Source: Gammaproteobacteria bacterium
GTDB taxonomy: Bacteria > Pseudomonadota > Gammaproteobacteria > JAPPPA01
Reading direction: 5' to 3'
Assembly: GCA_030425645.1 (NCBI GenBank)
Contig: JAUHZK010000003.1
Span: 124,001-188,000 of the forward strand
DNA: 64,000 bases
Made by a program: the position numbers and the translations under genes. Positions 1 through 64,000 of the stretch are shown in pieces (within the stretch, counting starts at the first letter, position 1; each line of letters opens with the position of its first letter). The notes below the pieces were generated by a model. It ran no database searches. It was not told the DNA's origin and was given only the letters and a program-made list of their open reading frames with translations.

Positions 1-2169
1 AATATCTTCAACGCCACTGACTTGTTCACCAAAACCATCGAACAAATGAGTGCCCGAGACGCCTCTAATACCCACGAGGTGATTGCCGAAGTATTCCGGG
101 CGATGAACACCAAGACGGTAGACCGCGACTCGGCAAACATTGCTAGATGGGCAAGCTCGTTCCCTTATGTAAACGGCGGCCTATTTGGTGGTAACGAAGA
201 TGTGCCGCGCTTTAGCAAAATCGCTCGCTCTTATCTGCTACACGTTGGCAACTTAGACTGGACCAAGATCAATCCGGACATATTTGGCTCTATGATTCAG
301 GCGGTTGCCGACGAGGAAGAGCGCGGCGAGTTAGGTATGCACTACACCAGCGTGCCAAACATCCTAAAAGTTTTAAACCCACTGTTCCTCGATGAGCTAC
401 GTGAGCAGCTAGAGCAAGCCGGAGATAACCCTCGAAAACTTCTAAACCTGCGTAAGCGTATTGCCCGAATTCGAGTGTTCGACCCCGCCTGTGGCTCGGG
501 AAATTTCCTAGTGATTGCCTACAAGCAGCTTCGCGAAATTGAATACGAAATTAACCGACGGCGTGAAGAAGTCACCAGCAAAACAGTTATTCCACTGACC
601 AATTTTCGTGGCATTGAGCTTCGGCACTTTTCTGCCGAAATTGCCCGCCTCGCACTCATCATTGCTGAATACCAGTGTGATGTTGAATACCTAGGTCAAC
701 AACAAGCACTGCAAGAGTTTTTGCCTCTTCAGGCTGATAACTGGATTACTTGTGGCAACGCTTTGCGGCTTGATTGGCTAAGGATCTGTCCGCCAACCGG
801 GATAGCTGCAAAACTTGTGGGCGATGACCTATTTGAAACTTCCTTGGACCAAGCAGAAATTGATTTTGAGAATGAAGGTGGTGAAACTTTTATATGTGGC
901 AATCCACCATATCTTGGCGACAAGAAACAATCACCAGAACAAAAAGCTGATATGGAGTCCATATTCAAGACCAAAACAACAAAATGGCGATCTTTGGATT
1001 ATGTTAGTGGCTGGTTCCTAAAAGCCGTTGAATACGGCGCTTCAAGCGTTTCCAAATCTGCGTTTGTAGCCACGAACTCTATATGCCAAGGCCAACAAAC
1101 ACCGGTTCTATGGCCTTTAATTTTAAGCTTTGGTTACGAAATAAACTTTGCATTCACGTCATTTAGCTGGAGCAACCTTGCTAGCCATAATGCGGGTGTA
1201 ACAGTAATCATTATCGGCATTTCTCGAAACTACGCTTCAGAGAAGCTACTGTATTCTGTTGATAAGCTCAACGAAGTCACTGTTAGAAAGTGCGCGAATA
1301 TTTCGCCCTATCTAACCCCCAGTCCAACCCAGTTCGTTGAAGCAAGCAGCAAGCCACTCGCCAAAGTTTCAGAAATGCTACTTGGCAACTTTGCGAAAGA
1401 TGGTGGACATCTATGTATTGAACCAAATGAATTGCCCACGCTATCTCCTCATGCATTCAAATACCTTAAGCCTATGTATGGCGGAAATGAATTCATAAAG
1501 GGACTTAAGCGCTACTGTCTATGGGTAGATGACACCTGTTACGAGGACGCAAATCAAGACTCATTTCTAGCAGATAGATTTAGCAAAGTACGATCTAACC
1601 GCTTAGCAAGCCCCAAGAAGGCAACCCAAAACTGGGCAGAAAAGCCTTACAAGTTTGTCGAAGTCCGCTCCCCAAGTTACAAAAATGCTTTGATTTTGCC
1701 AATCGTTAGCTCAGAAAACCGGGATTACTTTCCTGTTGGGCTGCTACCTCAAGAGTCTGTAGTCAATTACGCTTTCGCACTCTACGACGCTCCAGTCTGG
1801 AACATGGCACTTATCGCCTCTCGAATCCACCTTGTCTGGATTGCAACTGTTTGTGGCAAGTTGGAGACTAGATATCGCTATTCAAACACGCTCGGTTGGA
1901 ACACCTTTCCCGTACCCAATCTAACCGAGAAAAATAAAGCCGACTTAACTGCTTGTGCCGAAAATATCTTGTTAGCACGTGAAGCACATTACCCAGCAAC
2001 TATTGCTGATCTGTATGACCCCGACAACATGCCTGATAACCTCCGTGCAGCCCATGAGCGCAATGATGAGGTGTTAGAACGAATCTATATCGGCCGTCGA
2101 TTTAAAAACGACACGGAACGCCTAGAAAAGCTTTTCGAGCTATATACCAAGATGACTAAAGCAGCTTAG
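1..2169 (+). CDS. MmeI-type class I SAM-dependent adenine DNA methyltransferase, 5' end outside window
   Basis: The reading frame is open from base 1 without a convincing start, so the gene begins upstream and about 722 C-terminal residues are seen. A SAM-binding motif I (DPACGSGNFL) is followed by the N6-adenine catalytic motif IV GNPPYLG. The conserved segment before motif I (FPYVNGGLF, then GMHYTS) and the C-terminal block around DPDNMPDNLRAAH are typical of MmeI-like (type IIL) enzymes, which add a methyl group to adenine at a specific DNA site. In MmeI the nuclease domain is N-terminal. That part is not in the window, so I cannot say whether this is a full restriction-methylation enzyme or a methylase only. 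It leads a tightly packed run of genes and lies 12 nt before the next one. The C-terminus looks complete. Confidence 0.88.
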   Translation, partial: NIFNATDLFTKTIEQMSARDASNTHEVIAEVFRAMNTKTVDRDSANIARWASSFPYVNGGLFGGNEDVPRFSKIARSYLLHVGNLDWTKINPDIFGSMIQAVADEEERGELGMHYTSVPNILKVLNPLFLDELREQLEQAGDNPRKLLNLRKRIARIRVFDPACGSGNFLVIAYKQLREIEYEINRRREEVTSKTVIPLTNFRGIELRHFSAEIARLALIIAEYQCDVEYLGQQQALQEFLPLQADNWITCGNALRLDWLRICPPTGIAAKLVGDDLFETSLDQAEIDFENEGGETFICGNPPYLGDKKQSPEQKADMESIFKTKTTKWRSLDYVSGWFLKAVEYGASSVSKSAFVATNSICQGQQTPVLWPLILSFGYEINFAFTSFSWSNLASHNAGVTVIIIGISRNYASEKLLYSVDKLNEVTVRKCANISPYLTPSPTQFVEASSKPLAKVSEMLLGNFAKDGGHLCIEPNELPTLSPHAFKYLKPMYGGNEFIKGLKRYCLWVDDTCYEDANQDSFLADRFSKVRSNRLASPKKATQNWAEKPYKFVEVRSPSYKNALILPIVSSENRDYFPVGLLPQESVVNYAFALYDAPVWNMALIASRIHLVWIATVCGKLETRYRYSNTLGWNTFPVPNLTEKNKADLTACAENILLAREAHYPATIADLYDPDNMPDNLRAAHERNDEVLERIYIGRRFKNDTERLEKLFELYTKMTKAA

Positions 2170-2181
2170 TAGAGAACGACC

Positions 2182-3012
2182 GTGAGTAGCCTTTCAACAA
2201 TAGAAAAACGTTACTTTGAAAAACTGCTTGGTATGGAAAGCGGATACGTTTTGGAGTTCTCTGATGCTACTTTTGGCGAGTTCTTTCATCAGCATGACGT
2301 AGATATACATAGCCCCAAATATCAGACCTACGGCACTTCAAAAGCAAAAAAATTAAGAAGCTTTTGGGAACAGGAACCAGACAATTTAGTGGGGAAAGTC
2401 CTTTCCGGAATGATGGAGGTGTACAAAGCCAATGGCGACTTATTAGGCACCGAAATAGATCAAACCCTACTGAACAAATGCGCTCTGCACGCTTCTAGAT
2501 TGATAGGGAAAATTTCCGACGATACTACGGTCGACTCATTAGAAGATTTTCTACAGAACAAATTTACCGTTGAGAAACTAGAGAGGCTGCCAGTCGAATC
2601 CCAAGTGCTTTCGGTTATTCAATCAAGGCTTAACGAAGCGAGAAAGACTCTAGCAGCACAAGCTTATTTGTCGTCGATTTTCATGTGCGGGAGCATATTG
2701 GAGGCAGTTTTATTAGGCTGCGCAAGAAATAACCAAGAAGCTTTTAACCGAGCTCAAAGCAGCGCTAAAAATAAAGATGGGAGCGTACGCCACTTTCACG
2801 AGTGGAGCCTAGCGCAGTTAATTGACGCCGCGTGTGAACTGAGCCTGCTGAAACCCGATGTCAAAGAGTTTAGCCACGGCCTACGAGACTTTCGAAATTA
2901 TATTCACCCTTACCAACAACTGCTTTCTAGGTTTCAACCTGATAAACATACGGCAACGGTTTGCTTTCAAGTGTTAAATGCGGCCTTGGCCGATATTACA
3001 GGTGAAAGGTGA
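2182..3012 (+). CDS. HEPN-like protein, first of a pair (possible AbiJ-like N-terminal region)
   Basis: A 276-residue soluble protein without signal peptide or membrane segment, starting at a GTG 12 nt after the methyltransferase stop. The N-terminal ~110 residues (LEKRYFEKLLGMESGYVL, then FSDATFGEFF) resemble a recurrent module of uncharacterised and abortive-infection (AbiJ-type) proteins. I base this on memory of the family, not on a search. The C-terminal half is helical and ends in LRDFRNYIHPY, with R235/R238 and H242. This resembles the R-x4-6-H signature of HEPN RNases and HEPN-like toxins. Its stop overlaps the start of the next gene, so the two are translationally coupled. Function is unknown. 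Likely roles are RNase effector, or helical adaptor between methylase and helicase. Confidence 0.7.
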   Translation: MSSLSTIEKRYFEKLLGMESGYVLEFSDATFGEFFHQHDVDIHSPKYQTYGTSKAKKLRSFWEQEPDNLVGKVLSGMMEVYKANGDLLGTEIDQTLLNKCALHASRLIGKISDDTTVDSLEDFLQNKFTVEKLERLPVESQVLSVIQSRLNEARKTLAAQAYLSSIFMCGSILEAVLLGCARNNQEAFNRAQSSAKNKDGSVRHFHEWSLAQLIDAACELSLLKPDVKEFSHGLRDFRNYIHPYQQLLSRFQPDKHTATVCFQVLNAALADITGER

Positions 3013-3761
3013 TGGGGTTCACCTTATTCGAAATGTCGGACTCCAAACGTGAGTCGCTCATTGATGCACATGAGTTCTATTTTCAACAGGCAACTCGGCG
3101 CCTGCTGGCTCAGTTTGATAACTTTGAGGAACTAGCTGATTCCACCGTTAACGAGTGGGTAAAGACCAAGTTCCCCAACCTTTACCCCGGTTCAAACATT
3201 CCCGAATCCATCTGCATCCAGATTGATGATGTTGCCATTGAATATTATTGCTTGATGCGTGATATGCGTGATCAGACGGCGTTAAGCGTCGCTGCAAGTA
3301 TGTTTCACCAGTTCGAGAAGGACTTGAGGGAATGGCTTGTAGCACAAGTGTCTCACTGGCATCAAAACGCAAAAATCAAACAAAAAATTTGGAATGTTAA
3401 TTTTGACAAGTTAGTAGGTCTCTTAGAGCACACCGGCCTCGATGTAAGAGAAGAGAGTTACTTTAAAAAACTTGATGCTTGTAGGCTCGTGGTGAATACC
3501 TACAAGCATGGCAATGGCGATTCATTTGAACAGCTTAAAAATAATTTTCCTGAGTACATTGAAGACCCACTTGCCGATTTTGGGCCGCGGCTTGAATGGG
3601 ATCGTGACTATTTAGAGCATTCAAATGTCAAGGTTTCTCTACCAGACCTAACCGAGTTTTCAGAATCAATAATCGCTTTTTGGCGACAAGTTCCTGAGAA
3701 TGTCACAGATAAAGATGTAACCACTTTCCCAGAGTGGTTCAAGACAGCATTAAAGAATTAG
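3012..3761 (+). CDS. HEPN-like protein, second of a pair
   Basis: A roughly 249-residue soluble helical protein. The ATG at 3012 overlaps the previous stop in the arrangement TGATG. An in-frame GTG at 3009 is an alternative. Around residues 158-168 it has CRLVVNTYKHG, an arginine followed by N and KH, reminiscent of HEPN-like families of uncharacterised proteins. The R-to-H spacing (seven residues) is longer than the classical R-x4-6-H, so catalytic competence is uncertain. It lies between the first HEPN-like gene and the helicase, whose start is 22 nt downstream, and so belongs to the same operon. I do not recognise a named family, and the product should be read as hypothetical with HEPN-like features. 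Confidence 0.65.
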   Translation: MGFTLFEMSDSKRESLIDAHEFYFQQATRRLLAQFDNFEELADSTVNEWVKTKFPNLYPGSNIPESICIQIDDVAIEYYCLMRDMRDQTALSVAASMFHQFEKDLREWLVAQVSHWHQNAKIKQKIWNVNFDKLVGLLEHTGLDVREESYFKKLDACRLVVNTYKHGNGDSFEQLKNNFPEYIEDPLADFGPRLEWDRDYLEHSNVKVSLPDLTEFSESIIAFWRQVPENVTDKDVTTFPEWFKTALKN

Positions 3762-3783
3762 AAGGGCTGGGGGATGGATCAGA

Positions 3784-5838
3784 ATGACAACAACTAACAA
3801 ACAAGTACCATCAGTTTCGATGGCATACGCCAGCAACGGCGCCTCAACCACTTCAAACGAACTTGGCATGAGACTTATGCAAGAGCGTGCGTTTGAGTGC
3901 CGAGGAGAGCAATACTTGTTGATTAAGTCACCGCCGGCCTCGGGTAAAAGCCGTGCCCTAATGTTTATAGCCTTGGATAAATTAGCGAACCAAGGCATGC
4001 AACAGGCGATTGTGGTGGTGCCAGAAAAATCTATTGGCGCTAGCTTCCATAACGAGCCCTTGAGTAAATTCGGCTTTTGGGCGGATTGGCATGTAGAGCC
4101 CAAGTGGAACCTTTGCGACGCACCCGGTGAAGACGGTAGCAAGGTAAAAGCGGTGACGAGCTTTTTAGCCAGTGAAGACCAAATTTTAGTCTGCACCCAC
4201 GCGACGTTTCGGTTTGCCGTGGATAACTTGGGTGTGGAAGCCTTTGACAACCGCGTGATTGCCATTGATGAGTTCCACCATGTTTCATCCAACGCGGATA
4301 ACAAGTTAGGCGCCCAGCTGGTCCAACTTATTGAGCGAGATAAGGTACACGTAGTGGCGATGACCGGATCTTACTTCCGCGGTGATGCCGAAGCGGTTCT
4401 TTCACCAGAAGACGAGTCAAAGTTTGAGACGGTTACCTACACCTACTACGAGCAGCTGAACGGCTACGAGCACCTGAAGAACCTCGATATTGGTTATTAC
4501 TTCTATACCGGTTCCTACATGGATGAAATTTTGGATGTGCTCAACCCAAACGAGAAAACCATCATTCACATTCCTAATGTGAACGCACGTGAAAGCACGA
4601 AAGACAAAATACGCGAAGTCGAGCACATTATTGGCGAGCTAGGCGAATGGCAGGGCTCTGACCCTAAAACAGGGTTTCAGTTGGTTAAAACGGCTGAGGG
4701 TACAGTCCTAAAAATTGCGGATTTGGTTGACCCTGATCATCAAGCCACTATTCAAGCCAGCTTACGTGATGGCGCGATGAAGACCGACCGCGACTATGTC
4801 GACATCATCATTGCCCTAGGCATGGCTAAAGAAGGCTTTGATTGGATTTGGTGTGAGCATGCACTGACAATTGGCTACCGTTCAAGCCTAACTGAGATTG
4901 TTCAGATCATTGGCCGCGCGACACGCGATGCGCCCGGTAAAGCTAAAGCACGCTTCACCAACTTGATTGCGGAGCCAGACGCGTCTGAAGAAGCTGTTAC
5001 AGATGCCGTAAATGACACGCTAAAGGCCATAGCGGCGAGTTTGCTAATGGAACAAGTGCTGGCGCCTCGATTTGAGTTTAAGCCTAAGAACAGCACCAGC
5101 GGCCCTCAAGATGGGCTGGATTATGGTGACGAAGGTTATGACCCTGATCGCTGCAATGTCGGCTACGACCAAGACTCCGGCAAAGTACAAATCGAAGTGA
5201 AAGGTTTGGTCGAGCCGAAAAGCGAAGAAGCCACTCGCATTTGTCGTGAAGACATTAACGAGGTCATTGCGCCTCTTTTGCAAGATAAGACCACAGTTGA
5301 GCGTGGCCTTTTTGATGAAGAAATGTTGCCTGAGGAAGTTACGCAGGTAGCTATGGGCAAGATTATTAAAGATCGTTTTCCTGAGTTAGATGAACATGAC
5401 CAAGAGGCTGTGCGGCAACACGCCATTGCAGCGTTAAACATCACACAGCAAGCCAAGCAGGTGGTACTGGGTGAGGATGGTGACAACCCACAGAAGTTGA
5501 ATACGGCATTTATTAAAGGTGTGCGTCAATATGCAATGGATGTTAGAGAGTTGGACATTGACCTAATTGATCGTATTAACCCGTTCAATGAGGCTTACGC
5601 CATTCTCTCTAAGACGATGAGTGAATCCAGCCTAAAGCAGGTTGCCGCGATTATTACGGCCAAGCGCACCAAGCTTTCGCCAGAAGAAGCCAAAGAGTTA
5701 GCGGTGAGAGCGGTTAAGTTCAAGCGTGAGAGAGGACGAGTGCCTTCAATAACTGCAGCAGACCCTTGGGAAGCGAAAATGGCTGAAGGCGCCAAAGCCT
5801 TTGTTCGCTTTAAAGATGAAGGCCGATATGACGATTGA
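3784..5838 (+). CDS. Superfamily 2 DEAD/DEAH-type helicase of the defence operon
   Basis: A 684-residue ATP-dependent nucleic-acid motor. Walker A is SPPASGKS (residues 49-56), the DEAH-box variant is DEFH (162-165), a motif III-like TGS is at 194-196, and motif VI is QIIGRATR (374-381). The last ~270 residues carry no domain I know. They end in a short block, GRVPSITAADPWEAKMAEG, which resembles a block near the N-terminus of the following nuclease. The G-rich stretch at 3764-3776 may be the ribosome-binding site. The 3' end overlaps the nuclease gene by 11 nt. Inferred role: DNA translocation or unwinding coupled to the GIY-YIG nuclease. It is shorter than typical type I or III restriction helicase subunits. 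Confidence 0.85.
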   Translation: MTTTNKQVPSVSMAYASNGASTTSNELGMRLMQERAFECRGEQYLLIKSPPASGKSRALMFIALDKLANQGMQQAIVVVPEKSIGASFHNEPLSKFGFWADWHVEPKWNLCDAPGEDGSKVKAVTSFLASEDQILVCTHATFRFAVDNLGVEAFDNRVIAIDEFHHVSSNADNKLGAQLVQLIERDKVHVVAMTGSYFRGDAEAVLSPEDESKFETVTYTYYEQLNGYEHLKNLDIGYYFYTGSYMDEILDVLNPNEKTIIHIPNVNARESTKDKIREVEHIIGELGEWQGSDPKTGFQLVKTAEGTVLKIADLVDPDHQATIQASLRDGAMKTDRDYVDIIIALGMAKEGFDWIWCEHALTIGYRSSLTEIVQIIGRATRDAPGKAKARFTNLIAEPDASEEAVTDAVNDTLKAIAASLLMEQVLAPRFEFKPKNSTSGPQDGLDYGDEGYDPDRCNVGYDQDSGKVQIEVKGLVEPKSEEATRICREDINEVIAPLLQDKTTVERGLFDEEMLPEEVTQVAMGKIIKDRFPELDEHDQEAVRQHAIAALNITQQAKQVVLGEDGDNPQKLNTAFIKGVRQYAMDVRELDIDLIDRINPFNEAYAILSKTMSESSLKQVAAIITAKRTKLSPEEAKELAVRAVKFKRERGRVPSITAADPWEAKMAEGAKAFVRFKDEGRYDD

Positions 5839-7009
5839 TTTAGATGATTTGCGTTCTGAGCTAGATGAGCTAGCTGAACCAAAGAAAGAAAAGAAACGCT
5901 CGGCAGTTGAAGAGCGTGTGCTGGCTGGTTTTGAAGAGATTTTGAAGTTTGTTCAAGACAACGGCCGTGAGCCAGCAAATGCCGAGGGCAATGACATCTT
6001 TGAGCGCCTGTACGCAGTACGTTTGGAGCAGCTTCGCAAGCAAACTCAATTCCATGAGTTATTGAGCGAGTTAGACACGGAGGGACTACTTGGTGCGTGT
6101 GATAAGGATGATGCTTTACCGGAATTAGGTGACGACGAATTGTTAGCTGAACTAGCCGCTAGTGAAGCGAGTACCGATGAGTCGGATATCACCAACTTGA
6201 CCCATGTGCGCTCCCATAAAGAGCGACAGGCCGCTAAAGAAGTGGCCAATCGTGTGCGCTGCAATGACTTTGAACAATTCAAAGACTTATTTGAACAAGT
6301 ACAACGAGAAATTAAAGAAGGCGTTCGCCTTACCGCTGAATACGGTAAAAACGCCGCTGTAGAGCAAGGTGACTTTTACATCTTGGGTGGTGTTTTAACC
6401 TACGTTGCAGAAATTGGAGAAGAGATAAAAGCTACCGATGGGCGTCCTGATGCTCGTCTGCGCGTCATCTTCGCCAATGGTACTGAGAGCAATATGCTTG
6501 GTATTTCTCTAAAACGAGCTTTATACAAGAACGAAGCAAGCCGACGCGTAGGCCCACCTGAATACAAGCCACTACTCAGCGATCAAGCAGAGGAAGGTGA
6601 CATTGAAAGCGGCACTATCTACGTTTTACGTAGCAAGTCTAATGAGCCATTTGTAGCCGAGAACCGTGAGCTAATACATAAGATTGGAGTCACCGGCGGG
6701 AGCGTTGAGAAACGAATTGCCAACGCTGCCAACGAGGCTACCTACCTACTCGCAGATGTTGAGGTAGTGGCAACATACAGACTGGTAGGCATTAATCGCA
6801 ACAAGGTCGAGAATCTCATCCACAGGGGACTTGGTGCCGCACAAATTGATTTGGTTATAAAAGACCGTTTTGGCAAACCAGTGAAGCCACGTGAGTGGTT
6901 TTTAGTGCCGATTCATACTATTGACGCCATCGTGAAAAAACTAATGAACGGCACGCTTACTGATTATATTTATGACCCGTCAGAGGCGAAATTGAGGAAA
7001 ATTCAATGA
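5828..7009 (+). CDS. GIY-YIG nuclease, T5orf172/Mug113-like
   Basis: A 393-residue protein. The start at 5828 is chosen because a GAAGG lies 5 nt upstream and the next residues (MTIDLDDL) begin a coherent protein. An earlier in-frame ATG at 5801 would overlap the helicase further. The C-terminal domain has a GIY-like strand (GTIYVL, 262-267), KIGVT in the place of YIG (285-289), an arginine near 296, and a glutamate in NKVENLIH near 328, as in T5orf172/Mug113 members of the GIY-YIG superfamily. The region before it contains charged coiled stretches and a GREP block that resembles the end of the helicase. Overlap with both neighbours (11 nt and 4 nt) indicates coupled translation. Likely the DNA-cutting subunit. 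The target is unknown. Confidence 0.82.
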   Translation: MTIDLDDLRSELDELAEPKKEKKRSAVEERVLAGFEEILKFVQDNGREPANAEGNDIFERLYAVRLEQLRKQTQFHELLSELDTEGLLGACDKDDALPELGDDELLAELAASEASTDESDITNLTHVRSHKERQAAKEVANRVRCNDFEQFKDLFEQVQREIKEGVRLTAEYGKNAAVEQGDFYILGGVLTYVAEIGEEIKATDGRPDARLRVIFANGTESNMLGISLKRALYKNEASRRVGPPEYKPLLSDQAEEGDIESGTIYVLRSKSNEPFVAENRELIHKIGVTGGSVEKRIANAANEATYLLADVEVVATYRLVGINRNKVENLIHRGLGAAQIDLVIKDRFGKPVKPREWFLVPIHTIDAIVKKLMNGTLTDYIYDPSEAKLRKIQ

Positions 7010-7953
7010 CCCCAACGAGAAGCTTCTACAGGATCATGCCTGGCGCCAAAAGTGTTCACGCCAAAGCGTGCTATGAAGGCGGCTACATTGGCGGTGATTG
7101 GGGGATTCGACAGAATTTGGCTGACAACCTGCCGGATAACTGGCGGGAGTTTAATCAAATATTCATTCCCGTTTTCCTTGAAGGGCGGCCGGACAAAACG
7201 AAGATCGCCGCTGGCCTTGCTTGCGGAATGCTCCACACGATATGTAAAGGCGCCAAGGTCGGGGACATCGTGCTCTGCCCGAGTGGCACCGGCATATATT
7301 TTGTTGGTGAAATTGTCTCTGAGTATTACTTTGTAGACGACGAATTACCGCATCGCCGAAAGGTTAAGTGGTTTGATAAAGGCCTGGCTCGGGAAGAGTT
7401 AAGCGAAGCTCTGCTTAATAGTGCCGGCTCGATTGGCACTGTCAGCAACTTGACCAAATATGCCGAGGAGTTGGAGTCCTTACTTGACGGCCATAAACCT
7501 CCCGCGCTAGTTCATGAAGATAAAGACGTAGAAGACGCGTCAGTCTTCGCGCTAGAGAAGCATTTAGAGGATTTTCTAGTTTCAAACTGGTCGTCAACTA
7601 GCCTAGGGCGCCATTACGACATTTACACCGACGATGGCGAAATTGTAGGCCAGCAATATCCTAGCGATACTGGCCCAATAGATATTCTCGCTGTTAGCAA
7701 AGACCAAAAAACGCTGTTGGTAGTCGAGCTCAAACGTGGCCGAGCTAGCGATGTAGTAGTCGGTCAAATTCAACGCTATATGGGTTACGTGAAGCATGAC
7801 CTAGCCGAGCCGGACCAAGAGGTTAAAGGGTTAATAATCGCTCTAGAAGATGACCTCAAACTTCGGAGAGCATTAAGTGTCACGAGCAATATTGACTTCT
7901 ATCGTTACGAGGTTAGGTTCAAACTTATTGACGACCTAGCCAGCCTGCCGTAG
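7006..7953 (+). CDS. PUA-like domain / NucS-like PD-(D/E)XK nuclease
   Basis: A 315-residue protein whose ATG overlaps the preceding TGA (ATGA). The C-terminal part (~180-315) has a NucS/DUF91-type layout: an acidic helix (ALEKHLEDFL), D226 in PIDILAV, the E-L-K triad element in VVELKRG (E241, K243) and QIQRYMGYV. NucS-family enzymes cut DNA in a metal-dependent way. The N-terminal ~110 residues have a small beta-rich pattern (GDIVLCPSGTGIYFVGEI) that resembles PUA/EVE-like modules used to read modified bases; this part is inference. Being the last gene of the tightly packed group, it probably acts with the methylase-helicase-nuclease set. Alternatively it is an independent restriction enzyme of type IV style. 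Confidence 0.8.
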   Translation: MTPTRSFYRIMPGAKSVHAKACYEGGYIGGDWGIRQNLADNLPDNWREFNQIFIPVFLEGRPDKTKIAAGLACGMLHTICKGAKVGDIVLCPSGTGIYFVGEIVSEYYFVDDELPHRRKVKWFDKGLAREELSEALLNSAGSIGTVSNLTKYAEELESLLDGHKPPALVHEDKDVEDASVFALEKHLEDFLVSNWSSTSLGRHYDIYTDDGEIVGQQYPSDTGPIDILAVSKDQKTLLVVELKRGRASDVVVGQIQRYMGYVKHDLAEPDQEVKGLIIALEDDLKLRRALSVTSNIDFYRYEVRFKLIDDLASLP

Positions 7954-8035
7954 CAGCGAAGAAAGTGGCTGCAGCCGAATTCATCAGCTCCTACTAACTC
8001 TCAGTTACCTTGCATCTGAATAAGGTTATTAGCAA

Positions 8036-10090
8036 ATGCATGACATTAGCCAAAAGCTAGCTTTGTACTTAACAGGAAAATCACAATTAAACGACTGGGC
8101 TGACGAGGTTGCAATCGAGGCCAAAGACGTTTGGGGCGGCAACGACGATGGCTTAGAACGCCAGATAATGGTGTCAACGCTTAATGCATTACTTTTAATA
8201 CTAAGAGCTAAACCCCAAAAACGGGCCGAACCACAAATTGCAAGCATAAAAGACGCCAAGCCCAAAAACGCTTTAGATGACAAAAATCAAAATAGCGGCG
8301 AAACCATTTCAAATGAAGCAGTCGAGCTCGCAAAAATCTGGGGGGCGAATTTTGGAATCAAGCAGGCTGAATTACGTAGAGGATCATGCAAGCTAACCCC
8401 ACTTAATTACCATGAAGGGGTGCTGGAGTTTATAAAGCAAAGCACTGGATTTGACTGTATTAAGCAAGTTAACGACTACTTCAATTTTAGCTTTCCAGTC
8501 GAGCGCGAAGCTTGGGACGAGCCAAGCTCTGAATTTTCAGGCATTAAAGTTTTCGACCCAAAAGCTTTAGAACGGGTATTTGAGTACCTTATTGGCTTTA
8601 CAGAGGCAAGCAACGACAGATCCGCTAAAAATTTTGTTCTAGAGCTAAGAGAAGCCTTTAGGTCAGGCCTCTTTAACAGTGGTTTAATTCTAGGAGGATT
8701 AGCGGTTCCGGGTATTACATTTAACATACTGAGTTTTGCCCTTGATGGGGGCTACACAGAAGCACTGGCTCTACTGAGCAAGGTAACTCATCACGAATAT
8801 AAAAACGAAACAAGTGACATTATGACTGCCGCACTTAATGACGAAGTCATAATGGATCGATGCTCCTCATCCTTATCTATCTCTAAAAAACGCATAGAGC
8901 AATTTGTTCGGGAACAGTCAAAAGCATGCTTAACGTTTCTGGAACTCACTCAACTCACTGACGCTAGCGATTACTGTATTTTGTACTTACCAAACTTTGA
9001 CCAAAGTGACTACGAAAACCCAGATGGAATGATTGAGGCATACCTAGATACTGTTTATAAACTTAAGTCTGGTAAGCCACGAGCTGAGTGCCCCCTTACA
9101 TTCTTACAAGCTACATCCATCAGAGCGGGTACCGACGCCTATTGCTGGGATGACCAAGAACACCTCCGAGACCTGCAGGACTCCTTAGCGGATGCTGACA
9201 ACTCACTAGGTGACCCAATTCGCTATCTGGAGCTAGCACACAAAGCATTTCTCCTCGACTATGGTGCTTTGGGCTCATCCTTTTTGATTATGTTTTTAAT
9301 TCAAAGCGATGAATTTCCAGAATACACGCTAAATCATTGGGAACGTTTCTGCCTTCTATATACGAAGGTTGAACACTCAGATGTTGCCAGAGCTCTGAAG
9401 TTCACGGCGGAGCAAGTTGAAGTATATTTGAGTAATCAGACGAGCATTCACCACCAAAAGGTTGCGTTTTTGGTTCAGCAAAAGTTCCAGAAGCTCAGAA
9501 CTGCACAGCTAAAATCCATCGAACCCAAACAATACTCACAACCTCCAAACACCGTAGAACTTCCACCCGCGCAACTCGACCTATTCTGCAAGGACGCTAG
9601 AAAGCTCTATCTATCCGCTAAGTTGCACTTTTCAATAGCAAGCCAATTCATGGACGATGAAAGATTAGATTGGGGGCCGGTAGCTGTGAGTTTCTTTAAA
9701 CCCATCGAGAGTGAAATCAAATACCGGTTAGAGAAGATATTCGTAAGCCCTCAATACCAATCTGAACTAAGAAATTTAGGCATCAAAATTAACCCTAAAG
9801 ATAAACACATTCCTGTTGGGGCAATTCTATTAGCGTTCAAAAAACCAGAAAAATGGAGTGATGAACTAACACAACAAATTCACTCTTCGAATGTATTTAT
9901 TCAAAAAGATAAAAAATTGGCGCAAGATTTAATCAACTTAAGCAAGGTCAGGAACCCTGGAGCACACACTGGCGACATAAAAGTCGACGATATGCTGAAC
10001 TTCCTTAATTCGCTCTACGGCGAAAAACAAATAATGGGGCGTTTTCTAAATGCTCTACAAGAGCCTCAGCTGGTAGATAACCCTCACTAA
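8036..10090 (+). CDS. Large uncharacterised protein with C-terminal HEPN motif
   Basis: A 684-residue soluble protein with no membrane segment or signal peptide. The start ATG lies 82 nt after the nuclease gene, with AAGG about 11 nt upstream. I do not recognise the first ~550 residues, which include helical stretches and a central region rich in acidic residues. The last ~120 residues are helical and contain RNPGAH (R639-H644), a textbook R-x4-H HEPN signature, preceded by LINLSKV. HEPN proteins are commonly RNases in abortive-infection and toxin-antitoxin systems, but non-catalytic ones exist. The gap suggests that it may be a separate unit from the upstream operon, or be made from read-through. 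It is the last complete gene before the island boundary. Confidence 0.75.
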   Translation: MHDISQKLALYLTGKSQLNDWADEVAIEAKDVWGGNDDGLERQIMVSTLNALLLILRAKPQKRAEPQIASIKDAKPKNALDDKNQNSGETISNEAVELAKIWGANFGIKQAELRRGSCKLTPLNYHEGVLEFIKQSTGFDCIKQVNDYFNFSFPVEREAWDEPSSEFSGIKVFDPKALERVFEYLIGFTEASNDRSAKNFVLELREAFRSGLFNSGLILGGLAVPGITFNILSFALDGGYTEALALLSKVTHHEYKNETSDIMTAALNDEVIMDRCSSSLSISKKRIEQFVREQSKACLTFLELTQLTDASDYCILYLPNFDQSDYENPDGMIEAYLDTVYKLKSGKPRAECPLTFLQATSIRAGTDAYCWDDQEHLRDLQDSLADADNSLGDPIRYLELAHKAFLLDYGALGSSFLIMFLIQSDEFPEYTLNHWERFCLLYTKVEHSDVARALKFTAEQVEVYLSNQTSIHHQKVAFLVQQKFQKLRTAQLKSIEPKQYSQPPNTVELPPAQLDLFCKDARKLYLSAKLHFSIASQFMDDERLDWGPVAVSFFKPIESEIKYRLEKIFVSPQYQSELRNLGIKINPKDKHIPVGAILLAFKKPEKWSDELTQQIHSSNVFIQKDKKLAQDLINLSKVRNPGAHTGDIKVDDMLNFLNSLYGEKQIMGRFLNALQEPQLVDNPH

Positions 10091-10131
10091 AGTCGCTCCA
10101 ACGACTAACCGCTATAATATTCATACTATTT

Positions 10132-10163
10132 ATAAATCATTAAAATACAATGATTTATTTATT
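10132..10163 (+). terminator. AT-rich hairpin after the 684-residue HEPN gene
   Basis: A 10-bp perfect stem (ATAAATCATT at 10132-10141 with AATGATTTAT at 10149-10158), a 7-nt loop and a following T-rich stretch. It could end transcription of the island, but the stem is all A/T-rich and weak. It also lies directly beside the island boundary. Confidence 0.4.
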
Positions 10164-10361
10164 TTAGTATTTTTTTTGGGGTTCTTTCTGATATTCAGCA
10201 TTTTCAGAACGATCACCCTCAGCCGCTGCCGCGGACAAGGCCCGCACCACCTCGGGGCGGCGCTTAGTCCACAGGTGATCAAGCTCCGCTTTTAAAGCAA
10301 TCAGCCCCTGTGCCGTGATGTACGGCGAGGACTTTGCTTGTGGTGGTCGCCAGCGTCCCAT
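10164..10361 (-). pseudogene. greB: Truncated transcription elongation factor GreB
   Basis: The first ~58 residues match GreB well: MGRWRPP start, [22 protein letters not shown] and [10 protein letters not shown]. GreB rescues backtracked RNA polymerase by inserting its N-terminal coiled coil into the secondary channel, and normally has about 160 residues with a C-terminal FKBP-like domain. Here homology stops at ENAEYQ, and seven unrelated residues lead to a stop in AT-rich DNA. The second coiled-coil helix and the whole C-terminal domain are missing, so the product should be non-functional. The ATG at 10361 lies 9 nt after the stop of the SDR gene. The break coincides with the edge of the defence island, so the island most likely replaced or split the 3' part of greB. 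Confidence 0.85.
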
Positions 10362-10370
10362 ACGCAACAA

Positions 10371-11429
10371 CTAGCGGCGTTTAATAATGCCGTCTGCCAA
10401 CAGCTGCTCCATATGGTCGTGCAAGGTTTCTGCGAGCGGGCGGAACTCCATACCCAAATCATGCTTGATATAGCTGTTGTCGAACTTCAACGGATAACCA
10501 ACGTTATTCTTAACAAAGCTTCGGGTCACTCCCGAAATCCATGGCCCAATAGCCCAAACAACAGACTTGGGTGCCAAGGTTCTAGGCAGCGGGTATTGCG
10601 GGTATTTCTGGCGCAACAATTTGGCCATGCCTAATAAAGTAATACTTTGCGCAGAGCAGATATGACGACCACTTGCTGAAGACGTAAAGCCGGCTAGGTA
10701 ATGCGCATTCGCCACATCGCGAACATCAACAATACCAAATTCCAATTTCGGCACACCGGTGCGTTGCGTGCCATCAACTAACTCTTTAATGGTACTGAGG
10801 CTGGTGGATTGGCTATTGGTTGCCAGTGACGGGCCCATTACCAACGATGGGTTAATACAAACCAAGTCCCAACGGTTTTGTCCTTCAACCGCTTCCCAAG
10901 CAACCCGCTCGGCCACGGTTTTAGAATAGGAATACGCTTGGTGCTCTTCATTACTTGTCGTGTTCCAGTGGGCTTCGGTAAAAACACCACCAGCCACTTT
11001 CTGGGCGTCGCAAGCATCGCCATAAATAGCCGCCACACTGGTAGTAAGCACTACCCGTTTAACGGTAGCCACACGCTCAACCGACTCAAGCACGTTTAGC
11101 GTGCCGCGCTTAGCAGGTTGAATCAGCTGCGCCTGCGGGTCGGTAATATTCCACTGCACAAACGGTGACGCGGTATGAAATACCAGCTCACAATCCTGCA
11201 TCGGGGCGTCAAAGGCACCGTCATCCAACAAATCAGCCTTAAAAAACTTAAGTTCACCCGAGGCTTGCTCGGCAATGCGGCGCAGGTGGCCTACTTTGCT
11301 GTCGTCGTCTGGATTTCTGACGGTGGCATGAACCGTATGGCCTGCTTCCAATAATTGTTTTACCAACCAAGAGGCGACATAGCCATTAGCACCGGTCACC
11401 AAAACCGGCTTTGAGGAATCAATATTCAT
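10371..11429 (-). CDS. NAD(P)-dependent extended SDR, dihydroflavonol/cinnamoyl-CoA reductase-like
   Basis: About 352 residues. The Rossmann motif GANGYVASWL near the N-terminus binds NAD(P). The catalytic serine region is LTTSVAAIYGD and the Y-x3-K pair is in YSYSKTVAE. This is the extended short-chain dehydrogenase architecture, close to dihydroflavonol-4-reductase/cinnamoyl-CoA reductase and bacterial relatives that reduce aldehydes or ketones. The start at 11429 is preferred (GGAA upstream, and the protein then begins directly before the Rossmann strand). An ORF start at 11465 would add 12 residues. The truncated greB follows at once, so the two probably formed an operon. Substrate unknown. 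Confidence 0.8.
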   Translation of the reverse strand: MNIDSSKPVLVTGANGYVASWLVKQLLEAGHTVHATVRNPDDDSKVGHLRRIAEQASGELKFFKADLLDDGAFDAPMQDCELVFHTASPFVQWNITDPQAQLIQPAKRGTLNVLESVERVATVKRVVLTTSVAAIYGDACDAQKVAGGVFTEAHWNTTSNEEHQAYSYSKTVAERVAWEAVEGQNRWDLVCINPSLVMGPSLATNSQSTSLSTIKELVDGTQRTGVPKLEFGIVDVRDVANAHYLAGFTSSASGRHICSAQSITLLGMAKLLRQKYPQYPLPRTLAPKSVVWAIGPWISGVTRSFVKNNVGYPLKFDNSYIKHDLGMEFRPLAETLHDHMEQLLADGIIKRR

Positions 11430-11496
11430 GACGTTTCCAAGCTCTGTAGTATCAAAGCTTGGCATTCTAACGCTCTAAGGCGGCCGCAACACAAAC

Positions 11497-12732
11497 CTAT
11501 GCGGCAATAATATCTTTAGCTTGCGGATCCAATGAAACGATACATTGATTACGCCCCGCTGCCTTGGCTTGGTAGAGCGCTTGGTCAGAGCGTCTCAGCA
11601 GCGCGCGTTTATCATCGTCATACCCCGGCGCCACAATCGCGGCCCCCACGCTCACTGTCACAAATCGATAACGCGGATCAGGGTGCGCCAGCTTGGCTTC
11701 GGCAACCTCATACCGAACTTTCTCTGCGGCTAGGCCGAGGGCATTCTCCTCTACATCAGCGGCCAAGATGCAGAATTCCTCACCACCAAATCGAGCCAAC
11801 AACCAACCATTTTCAGCAATGCCTCTAGCTAAGCAGCGACTAATATCAACCAAACATTCATCGCCGCTAGCATGGCCCGCCAAATCGTTATAGGACTTAA
11901 AGTGGTCAACGTCGATAAAGATAAAGATAATGCCAATACCATGTTGACGCTGCACCGCCCTATCCCACTCGTCATCTAGCTGCTGTTCAAACATGCGCCG
12001 GTTCGGTAACTGCGTAAGGTAGTCATTGAAGGCCAGCTGACTCATTTCGCCCAATTGTTGCTGCTGCAGCAGCATTGCATCCGATGCATTAATCAACGCT
12101 TTGGCATACATGCGAATCACATTCATGCACAAGATCATTACCGGCAACGCGACAAAGAAATAAACCCAATACGCCGGCAAGTAAGGCCGATCTGGAGTGT
12201 GCTCAAGCATCTGCAGCCCAAGATACGTTGCACCAGCCGCAACCAGCCCCCAAATACTAATTGCCAACGCCAAGCCATTACGTGGCGGCACCAGAATGTA
12301 AGCCGCCAATAGCAAATTAGGCAGGAATAACAGTGCTGGTGCCACCGCGATATGGTTTGGATCCGGCAAAATCACTTGGTTATAAAGCAACCACAATCGC
12401 CGCAACAGAATCACCGCAAACATGATTAGCGCCAGCCAACCGACAATGTTTACCGCTGATTCTTTCTTAAACAACACAAGGAACATGGCCAGCCATACAA
12501 GGCTACTGCCAGCCACGATCATGCCTTCGACAAACGAGCCCGATACCAAATACAGCGCATAACCAACGGGCACCCACATTACTGCCGTGCCGCCGCAGAG
12601 AAGCAGCAGGATCTTACGACGCGCCGCCAACTCAACCTGAGTCGCCGGCTCGGCATGTGGCAAAGCACCGGCCGCTTTATAAGCAAGCGGCCAGCTAGAA
12701 CCCGTAGTTGTACGTTCCCCTGTCGTACTCAC
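11497..12732 (-). CDS. Membrane-bound diguanylate cyclase (GGDEF domain)
   Basis: 411 residues. The N-terminal ~210 residues contain about six hydrophobic helices, so the sensor part is integral to the inner membrane. They are followed by a short glutamine-rich helix (LLQQQQLGEM) and a GGDEF domain starting near FNDYLTQLPNRRMFE. The active-site motif is GGEEF at 316-320, and the metal/substrate motif DVDHFKSYND is present, so cyclic-di-GMP synthesis is likely. The residues at the usual inhibitory-site position before the motif (ENGW) do not form RxxD, so product inhibition through that site is not expected. No operon partner is obvious. The input signal is unknown. Confidence 0.9.
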   Translation of the reverse strand: MSTTGERTTTGSSWPLAYKAAGALPHAEPATQVELAARRKILLLLCGGTAVMWVPVGYALYLVSGSFVEGMIVAGSSLVWLAMFLVLFKKESAVNIVGWLALIMFAVILLRRLWLLYNQVILPDPNHIAVAPALLFLPNLLLAAYILVPPRNGLALAISIWGLVAAGATYLGLQMLEHTPDRPYLPAYWVYFFVALPVMILCMNVIRMYAKALINASDAMLLQQQQLGEMSQLAFNDYLTQLPNRRMFEQQLDDEWDRAVQRQHGIGIIFIFIDVDHFKSYNDLAGHASGDECLVDISRCLARGIAENGWLLARFGGEEFCILAADVEENALGLAAEKVRYEVAEAKLAHPDPRYRFVTVSVGAAIVAPGYDDDKRALLRRSDQALYQAKAAGRNQCIVSLDPQAKDIIAA

Positions 12733-12819
12733 CCATTACCGCCTGAACAATCCCCACAATTATCCAAACGGTACGTTAATTACCTAATGATTACAATTAA
12801 TGCCCTACTAGGCCGTTAA

Positions 12820-14169
12820 CTATAGTCCGTCGCAACTCCAGCTACCGGGGGCTTGCGCCAGCACTTGCTCCAGCAACCCGGGGCGGTCGGTCATCACCGC
12901 ATCAACACCCAAATTGAGCAACCTAACCATCTCATCACAGCTATTAATGGTCCACACGTGGACCGCTAAACCGGCGGCATGGGCGTCATTAACAAAATCC
13001 TCGGTAACCACTTCAACACCTAGGGAAGGCGGCACCTGAAACGCATCATGTAAGCCAACATCAATCATCATGCTCGGCCCCTGACTTAGGGCGACATTTA
13101 AGGCGGCTTGGCCGGTTGGGTAGGAAGTTGACACACAGGGTGCCTGCAACTTAAACAGCGTCGCCGGGGTGTCGATAAAGGAGGCCACAATGACATCATT
13201 GGTCCGACCATAAGCTTGCAACAAGGCCGCCAACTTAGACTCGTAACTACCCTGGTTCTGCAGGTCAGGTTTTAACTCGATGTTAATCAAGGTATCCGGG
13301 AACGCCTGCAGGATCTCTTCCAGCGTTGGGATGGTGAAATCATTGGCACTATAACCGGCTGGCGGCTCTACAGCCCCAGTGGCAACGCCACGAAACAGAT
13401 ATTCCGCCTCTTCCGCGTCAGTGACCGAACCACGTTGGTCCACAAACCAATAAGCGGCATCCATGGCTTTAAGCTGTTCAACGGTATAAGAGTTAACATC
13501 ACCGGATGACTCGGTAGTGCGATCTACGGTGGCGTCATGGATCACCACCAACTGACCGTCGGCGGTTTCATAGACATCCATTTCAATAACGTCAGCACCA
13601 ATTTCGACTGACTTCTTGTACGAATATAGCGTGTTCTCAGGATACTCAAGCGCACCGCCACGATGGGAAAAATTCAACAGCTGACGGTCGTCCTCACGCC
13701 AAACATTTGGCTCGGTAATCAACGGCGGCGTGCAGGCGCTATCGTCGTTGGCAATGGTTCCACGGGCCTGTGCAACGGCCTGCTCAGCACCCTCAACCGC
13801 GGTCAGCCGGAGCAAAAAGCTTTCGGCGCTTTCTTCAATGTCATCCCCCGTCAGGGTGATTGGCAATTCTGCCTGCATTTCCCCTGGCGCCAATACTAAT
13901 TGGCCTGCCGCTGCTTCATAGTCTTCGCCAGCAAACGCGGTTTCGTCTGCAGTTTCCCAGCTAACCGTAACCGGCGCACTGGCGGCTCGATTAAGCTGCA
14001 ACAGAAAGACCAGGCTATCGGCATCACCGGCATTGCCCTCTGGAGACGCTTTGTCCTCTACCCGCAGCTCTACTGAATCAGTGGCAACCGGTGTCGATGC
14101 GGCCGAACGATCATCCGGCGACCCGCAAGCTAGCAATAAGCTTGTTAACAGCAAAACGCTATAGCGCAT
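12820..14169 (-). CDS. Calx-beta/glycerophosphodiester phosphodiesterase lipoprotein
   Basis: About 449 residues from the ATG at 14169, chosen because the signal peptide begins there and AGGAAG lies upstream. A lipobox ending LLAC (C15 of this start) indicates a lipoprotein. Residues ~30-143 form a Calx-beta domain (VSWETADETAF, DYEAAAGQLV, TLTGDDI, TIANDD), usually calcium-binding. A GDPD barrel then follows, with HRGG, PENT, EMDVYET and VIHDATVDRTTE, the metal and catalytic residues of glycerophosphodiesterases. It probably cleaves glycerophosphodiesters in the periplasm or at the cell surface, releasing glycerol-3-phosphate, which a GlpD-like enzyme at 25924-27543 could use. The Calx-beta fusion is unusual compared with simple GlpQ. 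Confidence 0.88.
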   Translation of the reverse strand: MRYSVLLLTSLLLACGSPDDRSAASTPVATDSVELRVEDKASPEGNAGDADSLVFLLQLNRAASAPVTVSWETADETAFAGEDYEAAAGQLVLAPGEMQAELPITLTGDDIEESAESFLLRLTAVEGAEQAVAQARGTIANDDSACTPPLITEPNVWREDDRQLLNFSHRGGALEYPENTLYSYKKSVEIGADVIEMDVYETADGQLVVIHDATVDRTTESSGDVNSYTVEQLKAMDAAYWFVDQRGSVTDAEEAEYLFRGVATGAVEPPAGYSANDFTIPTLEEILQAFPDTLINIELKPDLQNQGSYESKLAALLQAYGRTNDVIVASFIDTPATLFKLQAPCVSTSYPTGQAALNVALSQGPSMMIDVGLHDAFQVPPSLGVEVVTEDFVNDAHAAGLAVHVWTINSCDEMVRLLNLGVDAVMTDRPGLLEQVLAQAPGSWSCDGL

Positions 14170-14287
14170 TAGCAGACTTCCTCTAATTATTAGAGAGGCA
14201 TTATAACTACTAAGCTTAGCTTTCAAAGTCTGGCGTCATAGCAAGCGAGCTAAAACACACCAAAAGGCCAACAGCCGCCCAGACCAG

Positions 14288-15592
14288 CTAGCTCAGCTGC
14301 TTAATATGCTTTTTAACGGTGCTTCGGTAGGTGGCCTTATTGACGTAATACGCCATGCGATCCAACTCAATATAGTTAGCGCCACCACTCATATCATCAA
14401 ACGGCTCTGCTTTAATGGCCTCAAATTTTCGCCCTTTGCGAGTACCACCAGCAGCAATAAAGCGAGCGACCAGTTCCGCCTGTTCGTAACGCCCCTCCCA
14501 GCCCAAACCGGCTGCCTCAACCATTCCCATCAGGAATAGATTGTTGTACTGAGGATGAAAACAATTTAAGTACAAATGCGGTGCTGCACCCTTCCAGTTC
14601 AGATGCTTCTGCTCAAGGAACGGATAGTGCAACTTATAACCGGTAGCGAGCAAAATCAGATCGTAATCTTCTTCACTACCATCTTTAAAACAGACCCGAT
14701 TCCCATCAAATCGATCAACATCGGCCTTGACGCGAATGTCGCCATGCCCCAGATGGTGAAGAATCAGAGAATTGACGATGGGATGCGACTCATACAAGGC
14801 ATGATCAGGCTCAGGAAAGCCGAAACGTGTAGGGTCACCAGTAAACTGGCGCAGCAACAACCCGTCTAAGCGCTGCTTCAAGGCAAATGGCAGCGTTACC
14901 TTGCCACCAATTGCATCAGCGGGTTTCCCAAACACATATTTAGGTACAAAGTGATAGCCCCGCCGTACCGACATATCGACATGCTTGGCCCGATGCACGG
15001 CATCTACCGCAATATCACAACCGGAATTACCGGCACCAATAATCAGCACGCGTTTATTCTCGAATACATCGGCCGTTTTGTAATCCGCCGAGTGCATGAT
15101 TACACCGTCAAAATGCCCCTTAAATCGAGGCTTGTTCGGCTCATGCAAGGTACCGTTAGCGACCAGCACGCCGGCAAAATCAGCACTATGCTGCTCACCC
15201 TCGGCCTCATAACAGAGCGTCCACTCGCTGGCGTCGGCATTCGGCGTTGCCGACAATACGGTGGTAGCAAACTGATAGTGCTCGTAGAGCCCATAAGCCG
15301 CGGCAAAATCTCGAAAATACTCACGCAATTTCGAATGATGCGGATAGTCAGCCACCTCATCACGCATTGGAAATTCTTTGAACTCGGTCATTCGCTTGCT
15401 AGAAATCAAATGCGCCGAGTCGTACATGGTCGATGTTTTACTGGCTGCGTCCCATAGACCACCGACATCATCATGCGTCTCAAAACCGACAAAGGGGATT
15501 TCCAAGCGCTGCAAGTTACGCGCTGCCGCCAAACCGGCCGGGCCAGCCCCAATCACTGCCCAGGGTAATGTTTTGGGTTCAGTCTTGCTCAT
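14288..15592 (-). CDS. Flavin-containing monooxygenase
   Basis: 434 residues. An N-terminal FAD-binding GAGPAGLAAARNL, a second Rossmann motif GAGNSG for NADPH near residue 190, and between them the FMO fingerprint F-x-G-x3-H-S-x2-Y (FKGHFDGVIMHSADY) identify a class B flavoprotein monooxygenase. Such enzymes oxygenate N, S or carbonyl groups; the substrate cannot be told. AAGGAG lies about 11 nt before the ATG. The gene stops before the lipoprotein gene and starts 24 nt after the ppsR stop, so co-transcription with ppsR is possible. Confidence 0.88.
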   Translation of the reverse strand: MSKTEPKTLPWAVIGAGPAGLAAARNLQRLEIPFVGFETHDDVGGLWDAASKTSTMYDSAHLISSKRMTEFKEFPMRDEVADYPHHSKLREYFRDFAAAYGLYEHYQFATTVLSATPNADASEWTLCYEAEGEQHSADFAGVLVANGTLHEPNKPRFKGHFDGVIMHSADYKTADVFENKRVLIIGAGNSGCDIAVDAVHRAKHVDMSVRRGYHFVPKYVFGKPADAIGGKVTLPFALKQRLDGLLLRQFTGDPTRFGFPEPDHALYESHPIVNSLILHHLGHGDIRVKADVDRFDGNRVCFKDGSEEDYDLILLATGYKLHYPFLEQKHLNWKGAAPHLYLNCFHPQYNNLFLMGMVEAAGLGWEGRYEQAELVARFIAAGGTRKGRKFEAIKAEPFDDMSGGANYIELDRMAYYVNKATYRSTVKKHIKQLS

Positions 15593-15615
15593 ACTGGGCT
15601 AGCTCCTTATCAACC

Positions 15616-16440
15616 TTAGAAAAATCGCCGCGGCAGGTTTAAGGCTTGAATAATGCGGGTTGAGATTTCCTCAATACTCATGGCCGTGGTATTGATATAC
15701 GGCAGCCGGTCGTTGCGAAAAATATGCTCAACCTGCCGCACCTCTAGTTGGCACTGCCGCATAGACGAATACTCAGAATTAGGCCGACGCTCTTGACGAA
15801 TATTCTGCAACTGCTGCGCGTCAATCGTTAGCCCATGAACTTTCTGGCGCCAAGGCGCTAACGCTTTAGGCAGGCCCATGCCTTCCAAATCATTATCCGT
15901 AATCGGGTAATTAGCCGCATAAATGCCGTACTGCTGAGCCAAATACAAACAGGTAGGTGTTTTGCCGCTGCGGCTCACGCCAATCAAAATAACATCGGCG
16001 CGATCATAATGTTTCAGCGTCGCCCCATCATCGTTCTCTAGCGCAAAATGCATGGCGTCAATACGGGCTTTATAAGCCGCGGTACTAGTCACGGAATGCG
16101 CCTTACCAATGGTGTGGCTAGCGCTATACCCCAGCTCTCTCTCCATTGGACCAATAAACTGGCCAATTAAATCAATATGCAAGGCATTAGCTTGCGCAAT
16201 CACAGCGCGCAGCGTGTCATCTACCATGGTGCTAAAGACAATGCCTTTATGACCGGTAGTTTGCCAAAGCTCATCAATTTGCTGGCGCGCGCGCTCGGCC
16301 TTCTCAACTGAATTAATAAACGGCAAAGTAACCAAATCAAACTGCACCGTTTCAAATTGCGTCATCAAAGAATGCGCCAAAGTGTCGGCGGTAATGCCGG
16401 TTTGATCAGAAACAATAAAGGCCGTTCGTCGGGTGTTCAT
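15616..16440 (-). CDS. ppsR: Phosphoenolpyruvate synthase regulatory protein (bifunctional kinase/pyrophosphorylase)
   Basis: 274 residues, the normal length of DUF299 proteins. It has FIVSDQTGITADTLAHSL at the N-terminus and a P-loop-like GVSRSGKTPTCLYLA near residue 153. PpsR inactivates PEP synthase by ADP-dependent phosphorylation of a threonine next to its catalytic histidine and reactivates it by Pi-dependent dephosphorylation. The divergent neighbour is its target ppsA, with a 134-nt intergenic region containing both promoters. This arrangement is common in gammaproteobacteria and strongly supports the assignment. Confidence 0.96.
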   Translation of the reverse strand: MNTRRTAFIVSDQTGITADTLAHSLMTQFETVQFDLVTLPFINSVEKAERARQQIDELWQTTGHKGIVFSTMVDDTLRAVIAQANALHIDLIGQFIGPMERELGYSASHTIGKAHSVTSTAAYKARIDAMHFALENDDGATLKHYDRADVILIGVSRSGKTPTCLYLAQQYGIYAANYPITDNDLEGMGLPKALAPWRQKVHGLTIDAQQLQNIRQERRPNSEYSSMRQCQLEVRQVEHIFRNDRLPYINTTAMSIEEISTRIIQALNLPRRFF

Positions 16441-16563
16441 AAAGTTGTGGCGCCGTAGTCAGGAAATATTAAGTACGAAACGGTACAATACGCGCCCAAT
16501 TTTGTCTGCCCTAAAGATTCCACTAAAAATGTCGAATGTTTTGGGCTTCTCTCCACCACAGGG

Positions 16564-16569
16564 TAGGAA
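16564..16569 (+). promoter_or_regulatory. Ribosome-binding site that decides the ppsA start
   Basis: TAGGAA lies 5 nt before a TTG at 16575 that begins [12 protein letters not shown], the point where homology to PpsA starts. It argues for the TTG and against the upstream in-frame ATG at 16536, whose 13 extra residues do not resemble the family. Confidence 0.55.
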
Positions 16570-16574
16570 CAACG

Positions 16575-18944
16575 TTGAGCGATTACGTTATTTGGTTTGA
16601 CCAGCTTGGTATGAACGATGTTGAGCGAGTAGGCGGTAAAAATGCCTCGCTTGGCGAAATGATTTCTAACTTAGCCAATGTTGGCGTTTCGGTACCGGGC
16701 GGTTTCGCTACGACCGCAGATGCTTATCGGGACTTTCTTGCCCACGAAGGCTTAGCCGACCGCATTAACGCTGAGCTAGACCAGCTAGACGTTGATGACG
16801 TAAACGCCCTAGCTGAAAGTGGCGCCAAGATCCGACAGTGGATCGTAGACACCCCATTCCCAGCCAAGTTGGAAGAAGATGTTCGCAGCGCTTGGGCGAA
16901 ACTATCTGACGGCATCGACATTTCTGTTGCTGTGCGCTCTTCAGCCACCGCCGAAGATTTACCCGACGCGTCTTTCGCGGGTCAGCAAGAAACCTTCTTA
17001 AACATCCGCGGCCTCGACAACGTCATGATCGCGATTAAAGAAGTATTTGCTTCACTATTTAATGATCGCGCCATTTCTTACCGCGAACACCAAGGCTTTG
17101 AGCACAGCTTGGTTGCCCTTTCTGCTGGCATCCAACGGATGGTGCGTTCAGACCTTGCTTCTTCTGGCGTATTGTTCACGCTAGACACCGAATCAGGTTT
17201 CCGCGACGCCGTGTTCGTTACCTCAAGCGTTGGCTTGGGCGAAATGGTAGTACAGGGTGCTGTAAACCCAGACGAATTCTACGTACACAAGCCAACCCTT
17301 CGCGCTGGCCGCCCTGCGGTGCTGCGTCGCACCTTGGGTAGCAAAATGCTGAAGATGGTATTCAGCAATGATGCCAGCGCCGGTAATTCAGTTGAAACCA
17401 TCGATGTACCAGAAGACGACCGCAACCGCTTCTCTATCACCGATGCCGAAGTGACCGAGCTAGCTAAGCAAGCGCTGATTATTGAAGAACACTACGGCCG
17501 CCCAATGGATATTGAGTGGGCCAAAGACGGCATGGACGGCAAGCTGTACATCGTACAAGCCCGCCCAGAAACCGTGCAAAGCCAAGCCAGCGGCCAAAGC
17601 TTGGAGCGTTACAACCTAGCCGAGCACAGCAACAAGATGATTGCGGCTGGCCGTGCGATTGGTCAGAAGATCGGCGCAGGTAAAGTACGCGTACTGAACA
17701 ACTTGGACGAAATGGACAAAGTTCAGAAAGGCGACGTACTGGTTACCGATATGACCGATCCAGATTGGGAACCAATCATGAAGCGCGCTAGCGCGATTGT
17801 GACCAACCGTGGTGGCCGCACCTGCCACGCTGCGATTATTGCGCGTGAGCTAGGCATTCCTGCAGTGGTTGGTTGTGGCGACGCCACCGACACCATCGCT
17901 GATGGCGTTGAAGTCACCGTATCTTGCGCCGAAGGCGACACCGGCATGATTTACGAAGGCATTATCGACTTCGAAGTTCAGAACATTCAGCTGGACAACA
18001 TGCCTGACATTCCTGTGAAGATCATGATGAACGTCGGCAACCCAGACCGTGCCTTCGACTTCGCCAGCCTGCCGCATAAAGGTGTAGGTCTTGCGCGTCT
18101 AGAATTCATCATTAACCGCATGATCGGCGTGCACCCGAAAGCGTTAATTGAGTTCGATCAACAAGCGCCTGCGCTACAAGCTCAAATTAAAGAAGCCATG
18201 GCTGGCTACGACGATCCGGTTGAGTTCTACATTGAACGTATCCGTGAAGGCGTTAGCACCATCGCCGCGGCTTACTACCCTGAGCCTGTGATTGTGCGTA
18301 TGTCTGACTTTAAGTCGAACGAATACCACAACCTCATCGGCGGCCCGAACTACGAGCCAAACGAAGAAAACCCAATGATCGGCTACCGTGGTACTAGCCG
18401 CTACATCAGCGAATTCTTCCGTGAGTGCTGGGAGCTTGAGTGTAAAGCGCTTAAACGCGTACGCGACGACATGGGCCTGACCAATGTACAAGTCATGGTG
18501 CCATTCGTTCGTACTCTTGATGGCGCTGCTAAAGTGGTTGAGCTTCTAGCTGAAAACGGCCTTAAGCGTGGCGAGAACGACCTGAAAGTGATGATGATGT
18601 GCGAACTGCCATCTAACGCAGTTCTAGCTGAAGAGTTCCTAGAATACTTCGACGGCTTCTCAATCGGCTCTAACGATTTGACCCAGCTAACCCTAGGTCT
18701 AGACCGTGACTCTGGCCTAATCGCTCACCTCTTCGACGAGCGCGACCCTGCGGTTAAGAAGCTACTACATATGGCTATCCAAGCCTGTAAGAAGCAAGGC
18801 AAGTACGTCGGTATCTGCGGCCAAGGCCCATCAGACCACCCTGACCTAGCTAAGTGGCTATTGGATGAAGGTATTGAGTCTATGTCTCTTAACCCCGACA
18901 CCGTGGTTGAGACTTGGATGTACCTAGCGGGCGAGAAGGTTTAA
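16575..18944 (+). CDS. ppsA: Phosphoenolpyruvate synthase
   Basis: About 789 residues. It converts pyruvate, ATP and water to PEP, AMP and phosphate in gluconeogenesis. An N-terminal PEP-utilising/pyruvate-binding domain has [11 protein letters not shown] and [20 protein letters not shown]. The swivelling domain holds the phosphohistidine loop [21 protein letters not shown], in which the threonine before C-H is the PpsR target. The C-terminal TIM barrel has [15 protein letters not shown] and the GICGQGPSD segment with the catalytic cysteine. The start is taken at the TTG (see the ribosome-binding site). Transcribed divergently from ppsR and ended by a strong hairpin terminator. Confidence 0.96.
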
Positions 18945-18960
18945 CGACCCTCTCCACCCC

Positions 18961-18994
18961 ACAAAAAAGCCCGGTTAAAACCGGGCTTTTTTGT
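18961..18994 (+). terminator. Bidirectional rho-independent terminator between ppsA and the SDR gene
   Basis: GCCCGGT/ACCGGGC stem with A-run on the left and T-run on the right, so it can stop ppsA transcription and also transcription from the minus-strand gene at 19008. Confidence 0.9.
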
Positions 18995-19007
18995 GCGCGT
19001 AGCATTT

Positions 19008-19967
19008 TTAACTAGCTCTTTTAAACTGCTTTTTGTCGCGGTAATAAGCCAAAGCCTGTTCAATGTTGTACTTCGGCTGCCAACCAAAGGTATCAGCAAA
19101 CTTACTGCCATCAATCACCACTGGGTATTTCATATAAGGCACCAAGTAGCGTGGAAAGGCGTTTAACCCAAGCTTAGGCGACAAGTCCGCAATTAAATTG
19201 GTTAAGCCGGGCGGAATCGACGGCACCGGAATCATGTTGCAACCGGCCATACGCAGCGCATCTTGGTAGCCAGCCCAATCTTCAGCGGCGACATTGTAAA
19301 TACCCGGCTTATTGCCTTTAAACGAGGCAATCACCGCGTCAGCCATATCCTCTACCTGCACAAACTGCATCATTGGGTTAAAGCCCAACAAATACGGCGT
19401 TGCTTCACGCGAGAGCTGCAGGCTCAAACCGTTTTGGGTATGTGGGCCAACAATGTTGGCCGGACGCAGAATCGTAATATGCAGTTCTGGATACTGGAAC
19501 ATATGAATGTGAGCTAGGTTCTCTAGCTCAACCATATCAATCAGGTTCTTATCCAATACTGAGGCCTTCAGCGGCGCTTCTTCATCCAGCAAAGCTGGGT
19601 TGTAAGCACTGGCGCCATACACAAAGTAGGTCGACAGAATCACCATTTGCTTAACGCCATACTTGCGCGACAGCTCTAACAGTTTACGTGTGCCATCTAC
19701 ATTTGAGGCATAGCGGCGGTTAGCCTTGCGATCTTGCGTGGTGGTAATGCGGCCCAGGTGTAATACCGCTTGGATTTTGTGATTGCGGAATACGTCTTCA
19801 AATCCACGCTTGGTAATATCGACCCGATACGATGTCACGCGCTCACGGTTATCCAATTCCAAGGCATCACGAAAATAACAAGCGACAACACTATGACCGG
19901 CGTCACGCAGTTGGTCGATAACATGTTTTGCCAATGTGCCAGCGGCACCGGTTACCATAATTTCCAT
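19008..19967 (-). CDS. Atypical NAD(P)-binding SDR/epimerase-like protein
   Basis: 319 residues. The N-terminal Rossmann motif VTGAAGTLAKHV is clear, and LSTYFVYGASAYNP corresponds to the catalytic serine/threonine strand of extended SDRs. The Y-x3-K pair expected ~25 residues later is absent: that stretch reads VLDKNLIDMVELENLA. It may therefore be an atypical SDR that binds nucleotide without classical catalysis, or use other residues. Its ATG overlaps the stop of the upstream acyltransferase by one base (TAATG), so the two are coupled. A role in lipid or surface metabolism is inferred only from that partner. Confidence 0.8.
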   Translation of the reverse strand: MEIMVTGAAGTLAKHVIDQLRDAGHSVVACYFRDALELDNRERVTSYRVDITKRGFEDVFRNHKIQAVLHLGRITTTQDRKANRRYASNVDGTRKLLELSRKYGVKQMVILSTYFVYGASAYNPALLDEEAPLKASVLDKNLIDMVELENLAHIHMFQYPELHITILRPANIVGPHTQNGLSLQLSREATPYLLGFNPMMQFVQVEDMADAVIASFKGNKPGIYNVAAEDWAGYQDALRMAGCNMIPVPSIPPGLTNLIADLSPKLGLNAFPRYLVPYMKYPVVIDGSKFADTFGWQPKYNIEQALAYYRDKKQFKRAS

Positions 19968-20782
19968 TAGAAAATAGACTCCCGTTCTTTCAATCCTTTG
20001 TCGATCAGCTTGGCAATTTCAGCCTTAACCTGCTCTACACGCTCGGTCATCTCGTCTTCGCTAGCGTCATCGTTGGGGAAATAAATTGGCTCACCAAAAT
20101 TCAGGTGGAATTTAGCTGGCAGCGGAAACGGCGGCGAAACTGGGATATAAGGCACACCCAGCAGCTTAGCCAGCGGCTTCAAATTAGCCACTGCCGGCAT
20201 CGTTTCTTCTGAACCCACCACACCAACCGGAATAATCGGCGCGTCATACTGCATCGCTAGGCGTACAAAGCCGTTGCCGAAACGTTTCAGCTGATAGGCG
20301 TCTTTATACATTTTGCCGGAACCGCGAACGCCCTCTGGAAAGACGATAACGACCTCATCACGTTCTAGCATTTTCTCGCAATTGACCGGGTCTCCGATCA
20401 CCGCGCCAACGCTGTTCAGCCAGTTGCCAATAACAGGCACTGTTGGAAAGAAACGCTCAATCATGGCACGGGCAAAGCGCGGGCTTTTTTCGCGCATCGC
20501 CAAGGCCATGCCTATCATTAAGCCGTCCATAGGCAACTGGCCAGCATGATTAGCAATCACTAGCGCACGGCCTTTGGCAGGCACATTTTCAATGCCCTTA
20601 GACTCCACCCGGAAATACTGATCGTGAATCCAGCGAAACGCCGCCATGGCAGCCTTGGCGTTTTCTAGTTTAAACCCCCAAGGGTCATAACCCGCGTCAC
20701 CTACTGGCTTTTCGACTTTATCAAAATGCGCTTTTAGCTCTGGCGGCACCAGCAGCTCTGTCAGTTTGGACTGCAAGCCCAT
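19967..20782 (-). CDS. PlsC-like lysophospholipid acyltransferase
   Basis: 271 residues. It contains ANHAGQLPMDG, the motif I histidine-aspartate of glycerolipid acyltransferases in the longer-spaced variant found in this subfamily, and FPEGVRGSGK, the motif III that binds the phosphate. No clear membrane-spanning helix, so a peripheral inner-membrane enzyme is likely. It transfers an acyl chain to a lysophospholipid or similar acceptor. Coupled with the downstream SDR. The exact acceptor is unknown. Confidence 0.82.
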   Translation of the reverse strand: MGLQSKLTELLVPPELKAHFDKVEKPVGDAGYDPWGFKLENAKAAMAAFRWIHDQYFRVESKGIENVPAKGRALVIANHAGQLPMDGLMIGMALAMREKSPRFARAMIERFFPTVPVIGNWLNSVGAVIGDPVNCEKMLERDEVVIVFPEGVRGSGKMYKDAYQLKRFGNGFVRLAMQYDAPIIPVGVVGSEETMPAVANLKPLAKLLGVPYIPVSPPFPLPAKFHLNFGEPIYFPNDDASEDEMTERVEQVKAEIAKLIDKGLKERESIF

Positions 20783-20849
20783 GAAACTCTCCCAAAAACG
20801 TCAGCAGCAGTTTAGCGTGACGTTGTAACAACTCTGTTACAGAAGAATA

Positions 20850-22370
20850 TCACGCCGTTGGTTTAGCTTGCTCCACATCCGGCCAGAGCTGGTCCAAGCG
20901 GATCGATTTGCCATGCTCAATTACCACTCGCGCGTGCTTGCGGCCAAGTGCCCGCGGCTCCTTAACGCCACAAGAGTGAGCAATGATGCCAACTTCCTTT
21001 TCTAGATTTTTAGCATAGTCGGCCACCCGCACCGCCTTACTTTTTGGCTCCAAGCCTTTCTGCAATTTGGGGTTATGGGTGGTGATGCCCGTCGGGCAGG
21101 TATTTTTGTTACAAGCCAAGGCTTGAATGCAGCCCAGTGAAAACATAAAACCGCGCCCGGTGACGGTGAAATCGGCGCCAACACATAGCGCCCAAGCAAC
21201 GTCCGCAGGGGTAATCAACTTACCTGAGGCGATAACCCGCACACGCTTCTTCAAGCCGTACTCGTTTAGTTTGTCCACCAAAATTGGCAGGCTTTCTCGC
21301 AGCGGTAAACCAACATCATCCATCAACGGCATCGGCGCAGCACCAGTACCGCCATCGCAAGAATCCACCGTAATAAAGTCGGGCGAGCTTTCCTTGCCGC
21401 GAGCCAGAATCTCAGCAAACAACTCATCTAAAAATTCCGGCCCACCCAAGACCGCTTTAAACCCAACCGGCTTGCCAGTGACCTTACGAATGCGAGCAAT
21501 CATGTCCAACAAGTCACCAACGCATTTAATTTCGCGGTGTCGATTAGGGCTAATCGAGTCTTCACCTACCGGAATACCGCGCATTTCGGCCACATCTTCC
21601 GAAACCTTTTCCCCCGGCAAAATACCGCCCTTGCCCGGCTTGGCCCCCTGACTAATTTTGATCTCGAACATCCGCACTTGCTTGTTAAGTGCGACTTTCA
21701 ATAACTTCTCGTCAGACAAATTCCCGTTTTGATCCCGCACGCCGTACTTCGCGGTACCAATCTGCACCACCACATCACAGCCGCCCTTTAGGTGATACGG
21801 CGTTAAGCCACCCTCACCGGTGTTCAGCCACATGCCTGCTTTACGCGCGCCATTCGCCAAAGCCTGTACAGCGGGTTTAGACAAGGCGCCATAACTCATG
21901 CCGGAGATATGCACAATATTACGGGTGTGGAATGGTTTCTCGCAGTGCGGACCAATAATGATGTCTTGTGCGGCAACGCCATCTTCCGACAGTGTCGGAA
22001 ATGCGGTGGGGGCAAATATCACCGAACCTTCTACGCGTAAATCACGTGTTGAGCCAAACGGCACCGTGTTATCAATATTTTTTGCCGCGCGGTAAGCCCA
22101 AGAACGCTGCGCCCGATTAAATGGCAGCTCTTCACGATCCATGGCAAAGAAATATTGGCGAAAAAATTCGCCCATATGCTCAAAGAAGTAACGAAAGCGT
22201 CCCACCACAGGGTAATTTCGTCGAATCGCCTGGGTTGTTTGCAGCCGATCCAGTACATACAGCACCACCACGGCAACCACCGCCAACCCCAAAGCGAGCA
22301 CGAAAAACAACGCCATCCATTCCAAAATTGCGTTAGCGAGCTGCCCCAAACTCAGGCTAGAATTTTCCAT
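20850..22370 (-). CDS. Membrane-anchored FMN-binding glutamate synthase-like protein
   Basis: About 506 residues from the ATG at 22370, chosen because AAGGAG lies 7 nt upstream. A hydrophobic helix at ~16-40 of this start anchors the protein. The rest is the glutamate synthase central barrel (PF01645): ISGMSYGALSKPAVQAL, TGEGGLTPYH, ISQGAKPGKGG, and a cysteine cluster ACNKNTCPTGI as in the 3Fe-4S site. No amidotransferase domain is present, so it cannot use glutamine alone. Stand-alone proteins of this kind are common in marine bacteria and their reaction is not settled. Confidence 0.85.
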   Translation of the reverse strand: MENSSLSLGQLANAILEWMALFFVLALGLAVVAVVVLYVLDRLQTTQAIRRNYPVVGRFRYFFEHMGEFFRQYFFAMDREELPFNRAQRSWAYRAAKNIDNTVPFGSTRDLRVEGSVIFAPTAFPTLSEDGVAAQDIIIGPHCEKPFHTRNIVHISGMSYGALSKPAVQALANGARKAGMWLNTGEGGLTPYHLKGGCDVVVQIGTAKYGVRDQNGNLSDEKLLKVALNKQVRMFEIKISQGAKPGKGGILPGEKVSEDVAEMRGIPVGEDSISPNRHREIKCVGDLLDMIARIRKVTGKPVGFKAVLGGPEFLDELFAEILARGKESSPDFITVDSCDGGTGAAPMPLMDDVGLPLRESLPILVDKLNEYGLKKRVRVIASGKLITPADVAWALCVGADFTVTGRGFMFSLGCIQALACNKNTCPTGITTHNPKLQKGLEPKSKAVRVADYAKNLEKEVGIIAHSCGVKEPRALGRKHARVVIEHGKSIRLDQLWPDVEQAKPTA

Positions 22371-22447
22371 GCTTGACTCCTTCCACGCCGCGTTTGCCGC
22401 GGCCATTGTTATATCCACAGTGTGGATATGCAGGCCCGCAAGTCAAG

Positions 22448-24187
22448 CTAGGCTGCCATTAAGGCAACTAAATCCGCTTCAGCCAATGGCTCGCTAAAGA
22501 GAAAACCCTGCATTTTGTCGCAACCCAAACGCCGTAAAATAGCGTGCTGCTCTCGGGTTTCAACACCCTCAGCCACAATCGATGCGCCGAGCTTTTTAGC
22601 CAGTTCCACCATGGTTTCAACGATGCTCTCGTTGCGCTGGTTGTGGCCCAGTTTGGCAACAAAACTTCTGTCGATCTTCAATGTGTCGAACTCAAAATCG
22701 GGCAAATATCCCAAGCTGCTATAACGCTGCCCAAAGTCATCTAACGCCGTTGAAACACCCTGCTCATTTAGCTGCTCAACCATTGACGCTAATCGATCAA
22801 AATCACGTACAAAGGCATTTTCTGTGAGTTCAAGCTCAAGATGACCAGCCACATGCTCAACCGTCTGCAGCAATTTGGCGATGCCGCTGACAAAGCGGTT
22901 ATCTAAAAACTGTAGCGCAGATACGTTGACTGACAGCGTGAAGTCTTCAGTTAGCAAGCCGCTCTCGCCCCAGCGGCGATAGTCAGTCAACGCTGTTTTC
23001 AGCACCCACTGGCCGAACTCTCTAATCAAGCCATGGGTTTCTGCAATATCGACGAACAACTCTGGCGACAACTGCCCGTGCCGAGGATGATCCCACCGCG
23101 CCAGCGCCTCAACGCCTATCACCTGCTCACCGGCCTGGTCCCAAATGGGTTGATACACCAAACCAAGCTCTTTACGCCCCATTGCCAGCCTTAGCTCGCG
23201 CGCCAGCCGCAATTCATCAACACGACGATGGGCATCACTACTGGTGTAGGGGCGAACCGTATCTTTCTGCTTGCGCTTACCCACTTCCACCGCCATTTCG
23301 GCATGGTGGATCAGTTGGTAATGATCTTCAGCCTCATCGGGGAAACTAGCGACGCCCATTGAGGCGGTGGTGACATACGGGTCAACGCAACCGCGCTCAC
23401 GCAAAGCAGCGCCGATCTCTTCGGCGATATTAAGCGCCGGCGCCATCGCCAACCCCGGTAAAGCGACCAAAAACTCATCGCCGCCATAGCGGCATAACAG
23501 CTGCCCCATCGCCAGCTGTGAAGCAATCACGTTAGCGCTGCTTTTCAACGTGTGATTACCAACCGCATGGCTGTAGCAGTTGTTGATTTCCTTAAGGCCA
23601 TCAAGGTCAATGTAGAGCAAAGAAACAGGCTGTTTCGAAAGCGCAGCCTCGTTAACCAAATCTTCTAGAAGATGTTCAAAATGATGACGACCAGCAAGTT
23701 CGGTCAAGGGATCGAACTTAGCTGTCTGCAACAGACGCTGCTCTTTTTTATATCGGTTTAAGGAAAAACGAATGGCGCGATCGAGGTAGGCTGCATCGAG
23801 GTTCTTTTTAGAGACAAAGTCACTTACCCCCATTTGCATGGCGGCTTGGCTAATGCCGTACTCATCATGCACCGTCACTAAAATCACAGGGCCGCTCAAA
23901 GTTTCGGGATCAATACCGGCCAAGACGTCCAAGCCGGTGCACTCACGCAACTCATAGTCCAATAAACAGACATCAAACGGCTTTTTCAGTGCCGCCGCTG
24001 CCTCGTCGGCGGCGCTAATACTTTTGACCTCATAGCCATTATTGGACTCTTGTAGCAATTGCGTAATGCGCAGCTGCGCAGAGGGGCTGTCATCAATTAA
24101 CAGCACCAAAGGCTTATTCGATTTTTCGTCGTTACTAGGAGCAAGGGAGTCGTTCTCAGACACGCATTGCTCGGTAAAATCAGCCAT
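22448..24187 (-). CDS. Response regulator with GGDEF and EAL domains
   Basis: About 579 residues from the ATG at 24187 (an upstream start at 24271 would add 28 unlikely residues). REC domain at ~25-150 with LLIDDSPSAQ and the phospho-acceptor aspartate in CLLDYEL (D77), then GGDEF (RYGGDEFLVAL) and EAL (EALARW, ELTENAF, ALDDFG). No RxxD before GGDEF. The loop after DDFG reads QRYSSLGYL where TGYSSL is usual, but the metal-binding aspartates are kept. It can therefore make or break cyclic-di-GMP, and which activity dominates is not decided by sequence. No sensor kinase lies next to it. Confidence 0.88.
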   Translation of the reverse strand: MADFTEQCVSENDSLAPSNDEKSNKPLVLLIDDSPSAQLRITQLLQESNNGYEVKSISAADEAAAALKKPFDVCLLDYELRECTGLDVLAGIDPETLSGPVILVTVHDEYGISQAAMQMGVSDFVSKKNLDAAYLDRAIRFSLNRYKKEQRLLQTAKFDPLTELAGRHHFEHLLEDLVNEAALSKQPVSLLYIDLDGLKEINNCYSHAVGNHTLKSSANVIASQLAMGQLLCRYGGDEFLVALPGLAMAPALNIAEEIGAALRERGCVDPYVTTASMGVASFPDEAEDHYQLIHHAEMAVEVGKRKQKDTVRPYTSSDAHRRVDELRLARELRLAMGRKELGLVYQPIWDQAGEQVIGVEALARWDHPRHGQLSPELFVDIAETHGLIREFGQWVLKTALTDYRRWGESGLLTEDFTLSVNVSALQFLDNRFVSGIAKLLQTVEHVAGHLELELTENAFVRDFDRLASMVEQLNEQGVSTALDDFGQRYSSLGYLPDFEFDTLKIDRSFVAKLGHNQRNESIVETMVELAKKLGASIVAEGVETREQHAILRRLGCDKMQGFLFSEPLAEADLVALMAA

Positions 24188-24325
24188 CACTGCGCACCAC
24201 CATACAACGCTGTGCTCGCAAGTACCCCACTGGTATTTTCGAGCTTCGTCGTAAGTATAGTTAATTACCATCCGTTCGGTATGCTGTCGAAATATATCAT
24301 TCCGAGATAGGTATAGAAACTATTT

Positions 24326-25903
24326 TTAGTTAGCGGGATAGCCGGTAATTTGTCGAATGCGCTTGTATAAAGGCTGCAGCTGTTTATACATTTTTTGGTA
24401 GACGTCTTTGTACAGTTGGTCGTACAACTGACTAGCCTGCGGCTGAGGTTCAAAAATATCGCCTACCCGCGTCATTTTTGAGACCGCCGTCTCAAAGTCT
24501 GGCTGCAAGCCCAGCCCAACGGCGACGTTAATGGCCGCGCCCAAACCTGAGGTTTCGAAGGTATGCGGCCGGCAGGCCGGCAAATTGAAAATATCTGCGG
24601 TTAGCTGCATCGCAGCATCAGACTGCGAGCCACCACCGGAAACTCTGAGCGTATCAATCTTCACTTTACGCGCGCGCTCTAGCTGTTCACGCCCGTCACG
24701 GAGACCGTAAGCCAAACCTTCCAAAATAGCGCGGTAAACATGGCCGCGCGTATGGGCGTCGCCAAAACCAATAATGGCTCCCTTGGCCTCTGGCCCTGGG
24801 TCACGGACGCCAGGGTTCCAGTAAGGTTGCAGCATCAAACCTAAAGAGCCTGCTGGCACGTCTTTAATCAGCTCGTCAAACAGCTCTTCTGGCGCGCAGC
24901 CTTCCTCTTCTGCTTTGACTTGCTCTTTAAATCCAAACTGTTCTTTAAACCAACTCACCATCCAATAACCGCGGTAGATCTGGACTTCTGAGTTATACAC
25001 GCCGGGCATCGCCGCCGGATATGGCGGAATAAAAGGCAAACGCTCAAAGTATTTCTTTGAAGCAATATTAATAGTGGCCGTCGTGCCAAAGCTTAAACAG
25101 CCAATATTGGGCGTAACGCCACCCGAGCCAAGCACCTCACAGGCTTTATCTGCCGCACAGGCAATTAGCGGTAAACCTTCTGGCAACCCGGTTGCTGCCG
25201 CCGCCTCTGCCGAAATCGTTCCCAGCTGCTGACCTGGTGGCACCAAGTCCGGCAACCACTCACGCTTAACCTCCAAGCCTTGCCATTTCGGGTCGTGTTT
25301 TGGCGCCCAGCGTAGTTTTTTGTAATCAAAGGGAATATAGCCAACTTGGCTAGCAACGGAATCAACATATTCACCACATAAGTGGTGAGTGAGATAACCC
25401 GACAGCAACAGATATTTGTGGGTCTGCTGCACCACTTCAGGCTGATTTTGAGCAATCCAGTTACACTCAGCCTCGCTCATTAGGTGCTTAAAGGTATCGT
25501 CTACCCGCAGCAGCTTCAGCGCGCCGCGCAGCATAGGATTAACCCGGCGCATATTCACCTGCGCCTTGCGCTGGTCCATCCACGTCATCGCCGGACGTAA
25601 CGGTTTACCGTCTTTACCAACATTAATAAGCGTGCCGCGCTGGGTGGTTAAACCGGCACCTTTAATACGTTGTTTGTCGACGCCAGTGCTTTGCCAAAGC
25701 TTCTGACAAGCATTGATCACGCCCTGCCAATAATACTCAGGATCATTCTCTGCCCAGCCCGGATGCTCGGCGTAATAGGGGCGTAGATTCTCTTGGGCCT
25801 TAGCCACCAAATTGCCATCTAGATCAAACAGCAAAGCGCGTACGCTTTGAGTGCCGTTGTCGATGGCCAGCAATAAGTCGTCTGAAGCGGCGGTCTGAGA
25901 CAT
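24326..25903 (-). CDS. FGGY-family carbohydrate kinase
   Basis: 525 residues. The N-terminal ATPase fold begins with LLAIDNGTQSVRALLFD, a central FGTTATINIAS and a C-terminal GGGSQSDAAMQLTADIF are FGGY signatures. The family phosphorylates glycerol, xylulose, ribulose and related polyols. The neighbours (GlpD-like and alkyl-DHAP-synthase-like genes, 20 nt upstream) suggest glycerol or a related three-carbon or alkyl-glycerol substrate rather than a pentose, but this is inference. Last gene of the three-gene operon. Confidence 0.85.
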   Translation of the reverse strand: MSQTAASDDLLLAIDNGTQSVRALLFDLDGNLVAKAQENLRPYYAEHPGWAENDPEYYWQGVINACQKLWQSTGVDKQRIKGAGLTTQRGTLINVGKDGKPLRPAMTWMDQRKAQVNMRRVNPMLRGALKLLRVDDTFKHLMSEAECNWIAQNQPEVVQQTHKYLLLSGYLTHHLCGEYVDSVASQVGYIPFDYKKLRWAPKHDPKWQGLEVKREWLPDLVPPGQQLGTISAEAAAATGLPEGLPLIACAADKACEVLGSGGVTPNIGCLSFGTTATINIASKKYFERLPFIPPYPAAMPGVYNSEVQIYRGYWMVSWFKEQFGFKEQVKAEEEGCAPEELFDELIKDVPAGSLGLMLQPYWNPGVRDPGPEAKGAIIGFGDAHTRGHVYRAILEGLAYGLRDGREQLERARKVKIDTLRVSGGGSQSDAAMQLTADIFNLPACRPHTFETSGLGAAINVAVGLGLQPDFETAVSKMTRVGDIFEPQPQASQLYDQLYKDVYQKMYKQLQPLYKRIRQITGYPAN

Positions 25904-25923
25904 CTCGGTTCCCTATTCTTACT

Positions 25924-27543
25924 CTACTCAGCCGGCAGGCCGTAGTACTTCTGATAATGCTGCTGATAGGCGGCTAGCTCATCACGCCAGCGTGACTTAT
26001 CCCAGCTCAGCTCTTCAGCACAAATTTTTTCTAGCTGCGGCCACAACACTCGCGCCCCCTCCGGCAGCAGCATGCCGACTCGCGTGCGCCGCAGTAGAAT
26101 ATCAGCCAAGGTCTCGACCATTTCCGCCCGTGTCGCCCAGCGAAGTTCGACTAAGCAAGTATGCGTACCTTCAATCAGCTCCAACTCACCATTCTTGGCC
26201 ACCGCCAACACATCGCGCGCGACATTGCCGTAACGCCCACACAGGCGCTGCCAAACTCGATTTTTTAAACCTTCATGACGCGGTTGCTGAAAATCCACGG
26301 CAGCCACAATAGGCTGGTCGCTACGAAATTTAGGCACAGCCAAGCCGGCGTCCAGCAACTGCTTGCGCGCCTTGTTCAAGGCATCCACCGCAGTCAGGCG
26401 GAAGGTGGTCAACTTGCCGCCGGTCACGGTAATCAGTCCATTTTCCTGCCAAACTTCATGGTGCCGCGGCGCCTCAGTTGAATCATCGGTGCCATCATCA
26501 ACTAGCGGTCGTACGCCTGAATAACTACAAATAATGTCGTCGGTAGTAAGCGCCGCCTCTGGGAATACCCGGTTGGCTCCTTGCAGAATCAAATCCAACT
26601 CCGCTTGGGACATGACAGCGTCTTCGGACAAAGAGCCATCATGTTCCATATCGGTAATCCCGATCACGGTAGCCCCCTCCCAAGGGTAAACAAACATCGG
26701 CCGCTTACCGTCAATGGGGTCGGCGTAACTCACTGAATAATTCAGTGGCAAACGCTGGTGAGGAATAATGATATGAGACCCGCGAACCGGACGGATCTTA
26801 GCTTGCCCGCCTAGCTGCGAGCGCAGGCTATCTACCTGCACGCCAGTTGCGTTAATGACTACCGAGGCTTTTACTTCTAGATGCTGACCTAGAATGCTGT
26901 CGTGCAGCACCGCCCCAACGACCTGTTCTTCACGGCGCAATAGCTTGCCTACGCCACAGCGGTTGAGAGCGTACCCCCCATCGGCGGCGCCCTCTTGCAC
27001 CATGCGGAAGACTAAACGGCTATCGTCGGTAGCCGCGTCTTGGTACATATAGCCCTTATCAAGCCCGGCGCGACGCAGATATGGGGTCCGTTGCGCGCTT
27101 TCAGCCGCACTCAAGTATTGGCGAGTCCGTTTGCCGGCCACCAGGTCGTACAACCACAGGCCCGCTTTCATTTCCCAAGCTTTCGGCTTTTCGCCCTCGT
27201 AACGGGCGTACATAAATAGTGCCGGATTCACGAGGCCGGGGGCTTCGGCAGACAAACGCTCACGCTCTTTGACCGAGTCACGCGTTAAACCGAATTGGTA
27301 CTGCGACAAGTAGCGCAGGCCGCCATGCACCATCTTTGAGGAACGGCTAGAAGTACCGGAGGCGAAATCAGCCTGCTCAACCAGCAGCACCCGCAAACCG
27401 GCCCTGGCCGCTTCGCGAAAAACACCGACACCGGTAATGCCGCCACCAACCACCAACACGTCTACCTGTGGATTGGCCTGCAATTGCGACCACATCCGCG
27501 CACGCCAACCCTTGGAGCCCATCGCTGTCTGCGCTGTTGTCAT
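25924..27543 (-). CDS. GlpD-like FAD-dependent glycerol-3-phosphate dehydrogenase/oxidase
   Basis: 539 residues. FAD-binding GGGITGVGVFREAARAG near residue 34, then FASGTSSRSSKMVHGGLRYL, typical of GlpD, and the DAO fold. The C-terminal DAO_C-like region is about 120 residues. It oxidises sn-glycerol-3-phosphate (or an analogue) to dihydroxyacetone phosphate and passes electrons to quinone. Its ATG overlaps the upstream oxidase stop (TAATG) and the kinase follows at 20 nt, so the three enzymes are co-expressed. It could be the ordinary glpD or a paralogue dedicated to this pathway. Confidence 0.9.
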   Translation of the reverse strand: MTTAQTAMGSKGWRARMWSQLQANPQVDVLVVGGGITGVGVFREAARAGLRVLLVEQADFASGTSSRSSKMVHGGLRYLSQYQFGLTRDSVKERERLSAEAPGLVNPALFMYARYEGEKPKAWEMKAGLWLYDLVAGKRTRQYLSAAESAQRTPYLRRAGLDKGYMYQDAATDDSRLVFRMVQEGAADGGYALNRCGVGKLLRREEQVVGAVLHDSILGQHLEVKASVVINATGVQVDSLRSQLGGQAKIRPVRGSHIIIPHQRLPLNYSVSYADPIDGKRPMFVYPWEGATVIGITDMEHDGSLSEDAVMSQAELDLILQGANRVFPEAALTTDDIICSYSGVRPLVDDGTDDSTEAPRHHEVWQENGLITVTGGKLTTFRLTAVDALNKARKQLLDAGLAVPKFRSDQPIVAAVDFQQPRHEGLKNRVWQRLCGRYGNVARDVLAVAKNGELELIEGTHTCLVELRWATRAEMVETLADILLRRTRVGMLLPEGARVLWPQLEKICAEELSWDKSRWRDELAAYQQHYQKYYGLPAE

Positions 27544-29159
27544 TAGTCGACCAAAATTTCCGGGTTCATCATTTCATCAGGGTCAAAGCTATTGACCAAG
27601 GCCTTAATACCGTCAATGCCTAATTGGCCACCCTTTTCTGCCGCTAGCCACGGCTTGTGGTCGCGCCCGACACCATGTTGGTGCGACATGGTGCCGCCGT
27701 ATTCAACAATGCATTCAGAGACAACAGATTTGAAGGCTTTCCAACGCGCCAAAGTCTCTTCAGGGGTATCCGCTAGGCGGAAAATACAACTGGTGTAAAC
27801 CGTGCTGCCCTGACGATAAACATGCGACAAATGCGCAAACACCAAGGCTTTCTCACCAAAGCCTTCAAACACCTTTTCGGCGCGTGTTTGTACATCACGC
27901 ATATAAGGTTCAACCTTATTCCAATCCAGCGCTGTCTCGAAAGTGTCGATCCCGTAACCGGCATCCCACATGCCATTACGGATATAGGCGCCTTTAAAGC
28001 GCTTTTCAGCCCAGGCTTTACCAAACACCGTGCCGGTATTAACGCCACCGTGCTTTTTAAGAATAGCCATTACATCGCGCTTAACGCGTTTGCATTGTGT
28101 TTTGCCGCCGGTAAGGCCAAACAGCATGTAACACATACCGTCTTTAATGCCGCGCATAGCGAGATAACGCTTCAGCCATTTAATTTCAGTCGGGCGTCCG
28201 GCCAAGGCTAGGTGGCTCACGGTTTCGTTTTCGTTCGATAAACGCAACATAGAAACATCTAAGCGGCGCTGTCCAACTTCACGCACTGCCGCTTCGCCTT
28301 GTTCCCAAGTCGGGAAGAACACACCGTAGAAAGACTCATGCTCAGGGTATTGCTGAACACGCGCTTTAACCTCGGTAATCACGCCAACACGGCCTTCGGT
28401 CCCCATAAACAGCTCACGCGGGTCATTACCAGCGCCGGTAGCCGGAATTGTCGGAATTTCCCAAGTACCTTTAGGCGTCTCTACGCGACCACCCGCAAAA
28501 ATGCCTTCAATACGGCCGTAGCGATAGGACTGCTGACCGGAGGAACGGGTCGCCGCCCAACCGCCGATCGTTGAATATTCCCAACTTTGAGGCAAGTGCC
28601 CCAAAATATAACCACGGTCTTTCAGCTGCTGCTCCAAAACCGGACCCGGCGCACCCGCCTGAATGGTCGCCAACATCGACATTTCGTCGATATCGAGCAC
28701 TTTGTTCATGCGCGACATATCCAGCGACAAAACCGGCTTACCCTTAGCTTCTGGTGTCAGACCGCTGACAACAGATGTGCCGCCACCCCAAGGAATAACG
28801 GCAACGCCATTTTCAGCCGCCCAAGTCAGCAGCTCACGCACCTGCTCGTTGGTCTCTGGGTAGGCAACGCCGTCGGGGAAGGAATCAATTAAACCGCAGC
28901 GTTTCTGAATCCAATCAGGAAAGCTTTCGCCACGGGCATGGCGCAGGCGCTGCTCAGCATCGGTTGTGACTAACTCATGCGCTGGCAGGCGGCTAGCGGG
29001 CACGGCCGCTAAACTTTCTTCAAAGCCAGCATCAGTCGGTGGCGTTGTGGAACCAATTCGCTCGGCAAATAATTCAGCGGCATGAGCCGACAACGGCACA
29101 TCAATGTTTTGTTCGCCCCAGCCATTCCAGCGGCGGCTACGGATATCAGGTGTCTGCAT
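27543..29159 (-). CDS. FAD-linked oxidase, alkyldihydroxyacetonephosphate synthase-like
   Basis: 538 residues. WNGWG near the N-terminus, the VAO-type FAD-binding WGGGTSVVSG, SLDMSRMN, GHLPQSWEYSTIGGW and the C-terminal SHQHGVGRDHKPWL all line up with alkyl-DHAP synthase (AGPS), which replaces the acyl chain of acyl-DHAP by a fatty alcohol to make ether lipids. This is much closer than D-lactate or glycolate oxidases. The HHH of the eukaryotic enzyme is HQH here. First gene of an operon with a GlpD-like and FGGY kinase. GGAG lies 8 nt before the ATG. Ether-lipid synthesis or breakdown is plausible but not shown. Confidence 0.85.
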   Translation of the reverse strand: MQTPDIRSRRWNGWGEQNIDVPLSAHAAELFAERIGSTTPPTDAGFEESLAAVPASRLPAHELVTTDAEQRLRHARGESFPDWIQKRCGLIDSFPDGVAYPETNEQVRELLTWAAENGVAVIPWGGGTSVVSGLTPEAKGKPVLSLDMSRMNKVLDIDEMSMLATIQAGAPGPVLEQQLKDRGYILGHLPQSWEYSTIGGWAATRSSGQQSYRYGRIEGIFAGGRVETPKGTWEIPTIPATGAGNDPRELFMGTEGRVGVITEVKARVQQYPEHESFYGVFFPTWEQGEAAVREVGQRRLDVSMLRLSNENETVSHLALAGRPTEIKWLKRYLAMRGIKDGMCYMLFGLTGGKTQCKRVKRDVMAILKKHGGVNTGTVFGKAWAEKRFKGAYIRNGMWDAGYGIDTFETALDWNKVEPYMRDVQTRAEKVFEGFGEKALVFAHLSHVYRQGSTVYTSCIFRLADTPEETLARWKAFKSVVSECIVEYGGTMSHQHGVGRDHKPWLAAEKGGQLGIDGIKALVNSFDPDEMMNPEILVD

Positions 29160-29256
29160 GTGAAGTCTCCGACAGGTAATCGCTCATAGTAAAACAAGCT
29201 AACCCTCTGAGTTTTGACAGTTTCAGTCAAGGCGTCGGCGCGCCTCTAAGTTCGGC

Positions 29257-30483
29257 TTAGCCGTAATTGCGCTCGATGTAAGCTTCAACGATGGCCTGAA
29301 ATTCTTCGGCGATGTGATCACCTTTCAGCGTCACCGTTTTTTCACCATCTTCATAAACAGGCGCCACCGGGCGCTCACCCGTACCGGGCAAGCTAATACC
29401 AATATTCGCCATCTTGCTTTCGCCGGGGCCATTCACAACACAACCCATCACCGCCACCGTCATATCTTCAACGCCGGCATATTGACGCCGCCAGTTAGGC
29501 ATTTCGCGGCGGATATAGGCTTGAATATCTTGCGCCAGCTCCTGAAAGAACGTGCTAGTCGTGCGGCCACAGCCAGGGCAGGCCGTCACCATTGGCGAGA
29601 ACGAGCGAAAGCCCATGGTTTGCAGCAGCTCTTGGGCCACCACCACTTCTTGAGTGCGCGAACCACCCGGGTCTGGCGTTAACGACACGCGGATAGTGTC
29701 ACCAATACCCTGTTGCATTAACACGCCCAGCGCCGCGCTCGAAGCGACAATGCCTTTACTGCCCATGCCAGCTTCGGTTAAACCAACGTGCAAGGCATAG
29801 TTACTACGAGAAGCTAGCTCCTCATAAACGGCGATCACTTCCTGAACGTCGCTCATTTTTACCGACAGCACGATTTTGTCTTGCGGCAAACCCAATTGCT
29901 CGGCCGCCGCCGCGCTGTCTAAGGCCGAACGCACCATGGCTTCACGGAAGATGACTTTTGCGTCTAGCGGTTTGGCCAACTTGGCATTGTCGTCCATTAA
30001 TTTTGTCAGCAGCGCCGCATCTAGACTGCCGGCATTGACACCAATACGCACCGGTTTGTTATAGCGACAAGCCACTTCGATCATGGTCGCAAACTGGCTG
30101 TCTTTTTTACTGCCTTTACCCACATTACCGGGGTTAATTCGAAACTTCGCCAAGGCCTCTGCACAAGAAGGCACTTCGGTGAGCAATTTATGGCCATTAA
30201 AGTGAAAGTCGCCGATCAGTGGCACATCGCAACCCAATGCATCCAAACGCTCACGCAAAGGCGCAACCTGTTTAGCGGCAGCAATGTTATTAACGGTAAT
30301 ACGCACCAGCTGCGAGCCGGCCTGCCACAGATCGAAAACCTGTTGAGTCGTCGCTTCCAAGTCCGCGGTGTCGGTATTGGTCATCGACTGCACCACCACC
30401 GGCGCCGAACCACCAATAACAACGTCACCAACGGCTACACCAACGGTTTGTTTGCGGGCTTGACGAGAAAAGTGGCTAGACAT
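29257..30483 (-). CDS. ispG: 4-hydroxy-3-methylbut-2-en-1-yl diphosphate synthase
   Basis: 408 residues. It performs the penultimate step of the MEP isoprenoid pathway, reducing MEcPP to HMBPP with a 4Fe-4S cluster. N-terminal TIM barrel with [14 protein letters not shown] and [10 protein letters not shown]-terminal cluster domain with cysteines in TACPGCGR and [12 protein letters not shown], the last motif also supplying the glutamate ligand. Length and motifs are full. Stands alone between the ether-lipid-like operon and an unknown small gene. Confidence 0.97.
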
Positions 30484-30557
30484 GGCGTGGCTATAAACTG
30501 AGATTAAGAGCGGGTAATTATATCGCTGCCACCCTAACAGCGCGCATAAATAGCGTG

Positions 30558-30818
30558 CTATTTACTCTTTGGCTCCGGCTTGTCACCGGCTTTCATATAG
30601 CGCACTGGCGTTTGAAAAATATCGACCAACATTGATGGACGCAGGGTCGCAGCCTTTAACACGGCTCCATACAACAGGCTCGCACCCTCATGTCGAACTT
30701 TCAGCGCCGCTTCTACAAACGGCATCTCCAAGTCCTCCACCAAGGTCACTTGGCCGTACTGCTCGCCGAAATCTACGACGACCGTCAGCTCAACATTAAC
30801 GTCTTCTCGCTTTGCCAT
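30558..30818 (-). CDS. Small conserved-looking hypothetical protein
   Basis: 86 residues, soluble, no signal peptide. I do not recognise it. The sequence has a beta-strand-rich start ([20 protein letters not shown]) and ends in a charged tail ([11 protein letters not shown]). Codon use looks like the surrounding genes, and the frame is open over the full length while the opposite strand offers only a poor alternative. It lies 74 nt upstream of ispG on the same strand and could share its promoter. Confidence 0.55.
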
Positions 30819-30914
30819 GCTGGCAATCTACCACGCAAGCCGCTGAGCGACTAGCTTTCTGACGCCGCCCCAAGACAAGGCTATAATGGCAAACCATTAC
30901 TTTGGAGGATGCTC

Positions 30915-31247
30915 ATGAACAATGCCCTAATCATTCTGCTCACTGCATTGCTTTCGAGCGTTCTCACCCTTGGGATCTTAGCGCTGGTCGCGCGCCGCAT
31001 GATCTTGCCAAAACTGAAGACATGGATGCAGCAAGAGATGCTGCCTGAATTCCGCGCCCAAGTGAAAAATGGCGCCATCGACTCTGGCGAAACCCTGCTA
31101 CCGCAATTTCGGGAAAACGTACGCGAAGGCTTTAACGATGCCATCCGTGATCAAATGGCCGGGCAGATGTTTGAAGACGCCGCCAAATCAGTCGCCAAAA
31201 AGATGGAAACTGGGCTCGGTGCCATCTGGGGCAAACGCAGCGATTAG
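30915..31247 (+). CDS. Small membrane-anchored hypothetical protein
   Basis: About 110 residues. The start at 30915 is preferred because GGAGG (30904-30908) lies 6 nt upstream. The ATG at 30909 directly abuts the GGAGG. One N-terminal transmembrane helix (ALIILLTALLSSVLTLGILALV within residues 4-25) is followed by a charged, amphipathic helical tail of ~80 residues rich in QF/EN/GF repeats. No domain recognised. Its stop is 7 nt from the convergent PadR gene. Confidence 0.7.
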   Translation: MNNALIILLTALLSSVLTLGILALVARRMILPKLKTWMQQEMLPEFRAQVKNGAIDSGETLLPQFRENVREGFNDAIRDQMAGQMFEDAAKSVAKKMETGLGAIWGKRSD

Positions 31248-31254
31248 TGCCTAA

Positions 31255-31788
31255 CTAGCGGCGAGCAGCAGGATTCATTCCCTTCCGATCTAGGTGCTGG
31301 CGTTGCTGCTGTAAAAAATCAATTAAGGCCGTGGTGCTCACTAGAGAATAGCGGCGACTAAATTCCGCACCCGTTGACGCTACCGCCTGCTCCGCTAGCT
31401 CCAAGGTATCCCTGAGCTGTTCTAACTCAGACAAATGCACCTCTAAGGCATCACGCACACTCTCCGGCGGCAGCCACTCAGAAAAGTGCATCATCGCTAG
31501 AAATTCAGAACGCACCTTATGGCGCGGCACCGTGTTTTCTAGGGCACTCTGGAAGGCGTGACGCCCTGCCGCAGTGATGCGGTACAACTTTTTATCAGGC
31601 AAGCGCTCCTGCTCAAGCCGCTCAACCTCGACGTACCGAAGCTCCAACAAGCGAGACAACGCTGGATAAATAGAGCCGTAACCGGCCACAAAAAAATGCT
31701 TGAAAGAGGATTCAAAGTGCTTCTTTATGTCGTAGCCCGAAGCGGGGCCGGAACTTAACACTCCAAGGCAAAGGTGCTTAACGTCCAT
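31255..31788 (-). CDS. PadR-family transcriptional regulator
   Basis: 177 residues. The N-terminal winged helix (~1-85) has VLSSGPASGYDIKKHFE and SIYPALSRLLELRYV followed by LYRITAAGR, the PadR signature. The C-terminal ~90 residues form the dimerising coiled coil of the Vir/AphA-like subgroup. PadR proteins repress genes for stress or phenolic-acid response, usually next to themselves. Here no divergent target is evident, so the regulon is unknown. Confidence 0.9.
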   Translation of the reverse strand: MDVKHLCLGVLSSGPASGYDIKKHFESSFKHFFVAGYGSIYPALSRLLELRYVEVERLEQERLPDKKLYRITAAGRHAFQSALENTVPRHKVRSEFLAMMHFSEWLPPESVRDALEVHLSELEQLRDTLELAEQAVASTGAEFSRRYSLVSTTALIDFLQQQRQHLDRKGMNPAARR

Positions 31789-31903
31789 GTCAAATAGCTG
31801 ACCAGTCTTATTTACCGTTTGTTCAATTATGGCAGCGGATACGCAACATTGTCTACAACTTATCCAACTAACACCCCAACAAAAAAAATCTCGCCTTAGG
31901 GTG

Positions 31904-31931
31904 TTGACAGATAGCTGATAGACCGTAAAAT
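31904..31931 (+). promoter_or_regulatory. Sigma-70 promoter of tRNA-Ala/tRNA-Glu
   Basis: TTGACA at 31904-31909 and TAAAAT at 31926-31931 with a 16-nt spacer, then a GC-rich discriminator (GCGCGCC) before tRNA-Ala. GC-rich discriminators are typical of stringently controlled stable-RNA promoters. Confidence 0.8.
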
Positions 31932-31947
31932 GCGCGCCTCCCTTGCA

Positions 31948-32023
<76 letters not shown>

Positions 32024-32061
32024 AATAACCAACTTCCTAGGCAAGTGTTGGTTTACTCGGT

Positions 32062-32137
32062 GTCCCGTTCGTCTAGAGGCCTAGGACTCCAGGTTTTCAT
32101 CCTGGCAACAGGGGTTCGACTCCCCTACGGGACGCCA
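32062..32137 (+). tRNA. tRNA-Glu (anticodon TTC)
   Basis: 76 nt with CCA encoded. Acceptor GTCCCGT/ACGGGAC, anticodon stem CCAGG/CCTGG with loop TTTTCAT, T-arm GGGG...CCCC with TTCGACT. It lies 38 nt after tRNA-Ala and is probably co-transcribed with it. Confidence 0.98.
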
Positions 32138-32143
32138 CTCTTT

Positions 32144-32171
32144 AAAAAGCTTACTTCGGTAAGCTTTTTTT
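32144..32171 (+). terminator. Terminator after tRNA-Glu
   Basis: AAAAAGCTTAC/GTAAGCTTTTT stem with a TTCG tetraloop and a following T-run. Confidence 0.9.
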
Positions 32172-32216
32172 ATGCCCGCAACAAAAGTGGGTCTTGAAAA
32201 TAAGCCCGTCAAAAAT

Positions 32217-32254
32217 AAAAAGGCCGATGAGATAACTCATCGGCCTTTTGTTTT
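32217..32254 (-). terminator. Terminator after the thioesterase gene (symmetric)
   Basis: AAAGGCCGATGAG stem with ATAA loop and flanking A and T runs. It serves the minus-strand gene ending at 32275 and can also act as a second stop for the tRNAs. Confidence 0.85.
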
Positions 32255-32274
32255 AGTCCACCAGCCAGACGGCG

Positions 32275-32712
32275 CTAGCAGGATCGGCACTCCAGCTTAT
32301 TGATACGTGCACGCACGGCGTCAGGTATATCGGCGCGACAGTTATTACGGTAATCAAAGCTAACAATCTTGCCGGTGCCCTCTGCAGCTACTCGACCCGC
32401 TTTCTCACTCCACACCAGATAGTGCATGCTAAGTTCGTTGTCACCCATTTCTTTTACCCGAGCAGCCAACTTCAGCTGATCCGGAAAGGTCACCGGAAAC
32501 TTATACTTGCACTCCGTGTGCGCCAGAATCGGGCCTATGCCGGTTTTCTCAATTTCTTGCAGGTATTGGATTTGTTCGAAATAAGCGATTCGTGCATCTT
32601 CAAAGAAACGAAAATAAACAACATTATTGACGTGATTAAAGGCATCCATTTGCCCCCACGCCACCGGCATATCGATCACAATTGGAAATTCTTCTAACAC
32701 CGCAATAGTCAT
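32275..32712 (-). CDS. Hotdog-fold acyl-CoA thioesterase (4-hydroxybenzoyl-CoA thioesterase/YbgC-like)
   Basis: 145 residues, a single hotdog domain. WGQMDAFNHVNNVVYFRFFEDAR has the catalytic-aspartate position and the NHVNN-x-Y pattern of this thioesterase family, followed by the second half with VSFDYRNN. It hydrolyses acyl-CoA or acyl-ACP thioesters in the cytoplasm. Stands alone between a terminator and tRNA-Arg. Confidence 0.85.
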   Translation of the reverse strand: MTIAVLEEFPIVIDMPVAWGQMDAFNHVNNVVYFRFFEDARIAYFEQIQYLQEIEKTGIGPILAHTECKYKFPVTFPDQLKLAARVKEMGDNELSMHYLVWSEKAGRVAAEGTGKIVSFDYRNNCRADIPDAVRARINKLECRSC

Positions 32713-32727
32713 TTTTTATCTCAAAAG

Positions 32728-32804
32728 TGGCGTCCCAGAGAGGAGTCGAACCTCCGACCTGCCGCTTAGGAGGCGGCTGCTCTATCCAGCTGAGCTACTG
32801 GGAC
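32728..32804 (-). tRNA. tRNA-Arg (anticodon CCT)
   Basis: 77 nt including CCA. Acceptor GTCCCAG with CTGGGAC, anticodon stem GCCGC/GCGGC with loop CTCCTAA. Reads AGG, a rare codon in this genome's core genes. The 3' end lies 16 nt from the thioesterase start, so tRNA processing and the thioesterase mRNA may be linked. Confidence 0.97.
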
Positions 32805-32853
32805 AAAAGTGTTTTCAACTTAGCTTGGCGAGCCGTTGGCTACAGCGCCGCCA

Positions 32854-33378
32854 TCAAGTGCCGAGCGATTCTAGCAAAGCTTTTTGCCAACACTGATACA
32901 AATCCTCGGAAAACGCACAAAGCCATATCGCCTCCAAACCACAATCCGCATTCGCGGCTAAAAAGCCCTGAATGGTCCACACTGAAACCTCACAGGCTTG
33001 GTCCATTGGATAGCCATAAACGCCACAAGAAATCGCCGGAAAAGCGATTGAGCGACATTGATGCACGACTGCCTCGGACAAGCATTCACGATAGCAACTT
33101 GCCAGCAAGGCCGACTCATTCGCTAGACCGTCCTGCCAGACTGGGCCCACGGTATGAATAATATGGCGACTCGGCAAACGGTACGCTGCTGTGGTTTTAG
33201 CGGCGCCGGTTTCACAACCTTGCAGAGTTCTACATTCGGTCAACAAGTCTGGGCCGGCAGCTCGGTGAATAGCACCATCAACGCCGCCACCGCCCATCAG
33301 GCTGTTATTGGCGGCGTTAACAATTGCGTCAACCGCCAACTCGGTGATATCCGCTTGAACCACTTCAATGCGAGTCAT
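32854..33378 (-). CDS. Macrodomain protein, O-acetyl-ADP-ribose deacetylase-like
   Basis: About 174 residues. [35 protein letters not shown] and HTVGPVW are the ADP-ribose-binding signature of the MacroD/YmdB class, which removes ADP-ribose from proteins or deacetylates O-acetyl-ADP-ribose. The ATG at 33378 lies one base after the stop of the AddA-like gene (TGA-T-ATG), which argues for translational coupling. A TTG at 33390 would overlap. Genomic pairing with a break-repair nuclease is notable. Confidence 0.9.
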
Positions 33379-33379
33379 A

Positions 33380-36300
33380 TCAAGCCGCAACGTAGTCCCA
33401 AGCGACCATGCGCTTTAACAATGGCAAATACAGGGCTAGCCGAATAGGACGCGTCTCAAATTTGGCATAAATATCACCGTAACGTTGTAACTGATCCGCA
33501 TAGCGTTCTTTTTCAGCAGCTAAAAAGCCCTCAACGTCACCACCCTCGTGACCGCCGGTTTTGTAATCCACAATCCAGCGCACACCATCATCAACAAAGC
33601 TTCGATCAACAATCGAATGACGCAACTGACCACCGTCATCGACATGACTAAATGCCTGCTCGCACACAGCCTCTGCGTGATCTTTTAGAACCCATTGCCC
33701 GGTTTCATCCTCTAAGGCATTCAGCAGACCGCGCTCAACGCGCCCCACCGCGCTGTCCAATATGTCGCCGCTCAATCCTTGCTGTTGCAAGCTCGAACGC
33801 ACAGCAACCGCGATACGCGACCACTCACCGGCCGCTAAACGTTGCTGCCAAACCGGTAAACCCTGCTCTGCTACGGCCTGCAAGAGGCCATGCAAAACCG
33901 TACCGATCAGCATCGCTGCTGGACTTGCCCATTCAAATTCCAAGCTGTCAGCTTGCCTGGCTTCGATTATCTCAGGGGCATCCCAGACCACTGCACGAGG
34001 CACTACCGGCGCCGTCGCATCGGCGGCTTTTCGATACAACACTGGCGCTGCTACGACAGCCTCAGGAGCCTCTATTGAATCATCCGCTTCTGGCAACACA
34101 ATCCGCCCCGAAAGGCCGTCCCATAACGCCGAAATCAACGCCCCCGCTGGTGGCTTAATCTGGCGTTTAGCGTTCTCAGCTAAGCTCGCAAAGAGATGTA
34201 AACGCTGCTTGGCGCGGGTTGCGGCCACATATAAAAGCCGCACTGATTCATAACGCGCTTTATCAGCGTTGAGCTCCTGTAGCCACTGATAAATACTGCC
34301 ACGGCGTTCTTCGCGGCTACGGCCGGTAACCGGTGCCAACAACACATGCTCGCCCGAATCCAGCGTTAAAGTTTCCAAATTCAACAGCGGCGCATCATCG
34401 GCGCGGGTGCCTTTATGCAAACTCGGCAGCAGCACCACATCAAACTGCAGCCCCTTGGACTTGTGCATGGTCATGACGTCAATTTTGCAGTCGGCATGAT
34501 TTGCCGGCGGCGCGTATAGGCTGGCAACCGCGCGCTCCAAGTCAGCCACACTGTCGAGCTGCCCTAAGCAACGGCCGCTATCTTCCAATGCGGCCAGGGT
34601 ACGAAAATAAAGCTGTGCGGCCTCAAGGTCATCTGCCGCCAGCAGCGCCGGGCCACCCATGCAGAACCACAGCCGCTCAACCTTGGCCGCAAGGCGAACA
34701 TCCTCTGCCGCCAGACAGCTTAGTAACTGATTTAGCCGCGCCTGACCATCAGTAGATAAACTCGCCAAGCGCTGCCTTATTAAGCTCAACACGCTACTGT
34801 CTTTGTCGCCATCGACTAACAGCAACAGGTCAGCCAACGACAGACCACAATAAGGCGCGCGCAACACCGACAACCATGCCAGCCGGTCAGCAGGCGTCTG
34901 TAGCGCCCGGGTCAGTTGCATTAAATCTGACACCACCGCCTTGCTAGCCAGCGGTTCAAGCTCAACCGCGCGATAAGCAATTCCCTCGGCTCGCAGCGTT
35001 TGTACTACCTCCGCCACATGACTTCGACCACGGCCCAAAATAGCAATACTGCGTACATCCTCATCCGCTAGCGCTTCATGCAGTACCGTTAGCATCTGCT
35101 CCGCTTCTGTTTGCAGCTGCTGTTTATGGCGCAGATGCAGGCTCACCGCTTGCCCCGTTAACGACGGGTGAAAGGCGGCAGAGGCGGCATAGGGAATCGC
35201 ACCGAGCAAAGCATTTTCGAGCTCCGGGAAGGCTCTCTGAAACTGGCCGTTTACCCAATCCACGATGCCGGCCTGTGAGCGGAAGTTAACTTGGAGCCGC
35301 AATGCCGTCAGCGGCAAATCTGGCCCTAAGCCCTGATGCCAAGCTTGTAAAAACAACCCCACATCGGCTTCACGGAAACGGTAGATAGACTGCATTGGGT
35401 CACCCACCGCGAAGAAACTACGGCCGTCACCAACTTGCCAGCCAGCGGTAAGCCGCCGAAACAGCTCAAACTGATTGTGCGAGGTATCTTGCACCTCATC
35501 CGCCAGCACATGACTGATTTTGTAATCTAAGGCCAAGGCCAAATCGGTCGGACTATCAGCCTCACCCAGCGCTGCCAACGCCATTTCCGTGACTTCGGCA
35601 TGGTCGACTTCATTACGCTCGGCAAACAACAGTTTTAACTCAGCCACTGCGGCCTTAAGCAAAGCCGCCATGGCCGGCAATACGGCCAATTCTTGGTCTA
35701 ATTGCTGACCTGATGGCAAACCACGCAGTTTCTGCAACTGCTCGGCAAATTGCGGCGCGCTTTCTTCTAACGCCGCAACCAAATCGGCATGTTGCGCTTT
35801 TAAGGCTTTGCCTTCTACACCCGCCGGAAAACCGATATTTTTATTAAGGCCACGCGCGCTGCGATAGCCACCATCATTAGTTAATAAACACTGCGCCACA
35901 CCCAGCCACAAGGGCAACGCGGCGGCGTTACAATTCCACTGACCATCGGCTTCGTCGGCCATCACATTGCGCCAAGCGTACAACTCAGGCAAGCGCACAT
36001 TATTTTCCAAATTACCGGCAGCGACTGTGCACAGATTAACGATGGCCTGACGCTGCTCGGGGGCTAGCGCTTTCGCAATCTCGGTTAAAGCCTGTTCGGT
36101 AACCGCAGCCACCACTTGCTCGAAATAGTCCGCCGGGGCAACCGAGTCTGCGCCTGCCGCCAAATGCCGCAGCCACTGATCACGTTTACCCAACATGGTT
36201 GCCAAGAGATCAATGGCACGAGAGAAACGGCCGTCCAAATGCACCAGCACGGCCTTACCCGCCTCATGCAACTCGCGTTCACTGGTCGACAGCGCCTCTC

Positions 36301-36781
36301 GAATAACACGCTCGGCCGCTTCTTGGTGTAACGGCCGCGCATCATCGACCGTCGCCGGGTTGCCGCCCAAACGCGACAACACCGGCATCTGCCTGACCAA
36401 ACTGCCGCACAAACCATCAATAGTCTGCACCCGTAAGCGAGACGGGCTAGCCAGCACCCCCCAGCCACAATCGATATCGCGCGCCAAGGCGGCCGAGGCC
36501 AGCTGCCAAGTTTGCAAGGCATGCGCCTGCTCAGGCGCGGGTTCTTGTGCTGCTCGTAACGCCAGCAGAATACGATCACGCATTTCCGCCGCGGCCTTAC
36601 GCGTGAAAGTAATCGCCAGAACTTGCTCGGGCTCATCAACGGTCGCCAACAGGCGCAGAAAACGCTGTGTCAGCAGCTCCGTTTTTCCGGAACCGGCTGG
36701 CGCCTGCACAATAAATGACTCGGCTGGCTCTAGAGCCCGCAAGCGTTCTGCGGCATCCACCACTTTCACTACTTGGGTCAC
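33380..36781 (-). CDS. AddA-like UvrD helicase/nuclease subunit
   Basis: About 1,133 residues from the GTG at 36781, which overlaps the upstream stop (GTGA); an ATG at 36811 is possible. Walker A is [15 protein letters not shown], motif II DEVQDTS, and motif [18 protein letters not shown]-terminal PD-(D/E)XK nuclease has WIVDYKTGG. This is the AddA/RecB-like subunit that with AddB resects double-strand breaks to make 3' ends for RecA. The overlap with the upstream addB-like gene and the coupled macrodomain gene downstream form one operon. Confidence 0.93.
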
Positions 36782-39504
36782 GCTGGCTGCTCCGCAAAAT
36801 CTATACGACACAAAGGCTTGAGGTCGCAGTAGGCACAGCTACTCGCATCCTTTGGCATCACTTCGGCATGGCCTTCAGCAAACTGCTCCGCTAATTCGGT
36901 TAATTCTTCTGTCCATTCAGGCAACAACTGCTGCAGCGGTGGTTGGTACTTACCCGGCTTGGCAGCGGCCTCGTCAAAGTCGCCGAGCTGCAAGCCAGCC
37001 ATGATGGATTCGTCGTTAGTCAGGCCGACGGGCTGCACCGAGCCAGGCGCCAGTTGCGCGAACATAACGGCGGCAACCGCCTGCTTGTTACTGCTAAGCT
37101 GCACCGCATACAAGGGCAGTTGCGGCTGCTCGGGTCGAGGCGGATTCCATGCCGCAACACTGAGGCGACGGCTGGTTTTATAGTCCACCACCACCACACT
37201 GTCATCTTCGAGCTGGTCAATACGGTCGACCTGCATATCTAAACGCAGACGCCCAATCGCGACTTGCAACGATTGCTCAGTTTTCACATTACGAAACGGT
37301 GCTCGCGTTTTCTCTAACTGTAACCACTCCACAATCAATGGCTGCAAAATCGCTTGCTGCAAGGCCTGCAGAGCAGTATTCAGTTTCGCATCCATGGTCG
37401 ACGGCCGCGACTCCGCAGCTTTCGCAATCGCAGCGCGAACGCGCAGACCGAGTTCGGCATCCTCTAATTCGGACAGCACACTATGGTGCTGATGCTCATC
37501 CCAAAACAGCTGCAGGGCCTTATGTAGGCAAATCCCCAACTCCTGCGCATCCATGCCCCACTCTGGCAGCTGTATGGCTTTAGCTCGTAAGCGCCAGTGC
37601 GCGAAGGCACGAAAGGCACAGGCGGCTTGGTCTTCGAATAGTTTGCTGCCGCCAGGCGCGTTTACCGGATGCGTGCCGGGTATCGCAGGTGCCATCGAAT
37701 CATCGACAGACTCCAAATCTAGCGATTGCGCTAAACCCTGCAACCACTGCCCTTGCATATCGGCTAACGGCTCTGCCACTGGCAATTTTGAAACCGCCTG
37801 CGCAGGGCGATAAGGGTTATCGCCATCAGCCGCAAAATAGCTAAAGCACACTTCATTGGCGGTGACAGATAGCTGCTGCACCAACTGCTGCGCCCACTCT
37901 TGTTCGCGCGCCACGCTCGCTCGCGGCATCGCCAATTCGCGCTGCCATTCACGTGGGATATAGGGGTCCGGGCGCACCGGCGTCGGCAGCGTTTCATCAT
38001 TCGCTCCAACTACCCAGAGAGCATCAAAATTTTGCCCAATAGCTTCTAAAGGCCCTAGCACCTGCACGGGAGCATCTGAGCCTTGAGCCTGATAAATCGT
38101 GTTTTCAGCCGCCTGCTGTACCGCGGCAACAATATCGCGACCGTTGAATTTGGCAGTTACCAAGTCCAACTCTGCAACCTTATTCAGGGTGCTACTAAAA
38201 TGTTGTGCGGCCTGCCATGTCTCGCTATCTAGGGCGATGTCGCCCTCTTGGCGTTGCACCCAACCGGCCTCGTTCAAACACTGCGCCAATGGTGCCAGCC
38301 AATCTGCCGCGCGTTCTGGAAACGACTCTTTTAACGTCTGCCAAGCTTCTCGCGCCGCATCCAGCTGTTGCAGCAAACCCATGCACGGCAAATTTCTCTT
38401 GGTGGCCAAATAACGGGCCCGCTCAATGCTGCATTGCGGCTGATCATTTTCCAAAATCAGACGCGCCAACTGTGCACGCGCCTCGTGTTCGGCATGACTG
38501 CCTTGCAACCAAGGGCTTTGCACAATGACCGCAACCTGTTCCACCGGCAAGGCATGATTGAGCCACTGCAGCAGTTGCAAACCTAGCTGCACCACTGGCT
38601 GCTTGGACAACGCCGCACCCAACGAAAAGTTAAACGCTAACCGATCACCAGTCTCAGCCTGCCCCCAGACACGATCCGGATGCAAAGCCCGCATTAGGGC
38701 ATCACGCATCGGGGCCTGCTGCTGTGCAGCGTTCAGCAAAACAATGGCCAGCTGCGCCGAGCTGTTCTGGTCTAACTTATGCCGCGCCCATGTCGCCGCC
38801 TGTTGGAGTTCTTCGCTAGGACTAGCGGCCGCAAACAACGATTGCCGCGCCGCCTGCGTTGGCAGCGCCAGGCTACTTATCTGGCAACCGCGGCTTTCAA
38901 GCGCCGCTAACACCTGCTCTTCAGTCGGTGTCAGATGTTGCAAACCCAACACGTAAACGGTTTCTGGAATCTTGATCTGAGTTTCAGCAATCAAACTTGC
39001 TAACAACGCCGGTAACTCCGCGCTATCTACCCAATGTTCCTGTTGCAAGCGGTTTTCAACACGCTGACGCCAACCTTGGAAGGCGGTCATATCGGCGCTA
39101 CAATAATGTGGCCATTGCCGCTGACGTAGCTGCCATTGTTCCAGTAGCTGCCAAGCACGGTGTCCTGCTCTAGCGGCCGCCGCTTGGTTAACCAACACCG
39201 TGGCCGAATCGGCTTTTACGGCCTGCAACCACAACCTCTCGGCCTGCTCATTGGAAAGCAACAACGCGCCCGCCTGCGGGTGCTGCCAATTTGCCAACAC
39301 GCCAGCCATGGAAAGCTCCCAAAGACTACGCATCCAAGCCCGGAACGCTTGCACATTAGGGGTTTGCCAAACACTTTGCTCAGCCTGCTGCTGTTGCTCC
39401 CAGTCGCCTAATAAGCGTCGGCGCAATCGATTATTGCCGGTTAAAACAACAGCATTAGCGGATTGAGCATGACGCAAGGCGTCTGCGTAGGTTACGACGG
39501 TCAT
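36778..39504 (-). CDS. AddB-like PD-(D/E)XK nuclease/inactivated-helicase subunit
   Basis: 908 residues. The N-terminal part has UvrD-like fold features without a proper Walker A, as in AddB. The C-terminal nuclease has VVVDYKTS, and four cysteines (FEDQAACAFRAF, then CAYCDLKPLC) match the iron-sulphur staple of AddB-type nucleases. Works with the AddA-like protein encoded just downstream. No recBCD genes are visible here, so this is probably the cell's main RecBCD-equivalent. Confidence 0.9.
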   Translation of the reverse strand: MTVVTYADALRHAQSANAVVLTGNNRLRRRLLGDWEQQQQAEQSVWQTPNVQAFRAWMRSLWELSMAGVLANWQHPQAGALLLSNEQAERLWLQAVKADSATVLVNQAAAARAGHRAWQLLEQWQLRQRQWPHYCSADMTAFQGWRQRVENRLQQEHWVDSAELPALLASLIAETQIKIPETVYVLGLQHLTPTEEQVLAALESRGCQISSLALPTQAARQSLFAAASPSEELQQAATWARHKLDQNSSAQLAIVLLNAAQQQAPMRDALMRALHPDRVWGQAETGDRLAFNFSLGAALSKQPVVQLGLQLLQWLNHALPVEQVAVIVQSPWLQGSHAEHEARAQLARLILENDQPQCSIERARYLATKRNLPCMGLLQQLDAAREAWQTLKESFPERAADWLAPLAQCLNEAGWVQRQEGDIALDSETWQAAQHFSSTLNKVAELDLVTAKFNGRDIVAAVQQAAENTIYQAQGSDAPVQVLGPLEAIGQNFDALWVVGANDETLPTPVRPDPYIPREWQRELAMPRASVAREQEWAQQLVQQLSVTANEVCFSYFAADGDNPYRPAQAVSKLPVAEPLADMQGQWLQGLAQSLDLESVDDSMAPAIPGTHPVNAPGGSKLFEDQAACAFRAFAHWRLRAKAIQLPEWGMDAQELGICLHKALQLFWDEHQHHSVLSELEDAELGLRVRAAIAKAAESRPSTMDAKLNTALQALQQAILQPLIVEWLQLEKTRAPFRNVKTEQSLQVAIGRLRLDMQVDRIDQLEDDSVVVVDYKTSRRLSVAAWNPPRPEQPQLPLYAVQLSSNKQAVAAVMFAQLAPGSVQPVGLTNDESIMAGLQLGDFDEAAAKPGKYQPPLQQLLPEWTEELTELAEQFAEGHAEVMPKDASSCAYCDLKPLCRIDFAEQPA

Positions 39505-39543
39505 AGGGCCTATTATCGGAAGCAGCTAGCTCAGATACTGAGC

Positions 39544-39864
39544 CTACCAGCTTGTGTAACGAGCCGTGAGCAACAAACCAAGCGCGCCAAACAAAACCAG
39601 CAGCCACCCTATTATGCGTTCACGTTCACCAAACCATTGCCAGGGGAAGGCGTCGATGGCTTTGTGACCAATCCAAGGAAACAACAAGCCATAGATAAGC
39701 CCGGCAAAAAAGTTAATGTGGATCATGGTTAACAACACAAACCACGCAATAGCGGCGCGGTAAATGAAGACCTCCACCCGGCCCGCCTGCTTCTCGGGGC
39801 AGGCAATGCGCACCATGCTGAGACCAATAATAAGAATGCCGGCAGAAACAAAATAACTAATCAT
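39544..39864 (-). CDS. Small integral membrane protein, unknown function
   Basis: 106 residues with about four hydrophobic segments: the N-terminus, AIAWFVLLTMIHINFFAGL, GLLFPWIG and WLLVLFGALGLLLTARY. No motif tells its role. It sits between addB-like (minus strand) and a divergent thioesterase gene. Confidence 0.7.
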   Translation of the reverse strand: MISYFVSAGILIIGLSMVRIACPEKQAGRVEVFIYRAAIAWFVLLTMIHINFFAGLIYGLLFPWIGHKAIDAFPWQWFGERERIIGWLLVLFGALGLLLTARYTSW

Positions 39865-39902
39865 GGCGCTATGATGCCATTGCTAGAAAATGAAACGAAG
39901 TT

Positions 39903-40301
39903 ATGTCGATAGCAAAATTAGAAGCCATTAAAGCTCATCCTTACCACGCTTACCTTGGGCTACAGGAGTTCCACTCAGATAACGGCCAAGGCAGCCTACA
40001 GTTACAAGTTGCTGAGCAACATATTAACCCCGCGGGCGCACTACACGGCGGCATCATTTATTCGGTGCTCGACGTGGCTTCCTACCTAGCACTGCTGAGC
40101 CAATTGCCCGCAACACATGAAGCCGTGACACACGATATACATGTTTCCGTAATGCGCGCGGCCAAGCTGGGCGACCGCCTTGAGTTCACTGCCGAAATCG
40201 AAAAACTCGGCAAAAGCCTCGCCTTCATCCAAGCCAAAGCCTCGTCTAACGGCAAACTAATTGCCACTGCACGAGTCACCAAAAGCCTTATTTCGCTATG
40301 A
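39903..40301 (+). CDS. PaaI-type hotdog thioesterase
   Basis: 132 residues. PAGALHGGIIYSVLDVASYLA is the HGG-containing hotdog segment of the PaaI family, in which an aspartate or glutamate hydrolyses acyl-CoA or aryl-CoA thioesters. Overlaps the HIT gene by 4 nt (ATGA), so the three genes 39903-41192 are one operon. Confidence 0.88.
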   Translation: MSIAKLEAIKAHPYHAYLGLQEFHSDNGQGSLQLQVAEQHINPAGALHGGIIYSVLDVASYLALLSQLPATHEAVTHDIHVSVMRAAKLGDRLEFTAEIEKLGKSLAFIQAKASSNGKLIATARVTKSLISL

Positions 40302-40750
40302 GCATTTTTGACAAAATTATCAGCGGCAAGCTGCCTGCCAGTTTTATTTGGCAAGACGACATCTGCGTCGCCTTTATGGATATCAGCCCCACCTCGCCCG
40401 GCCATGCCTTAGTGGTACCGAGACAAAGCGTAGTCACGCTGGCAGAACTAGATAAGCCAACGCGTAACCATTTATGGGACATCGCCAACCGCATTGCCGT
40501 TGCCCAACAACAAGCCTTGGGCAGCAAGGCCCAGCATTTCTGGGTGAATGATGGCCGCGCTGCAGGGCAATCGGTGCCGCATGTGCATATTCACGTGATG
40601 CCACGTTATGGCCGCGACCAGTTCAAAACCTTGTCGCGGGTGACTTGGCATTTACTCACCTTGCCGATTCCTAAAGCGCCTTCAGCTAAGCAGCGGGCAC
40701 GGCTAGAGCAGCAAGCCCAGGCAATTGCCGCGGCGATGCAAGATGAATGA
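40298..40750 (+). CDS. HIT-family nucleotide hydrolase/transferase
   Basis: 150 residues. The histidine triad is VPHVHIHVMPRY; N-terminal DISPTSPGHALVVP is typical of the family. HIT enzymes hydrolyse adenosine phosphoramidates or dinucleoside polyphosphates. Second gene of the PaaI-HIT-YqaA operon. Confidence 0.92.
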   Translation: MSIFDKIISGKLPASFIWQDDICVAFMDISPTSPGHALVVPRQSVVTLAELDKPTRNHLWDIANRIAVAQQQALGSKAQHFWVNDGRAAGQSVPHVHIHVMPRYGRDQFKTLSRVTWHLLTLPIPKAPSAKQRARLEQQAQAIAAAMQDE

Positions 40751-41192
40751 CTTTCTGTCTCTCGGCGGCCTGTTTCTATCCGCCGTAGGTTCCGCAACCT
40801 TATTACCGGGCACCAGCGAGGCGGTCCTCGCAGGGCTCATTTACCAAGGGTTAATTCCTATTAGCTTACTCTGGCTAGTCGCCAGTGTTGGCAATAGCGC
40901 CGGCTGCTTAATCAACTGGTGGGTGGGTAGCCAATTAGACCGCTTTAAAGACCGCCGTTGGTTCCCAGCCAATGAAAAACAGCTCAAACAAGCTGAGCGC
41001 TGGTTTGAAAAATACGGTCGTTTTAGCTTATTGATGGCTTGGGTGCCGGTGGTGGGCGACGCCCTTACCGTAGTCGCCGGGCTGTTCAGAATGAACCTGG
41101 TGGCGTTTTTTATACTAGTGTTTATCGGCAAAGCGATGCGCTATGCCGTATTTATTTGGCTAACGATTAAAGCACTGCAGGCGGCTGCCTAG
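40743..41192 (+). CDS. YqaA/DedA-like membrane protein
   Basis: 149 residues from the ATG at 40743, which overlaps the HIT stop by 8 nt. About four hydrophobic helices, with the SNARE-associated (DedA-like) segment LPGTSEAVLAGLIYQG and VPVVGDALTVVAGLFRMNL. Integral inner-membrane protein of the YqaA group; DedA-like proteins act in lipid transport and membrane integrity. Confidence 0.85.
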   Translation: MNDFLSLGGLFLSAVGSATLLPGTSEAVLAGLIYQGLIPISLLWLVASVGNSAGCLINWWVGSQLDRFKDRRWFPANEKQLKQAERWFEKYGRFSLLMAWVPVVGDALTVVAGLFRMNLVAFFILVFIGKAMRYAVFIWLTIKALQAAA

Positions 41193-41213
41193 ACAGCCGC
41201 CGCAATCGTCAAT

Positions 41214-41864
41214 TTAAGCCGCGTCTGGCTGGGTTTCTGGCGCTGCCGCTTGGAAAGCTGCCAGCGTCATGCAGGTGCGGTAAATGCGACGAATATTCGG
41301 GAATTGCGTCATATCCGTACCCGCGCCCATCGCTCGGTGTACCGAAGCCACCAATACAATATCGGCGATGGTTGGGTGGTCACCATGACAGTAAGAACCA
41401 GTGCCTTCAGTCTCAGTCAGGGCGCGCTCTAAGGCGATATAACCTTCAGTAGCCCAGTGGTGGAACCACTCGGTGCGCTGATCCATATCGGCATCAAGGT
41501 GATCACGCAAGTAATGGAATACCCGGTAGCAATTCAGGGGATGTACATCGCTGGCGATAATTTGGCAAAGCTTACGCACGCGCGCACGGCCAGCAATATC
41601 TTCACGAGGCGGCAGCAACGGACGCTCTGGATACTTTTCTTCTAGGTACTCAATAATCGCCAACGACTGGGTCAGCATAATATCGGCCTTGGTATCCAAT
41701 AACGCCGGCACCATGCCCTGTGGGTTCTTCTTCAAGTACTCCGGCGCATGCAGGGCATCATCATCCATTTTTAAGCAAATGGACTGGTACTGAATATTTT
41801 TGTAGTTCAGAGCAATACGAACGCGGTGCGTCGCTGAGCTGTGCGAATAGGTATAAAGTTTCAT
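41214..41864 (-). CDS. maiA: Maleylacetoacetate isomerase-like glutathione S-transferase
   Basis: 216 residues, the usual GST length. An N-terminal thioredoxin fold has SSATHRVRIALNYKNI, the signature of zeta-class GST/maleylacetoacetate isomerase, with a helical C-terminal domain containing the zeta-class RARVRKLCQIIASDVHPLNCYRV... region. It would isomerise maleylacetoacetate in tyrosine or homogentisate breakdown. No other pathway gene is adjacent, so a general GST role remains possible. Confidence 0.8.
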   Translation of the reverse strand: MKLYTYSHSSATHRVRIALNYKNIQYQSICLKMDDDALHAPEYLKKNPQGMVPALLDTKADIMLTQSLAIIEYLEEKYPERPLLPPREDIAGRARVRKLCQIIASDVHPLNCYRVFHYLRDHLDADMDQRTEWFHHWATEGYIALERALTETEGTGSYCHGDHPTIADIVLVASVHRAMGAGTDMTQFPNIRRIYRTCMTLAAFQAAAPETQPDAA

Positions 41865-41956
41865 CTGTTATTTACCATTGTTATCAATGGCTGCTGTACG
41901 GAAGCTGGCTATTCTGCCATAGCCTTCCGCAGCTGGTGACAAATCTACTGGCAACG

Positions 41957-43702
41957 CTAGTCGTAACGTCCCTGCAGCACCCATTGTTTGAGTTCGCGCC
42001 GTAGCACTTTACCAACGGTCGAAGTTGGCAACTCATTCACAATTTCCACCCGCACGGGCACTTTGTAGTTGGTCATTAACTGTCGGCACCAAGCCACCAC
42101 CGCATCAGTTTCCAAATCCGGAGTACGCGCTACCACAAAGGCCCAAACAGCCTCGCCAGTGTCGTCATCAGGTACGCCAATCACGCCAACATCAACCACA
42201 TCTTGATGCTTGGTGATGGCGTCTTCGACTTCATTGGGAAAGACATTAAAGCCACTCACCAAAATCACATCTTTTAAGCGATCAACAATACGCAGACGCC
42301 CCTGCTCGTCCATCACTGCAACGTCGCCGGTGCGTAACCAGCCGTCTGTCAGCACTTGCTGGGTGCCGTCCGGTTGCTGCCAGTAACCGCGCATAACCTG
42401 CGGACCTTTTACCAGCAGCTCACCCTGCTCACCTAATGGCACGCTTTTACCTTGCTCATCAACGATGTCGACTTCGGTATCCGGCACCGGAAAACCAACA
42501 AAACCACGTTTGGCATACATGCCGGGAGGATTCACCGCCACCACCGGGCTGGTTTCCGTTAAGCCATAACCCTGCAACAGCTCAACACCCACCACCTTCA
42601 TCCAAGTGCGTGCAACCGTGTCATGCAAAGCTGCACCGCCGGCGATCGCCACCTGCATATCTGCCGGCGGGTTTTGAATAAACCAGTCTTGCTCAAGCAG
42701 TTTTACGAATAAGGTGTTAACACCACCCATGGCGTCAAATTCAAACTGTTCGAAGGCACTGCGCAGGTTGCTAATAGGTCGAGGGCTAGGCACCAATACG
42801 TTATTCGCACCCAAGCTCAAACCACCCACGCAAAGCATGAAAGAAAAGCTGTGATAAAGCGGCAAAGCGTGCAAGAAACAGCGCAAATCGGCGTCTGGCA
42901 TTGCATCCAACATAGCCAAGGCCTGACGCACATTGGTCAACAAATTTCGATGCGTGAGTTCGGCGCCTTTACTCACACCGGTGGTGCCACCTGTGTATTG
43001 CAAACAAGCTAGGTCATCCCCGGTCAGGGCCTCACGGAACGGTTTTTTACGCGCCGTTTTAGCACCTCTCGCCAAGGCTGAAACCAGCGTCCAAACCTCA
43101 AATCCTTTGGGCTTAGCATTACCGGAAAATACTTGCATCGCCGTAACTAGGGCGCGCCGCCGCGACGGCATTAGGTCACCAACGCCAACACTCACCGTAG
43201 CCTTAACGTCGGTACCGCTAATGCCCTGCTGCGCTTTAAACAAAAATCGCTCAAAGGCCACTAGCAACCTTGCACCACTATCAACCAACTGATGTTGCAG
43301 CTCTCTTGCGGTGTACAAGGGGTTAACGTTAACCAATACGCAACCGGCTTTTAAAACACCCCACATAACCACTGGATAAGCCAAGGTATTCGGCAGCATC
43401 ACGGCGACTCGGTCGCCTTTCTCTAGCTTTAGGCTGTGCTTTAAATACGCCGCAAAGTGATCCGACATTTGTTGCAGCTGAGCGTAATGCAAGCTACTGG
43501 TGACTCCGCCCGGCAAACACAAGGTAACGGCGGGGTCATAACGGTGCTGCTCAGCCGCTAGCTCTAAATAGCTCGCTAGGTCTTCTGCTTCTGGCTCACC
43601 AAGGGTCGTCGCCACGCCCGGCGGATAACTGTCACGCCATAATTTGGGCGAGTAAATAGCATTGCGCTGGGCCGTTTTTTTGCCCGCAATCGCTTTTTTC
43701 AT
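41957..43702 (-). CDS. fadD: Long-chain fatty acid-CoA ligase
   Basis: 581 residues. The AMP-binding loop is YTGGTTGVSKGAELTHRN. The domain-swivel motif is GWLRTGDVAVMDEQGRLRIVDR, followed by LKDVILVSGFNVFPNEVED, the fatty-acyl-CoA synthetase signature. ATP-dependent activation of fatty acids for beta-oxidation or lipid synthesis, at the inner membrane. A separate transcription unit, divergent from the hydrolase at 43850. The FadE-like gene at 59845 is the next step. Confidence 0.93.
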   Translation of the reverse strand: MKKAIAGKKTAQRNAIYSPKLWRDSYPPGVATTLGEPEAEDLASYLELAAEQHRYDPAVTLCLPGGVTSSLHYAQLQQMSDHFAAYLKHSLKLEKGDRVAVMLPNTLAYPVVMWGVLKAGCVLVNVNPLYTARELQHQLVDSGARLLVAFERFLFKAQQGISGTDVKATVSVGVGDLMPSRRRALVTAMQVFSGNAKPKGFEVWTLVSALARGAKTARKKPFREALTGDDLACLQYTGGTTGVSKGAELTHRNLLTNVRQALAMLDAMPDADLRCFLHALPLYHSFSFMLCVGGLSLGANNVLVPSPRPISNLRSAFEQFEFDAMGGVNTLFVKLLEQDWFIQNPPADMQVAIAGGAALHDTVARTWMKVVGVELLQGYGLTETSPVVAVNPPGMYAKRGFVGFPVPDTEVDIVDEQGKSVPLGEQGELLVKGPQVMRGYWQQPDGTQQVLTDGWLRTGDVAVMDEQGRLRIVDRLKDVILVSGFNVFPNEVEDAITKHQDVVDVGVIGVPDDDTGEAVWAFVVARTPDLETDAVVAWCRQLMTNYKVPVRVEIVNELPTSTVGKVLRRELKQWVLQGRYD

Positions 43703-43849
43703 AAATGTGATCTCTTGAGTACCCCAGCGAAGATCGGCAAGTCGCCGTCTCGGTCTGGCTAAAGGTAGCTGCTTTGATATGCTGGCGCAATCGTACCGAA
43801 CGAAAGCTAAAAAGAATAGGCTAAATAGCCAGATTACAAAGGCCAGTTA

Positions 43850-44725
43850 ATGTCAGTTTATCGCGACCGTCAGCACCATCACCAGCATCAAATTGAAGCG
43901 CGCGGCTTATCGCTGAGTGTGAATACCTATGGCCAGCCAGATCGGCCGCCATTAGTACTAATTCACGGCTGGATGGATTGCGCAGATTCCTGGCAGTTTG
44001 TACTAGAAGAGCTGCAACAAGACTGGTATGTAATCGCGCCTGATCAACGCGGTTTTGGCCGCAGCGAATGGCAGGACGGCGGTTATTGGTTTCCAGACTA
44101 TTTGGCTGATCTTGAAGTCATACTCGATCAGCTAGTAGGCGACCAGCCGGTTAACCTAGTGGGTCACAGTCTAGGCGGCAACGTTGCCAGCCTCTATGCC
44201 GGTGTACGCCCTGATCGCGTCCGTAGGCTGGTTAGCGTAGAAGGCTTTGGTCTGCCCTTTATCGAGGCAGATGACGCGCCGGCGCGTTACGGAAAATGGC
44301 TCGACCAGCTGAAAAAACCGCCCACTCTGAGAGATTATGACGACTTTGACGCGCTCGCCGCGCGGCTTAAACGTAATAACCCCTTTCTAAGCGCAGATCG
44401 TGCGACCCGCTTGGCGCAGGCTTGGGGTCAAGAAATCAACGGTCGCGTAATTATTCGCGGCGATAGCGCCCACAAACTCACCTACCCCGTGCTCTACCGG
44501 CTGGAAGAAGCTAAAGCCTGCTGGCGCAACGTAACTGCACCCACGCTCTGGATTGCTGGCAAACAATCACTGTGGGCCAAAATGTTTAAATCCGACGACT
44601 TTAGTGAGCGCAAAGACTGCTTCCAACAATTTGACGAAGCTTGGATTGACCAAGCTGGGCATATGATTCACCACGATCAGCCGGCCGAATTGGCGGCTTT
44701 AATTGAGAGTCATTGCCGTGCTTAA
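43850..44725 (+). CDS. Alpha/beta hydrolase
   Basis: 291 residues. Oxyanion-hole strand LIHGWMDCADSW, nucleophile elbow GHSLGGN and a C-terminal histidine in DQAGHMIHH make the catalytic triad visible. Esterase, lipase or peptidase; substrate unknown. Overlaps the CpdA-like gene by 8 nt. Confidence 0.88.
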   Translation: MSVYRDRQHHHQHQIEARGLSLSVNTYGQPDRPPLVLIHGWMDCADSWQFVLEELQQDWYVIAPDQRGFGRSEWQDGGYWFPDYLADLEVILDQLVGDQPVNLVGHSLGGNVASLYAGVRPDRVRRLVSVEGFGLPFIEADDAPARYGKWLDQLKKPPTLRDYDDFDALAARLKRNNPFLSADRATRLAQAWGQEINGRVIIRGDSAHKLTYPVLYRLEEAKACWRNVTAPTLWIAGKQSLWAKMFKSDDFSERKDCFQQFDEAWIDQAGHMIHHDQPAELAALIESHCRA

Positions 44726-45437
44726 ACTAGCGCAACTCAGTGACCTCCATCTGCTGACCAACCCGAGCGAAGATCGCTGGGGCTTAAACCCACAGGCCTT
44801 GTTTGATCAGGTACTGGCGCTAGCAATAAGCCAGCAGCCAGATGCCTTATTGCTGACCGGCGACCTCGCGCATGAAGAAGACCTAGCCACCTACCAACGT
44901 CTTCAACAGCAACTTGAGGGTTACGGCCTACCAATACTGGCCATTCCGGGCAATCACGATAACGCTGATTTGATTGAGCAGACCTTTGGTGAGCCACTAC
45001 TAGATTTTGATGAGCTCACCGTGATCGGCCTTAATAGCCATATCCGGGGCAGCGATAGCGGCTTTTTAGGAGACCAAGAACTAGGCCGCGCGGAAGCCTT
45101 AATTAAAGCCAGCGACAAGCCGGTGCTGCTTGCACTACATCATCACCCGCTAGAAGTTGGTAGTGCCTGGATTGATGAACTTAGCTTGGTTGATGCTGAC
45201 GCGTTTAATGACTTAGTCAAACAACAGGCCAACAAAATTACCGCGGTGATCTGCGGCCATGTGCATCAAGTCTTTGAGAGCGACATTAGCGGCATACCGT
45301 TTTACAGCTGCCCTTCGACTAACCGCCAATTCAAACCCGGTGCCAAAGACTTTACTACCGATGACCTAATGCCTGGCTGCCGACTTTTTACCTTTGACCA
45401 AGGCCAGTTGCACAGTCAGGTATTGCGTATTCAGTAA
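44718..45437 (+). CDS. cpdA: CpdA-like 3',5'-cyclic nucleotide phosphodiesterase
   Basis: About 239 residues from the GTG at 44718. The metallophosphoesterase motifs are in order: SDLHLL, LTGDLAHEED, PGNHDN, HHHP and CGHVHQ. CpdA hydrolyses cAMP and lowers CRP activity. Coupled to the upstream alpha/beta hydrolase, with no cyclase near by. Could act on another cyclic nucleotide. Confidence 0.85.
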   Translation: MLKLAQLSDLHLLTNPSEDRWGLNPQALFDQVLALAISQQPDALLLTGDLAHEEDLATYQRLQQQLEGYGLPILAIPGNHDNADLIEQTFGEPLLDFDELTVIGLNSHIRGSDSGFLGDQELGRAEALIKASDKPVLLALHHHPLEVGSAWIDELSLVDADAFNDLVKQQANKITAVICGHVHQVFESDISGIPFYSCPSTNRQFKPGAKDFTTDDLMPGCRLFTFDQGQLHSQVLRIQ

Positions 45438-45441
45438 CGCG

Positions 45442-46161
45442 CTAACGGCCGCCTTCAAGCGCAAAATACTGATAAATCGCGACCAGCTCGGCACGACTAA
45501 AACTCACGATTACTAGGTCCTGATCTGGCTCTACGACCTCAACCGAAGCTCGCATCAACCCTGCATGGGTATCAACCACTTTGGCGGCCTGTGTTTTGTG
45601 CCAAATAACCTTGCCTAGAAATGAGCTACTGCCGTCGGCATTGCGTTCATCTGCATGTTGAGGAATCAGTAATTGGTAAGTTTTCTGGCTATCGCCCCGC
45701 CTTACCGCAACGCCTTCAGCAAAACGGCCAATTAAACTAGCTTGCACAATGCCCCAAACCCCTTGGCTATCGGCCCTTGTTACCGGATGCGTGTAGTACA
45801 ACGCATCCGCTTTCGGGCTAATACCGTAACGCTGTAGCACTTGCGCCACACTCTGGCCAGTACCAGACCAAGCCATCACGCTATCGTTAGTCAGCAGCAG
45901 TGGTTTTTCAGCACCGCCATCTTTACTCAGCTCTTGAATATAACCATCCGCTTCGGCGGCCAGTTCTTGCGCCTGCGCCTCGTCTGTTACCACCGTGCTG
46001 TAGTCAGGCGCCGCTGGCGGTGGCATATCCACAAATGCCGCATCATTGCTAGTGTTCTCTGCGCCAATCGGTGCGTCCGTTCCACCCCACCGCTCAGGCA
46101 AATAGACTAAGCCCGCAATAATGGCAGACACCAAAATAACGGCAGAAATCACATAACGCAT
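45442..46161 (-). CDS. Membrane-anchored/periplasmic protein of unknown function
   Basis: 239 residues. One N-terminal hydrophobic helix (VISAVILVSAIIAGLVYL) anchors it or is a signal anchor, followed by an acidic low-complexity linker and a C-terminal ~150-residue domain with strands around VIWHKTQAAKVVDTHAGLM. I do not recognise the domain. It lies 2 nt after mpl and is probably its operon partner, suggesting a cell-envelope role. Confidence 0.75.
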   Translation of the reverse strand: MRYVISAVILVSAIIAGLVYLPERWGGTDAPIGAENTSNDAAFVDMPPPAAPDYSTVVTDEAQAQELAAEADGYIQELSKDGGAEKPLLLTNDSVMAWSGTGQSVAQVLQRYGISPKADALYYTHPVTRADSQGVWGIVQASLIGRFAEGVAVRRGDSQKTYQLLIPQHADERNADGSSSFLGKVIWHKTQAAKVVDTHAGLMRASVEVVEPDQDLVIVSFSRAELVAIYQYFALEGGR

Positions 46162-46163
46162 AC

Positions 46164-47522
46164 TTAGCCCCCTGCTCTCTCTAGCAGCTGTTGGTGAATA
46201 CCACCAAAACCGCCGTTACTCATTACCAGGACATGGTCATCAGGCTGCCAAACAGCGGCAATTCGGTCGACCAACGCCTCTACTGTAGGCGCCGTAGTTA
46301 ATTTATCACCTAGGTTTTGCATTGCTTCGGGCACCGACCAATTCAGATCTTCGGGCGCCAACACAAACACCGCATCGGCGGCTGCTAGGCTTTCGCCTAA
46401 ACCTTCGCTGTGCGCGCCAGCACGCAGCGAATTACTACGCGGCTCAAACACGGCCAATATCTTTTCCGTACCGACCTTACTGCGCAGCCCAGCCAAGGTC
46501 GTTTCAATCGCGGTCGGATGATGGGCAAAGTCGTCATAGACGCGGATGCCATTCACCTCGCCCTTCAACTCCATGCGTCGCTTCACGCCTTTAAATTCCG
46601 CCAGGGCCTTAACGCTGTCCGCTGGGCGCACGCCAACATGCCGCGCCGCGGCAATCGCCGCCAAGGCGTTGCTGACGTTGTGCTGGCCGATGGTGTCCCA
46701 ATGCACCTCGCCCTGCTTTTCATTTTCGAAGATAACGCTAAAAGCACTGCCATCGCCGTTAATCAGCTCTGCTTGCCAGTTGCCATCCGCACCGAATCGC
46801 TGCACTGGAGTCCACGCGCCCTGCTGCAAGGTGTCATCTAGATTGCTTTCATCAGCATTACTAATCAGTAGACCCGACTCCGGCACGGTGCGAATCACAT
46901 GATGAAACTGGCGCTTAATGGCATCCAAATCATCAAAAATATCGGCGTGGTCAAACTCCAGATTATTCAATACCAAAGTCCGCGGGCGGTAGTGCACAAA
47001 CTTAGAACGTTTATCAAAAAAGGCGGTGTCGTATTCGTCCGCCTCAATCACGAAAAAGTCGCTGCCGCCGAGGCGCGCAGAAACCTCAAAGTTGCCGGGC
47101 ACTCCACCAATCAAAAAGCCCGGCGACATGCCGGCCCATTCCAAAATCCAAGCCAACATACTGCTGGTGGTGGTTTTGCCGTGGGTACCGGCCACAGCCA
47201 AGACCCATTTATGTTGCAGCACCTGCTCACTTAGCCACTGCGGACCAGAGGTATAACTTAAACCCTCATTAAGCACCGCCTCGGTAACTGGGTTGCCGCG
47301 GCTCATAGCATTACCAACCACCTGCACATCAGCGTCGCGCTGAATATTGTCGGCCGTGTAACCCTCGCTTAACTTAATACCAAGGCTCTCTAACTGGGTA
47401 CTCATGGGCGGATAAACATTAGCGTCAACACCACTAACGCTATAACCCGCTTCACGCGCAATAGCCGCAATGCCGCCCATAAAGGTGCCGCAAATCCCTA
47501 AAATATGAATATGTTGATGCAT
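46164..47522 (-). CDS. mpl: UDP-N-acetylmuramate:L-alanyl-gamma-D-glutamyl-meso-diaminopimelate ligase
   Basis: About 452 residues starting MHQHIHILGICGTFMGG. N-terminal Mur-ligase domain, then ATP-binding AGTHGKTTTSSM and the DFAHHPTAIETTLAGL segment of Mpl. Mpl joins recycled muropeptide tripeptide directly to UDP-MurNAc, saving de novo synthesis. The ATG at 47522 begins one base inside a fold-back element (47523-47698) and has no clear ribosome-binding site. A GTG at 47552 would add ten residues and lie inside the element. The mpl side of the intergenic region thus appears to be recently altered. Confidence 0.93.
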   Translation of the reverse strand: MHQHIHILGICGTFMGGIAAIAREAGYSVSGVDANVYPPMSTQLESLGIKLSEGYTADNIQRDADVQVVGNAMSRGNPVTEAVLNEGLSYTSGPQWLSEQVLQHKWVLAVAGTHGKTTTSSMLAWILEWAGMSPGFLIGGVPGNFEVSARLGGSDFFVIEADEYDTAFFDKRSKFVHYRPRTLVLNNLEFDHADIFDDLDAIKRQFHHVIRTVPESGLLISNADESNLDDTLQQGAWTPVQRFGADGNWQAELINGDGSAFSVIFENEKQGEVHWDTIGQHNVSNALAAIAAARHVGVRPADSVKALAEFKGVKRRMELKGEVNGIRVYDDFAHHPTAIETTLAGLRSKVGTEKILAVFEPRSNSLRAGAHSEGLGESLAAADAVFVLAPEDLNWSVPEAMQNLGDKLTTAPTVEALVDRIAAVWQPDDHVLVMSNGGFGGIHQQLLERAGG

Positions 47523-47698
47523 GGAAAGCTCTAAGTGAGTAGAAAGTGCCACTGGCTTAGCGTCGGATTTAAGATTAAGGCGCCGTTATGCCGCCTTAGC
47601 CATTCTAAGGCAAATAACGGCAACGCAAAGATTGAATTCGACGCTAGGCCCCGAAGGGCTAAAAAGCAGAGGTATTTTCTACTCGCTTAGAGCTTTCC
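47523..47698. repeat. 176-bp imperfect palindromic fold-back element
   Basis: The outer 23 bp at 47523-47545 and 47676-47698 are inverted copies with one mismatch (GGAAAGCTCTAAG...). A second inverted pair is at 47554-47573 and 47631-47650 (16 of 20 bases match), and the centre is a hairpin with CCTTAG/CTAAGG. Together the whole stretch folds into one long hairpin. It occupies most of the divergent mpl-rnd intergenic region. It looks like a MITE or structured RNA element and contains no gene. Confidence 0.75.
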
Positions 47699-47739
47699 GG
47701 CGGTAGGATACTGCGCCTAAACCCTATTTTGGAAAGTAG

Positions 47740-48882
47740 ATGTCTGAAGCCTTTGAAATAGTCACTAGCGCCGACGCATTGGAAGCCCTATGCCAGCGCT
47801 TGGCAAGCCACGAATGGATAACCATCGACACTGAATTTTTGCGAGTAGATACCTATCGGCCGATTCTGTGCCTAGTGCAAATTGCCAGCGCCGATGAAGC
47901 CGCCATTATTGACCCACTAGCGTTAGCAGACCTGAGCCCGCTCTGGGATCTACTGATGCAGCCACAAATCACCAAGGTCTTTCACGCCGGCGGCCAAGAC
48001 TTAGAAATCGTTCTCAACGCTACTGGCCAATTGCCCAGCAATCTATTTGATACGCAAATCGCGGCGTCGGTCTGTGGCTTTAACCACCAGGCCGGCTATG
48101 GTGCTCTGATTAAAGAAGTCTTAAACGTTGATCTGCCCAAAGCCTACGCCCGTACCGACTGGTCGCGACGCCCCCTGAGCGACGAGGAGTTGGAATACGC
48201 GATTGGTGATGTGACCTATTTACGCGACGCCTATCACTGGCTCAAAGATCAACTCGACAGCAGTGGCCGAGGCGCTTGGCTGGCAGATGAATTCGCCAAA
48301 CTCAGCGACCCAACGCGTTACCGTGTAGAGCCTGCCGCCGCCTGGAAAAAGGTTAAAGGCTTACAGCGCCTAAAACCGGCACAGCGGGCCATTGGCAGAA
48401 CCGTGGCCGAATGGCGTGAGCAACTGGCACAAGAACAAAATCGGCCCCGCGGCCGCATCTTAAAAGACGATCAATTGATTGATCTCGCCAAACGTGCGCC
48501 GAAAGACGTTGCGGCCTTGCAACGTATGCAAGGTTTTCATCCGGGCCTAATCAAACGCCACGGGCAAACCCTGATTGATTGCGTCACCAACGCAGAAGTC
48601 ACGGCTGTCGATAAAGAAGAGCATAAAAAGCCCAGCAGCCTGAGCCCCGGCAAACAACTATTGGCCGATACGCTATTTGCGATAATGCGCCAACAGGCCA
48701 TCGCCCAAGGAATTAGTCCAGAAACGATTGGCAATAAAGCCGCGGTAGAGAAACTAATGCAGGACGGTAGCGGCCCGCTTAGCGAGGGCTGGCGTTACGC
48801 CGCCATTGGAGAAACCTTACAGCAGGTTATTAGTGGCGAACGCGGACTCAACGTCAGCAATGGCGAGCTTGCCATCGACTAG
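47740..48882 (+). CDS. rnd: Ribonuclease D
   Basis: 380 residues. DEDD exonuclease motif I is ITIDTEFLRVDTY, motif II FHAGGQDLEIV and motif III YAIGDVTYLRD, followed by an HRDC domain (~210-290). It trims tRNA 3' ends. GGAAAG lies 6 nt before the ATG. Followed by a strong terminator. Confidence 0.93.
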   Translation: MSEAFEIVTSADALEALCQRLASHEWITIDTEFLRVDTYRPILCLVQIASADEAAIIDPLALADLSPLWDLLMQPQITKVFHAGGQDLEIVLNATGQLPSNLFDTQIAASVCGFNHQAGYGALIKEVLNVDLPKAYARTDWSRRPLSDEELEYAIGDVTYLRDAYHWLKDQLDSSGRGAWLADEFAKLSDPTRYRVEPAAAWKKVKGLQRLKPAQRAIGRTVAEWREQLAQEQNRPRGRILKDDQLIDLAKRAPKDVAALQRMQGFHPGLIKRHGQTLIDCVTNAEVTAVDKEEHKKPSSLSPGKQLLADTLFAIMRQQAIAQGISPETIGNKAAVEKLMQDGSGPLSEGWRYAAIGETLQQVISGERGLNVSNGELAID

Positions 48883-48917
48883 CCCCGGAACGACTGAGCG
48901 CCGTTTTTCACGGGCAT

Positions 48918-48949
48918 AAAAAAGCCGAGGACTAACCTCGGCTTTTTTT
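48918..48949 (+). terminator. Terminator between rnd and adk (symmetric)
   Basis: AAAAAAGCCGAGG/CCTCGGCTTTTTT stem with ACTAA loop, usable by the convergent rnd and adk. Confidence 0.9.
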
Positions 48950-48967
48950 GTGGGCAAGGCCCTAAGC

Positions 48968-49528
48968 CTAGTCCAGCACGTTGGTTAAGCGCTCAAACAC
49001 TTCTTCTAGCGTGCCCATGCCATAAACCTCGGTCAGCAGACCTTTGGCCTCGTAATAACCCGCCACTGGCGCGGTTTGATCGGCATAAACCTTCATGCGG
49101 TTACGCACAGTTTCTTCGTTGTCATCGGCGCGGCCTTCAATCTTGGCACGTTCCAGAATACGGCGAACCACTTCATCTTCGTCAACGGTAAGCTTGACCG
49201 CATGCGTCACCGCTTGACCGGCCGCATCTAACATTTCCGTTAAGGTGTCGCACTGTGACAAGTTGCGCGGAAAACCATCAAGGATATAACCCTTAGCGGT
49301 ATCGTCTTGCGCTAGACGCTCATTCAACAGCCCAAGCACAATCTCGTCGGTTACCAGTTCGCCAGCGTCCATTGCGCGCTTAGCCTGCAGGCCCAACTCG
49401 CTGCCTTCTTTAACCGCGGCTCGTAGCAAATCTCCAGTAGAAATTTGCGGAATACCATAACGCTCTACCAAGTTTTTAGCCTGTGTGCCTTTGCCTGAAC
49501 CGGGAGGGCCTAACAATACGATTCGCAT
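48968..49528 (-). CDS. adk: Adenylate kinase
   Basis: About 186 residues from the ATG at 49528, giving the normal MRIVLLGPPGSGKGTQ start; the longer open frame upstream is not part of the protein. P-loop, GFPRNLSQ and the LID-region segment are present, but the LID is short, as in the 'short' Adk type, without the zinc-finger cysteines. Interconverts ATP, AMP and ADP. Divergent from the PFK gene. Confidence 0.95.
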   Translation of the reverse strand: MRIVLLGPPGSGKGTQAKNLVERYGIPQISTGDLLRAAVKEGSELGLQAKRAMDAGELVTDEIVLGLLNERLAQDDTAKGYILDGFPRNLSQCDTLTEMLDAAGQAVTHAVKLTVDEDEVVRRILERAKIEGRADDNEETVRNRMKVYADQTAPVAGYYEAKGLLTEVYGMGTLEEVFERLTNVLD

Positions 49529-49657
49529 CCTGTACTCGCTGTTTTTCTGTAGTCCAATAGAAAGAGATGTCCGCTGAAACAGCGGTATTGGGCGCAAGTT
49601 AACCTGCCACGCTGCAGCAGTCAATTTTGAGACGTCACGAGATGCGCCAGCTTAGCG

Positions 49658-49663
49658 TATAAT
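49658..49663 (+). promoter_or_regulatory. Possible -10 box for the phosphofructokinase gene
   Basis: A perfect TATAAT 35 nt before the ATG, without a good -35 at 17 nt (TCACGA). Confidence 0.4.
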
Positions 49664-49698
49664 GCCGCGCTTTCTGAGATGGCCTTTAGACAAAACAT

Positions 49699-50958
49699 AT
49701 GACCATTCGTAACGCTTTTTACGCACAATCCGGCGGTGTAACCGCTGTCATTAACGCCTCTGCCTGCGGCGTGATTGAAACCGCCCGCAAACACCCAGAC
49801 AAAATCGGCACTGTCTACGCCGGCCTTAACGGCATTATTGGCGCGCTACAAGAAGAGTTGATTGACACTTCTTTAGAGTCTGACGAGACCATTGCTGCTC
49901 TGCGCCACACCCCTTCTGGTGCCTTTGGTTCTTGCCGCTACAAGCTAAAAAGCTTGGAAGAAAACCGCTTGCAGTACGAACGCCTAATTGAGGTGTTTAA
50001 AGCTCACAACATTGGCTACTTCTTCTATAACGGCGGCGGTGACTCAGCTGATACTTGCCTTAAAGTTTCGCAGCTGTCGGAAAAAATGGGCTATCCGCTA
50101 CAAGCTATCCACGTGCCTAAAACAGTAGATAACGACCTACCAGCCACTGACGTCTGCCCTGGCTTTGGCTCGGTTGCTAAATACGTTGCCGTTTCTATTC
50201 GTGAAGCCAGCTTTGACGTGGCCAGCATGGCCAAGACCTCTACCAAGGTCTTTGTGATGGAAGTAATGGGCCGCCACGCCGGCTGGATTGCCGCTGCTGG
50301 TGGCCTCGCCTCAGAAGCTGAAGGCGAAGCACCACACATCATCCTCTTCCCAGAGATCGATTTTGACGAAGCCGCTTTCCTAGCCAAAGTTAAGGAAACC
50401 GTAGAAAACCACGGCTTCTGCTCGATCGTAGTTTCCGAAGGCGTACGTGACAAAGACGGCAACTTCCTAGCCGACGCTGGCACTGTAGACGCATTCGGCC
50501 ACAAACAACTCGGCGGCGTAGCGCCAACCATCGCGCAGATGGTTAACCGCGAGCTGGGTTATAAATACCACTGGGCTGTGGCTGACTACCTGCAACGTGC
50601 CGCGCGCCATATCGCCTCTGGTACTGACGTTGAACAAGCCTATGCAGTTGGCCAAGCTGCGGTTGAGTTTGCCCTTGAAGGCCGCAACTCAGTCATGCCA
50701 GCCATCATTCGTGAAAACGATGCGCCGTATAAGTGGAGCATCGGCTCAGCTCAGCTAGCTGATGTCGCCAACGTTGAGCGCATGATGCCACGTGAATTTA
50801 TTACCGAAGACGGCTTCCATATCACCGAAGCTGCTCGCACTTACTTGTCACCATTGATTCAGGGCGAAGATCACCCGCCGTATGTCAATGGCATGCCACA
50901 GTACGTGCGCCCGGGCAATAAATTGGTCGCTAAAAAATGCGAACCTTTTGATATCTAA
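49699..50958 (+). CDS. Pyrophosphate-dependent 6-phosphofructokinase
   Basis: 419 residues. The phosphoryl-donor loop reads NGGGDSADT and the next motif is VPKTVDNDLP. An aspartate at the position equivalent to E. coli Gly104 and the lysine before TVDND indicate PPi rather than ATP as donor, giving reversible glycolysis/gluconeogenesis. The gene for inorganic pyrophosphatase follows 36 nt downstream in the same direction, which would compete for the same PPi. Identity as PPi-PFK is from the motifs, not from an assay. Confidence 0.85.
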   Translation: MTIRNAFYAQSGGVTAVINASACGVIETARKHPDKIGTVYAGLNGIIGALQEELIDTSLESDETIAALRHTPSGAFGSCRYKLKSLEENRLQYERLIEVFKAHNIGYFFYNGGGDSADTCLKVSQLSEKMGYPLQAIHVPKTVDNDLPATDVCPGFGSVAKYVAVSIREASFDVASMAKTSTKVFVMEVMGRHAGWIAAAGGLASEAEGEAPHIILFPEIDFDEAAFLAKVKETVENHGFCSIVVSEGVRDKDGNFLADAGTVDAFGHKQLGGVAPTIAQMVNRELGYKYHWAVADYLQRAARHIASGTDVEQAYAVGQAAVEFALEGRNSVMPAIIRENDAPYKWSIGSAQLADVANVERMMPREFITEDGFHITEAARTYLSPLIQGEDHPPYVNGMPQYVRPGNKLVAKKCEPFDI

Positions 50959-50994
50959 TTTAAACCAAACCGCTTTTTCTTAAGGAGTAACAAC

Positions 50995-51525
50995 ATGGGT
51001 TACGAAGCAATTGGACCGGGCAAAAATGCCCCTGATGAAGTCCACGTTATTATTGAAATTCCAGCTGGCGGCGCGCCAGTTAAATACGAAGTCGACAAAG
51101 ACAGCAACTGCCTTTACGTAGACCGTTTTATGAACGTTGCCATGCACTACCCTGCAAACTACGGCTTCGTAAACAAGACCCTATACGATGACGGCGATCC
51201 AGTTGACGTATTGGTACTAACCCCTTACCCAGTGGTTGCTGGCTCTGTAATCAAGTGCCGCCCTGTGGCTTACTTGAACACCGAAGACGAAGGTGGCCTA
51301 GACGCCAAGATCCTTTGCGTACCAACTGACAAAGTTAGCACTGGCTACTACAAAGACATGCAAGACCTTGCCGACGTGCCAGAGCGTTTGAAAAACGAAA
51401 TCCAGCACTTCTTCGAGCGTTACAAAGACAACGAAGAAGGCAAATGGGTAAAAGTGACTGGCTGGCACGGTGCTGCTGAAGCCAAAGCTGAAATCCAGCG
51501 TGCGATTGATGCGTACAAGGGCTAG
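50995..51525 (+). CDS. ppa: Inorganic pyrophosphatase
   Basis: 176 residues, the family I length. Active-site motif DGDPVDVLVLTPYPV with its aspartates, N-terminal KYEVDKDSNCLYVDR and a C-terminal WVKVTGW. AAGGAG is 7 nt before the ATG. Hydrolyses PPi to drive biosynthesis; located next to a PPi-dependent PFK. Confidence 0.97.
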   Translation: MGYEAIGPGKNAPDEVHVIIEIPAGGAPVKYEVDKDSNCLYVDRFMNVAMHYPANYGFVNKTLYDDGDPVDVLVLTPYPVVAGSVIKCRPVAYLNTEDEGGLDAKILCVPTDKVSTGYYKDMQDLADVPERLKNEIQHFFERYKDNEEGKWVKVTGWHGAAEAKAEIQRAIDAYKG

Positions 51526-51550
51526 TTAGTCCTTTACCGCGATTTCGCGT

Positions 51551-51590
51551 AAAGCCCTGCCAACGTTAGTTGGTGGGGCTTTTTTGTTTT
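51551..51590 (+). terminator. Terminator after ppa
   Basis: AAAGCCCTGCCAAC and GTTGGTGGGGCTTT pair fully when two G-T pairs are allowed, with a GTTA loop and T-run. Confidence 0.85.
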
Positions 51591-51620
51591 TAGACATCAT
51601 CAAAGCTTGGCTAGTGATTG

Positions 51621-52132
51621 TTTCGGCCCTAGAGGGTTCTACTCGCTTTCGGCAAGTGTGCTGGTAAGGCCGAGTTACTTTTTTCCTTGACAAAAAAAGT
51701 AACCAAAAAAGCCACCGCCAACCGCGCAGCCGCTTCGCGGTTCCTTGCGCTTCTCGCGGATTTTGGCGGTCGCGGGAACTCGCTACGCTCAAACAAGCCG
51801 CTCCCTCAATCCAAAATCCACTGCGATGCTCAGCTGCGCAAAAGGGGCCTTAGAAGAAAGGCTCCACGCAAAGTAGAGAGCTAGTTAGCAGTACCCTTGC
51901 CCTTCTATGCGGCCGAGCAACGGAGTAAAACTGGGATTAAGCCTGCGGCCTGTTTGAGCGCAGCGAGTTCCGCAGGCGCCCAGTTTTGCGAGTAGCACAG
52001 GGAACCCCGAAGGGGCCGCATGGTGGGATCGCCTTTCTTTTGGTTACTTTTCTTTGGCGAAACAAAGAAAAGTCACTCGGCCCGCACTAATGAAAACAAC
52101 CGAAAGCGTACAAAACCTTCTAAAGGCCGAAA
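51621..52132. repeat. ~510-bp fold-back repeat element
   Basis: Fills most of the 634-bp gene-free stretch after ppa. Arms 51621-~51713 and ~52033-52132 are inverted relatives: each contains TTTCGGCC, CGCTTTCGG, GGCCGAGT and a palindrome ending in AGTAACCAAAA. An inner inverted pair lies at about 51771-51796 and 51949-51975 (GAACTCGCT-CGCTCAAAC). Short ORFs in it are not genes. The AAAGTAACCAAA core recalls intergenic repeats I have seen in several gammaproteobacteria. Confidence 0.75.
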
Positions 52133-52159
52133 CCGACACCAACCGACCCAAAAATCCGG

Positions 52160-53158
52160 CTAGCCCCCCTGATAAGCCACCAACACCTTAAACCCATTAC
52201 GCTGTTCCAAAACCTCCCAGCGCTTAAAACTAGCGTCCAACCATTGCTCATAAGCGAGATGCCGGTTGGCCACCAATATCATGCGCCCACCGGGTTTAAG
52301 GTAACGCCGCGCACCTTCTATTAACTGCTGTGCGGGCTGGTAATCAGTGGCAATGCCACTATGAAAAGGCGGATTACTGAGAATAAAGTCGAAGGTACCG
52401 CCAACGGTACGTGGAATATCTGAAAAAACATCAGAGGCCTGCACTTCAGCGCCAGCAACGCCATTTAGCGCAAAACTCTGCTGGCTCGCGGCCAAAGCCA
52501 CCGCGCTGCTGTCTACCGCCAACACCGATTCGGCACCAGCGGCCAAGGCCGCCAAGCTCAAGACCCCGCCACCACAGCCCATATCTAAAACGCGCCCGCG
52601 TAGCTTAGGTAAGTGCGCCAACAGCAGTTGTGTGCCTTGATCGACTTCACCTTTATTAAACAAGCCCGGCGCCGTGGCTAACTGCCATTGTTGAAAGACC
52701 AACGGCTCCGCCGGCGTCTCTGCATTCTCTGTGGACGCTCCCATCGGTAACGGGTCACGACAACGGATTAGCCCACAGCGCTTGGCATTTGCCACCTTGG
52801 TGACATCAGCAAAACGCTCAGCTAAGGGCTTCACCGCCGACTTAATTCCACCACTGTTTTCACCTACCACCCACAGCACCGCCATCGCTGGCATGTCTTT
52901 GAGAAGCGTCTGCAGCAACTGCTGAAAACGCGGTTTAGCTTTGGGCAAAAACAATAAAATATCGCTAGTTTGCGGGGGCGTTTCTGGCAGCAAGCCGAAC
53001 TGCGCGCCGTCTAACTGTCGCGCAATAGCCCATTCTTCCGAATACAAAGTAGCGTCAGCCAGCATCCCTGCTTGGCGCCAGTCTGCCGGCGGGTTAATCA
53101 CCAGCCACTGTCCCGAAGGCAATTCAGCTTTAGCTAACAGCTGCAGTGTTGGGCTCAC
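52160..53158 (-). CDS. RsmC-like 16S rRNA (guanine-N2)-methyltransferase
   Basis: 332 residues. A degenerate N-terminal methyltransferase-like domain, then a functional one with DMGCGGGVLSLAALAAG and the catalytic SNPPFHSG. This two-domain layout is that of RsmC/RlmG. The GTG start overlaps the yrfG stop (GTGA). RsmC is preferred by length and motif; RlmG cannot be excluded. Confidence 0.85.
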   Translation of the reverse strand: MSPTLQLLAKAELPSGQWLVINPPADWRQAGMLADATLYSEEWAIARQLDGAQFGLLPETPPQTSDILLFLPKAKPRFQQLLQTLLKDMPAMAVLWVVGENSGGIKSAVKPLAERFADVTKVANAKRCGLIRCRDPLPMGASTENAETPAEPLVFQQWQLATAPGLFNKGEVDQGTQLLLAHLPKLRGRVLDMGCGGGVLSLAALAAGAESVLAVDSSAVALAASQQSFALNGVAGAEVQASDVFSDIPRTVGGTFDFILSNPPFHSGIATDYQPAQQLIEGARRYLKPGGRMILVANRHLAYEQWLDASFKRWEVLEQRNGFKVLVAYQGG

Positions 53159-53826
53159 GCCAGCAACTCGTCAAAATGGTGAATGGCTAACTCAAAGCTA
53201 GGTGTATTGGGGCCCCGTTTGCTGTCTGGGTGCAACATCTGAACTACATGTTTGAGGCCATAATCTTGGCCAGACTTGAGTACCGGAATGCTGTCATCGA
53301 AGAACACTGTCCGAGTGGGATCAAATGGAAACTGCTCTTGCATAGCATGCCAAAAGGCCTGTTTTTCCTTGGCATGACCAAACTGATGCGAGGTAAGCAA
53401 ATGGTCAAACCAAGGAGACAAACCTGTTTCAGCCATTTTCAACGCCACCACGTCGCCGTGCGCATTCGAGGTAATCCAAAGTTGCTTACCCTGATCCTTT
53501 AACCAACGTAAAAACTGCTCTACTGCCGGCCGAATTTGAATCAGATGTTTAATGTCATGCTTCAGACTCATCACATCAAGCGACAATTGCTCACTCCAGA
53601 AGTCCGTGCAGTACCATTGCAAGCTGCCATGATGCTCTAGGAATTTGGGGTACAGTGCCGCCTTAGCGTCTTGATGACTGAGGCCTTCTCGCTGCCCCCA
53701 AACCAGCGGAATATATTCCTGCCAAAAATGGTTGTCGTAATGTAAATCAAGTAGTGTGCCGTCCATATCGAACAGCACCGTATCAATCTGCGACCAGTCG
53801 ATTTTATTGTTAATAGAATTAGTCAT
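53155..53826 (-). CDS. yrfG: HAD-family nucleotidase, YrfG-like (GMP/IMP 5'-nucleotidase)
   Basis: 223 residues. Motif I is FDMDGTLLDLHYDN, motif II has ITSNAHG and motif IV DDSIPVLKSG. Overall sequence and length match YrfG, which dephosphorylates purine monophosphates. Coupled to the rRNA methyltransferase gene and divergent from cysQ. Confidence 0.9.
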   Translation of the reverse strand: MTNSINNKIDWSQIDTVLFDMDGTLLDLHYDNHFWQEYIPLVWGQREGLSHQDAKAALYPKFLEHHGSLQWYCTDFWSEQLSLDVMSLKHDIKHLIQIRPAVEQFLRWLKDQGKQLWITSNAHGDVVALKMAETGLSPWFDHLLTSHQFGHAKEKQAFWHAMQEQFPFDPTRTVFFDDSIPVLKSGQDYGLKHVVQMLHPDSKRGPNTPSFELAIHHFDELLA

Positions 53827-53892
53827 CCCAAACCGTTAGCATTGCCCACCTGTTCCTATTGTAATCGTCCCGCAATCAACAACGAATCTTAA

Positions 53893-54729
53893 ATGAGTAT
53901 TGAAAACCCTATCCTGAGCGATTTGCTTAACCCAGTCGTAGATATTTGCATCGGCGCTGGTGAAGCCATTTTAGAAATTTATAACAGTGACGACTTTGTT
54001 AACGCCACTGATGTACAAACCAAAGGCGATGACAGCCCGCTCACCAAGGCGGACTTGGCCGCGCATAAGCATATTGTCGCTGCCCTTAGCGAACTCACTC
54101 CTAACATCCCTATTCTGTCAGAAGAGTCGGCGGCGATTGATTGGGAAACCCGCCGCAGCTGGGAACGCTACTGGCTAGTAGACCCGCTCGACGGCACCAA
54201 AGAATTTATTAAGCGCAACGGTGAATTCACCGTCAACATCGCCTTGATTGAAAAACATGAGGCAATTCTGGGCGTAGTACATGTACCGGCCAAAAGTGAA
54301 AGCTATTACGCCGCACGCGATGTTGGCGCTTACAAACGCGATGCCGAAGGTACTAATCACTTTATCCAAGTGCGCAAGCCGGCCAACAAAAAGCCCATCG
54401 TTGTCGGCAGTCGCTCACACCAAAGCGAAGCACTAAAAACCTACCTAGATACCCTAGGCGAACATGAAATGACCCCAATGGGCAGCTCGCTAAAGTTATG
54501 CCTAGTGGCAGAAGGTGCCGCCGATTTATACCCGCGCCTTGGGCTAACCAGCGAATGGGATACGGCTGCTGCACAGGCCGTGGTTGAAATTGCTGGTGGC
54601 GAAGTAGTTACCGCCGACCGCAACCCGCTGCTGTATAACAGTAAAGAAAGCTTGTTGAACCCGTGGTTTATGGTGTTTGGCGACTCTACGCACGACTGGT
54701 GCAAGGGCATGCCGGAACAAACCGACTAA
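53893..54729 (+). CDS. cysQ: 3'(2'),5'-bisphosphate nucleotidase
   Basis: 278 residues of the inositol monophosphatase fold. DPLDGTKEFIKRNGEFTVNIAL holds the metal-binding DPLDGT, and WDTAAAQAVVEIAGG is the C-terminal motif. Degrades PAP from sulfate assimilation. Own terminator. Confidence 0.93.
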   Translation: MSIENPILSDLLNPVVDICIGAGEAILEIYNSDDFVNATDVQTKGDDSPLTKADLAAHKHIVAALSELTPNIPILSEESAAIDWETRRSWERYWLVDPLDGTKEFIKRNGEFTVNIALIEKHEAILGVVHVPAKSESYYAARDVGAYKRDAEGTNHFIQVRKPANKKPIVVGSRSHQSEALKTYLDTLGEHEMTPMGSSLKLCLVAEGAADLYPRLGLTSEWDTAAAQAVVEIAGGEVVTADRNPLLYNSKESLLNPWFMVFGDSTHDWCKGMPEQTD

Positions 54730-54731
54730 TA

Positions 54732-54757
54732 AAAAAGGCCGCTATCGCGGCCTTTTT
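54732..54757 (+). terminator. Terminator after cysQ
   Basis: AAAAAGGCCGC/GCGGCCTTTTT stem with TATC loop, usable from both sides. Confidence 0.9.
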
Positions 54758-54778
54758 ATGGCTACTTAGATCCAACTA

Positions 54779-55297
54779 TTAGTCGAAATAGTGAACCAAG
54801 GTGAGTCCGTAGAGGTGTTGATCACCATCGGCACCCGGATCCACCGTACGATACTCGACCCGCAAAGTATTGTTTTTCTGCTCACCCAGTTTGTAGCTTA
54901 GACCTAGGCCAAAGCCTAGGTCGCTGCGGTTTTCAGTCGCGGTAATGTCGTTCCTAGTGGCGCGCAGATCAGCCAGTTGCGCATACACCCGGCCAATCAA
55001 ACCTAGCCGTTCATCAAGGCTTTTTTCACCAATCAAAGCTAGATTCACCGCCTTGGCAGTGAACTTAGTGCCGTTGACATCAAAATCATTAAAATGCTGG
55101 TAGCTGACTTCTACCGAAGCCACTTTATTAATCTGCACTCCTGCAACCACTTCAGCATATTCGGTATCCCCATCTCGATTACCCAGCGCTAACTCAGCAC
55201 CACCTAGACCAAATCCCAAGTACAGTTCTTCTTCGCCAGCATTCGCAGCTGACAAGGCACAAACTGCAACTACCGCTGCCACAATAGAACGAATCAT
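54779..55297 (-). CDS. Outer-membrane beta-barrel protein
   Basis: About 172 residues from ATG 55297. A signal peptide (IVAAVVAVCALSAANA) is cleaved near ANA-GEEE, then alternating-residue strands (LYLGFGLGGAELALG, VASVEVSYQHF) end in an aromatic tail (LVHYFD). OmpA-like or small porin-like barrel. Ligand unknown. Confidence 0.85.
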   Translation of the reverse strand: MIRSIVAAVVAVCALSAANAGEEELYLGFGLGGAELALGNRDGDTEYAEVVAGVQINKVASVEVSYQHFNDFDVNGTKFTAKAVNLALIGEKSLDERLGLIGRVYAQLADLRATRNDITATENRSDLGFGLGLSYKLGEQKNNTLRVEYRTVDPGADGDQHLYGLTLVHYFD

Positions 55298-55397
55298 AAT
55301 TACTCTCCCCAAGAGTCAAAGTACCCACAACCCCCCGCTGTGAGTGTCACTGTGCAAGTGACTATAACTCGTCTTATTATTAACGACAATCCAACGG

Positions 55398-58300
55398 TTA
55401 GTACGTTTTATGCTGCCGTGGCATAAACAATGTCAGCAAGGCCGGTACGATTAAGAGCGTTAACACCGCCGATAAGGATAGGCCGCCGACCACTACCGAG
55501 CCCAAGCCGCGATACAGCTCAGAGCCAGCACCCGGGAACAGCACCAAGGGCAACATACCGAACACCGACGTTAGCGTTGACATGAAAATGGGCCGCACAC
55601 GGTTGCGCGTTGCCTCCAGCAAGGCATCACGACTACTCATGCCGTCTTCTCTTGCATGGTGCAAGGTTTGATGCACCAACAAAATGGCGTTATTGACCAC
55701 AATGCCGATCAGAATCACAAAACCCAGCATCGTAAGCATGTCTAATTTCTGATCAAAGTTGGCCTCTACAATCGCCAAACCACCAACCGCCCCTGCAGCC
55801 GCTATCGGCACCGAGAATAGAATTACCAGCGGGTAAACAAAACTTTCGAACAACACCGCCATCACCAGATACACAATCGCCAACGCCACCAATAGCTGCA
55901 AGCCCATTGCTTGTTGAGTTTGCGATAACTGATCTGCTGTACCCGTCACGCGAACGGCGATATCCGCCGGCAAGCCAGCGGCCTTTAACGGTGCCAAGAC
56001 TTCCGCTTCCATTTTCTTGATAGCGGCTTCTAAGGGCATGCCCGCCTCAGGCTGAATTTGGAAAGTGAGTGAACGGCGGCGCTCGGAACGGGCAATTTGA
56101 GTAGGCCCATTGGTGACCTCCACCTGCGCCAAGGCTTGCACCGGCACCACCACACCACTAGGCGTGACGATGGGCAAATAGCCTACCGCCTGCGTACTGC
56201 TAACGCCGCCACCCTCGCCGTAAACAGTGAGATCAATACGCTTACCGTCGACGGTAATTTCCGCCGCACGCACGCCATCATTAAAGGCATCTACTGCCAA
56301 ACCCAACTCCAGCGTTGAAAGCCCATTGTCGGCCAGCGCTATATTATTCGGTGTAATGCGGACCTCAGGTTCACCGGGGTTCAAACTAGGAGGCCTAACC
56401 TGGTGCCCTTCTGTCGCACTAAAGCTAGTCGCTACCAAACCTGCTGCTTGCTGGGCAACGGCGTAAATATCATCAAAATCGGCACCAGAGATTTCCAAGT
56501 CAATCGCCCGGGTACCGCCAATACCGCGACCAAAAATAGACAACTGTTGCATATAAGCCCAACTGCCGGGCTGCCCAAATACCGGCATCATTAATGGCCG
56601 TTCCAACTCACCAGCACGGCTGGCGTCAACGCTTGAGGCACCCACAAACAACTGCGAGTTAAACGAAACAAAAAAGAAGTTATCTATTTTCGGCGGCTGG
56701 CCCGGTTCAGACTCCGGCCCGGTTTCATCCGCCCACAAGTGTCTGACGGCAGACTCTAAAGCCACACCAATTTCCGTAGTGGCGTCAATGTTGTAACCCG
56801 GTGGCGGCCCAATAATGCCGAACACCAAATTTCGGTTACCCTCAGGCAAATATTCGCTTTCCGGTAAATAACGACGAGTCACCTCGAAGGCCATCGCGGT
56901 CACCACTAGCACCACCAATAACGCAACCCAGCGATTACCAGATACTAGCCGAGCCAGACCAACAAACAACGCCGAAAACGCAGCCGCCAAGTGGTCCACA
57001 CCCGGGATCGGCCGTTTTTTATATTTGTCCGTCATATCACCCGACAAAAACCGTTTCGACATTGCCGGTATCAGCGTAATGGCAACAAACAAGGACAGGG
57101 TTACTGATACAGAAATCGCTACCGCTATGTCACGGAACAGCTGACCCACTTCCAGATCCATGACCAATAACGGCACAAACACCATCACGGTTGTTAGCGC
57201 CGAAACAAACACCGCGCCCCAAACCTCGGAAGCACCTCGATAGGCTGCCTCCACTACAGGCACGCCCTGCTGACGCAAGCGATAGATGTTTTCCAACACC
57301 ACAATCGCGGCGTCGACCACCATGCCGACCGCAAAGGCTAAACCAGCTAAGGAAATCACATTAATTGAACGCCCCATGGCTGCCATAGCCACAAACGAAC
57401 CCACCACCGATACCGGAATCGCGACAGAGATGACAAAGGTGGCACCAAAGGAGCGTAGGAACAGCATCAGCATCAGCGCTGCCAAAGCGCCGCCAACGTA
57501 AATATTTTGTTTCACCAAACTAATGGCCGAGTCGATATAGACCGTCTCGTCATAAACCTGACGCAGGTACAAGCCGTTGTCAGCCAAAGGCCCGTCGTTC
57601 AATTGCTGTAAAGCGCCGCGCAGCTCAGCCATCGTGCCGATAACATTCGCACCATTGGCCCGCACAGCATTAAACGCCAAGGCCGGCTCGCCCAAGTGTC
57701 GAATTCGAGCATTGGGTTCTTGATAATCAAATACTACCTCAGCGACGTCAGCCACCGTTACTCGACTGGTACGCCCCGTAACCGGATCACGGTTGGCGCG
57801 CAGAACGACATCGCTCACCGCCTGAGGGCTAATCAGCTCACCCTCGGCACGCACTATGTAGCGGCGCTTGCCCTCTTCTACATCACCTGCCGACAAGGAA
57901 ACGTTCGCGGCTCGTAAGCGGTTTAGCAGCTCAGATACGGTTAACTGATAAGCGGCCATGCGCTCAGCATTAATCACCACCCGCATTTCGCGTTCGCTGC
58001 CGCCATATATATTGACGAGGCTAACGCCTTCGACCCGCTCTACCGCTGGGCGAATATAGTCCTCAGCAAAATCCCCAAATTCATGGATAGGCTTGGTATT
58101 GCCTTCTTTACGTTTGACCACAATCCATGCAATAGGATTATCTTCCGCCCCCGCTGTTTGAATCACCGGCTCGTCCGCTTCTTCGGGATAACCTGAGACG
58201 CGATCTAGCCGGTTTGCTACCAGCAGCAAGGCGCGGTCCATATTGGTACCAACCGCAAACTCGAGCGTGATCTCACCACTATGGTGGCGCGACAAACTGG

Positions 58301-58541
58301 TCATCTCAGCCAAGCCTTCAGCGCCTTTTAGCACCTCCTCTTGGCGGCTCACGATTTCGCGTTCAATTTCAGCCGGTGCGGCACCAGGCCAAGCCGTCGC
58401 CACCGTCAAAATCGGACGCCGCACGTCAGGTGCCAACTGCACCGGAATCGTTTTTAGCGCCAACATGCCAAACATCACCACCATCAACACGGCGGACAAA
58501 ACCGCGATGGGGCGTTCAATAGATGCCTTAATTACGTTCAT
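55398..58541 (-). CDS. RND efflux permease
   Basis: 1,047 residues, the full HAE1-type length, with 12 expected TM helices and two large periplasmic loops. The proton-relay segment in TM4 reads GMVVDAAIVVLENIY, with one aspartate where AcrB has two. Energised by proton motive force, it exports drugs, lipids or other hydrophobic compounds. The adaptor gene is upstream, and no outer-membrane channel gene is adjacent. Confidence 0.93.
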   Translation of the reverse strand: MNVIKASIERPIAVLSAVLMVVMFGMLALKTIPVQLAPDVRRPILTVATAWPGAAPAEIEREIVSRQEEVLKGAEGLAEMTSLSRHHSGEITLEFAVGTNMDRALLLVANRLDRVSGYPEEADEPVIQTAGAEDNPIAWIVVKRKEGNTKPIHEFGDFAEDYIRPAVERVEGVSLVNIYGGSEREMRVVINAERMAAYQLTVSELLNRLRAANVSLSAGDVEEGKRRYIVRAEGELISPQAVSDVVLRANRDPVTGRTSRVTVADVAEVVFDYQEPNARIRHLGEPALAFNAVRANGANVIGTMAELRGALQQLNDGPLADNGLYLRQVYDETVYIDSAISLVKQNIYVGGALAALMLMLFLRSFGATFVISVAIPVSVVGSFVAMAAMGRSINVISLAGLAFAVGMVVDAAIVVLENIYRLRQQGVPVVEAAYRGASEVWGAVFVSALTTVMVFVPLLVMDLEVGQLFRDIAVAISVSVTLSLFVAITLIPAMSKRFLSGDMTDKYKKRPIPGVDHLAAAFSALFVGLARLVSGNRWVALLVVLVVTAMAFEVTRRYLPESEYLPEGNRNLVFGIIGPPPGYNIDATTEIGVALESAVRHLWADETGPESEPGQPPKIDNFFFVSFNSQLFVGASSVDASRAGELERPLMMPVFGQPGSWAYMQQLSIFGRGIGGTRAIDLEISGADFDDIYAVAQQAAGLVATSFSATEGHQVRPPSLNPGEPEVRITPNNIALADNGLSTLELGLAVDAFNDGVRAAEITVDGKRIDLTVYGEGGGVSSTQAVGYLPIVTPSGVVVPVQALAQVEVTNGPTQIARSERRRSLTFQIQPEAGMPLEAAIKKMEAEVLAPLKAAGLPADIAVRVTGTADQLSQTQQAMGLQLLVALAIVYLVMAVLFESFVYPLVILFSVPIAAAGAVGGLAIVEANFDQKLDMLTMLGFVILIGIVVNNAILLVHQTLHHAREDGMSSRDALLEATRNRVRPIFMSTLTSVFGMLPLVLFPGAGSELYRGLGSVVVGGLSLSAVLTLLIVPALLTLFMPRQHKTY

Positions 58542-58562
58542 AGTCAGCTCTGCTTGCTGCCG

Positions 58563-59669
58563 CTACTGGCGCGGTGCCACTTTTTGCCCTGGCTGCAGAC
58601 GCTCATTCCCCCGCGTGACCACGATATCGCCCTCGCTCAAGCCGCTAAGCACCTGTAGGCGCTCTCCAGCCGCGCTACCCAGTTGCACTGCCGTCATTAC
58701 CGCGACGCCATCCACCACTTTGTAAACCACCGGCAGCCCACCGTTGCGAATCACCGCATCCTTATGCACCGTAATCGCATCCACCTGACCCACCGGAACA
58801 GCTACCTTAACGGCCTGATTAACCGACAACGGCGGCGTAATATCGGGCGTAAGATTAATCGCTAAGCGTGCTAAACGAGTCCGCGACAAAGCCTTTTCCG
58901 CTGGCAAAATCGCGCGTAAGCGCAAGCTTAGGGCTTGCTCGTCAACGTTTGCGCTGATCACAGCACCCTGCGCAAGTTGACCAAGATATTGTGTGGGTAT
59001 ATCGGCTTCCACTTCTAGCGCACGGGTACTCACTAAACTCACCACCGATGCCCCCAAGCCGACCCACGCACCCTCATCAATATGACGCTCGGTTACCACA
59101 GCCGCATACGGTGCCTTAACTTCTGTCCAATCTAAGTCCTGCTGACTACGTCTTACCTGAATGCGGGCATAGGCCAAGTTCGCCTCAAGCTCAGCCACTT
59201 TGGCGATCGCCGCCTGCAGGGCGGTTTGACGCTGATCAAATAGAGATTCATTAAAGGCCGCCGTGTTGCGCAAACTCTCTAAACGCTTAAGATCGCGTTC
59301 GGCCTGCGACTTTTCTAATGCGGCGGTTTCAACACGCGCAGCCCACTGCGGCACCTCTGCTTTGGCCAACGCCAACACCGACCGCTGGCGATTGTTATGC
59401 AGGGTTACTAAAATGTCGCCCTCAGCAACCACGTCACCCACCTGCACATGCACCGTTTTGGCTGCTGCAGTGGTGCGCGCAGCGACTGGGCCTGACTGCA
59501 ATGCGACGACCCGCCCGACGACGGTAACCGCCTCATCGACCGTTGCCGGCGTCACCGCATCAACATCTACCGGCGCTGGGTAATCAGCCGCTAAAGCAGT
59601 GTCTGCAAAAACAAGAAATAGCATTGACATTAGCGCCATGACGCTCGCTGGCCGTTTTACCAATGACAT
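58563..59669 (-). CDS. RND periplasmic adaptor (membrane fusion protein)
   Basis: 368 residues. N-terminal signal sequence (MALMSMLFLVFADTALA), a lipoyl-like half motif (VHVQVGDVVAEGDILVTL), a coiled-coil hairpin (residues ~95-180 rich in E, A, L, R) and beta-barrel segments. Links the permease to an outer-membrane exit. The permease gene starts 21 nt downstream. Confidence 0.93.
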   Translation of the reverse strand: MSLVKRPASVMALMSMLFLVFADTALAADYPAPVDVDAVTPATVDEAVTVVGRVVALQSGPVAARTTAAAKTVHVQVGDVVAEGDILVTLHNNRQRSVLALAKAEVPQWAARVETAALEKSQAERDLKRLESLRNTAAFNESLFDQRQTALQAAIAKVAELEANLAYARIQVRRSQQDLDWTEVKAPYAAVVTERHIDEGAWVGLGASVVSLVSTRALEVEADIPTQYLGQLAQGAVISANVDEQALSLRLRAILPAEKALSRTRLARLAINLTPDITPPLSVNQAVKVAVPVGQVDAITVHKDAVIRNGGLPVVYKVVDGVAVMTAVQLGSAAGERLQVLSGLSEGDIVVTRGNERLQPGQKVAPRQ

Positions 59670-59844
59670 AAGGTCCCCAGATCTTTAATTTAGCGCCATC
59701 ATAACAGCGCTATGGCCTCGGAACGTCTATTCGTCTCCACCAAGCAAGCGCTAGATTTTTGATATTTATCGTTGCTGAATCTCAGGCTTGTGCTAAACCT
59801 TCCTGACTCTCTAGCAAGAACCGTTAAACCAAAGGGAGCATCCC

Positions 59845-62127
59845 ATGTTTGGTGCATTATTAAACTTTATTAATAAAAACAACCTTTTACCTGCCATCTC
59901 CGACACCGAGCGCGAAGCGCTTGAAGCCGGTACCGTGTGGGTAGATGGTGAATTATTCTCTGGCAACCCTAACTGGGAAAAAATTGCTAACGAGGCTTAC
60001 CATCAAATGTCGCCTGAAGAGCAGGCGTACTACGACGGCCCAGTTGAAGAACTGTGCCGCATGTGTAACGACTACGAAATCTCTACCACTCGTGAAGTTC
60101 CTCAAGAAATTTGGGACTTTATGAACAATAACGGTTTCTTTGGCTTCAACATTCCTGCGGAATTCGGCGGCAACAAGATGTCTGCTGTAGCCAAGTCAAC
60201 CATCATGATTAAGGTGACCAGCGCTAACTTGTACGTTGGTACCTGTGTGGTAATTCCTAACTCTTTAGGCCCAGGCGAGCTACTGACCGAATACGGTACA
60301 CCAGAGCAAAAAGCCTACTACCTGCCTAAATTGGCTAACGGCGAAATGTTCCCTTGCTTTGGCTTAACCGAGCCAACAGCGGGCTCTGATGCTGCCTCTA
60401 TTAAAGCGGAAGCCGTTGTCTACAAAGGCGAAGACGGCGAGCCAATGCTACGCATGAACTTCCGTAAGCGTTACATCACCTGTGCTCCAGTAGCCAACAT
60501 GATGTCGATCGCTTGCCAGCTACATGACCCTGAAAACCTATTGGGTAAAGGCGAGTTTCCTGGCATTACTTGTGTATTGATCGAGAAGGGCCAGAAAGGC
60601 CTATACATCGGCGATCACCACGACCCAATGACCGTAACCTTCCCGAACGGTCCAATCGTAGGTCGCGACATCGAAGTACCTGCCGGCAACATCATTGGTG
60701 GCATTGAGTGGGCTGGCCGCGGCTGGTACCAACTTATGCAAACCCTTGCTGGCGGTCGTGCGGTATCTCTACCTGCAACCGGTCTTGGCATGGCGAAAGG
60801 CGCTGCTGCTGCAACCGGTATGTGGTCTATGACCCGTGAGCAGTTCAACATGGCTATCGGCAAGATGGACGGTGTTGAAGAGTTCATCGCTAAGATTGCT
60901 GGCGTAACCTACGCCCTAGATGCCGGCCGTGTATTCTCTTGCTCAGCACTAGACGCTGGCGAACGCCCACCGGTTATCTCTGCGTTGATGAAAGCTTACT
61001 CGACTGAAGAAGGTCGCGAGCTACTGAAGCACGGTATGGACATCTTTGCCGGTTCTGGCGTAATGGCTGGCCCTAACAACATCATGCAGCGTGGCTACAT
61101 CGGTGCGCCAATCGGCATTACCGTTGAAGGCGCAAACATCATGACCCGTACTTTGATTGTTTACGGTCAAGGCGTTGTTCGCTGCCACCCTTACTCATTC
61201 AAGATGGTTGAAACCGTTCAAGCTAACGATGTCAAAGGCTTCCGCCGCGCATTGATCGGCTGGATGGGCCACATGGTTAAAACTGACCTACGTGTATTCT
61301 TCCGTTACTTCACCCGCGGCCTAACCGGCGGCGCACCGAAGAATGTAGATCCAGCTACCAAGAAGTACTACCGCAAGCTAGGCTGGGCGTCTTCACGCTT
61401 TGCTTTCTTGACTGAAATTGCTTTGTTCCTAGTAGGTGCAAACCTTAAGCGTCGCGGCAAGCTGACTGGCGTTTACTCAGATGCACTGGCTTGGATGTAC
61501 TTTGCCATGTCTTCACTACGTCGTTTCGAAGCAGAGGGCCGTCAAGAAGAAGACCGTCCTGCCATGAACTACGCGGTTCAGTACTCGCTAAACCAAGTAC
61601 AAGAAGCGTTTGGCAAGATCTACGACAACATCAACGTTATGAACTGGTGGTTCCGTGGCATTGGTAAGCTATTGTTCAAGCTAAACCCAATGATCGCGCC
61701 AATGCGTTTTGAAGACGATGCTGCTGTAGCCGCCTCTATCCAATCTCGCACTGGCACTTATGAGCGCTTGGTTAATGGCATGTTCGTTCCTGACGAAGAT
61801 GCACCAGGCACTGGCCGCTTGATGAAAGCTATCCTTGCTATCGAAGAAGCCGCACCGGCTGCTGAGAAAGTAAAAGCTGCCGTTAAAGCTAAGAAAATTG
61901 AGAAGAACCCAGCGACTGCTAACCAGCAGGCTCTAGATGCTGGCGTGATTACTCAAGCCGAATTCGATCTACTGGCTGACGCCAACACCAAGCGCCTAGC
62001 CGCTTACGAAGTAGACGTATTCTCGCCAGAAGCTTATAAGAACCGTGGCATGCCTTACGACACCCCACTAGGTGGCGCTAAGGAAGCTCTATTCGGTGAT
62101 GAAGCTGAGCTAAAAGTTGCTAGCTAA
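59845..62127 (+). CDS. fadE: FadE-type acyl-CoA dehydrogenase
   Basis: 760 residues, the long FadE architecture. YGTPEQKAYYLPKL, CFGLTEPTAGSDA and the C-terminal DUF1974-like domain with an Ala/Lys-rich hinge (EKVKAAVKAKKIEKN) before QALDAGVI. First step of fatty-acid beta-oxidation, FAD-dependent. Has its own terminator. Works downstream of FadD. Confidence 0.95.
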   Translation: MFGALLNFINKNNLLPAISDTEREALEAGTVWVDGELFSGNPNWEKIANEAYHQMSPEEQAYYDGPVEELCRMCNDYEISTTREVPQEIWDFMNNNGFFGFNIPAEFGGNKMSAVAKSTIMIKVTSANLYVGTCVVIPNSLGPGELLTEYGTPEQKAYYLPKLANGEMFPCFGLTEPTAGSDAASIKAEAVVYKGEDGEPMLRMNFRKRYITCAPVANMMSIACQLHDPENLLGKGEFPGITCVLIEKGQKGLYIGDHHDPMTVTFPNGPIVGRDIEVPAGNIIGGIEWAGRGWYQLMQTLAGGRAVSLPATGLGMAKGAAAATGMWSMTREQFNMAIGKMDGVEEFIAKIAGVTYALDAGRVFSCSALDAGERPPVISALMKAYSTEEGRELLKHGMDIFAGSGVMAGPNNIMQRGYIGAPIGITVEGANIMTRTLIVYGQGVVRCHPYSFKMVETVQANDVKGFRRALIGWMGHMVKTDLRVFFRYFTRGLTGGAPKNVDPATKKYYRKLGWASSRFAFLTEIALFLVGANLKRRGKLTGVYSDALAWMYFAMSSLRRFEAEGRQEEDRPAMNYAVQYSLNQVQEAFGKIYDNINVMNWWFRGIGKLLFKLNPMIAPMRFEDDAAVAASIQSRTGTYERLVNGMFVPDEDAPGTGRLMKAILAIEEAAPAAEKVKAAVKAKKIEKNPATANQQALDAGVITQAEFDLLADANTKRLAAYEVDVFSPEAYKNRGMPYDTPLGGAKEALFGDEAELKVAS

Positions 62128-62145
62128 GCCTACTTAGCAAGCACT

Positions 62146-62184
62146 AAAAAGCCCCGCATAGCTAACGCTGGCGGGGCTTTTTTT
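62146..62184 (+). terminator. Terminator after fadE
   Basis: GCCCCGC/GCGGGGC stem with AT-rich flanks and a T-run. Confidence 0.9.
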
Positions 62185-62205
62185 ATGCCTGAGAAATGAA
62201 CAACC

Positions 62206-63345
62206 TTAATGGCCAGCGGGTGCCGTTATGCCCGGTTTAAAACGAAATATTTGATAAGGCGCCTGACTCAGTTTGTGCCGCTGCGAGCGGCCAATCACGT
62301 GGTGCAAGGCGCTACAGGTGAAATAAAGGTAACCCTCTGGGCCAAATGACATGCCGTCAGGCCAACGAATACTCGTGCTTTGCAATAACGTTTCCAGGCT
62401 GCCGTCGCTAGCGTTAAGGCGATGAATAGCATCATTGCCAGGATCTGTGAGATAAACATTGCCGGCGTTATCGGTCGTAATACCGTCAGTTTCCGATTTC
62501 GTCGCCCAAGCCTCCACCCGCTTCGCCAGCTCGGCATCGGACAAATCCCGGTTCAACAAATCAGCAACCCGGGCGCGGTACATCTTAGTTGCCGTTACCG
62601 CAGCGAAATACAACCACTCGCCCTGCCTGTCCAACGCAATCGAATCAACACCAGGACGAATCGAAAATATGCCAAAGACTTCCATATGGCGACCTTGGAC
62701 CACCGGCGTATAACGCTCCGCCACCACCGATACGTGATTTTCTAATACCCGATGCGCGGTTTTATTGGCGACGTCATAAATGATCAAAGCCGGCCGCTTG
62801 CCCATAATGCTGGCGTCGGCAATAAAGATACTGCTGCCATCAGCACTCACCTGAAAATCATTCAAATGCGACAAACGCGGCGCAGCATCACGGCTAAATT
62901 CGTACTCATGCACCACTTCGCCCGACTCAATATCGAACGCCAGCAACCTTGTCTGCCCTAAACCATGATGCGCATTGTCTAACGTCCATAAGCGACCCTG
63001 CTGGTCAATCCGTAACGACAACACGTTTTGAAAGTAGCGCTCCTCGCCTTCGCCTGTCTGAAAACTCATTGACGGCCATGCTTTAGCCTCGCCATCAACC
63101 CATTCCGCCACTTTCAAGCTAGGGCGCCCCTCGGGGTGAAAGGTGAAGAAAATTCGGCCCTTGTCGCTCACGGCAATATTGCCGGGTGGTTCAGGTAGGT
63201 TCGCCACTATTTCTAAAGCACCACTATCAAAACTCACTTGGGAAATTTCAACGGCAGGAAAGTGCTCACCGCCGCCGTAGCGATGCTTAATCAATACCGG
63301 AACGGCAACAGCGCTTATGAGTAATACCAACAGTAGCTTTTTCAT
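62206..63345 (-). CDS. Beta-propeller protein of the royal-jelly/SMP-30-like family
   Basis: About 379 residues from ATG 63345, chosen because AAGGAG lies 7 nt upstream and a signal peptide (KKLLLVLLISAVAVPVL) begins there. The mature part has six-bladed propeller repeats such as LWTLDNAHHGLGQT, HLNDFQVSADGSSIFIADA, DSIALDRQGEWLYFAA and NVYLTDPGNDAIHRL. MRJP/SMP-30-like proteins include gluconolactonase-type lactonases and L-dopachrome tautomerase-like proteins. The function here is unknown. Exported. Confidence 0.85.
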   Translation of the reverse strand: MKKLLLVLLISAVAVPVLIKHRYGGGEHFPAVEISQVSFDSGALEIVANLPEPPGNIAVSDKGRIFFTFHPEGRPSLKVAEWVDGEAKAWPSMSFQTGEGEERYFQNVLSLRIDQQGRLWTLDNAHHGLGQTRLLAFDIESGEVVHEYEFSRDAAPRLSHLNDFQVSADGSSIFIADASIMGKRPALIIYDVANKTAHRVLENHVSVVAERYTPVVQGRHMEVFGIFSIRPGVDSIALDRQGEWLYFAAVTATKMYRARVADLLNRDLSDAELAKRVEAWATKSETDGITTDNAGNVYLTDPGNDAIHRLNASDGSLETLLQSTSIRWPDGMSFGPEGYLYFTCSALHHVIGRSQRHKLSQAPYQIFRFKPGITAPAGH

Positions 63346-63527
63346 ACGGAGCTCCTTTAGACACTTTGACATTAGATGCCTGATTGATATGAGGTAAAAT
63401 TACGCCAAATCCCGCCATTTTCCTAATCAACACGCTTGCACCAAGCATAGCGAATAGAATGGCCGGCACCCGCTGCTGTGTAACCTAGGCATCGCAGTAC
63501 AGATTTATTCGGTGAAAGACCAAACCA

Positions 63528-64000
63528 GTGAAAGACCAACTGATCGCTGCCATTGAGCAGGCTTTAGAACAACTTCAAATTCCGCAACCTGCTAAAGGTA
63601 TTGTGATTGAGCGTACCCGCGATGCGGCGCATGGCGACCTTGCCAGCAACATTGCCTTGGTCAGCGCCAAAGCCGCTGGCAAAAATCCGCGCGAACTGGC
63701 AGCCACACTGGTGGAAAAATTAGAAGGCGCTGCCGGCATTACCAAAATGGAAATTGCCGGCCCGGGGTTTATTAACTTCTTCCTCAGCAGCGACGCCGCC
63801 ACGCAGGTCATTAAAGACGCCTTGAGCCAAGGCCAAGCGTTTGGCCAGAACCAGAGCGCCAACGGCCAACGCGTACAAATTGAATACGTCTCTGCCAACC
63901 CTACCGGGCCGCTGCATGTTGGCCACGGTCGCGGTGCTGCCTATGGTGCCTCATTGGCTAATGTGCTCGCCGCCAACGGCTGGGACGTACACCGGGAATA
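63528..64000 (+). CDS. argS: Arginyl-tRNA synthetase, 5' part
   Basis: About 158 residues are in the window and the gene runs off its end. It begins GTG-AAA-GAC (MKDQLIAAIEQALEQL). HIGH-class motif HVGHGRGAA is preceded by YVSANPTGPL, diagnostic of ArgS. The GTG is the only in-frame start near the homology. Its ribosome-binding site is weak. Confidence 0.95.
   Translation, partial: MKDQLIAAIEQALEQLQIPQPAKGIVIERTRDAAHGDLASNIALVSAKAAGKNPRELAATLVEKLEGAAGITKMEIAGPGFINFFLSSDAATQVIKDALSQGQAFGQNQSANGQRVQIEYVSANPTGPLHVGHGRGAAYGASLANVLAANGWDVHRE

Follow-up and report, generated by a model that had tools for sequence, protein, structure and literature searches.

An orphan protein of 684 residues, designated P0001, is encoded by the final gene in the cargo of a gamma-mobile-trio (GMT) island, a mobile element of ~18.8 kb inserted in the host greB gene. 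Our preferred reading, to which we assign a probability of roughly 45%, is that the island carries P0001 as independent cargo and that its product is a HEPN RNase effector with a function in defence. The gene lies at positions 8036..10090 on the plus strand of the window, the 64,000-nucleotide stretch of DNA that was analysed, and coordinates below refer to the window unless a locus or contig is named. P0001 matched no family over cut-off and returned no relative. The arguments for the proposed function come from the island in which the gene resides, from the comparison of neighbouring genes with homologous loci, and from the C-terminal region of the protein itself.

P0001 is the final cargo gene of a GMT island

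The island extends over approximately C9:115,403-134,195, between copies of CTGATATT, and starts 8.6 kb upstream of the window. The defining trio is complete and also sits upstream of the window, with scores of 210.9 bits for GmtX, 355.6 for GmtY and 765.1 for GmtZ, compared to NCBIfam cut-offs of 40, 340 and 600, respectively. The right end of the island (10091..10195) consists of an AT-rich stem-loop region followed by the CTGATATT copy that is repeated at the left end. Because the element is bounded by these copies, its right end can be placed at 10188-10195, ~100 bp past the stop codon of P0001. The stem-loop itself, at 10121-10166, lies past the P0001 stop and inside the right end of the island; its folding z is -3.6, and it could act as a terminator or as a site for a recombinase.

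An empty site was found in a congener (G112, locus L036), where the sequence is continuous, inside greB, at the point at which the flanks of the island meet, and this argues that the island is mobile. In the present genome, the N-terminal fragment of the host greB that was cut by the island is found at 10190..10361 on the minus strand, and its translation matches the congener's intact greB (L036:2441-2941). The island also contains a complete greB of its own that adjoins gmtX (L016:4176-4655), as if replacing the split host gene. A 425-aa island protein encoded on the opposite strand (L016:4680-5957, minus strand) has no NCBIfam or PADLOC match.

The reading frame of P0001 is open from the first possible ATG for 684 codons, with stops crowding the opposite strand. 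An 82-nt gap (7954..8035, plus strand) separates P0001 from the NucS-like gene that ends at 7953, and neither a consensus promoter nor a terminator was called within it. Both the 684-residue open reading frame and the 82-nt gap to the operon, as described in the earlier note, are borne out by the sequence.

A conserved operon core upstream of P0001

All of the genes between the start of the window and P0001 are on the plus strand. As judged by comparison of homologous loci, the conserved operon core is composed of three genes: an MmeI-type IIG restriction-methyltransferase (1..2169; PF20473, 2.8e-113; PADLOC REase_MTase_IIG, 1e-243) that begins ~560 bp before the window start, a DEAD/DEAH helicase (3784..5838), and a GIY-YIG (T5orf172) nuclease (5801..7009). 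Outside of the core is a NucS-like PD-(D/E)XK protein, the PADLOC candidate PDC-S02 (7006..7953; 6.6e-161).

Between the IIG and helicase genes is an accessory slot (2182-3761; L062-L079) that holds differing genes, or nothing, depending on the locus. Here, the slot is occupied by a gene for a DUF4145-like HEPN protein with a sub-cut-off match (2182..3012; PF13643, 0.0013), and by a member of the phrog_19541 family of unassigned function (3009..3761; 7e-58). The first 126 residues of the DUF4145-like protein (2182-2560) are 42% identical to a plasmid-encoded protein annotated as 'abortive infection family protein'. Slot contents elsewhere include RhuM, a YhcG/DUF1016 nuclease, an AlbA_2/Schlafen-like protein, an AAA_15 ATPase, a CoiA-like protein, and a weak PLD-like protein.

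For the helicase, 264 plasmid records and 12 further genomes from the class sample contain relatives, and 18 of the loci (8 on plasmids and 10 in genomes) were inspected. The gene order in these loci is IIG, 0 to 2 other genes, helicase and GIY-YIG, with the IIG frame broken in a few instances, and the genes that follow GIY-YIG vary from locus to locus. P0001 is absent from all 18 homologous loci, as is the NucS-like gene. Missing from 18/18 loci, P0001 falls outside the core of the operon, although a local partnership could still exist. The comparison therefore supports the earlier suggestion that P0001 is independent of the operon, as the operon core recurs without it and the downstream genes are variable.

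The C-terminal region of P0001 resembles Swt1-like HEPN domains

Two features of HEPN RNases are an Rx4-6H motif with a polar residue after the arginine, and a second element of the form Ex3[KR] (PMC3710099). The proposed catalytic motif of P0001 is RNPGAH (residues 639-644; 9950..9967, plus strand), with R639 and H644 as its arginine and histidine and an asparagine following R639. The second element is represented twice, by E558-SEI-K562 and E560-IKY-R564 (9707..9727, plus strand), but such elements are weak evidence because they are common by chance. Similarly, a bare R-x4-H is present in 43.8% of shuffles of the P0001 residues and is uninformative for this reason, whereas RNx3H is rarer, at 2.6% of shuffles. 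Among 541 mechanically called ORFs of at least 100 aa from the window and the fetched loci, RN..AH is unique to P0001, a second match in the set being P0001 itself in an overlapping locus. Thus, RNPGAH does fit R-x4-H as first noted, but the fit to the bare pattern has no diagnostic value.

The proposed HEPN domain corresponds to a C-terminal helical region of residues 513-684 (9572..10087, plus strand), which is preceded by a Pro/Gln-rich linker at residues ~493-512. Searches with P0001 found nothing over cut-off in Pfam, NCBIfam, PADLOC or PHROGs. With the C-terminal 186 residues, HEPN_Swt1 was the sole Pfam family returned, at a sub-cut-off E of 0.077, and the score of P0001 against this model (PF18731), 13.7 bits, falls below the gathering cut-off of 27.5, and so does not confer membership.

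Against a Swt1-like HEPN profile built from ten segments out of genomes of the gammaproteobacterial class, the C-terminal region scored 13.5 bits, as compared to a best score of 8.3 in 2000 shuffles, and P0001 ranked at the top of the 541-ORF set. In hhalign comparisons with Swt1-like HEPN, P0001 scored 32.9 with a probability of 69%, for a match that spans just ~44 columns around the motif and has a single sequence on the P0001 side; 200 shuffles scored no higher than 22.4, and 13 other island proteins no higher than 19.7. An independent hhalign comparison gave 57%. These values of 57-69% are above all controls and under the 75-98% range of HHpred probabilities for profile matches among HEPN families (PMC3710099). 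Furthermore, RN..AH, the helix that precedes it, Ex3[KR] and Trp607 align jointly with Swt1-like HEPN.

A model of the C-terminal domain, predicted with Swt1-like HEPN rows, is all-helical with a pLDDT of 63 and a pTM of 0.41, and leans toward Swt1-like HEPN because those rows sat in its alignment. Foldseek searches with this low-confidence model found no match in PDB or BFVD, and no solved HEPN structure; a single-sequence AlphaFold prediction of full-length P0001 was unusable (pLDDT 36). A joint profile of P0001 and the Swt1-like sequences reaches a solved HEPN RNase, Csm6 (6tug), at 1.1e-4. However, the Swt1-type profile minus P0001 also reaches Csm6 6tug, at 0.0018, and the match consequently speaks for the Swt1 side only.

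From these comparisons, the C-terminal end of P0001 is likely to carry a HEPN fold. The HEPN domain claimed in the earlier note is thus upheld in part, by the context of the motif and a near-threshold profile match, and is left short of a confident family match and of confirmation of the fold. Elsewhere in the same genome, a separate protein (L045:1453-1830, on C13) has a Swt1-like HEPN domain that scores above the Pfam cut-off.

No relative of P0001 in the collections searched

Searches of 369 genomes of the class, 398 of the phylum and 200 of another order, samples that overlap partly and comprise some 950 genomes in all, found no relative of P0001. Pattern scans of 84,980 GTDB species genomes with two pattern sets, which detect just close relatives or those that keep the motif, were also empty, as were tblastn searches of 72,556 plasmids and 50,697 phages, scans of IMG/VR, and pattern scans widened by HEPN-enriched alignments. 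The P0001 family would appear to be rare within the collections searched, and a distant family is possible. In agreement with the earlier note, none of the libraries and collections searched gave a match to the first 550 residues.

A number of candidate relatives were rejected. Three weak whole-genome matches (E 0.0018-0.08) are to unrelated proteins, namely a substrate-binding protein, an acyltransferase-like protein, and a large helical protein whose gene is next to one encoding a membrane protein. A phage match at E 0.8 falls under a terminase. It is by coincidence that P0001 and the helicase are both 684 aa long, as the helicase matches another, widespread family that never returns P0001.

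A proposed role for P0001 in defence

C-terminal HEPN effectors usually act by way of a regulatory region that silences a dimeric, metal-independent RNase until infection. For P0001, we propose that the long helical N-terminal and middle region (~residues 1-490), which belongs to no recognised family, would keep the C-terminal HEPN silent, and that a phage-associated signal would lead to its release. Once free, the HEPN domain, which is probably dimeric with R639 and H644 in composite sites, would function as a metal-independent RNase, and the cutting of RNA would stop growth ahead of phage release. The RNase step of this proposal draws on established HEPN chemistry (PMC3710099), and RNase activity is a probable property of P0001. 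A role in defence is suggested by the GMT trio and by the restriction-type neighbouring cargo, and is somewhat favoured. That the N-terminal region is a sensor is a more tentative suggestion, with chances a little short of even, and no sensor domain was recognised in P0001 with the family libraries searched. Bolder, and rather unlikely, is the idea that P0001 represents the first of a new family of single-protein antiphage systems, spread by a GMT island, that joins a HEPN RNase to a ~490-residue helical sensor of an undescribed kind.

One competing explanation, which we regard as unlikely, is that P0001 has no HEPN domain, or a non-catalytic HEPN-like one, and that the motif arose by chance in a helical protein concerned with RNA or protein binding or with island maintenance. 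The shuffles with R-x4-H (44%) and with RNx3H (2.6%) are consistent with such an origin, as are the lack of any family model over cut-off and the empty Foldseek searches, but RN..AH, the preceding helix, Ex3[KR] and Trp607 align jointly with Swt1-like HEPN, which speaks against it. Another explanation assigns P0001 to the operon, as a second-line effector of the IIG-helicase-GIY-YIG genes that is silenced by the restriction complex and freed when restriction is blocked. PrrC, with its R-M partner, is a precedent for this arrangement (PMC3710099), and P0001 is on the same strand as the operon, across an 82-nt gap with no terminator called, in a setting where the slot between IIG and helicase accepts swapped-in accessory genes. 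However, 18 homologous operons are without P0001 and have different genes after GIY-YIG in each case, while P0001 itself is found outside of the slot, beyond a further non-core gene, and has a GC content of 0.425, below the 0.46-0.49 of the core genes. A dependence of P0001 on the operon is, on this evidence, distinctly unlikely.

That further gene, the NucS-like one, could instead form a two-gene system with P0001, in which the NucS-like protein recognises or cuts DNA and P0001 cuts RNA. The two genes are neighbours on the same strand and are both outside of the operon core, yet NucS-like relatives with 63-69% identity occur without a P0001-like gene. One of these, in the congener (L018:4052-4984; 69% identity), is alone between host genes, and another is inside a type I R-M locus, again without a P0001-like gene. 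These relatives rule out P0001 and NucS as a conserved unit, and a two-gene system appears improbable. Least probable is that P0001 is an antibacterial secretion-system effector; T6SS toxins are indeed carried by GMT islands (PMC12039261), but no immunity gene follows P0001, the island ends ~100 bp past its stop codon, and no effector family was matched. The preferred reading of P0001 as an independent cargo gene treats it as a plausible HEPN effector with an unrecognised regulatory part, as predicted from a single sequence. The suggestion in the earlier note that it may be a single-gene abortive-infection system is a reasonable conjecture.

Comparison with known systems

HEPN effectors are common, and their triggers are an open question. 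P0001, with its HEPN-like domain joined to an unrecognised region that returned no relatives and its gene bordering a defence-carrying island, offers a candidate phage-sensing module of a new kind. Furthermore, the comparison of 18 operons separates a conserved core from swapped slot genes and unrelated cargo, and cautions against lumping the adjoining genes of a defence island as one system.

GMT islands have been described as mobile armouries bearing antiphage systems and T6SS toxins (PMC12039261). The present island shares with them a complete set of GmtY, GmtZ and GmtX together with defence-like cargo; a possible difference is that it sits in greB and bears its own greB.

At the level of the protein, the closest comparison is to the Swt1-like HEPN domains (PF18731), which correspond to the Abi2/Swt1 clade of PMC3710099. 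In common with these, P0001 has RNxxAH after a helix, an Ex3[KR] upstream, and a tryptophan (W607) in the preceding helix, whereas the match is subthreshold (E 0.077), the identity is 13-20%, and no partner domain is matched by the remainder of the protein. The anticodon nucleases PrrC and RloC have a C-terminal HEPN, as proposed for P0001, behind a long regulatory region and in the context of R-M defence, but P0001 has no match to an ABC ATPase or to any P-loop protein. The Csm6 and Csx1 HEPN RNases likewise place a C-terminal HEPN behind a sensor part, an arrangement proposed for P0001, and differ from it in that P0001 has no match to CARF or to any other Csm6 domain.
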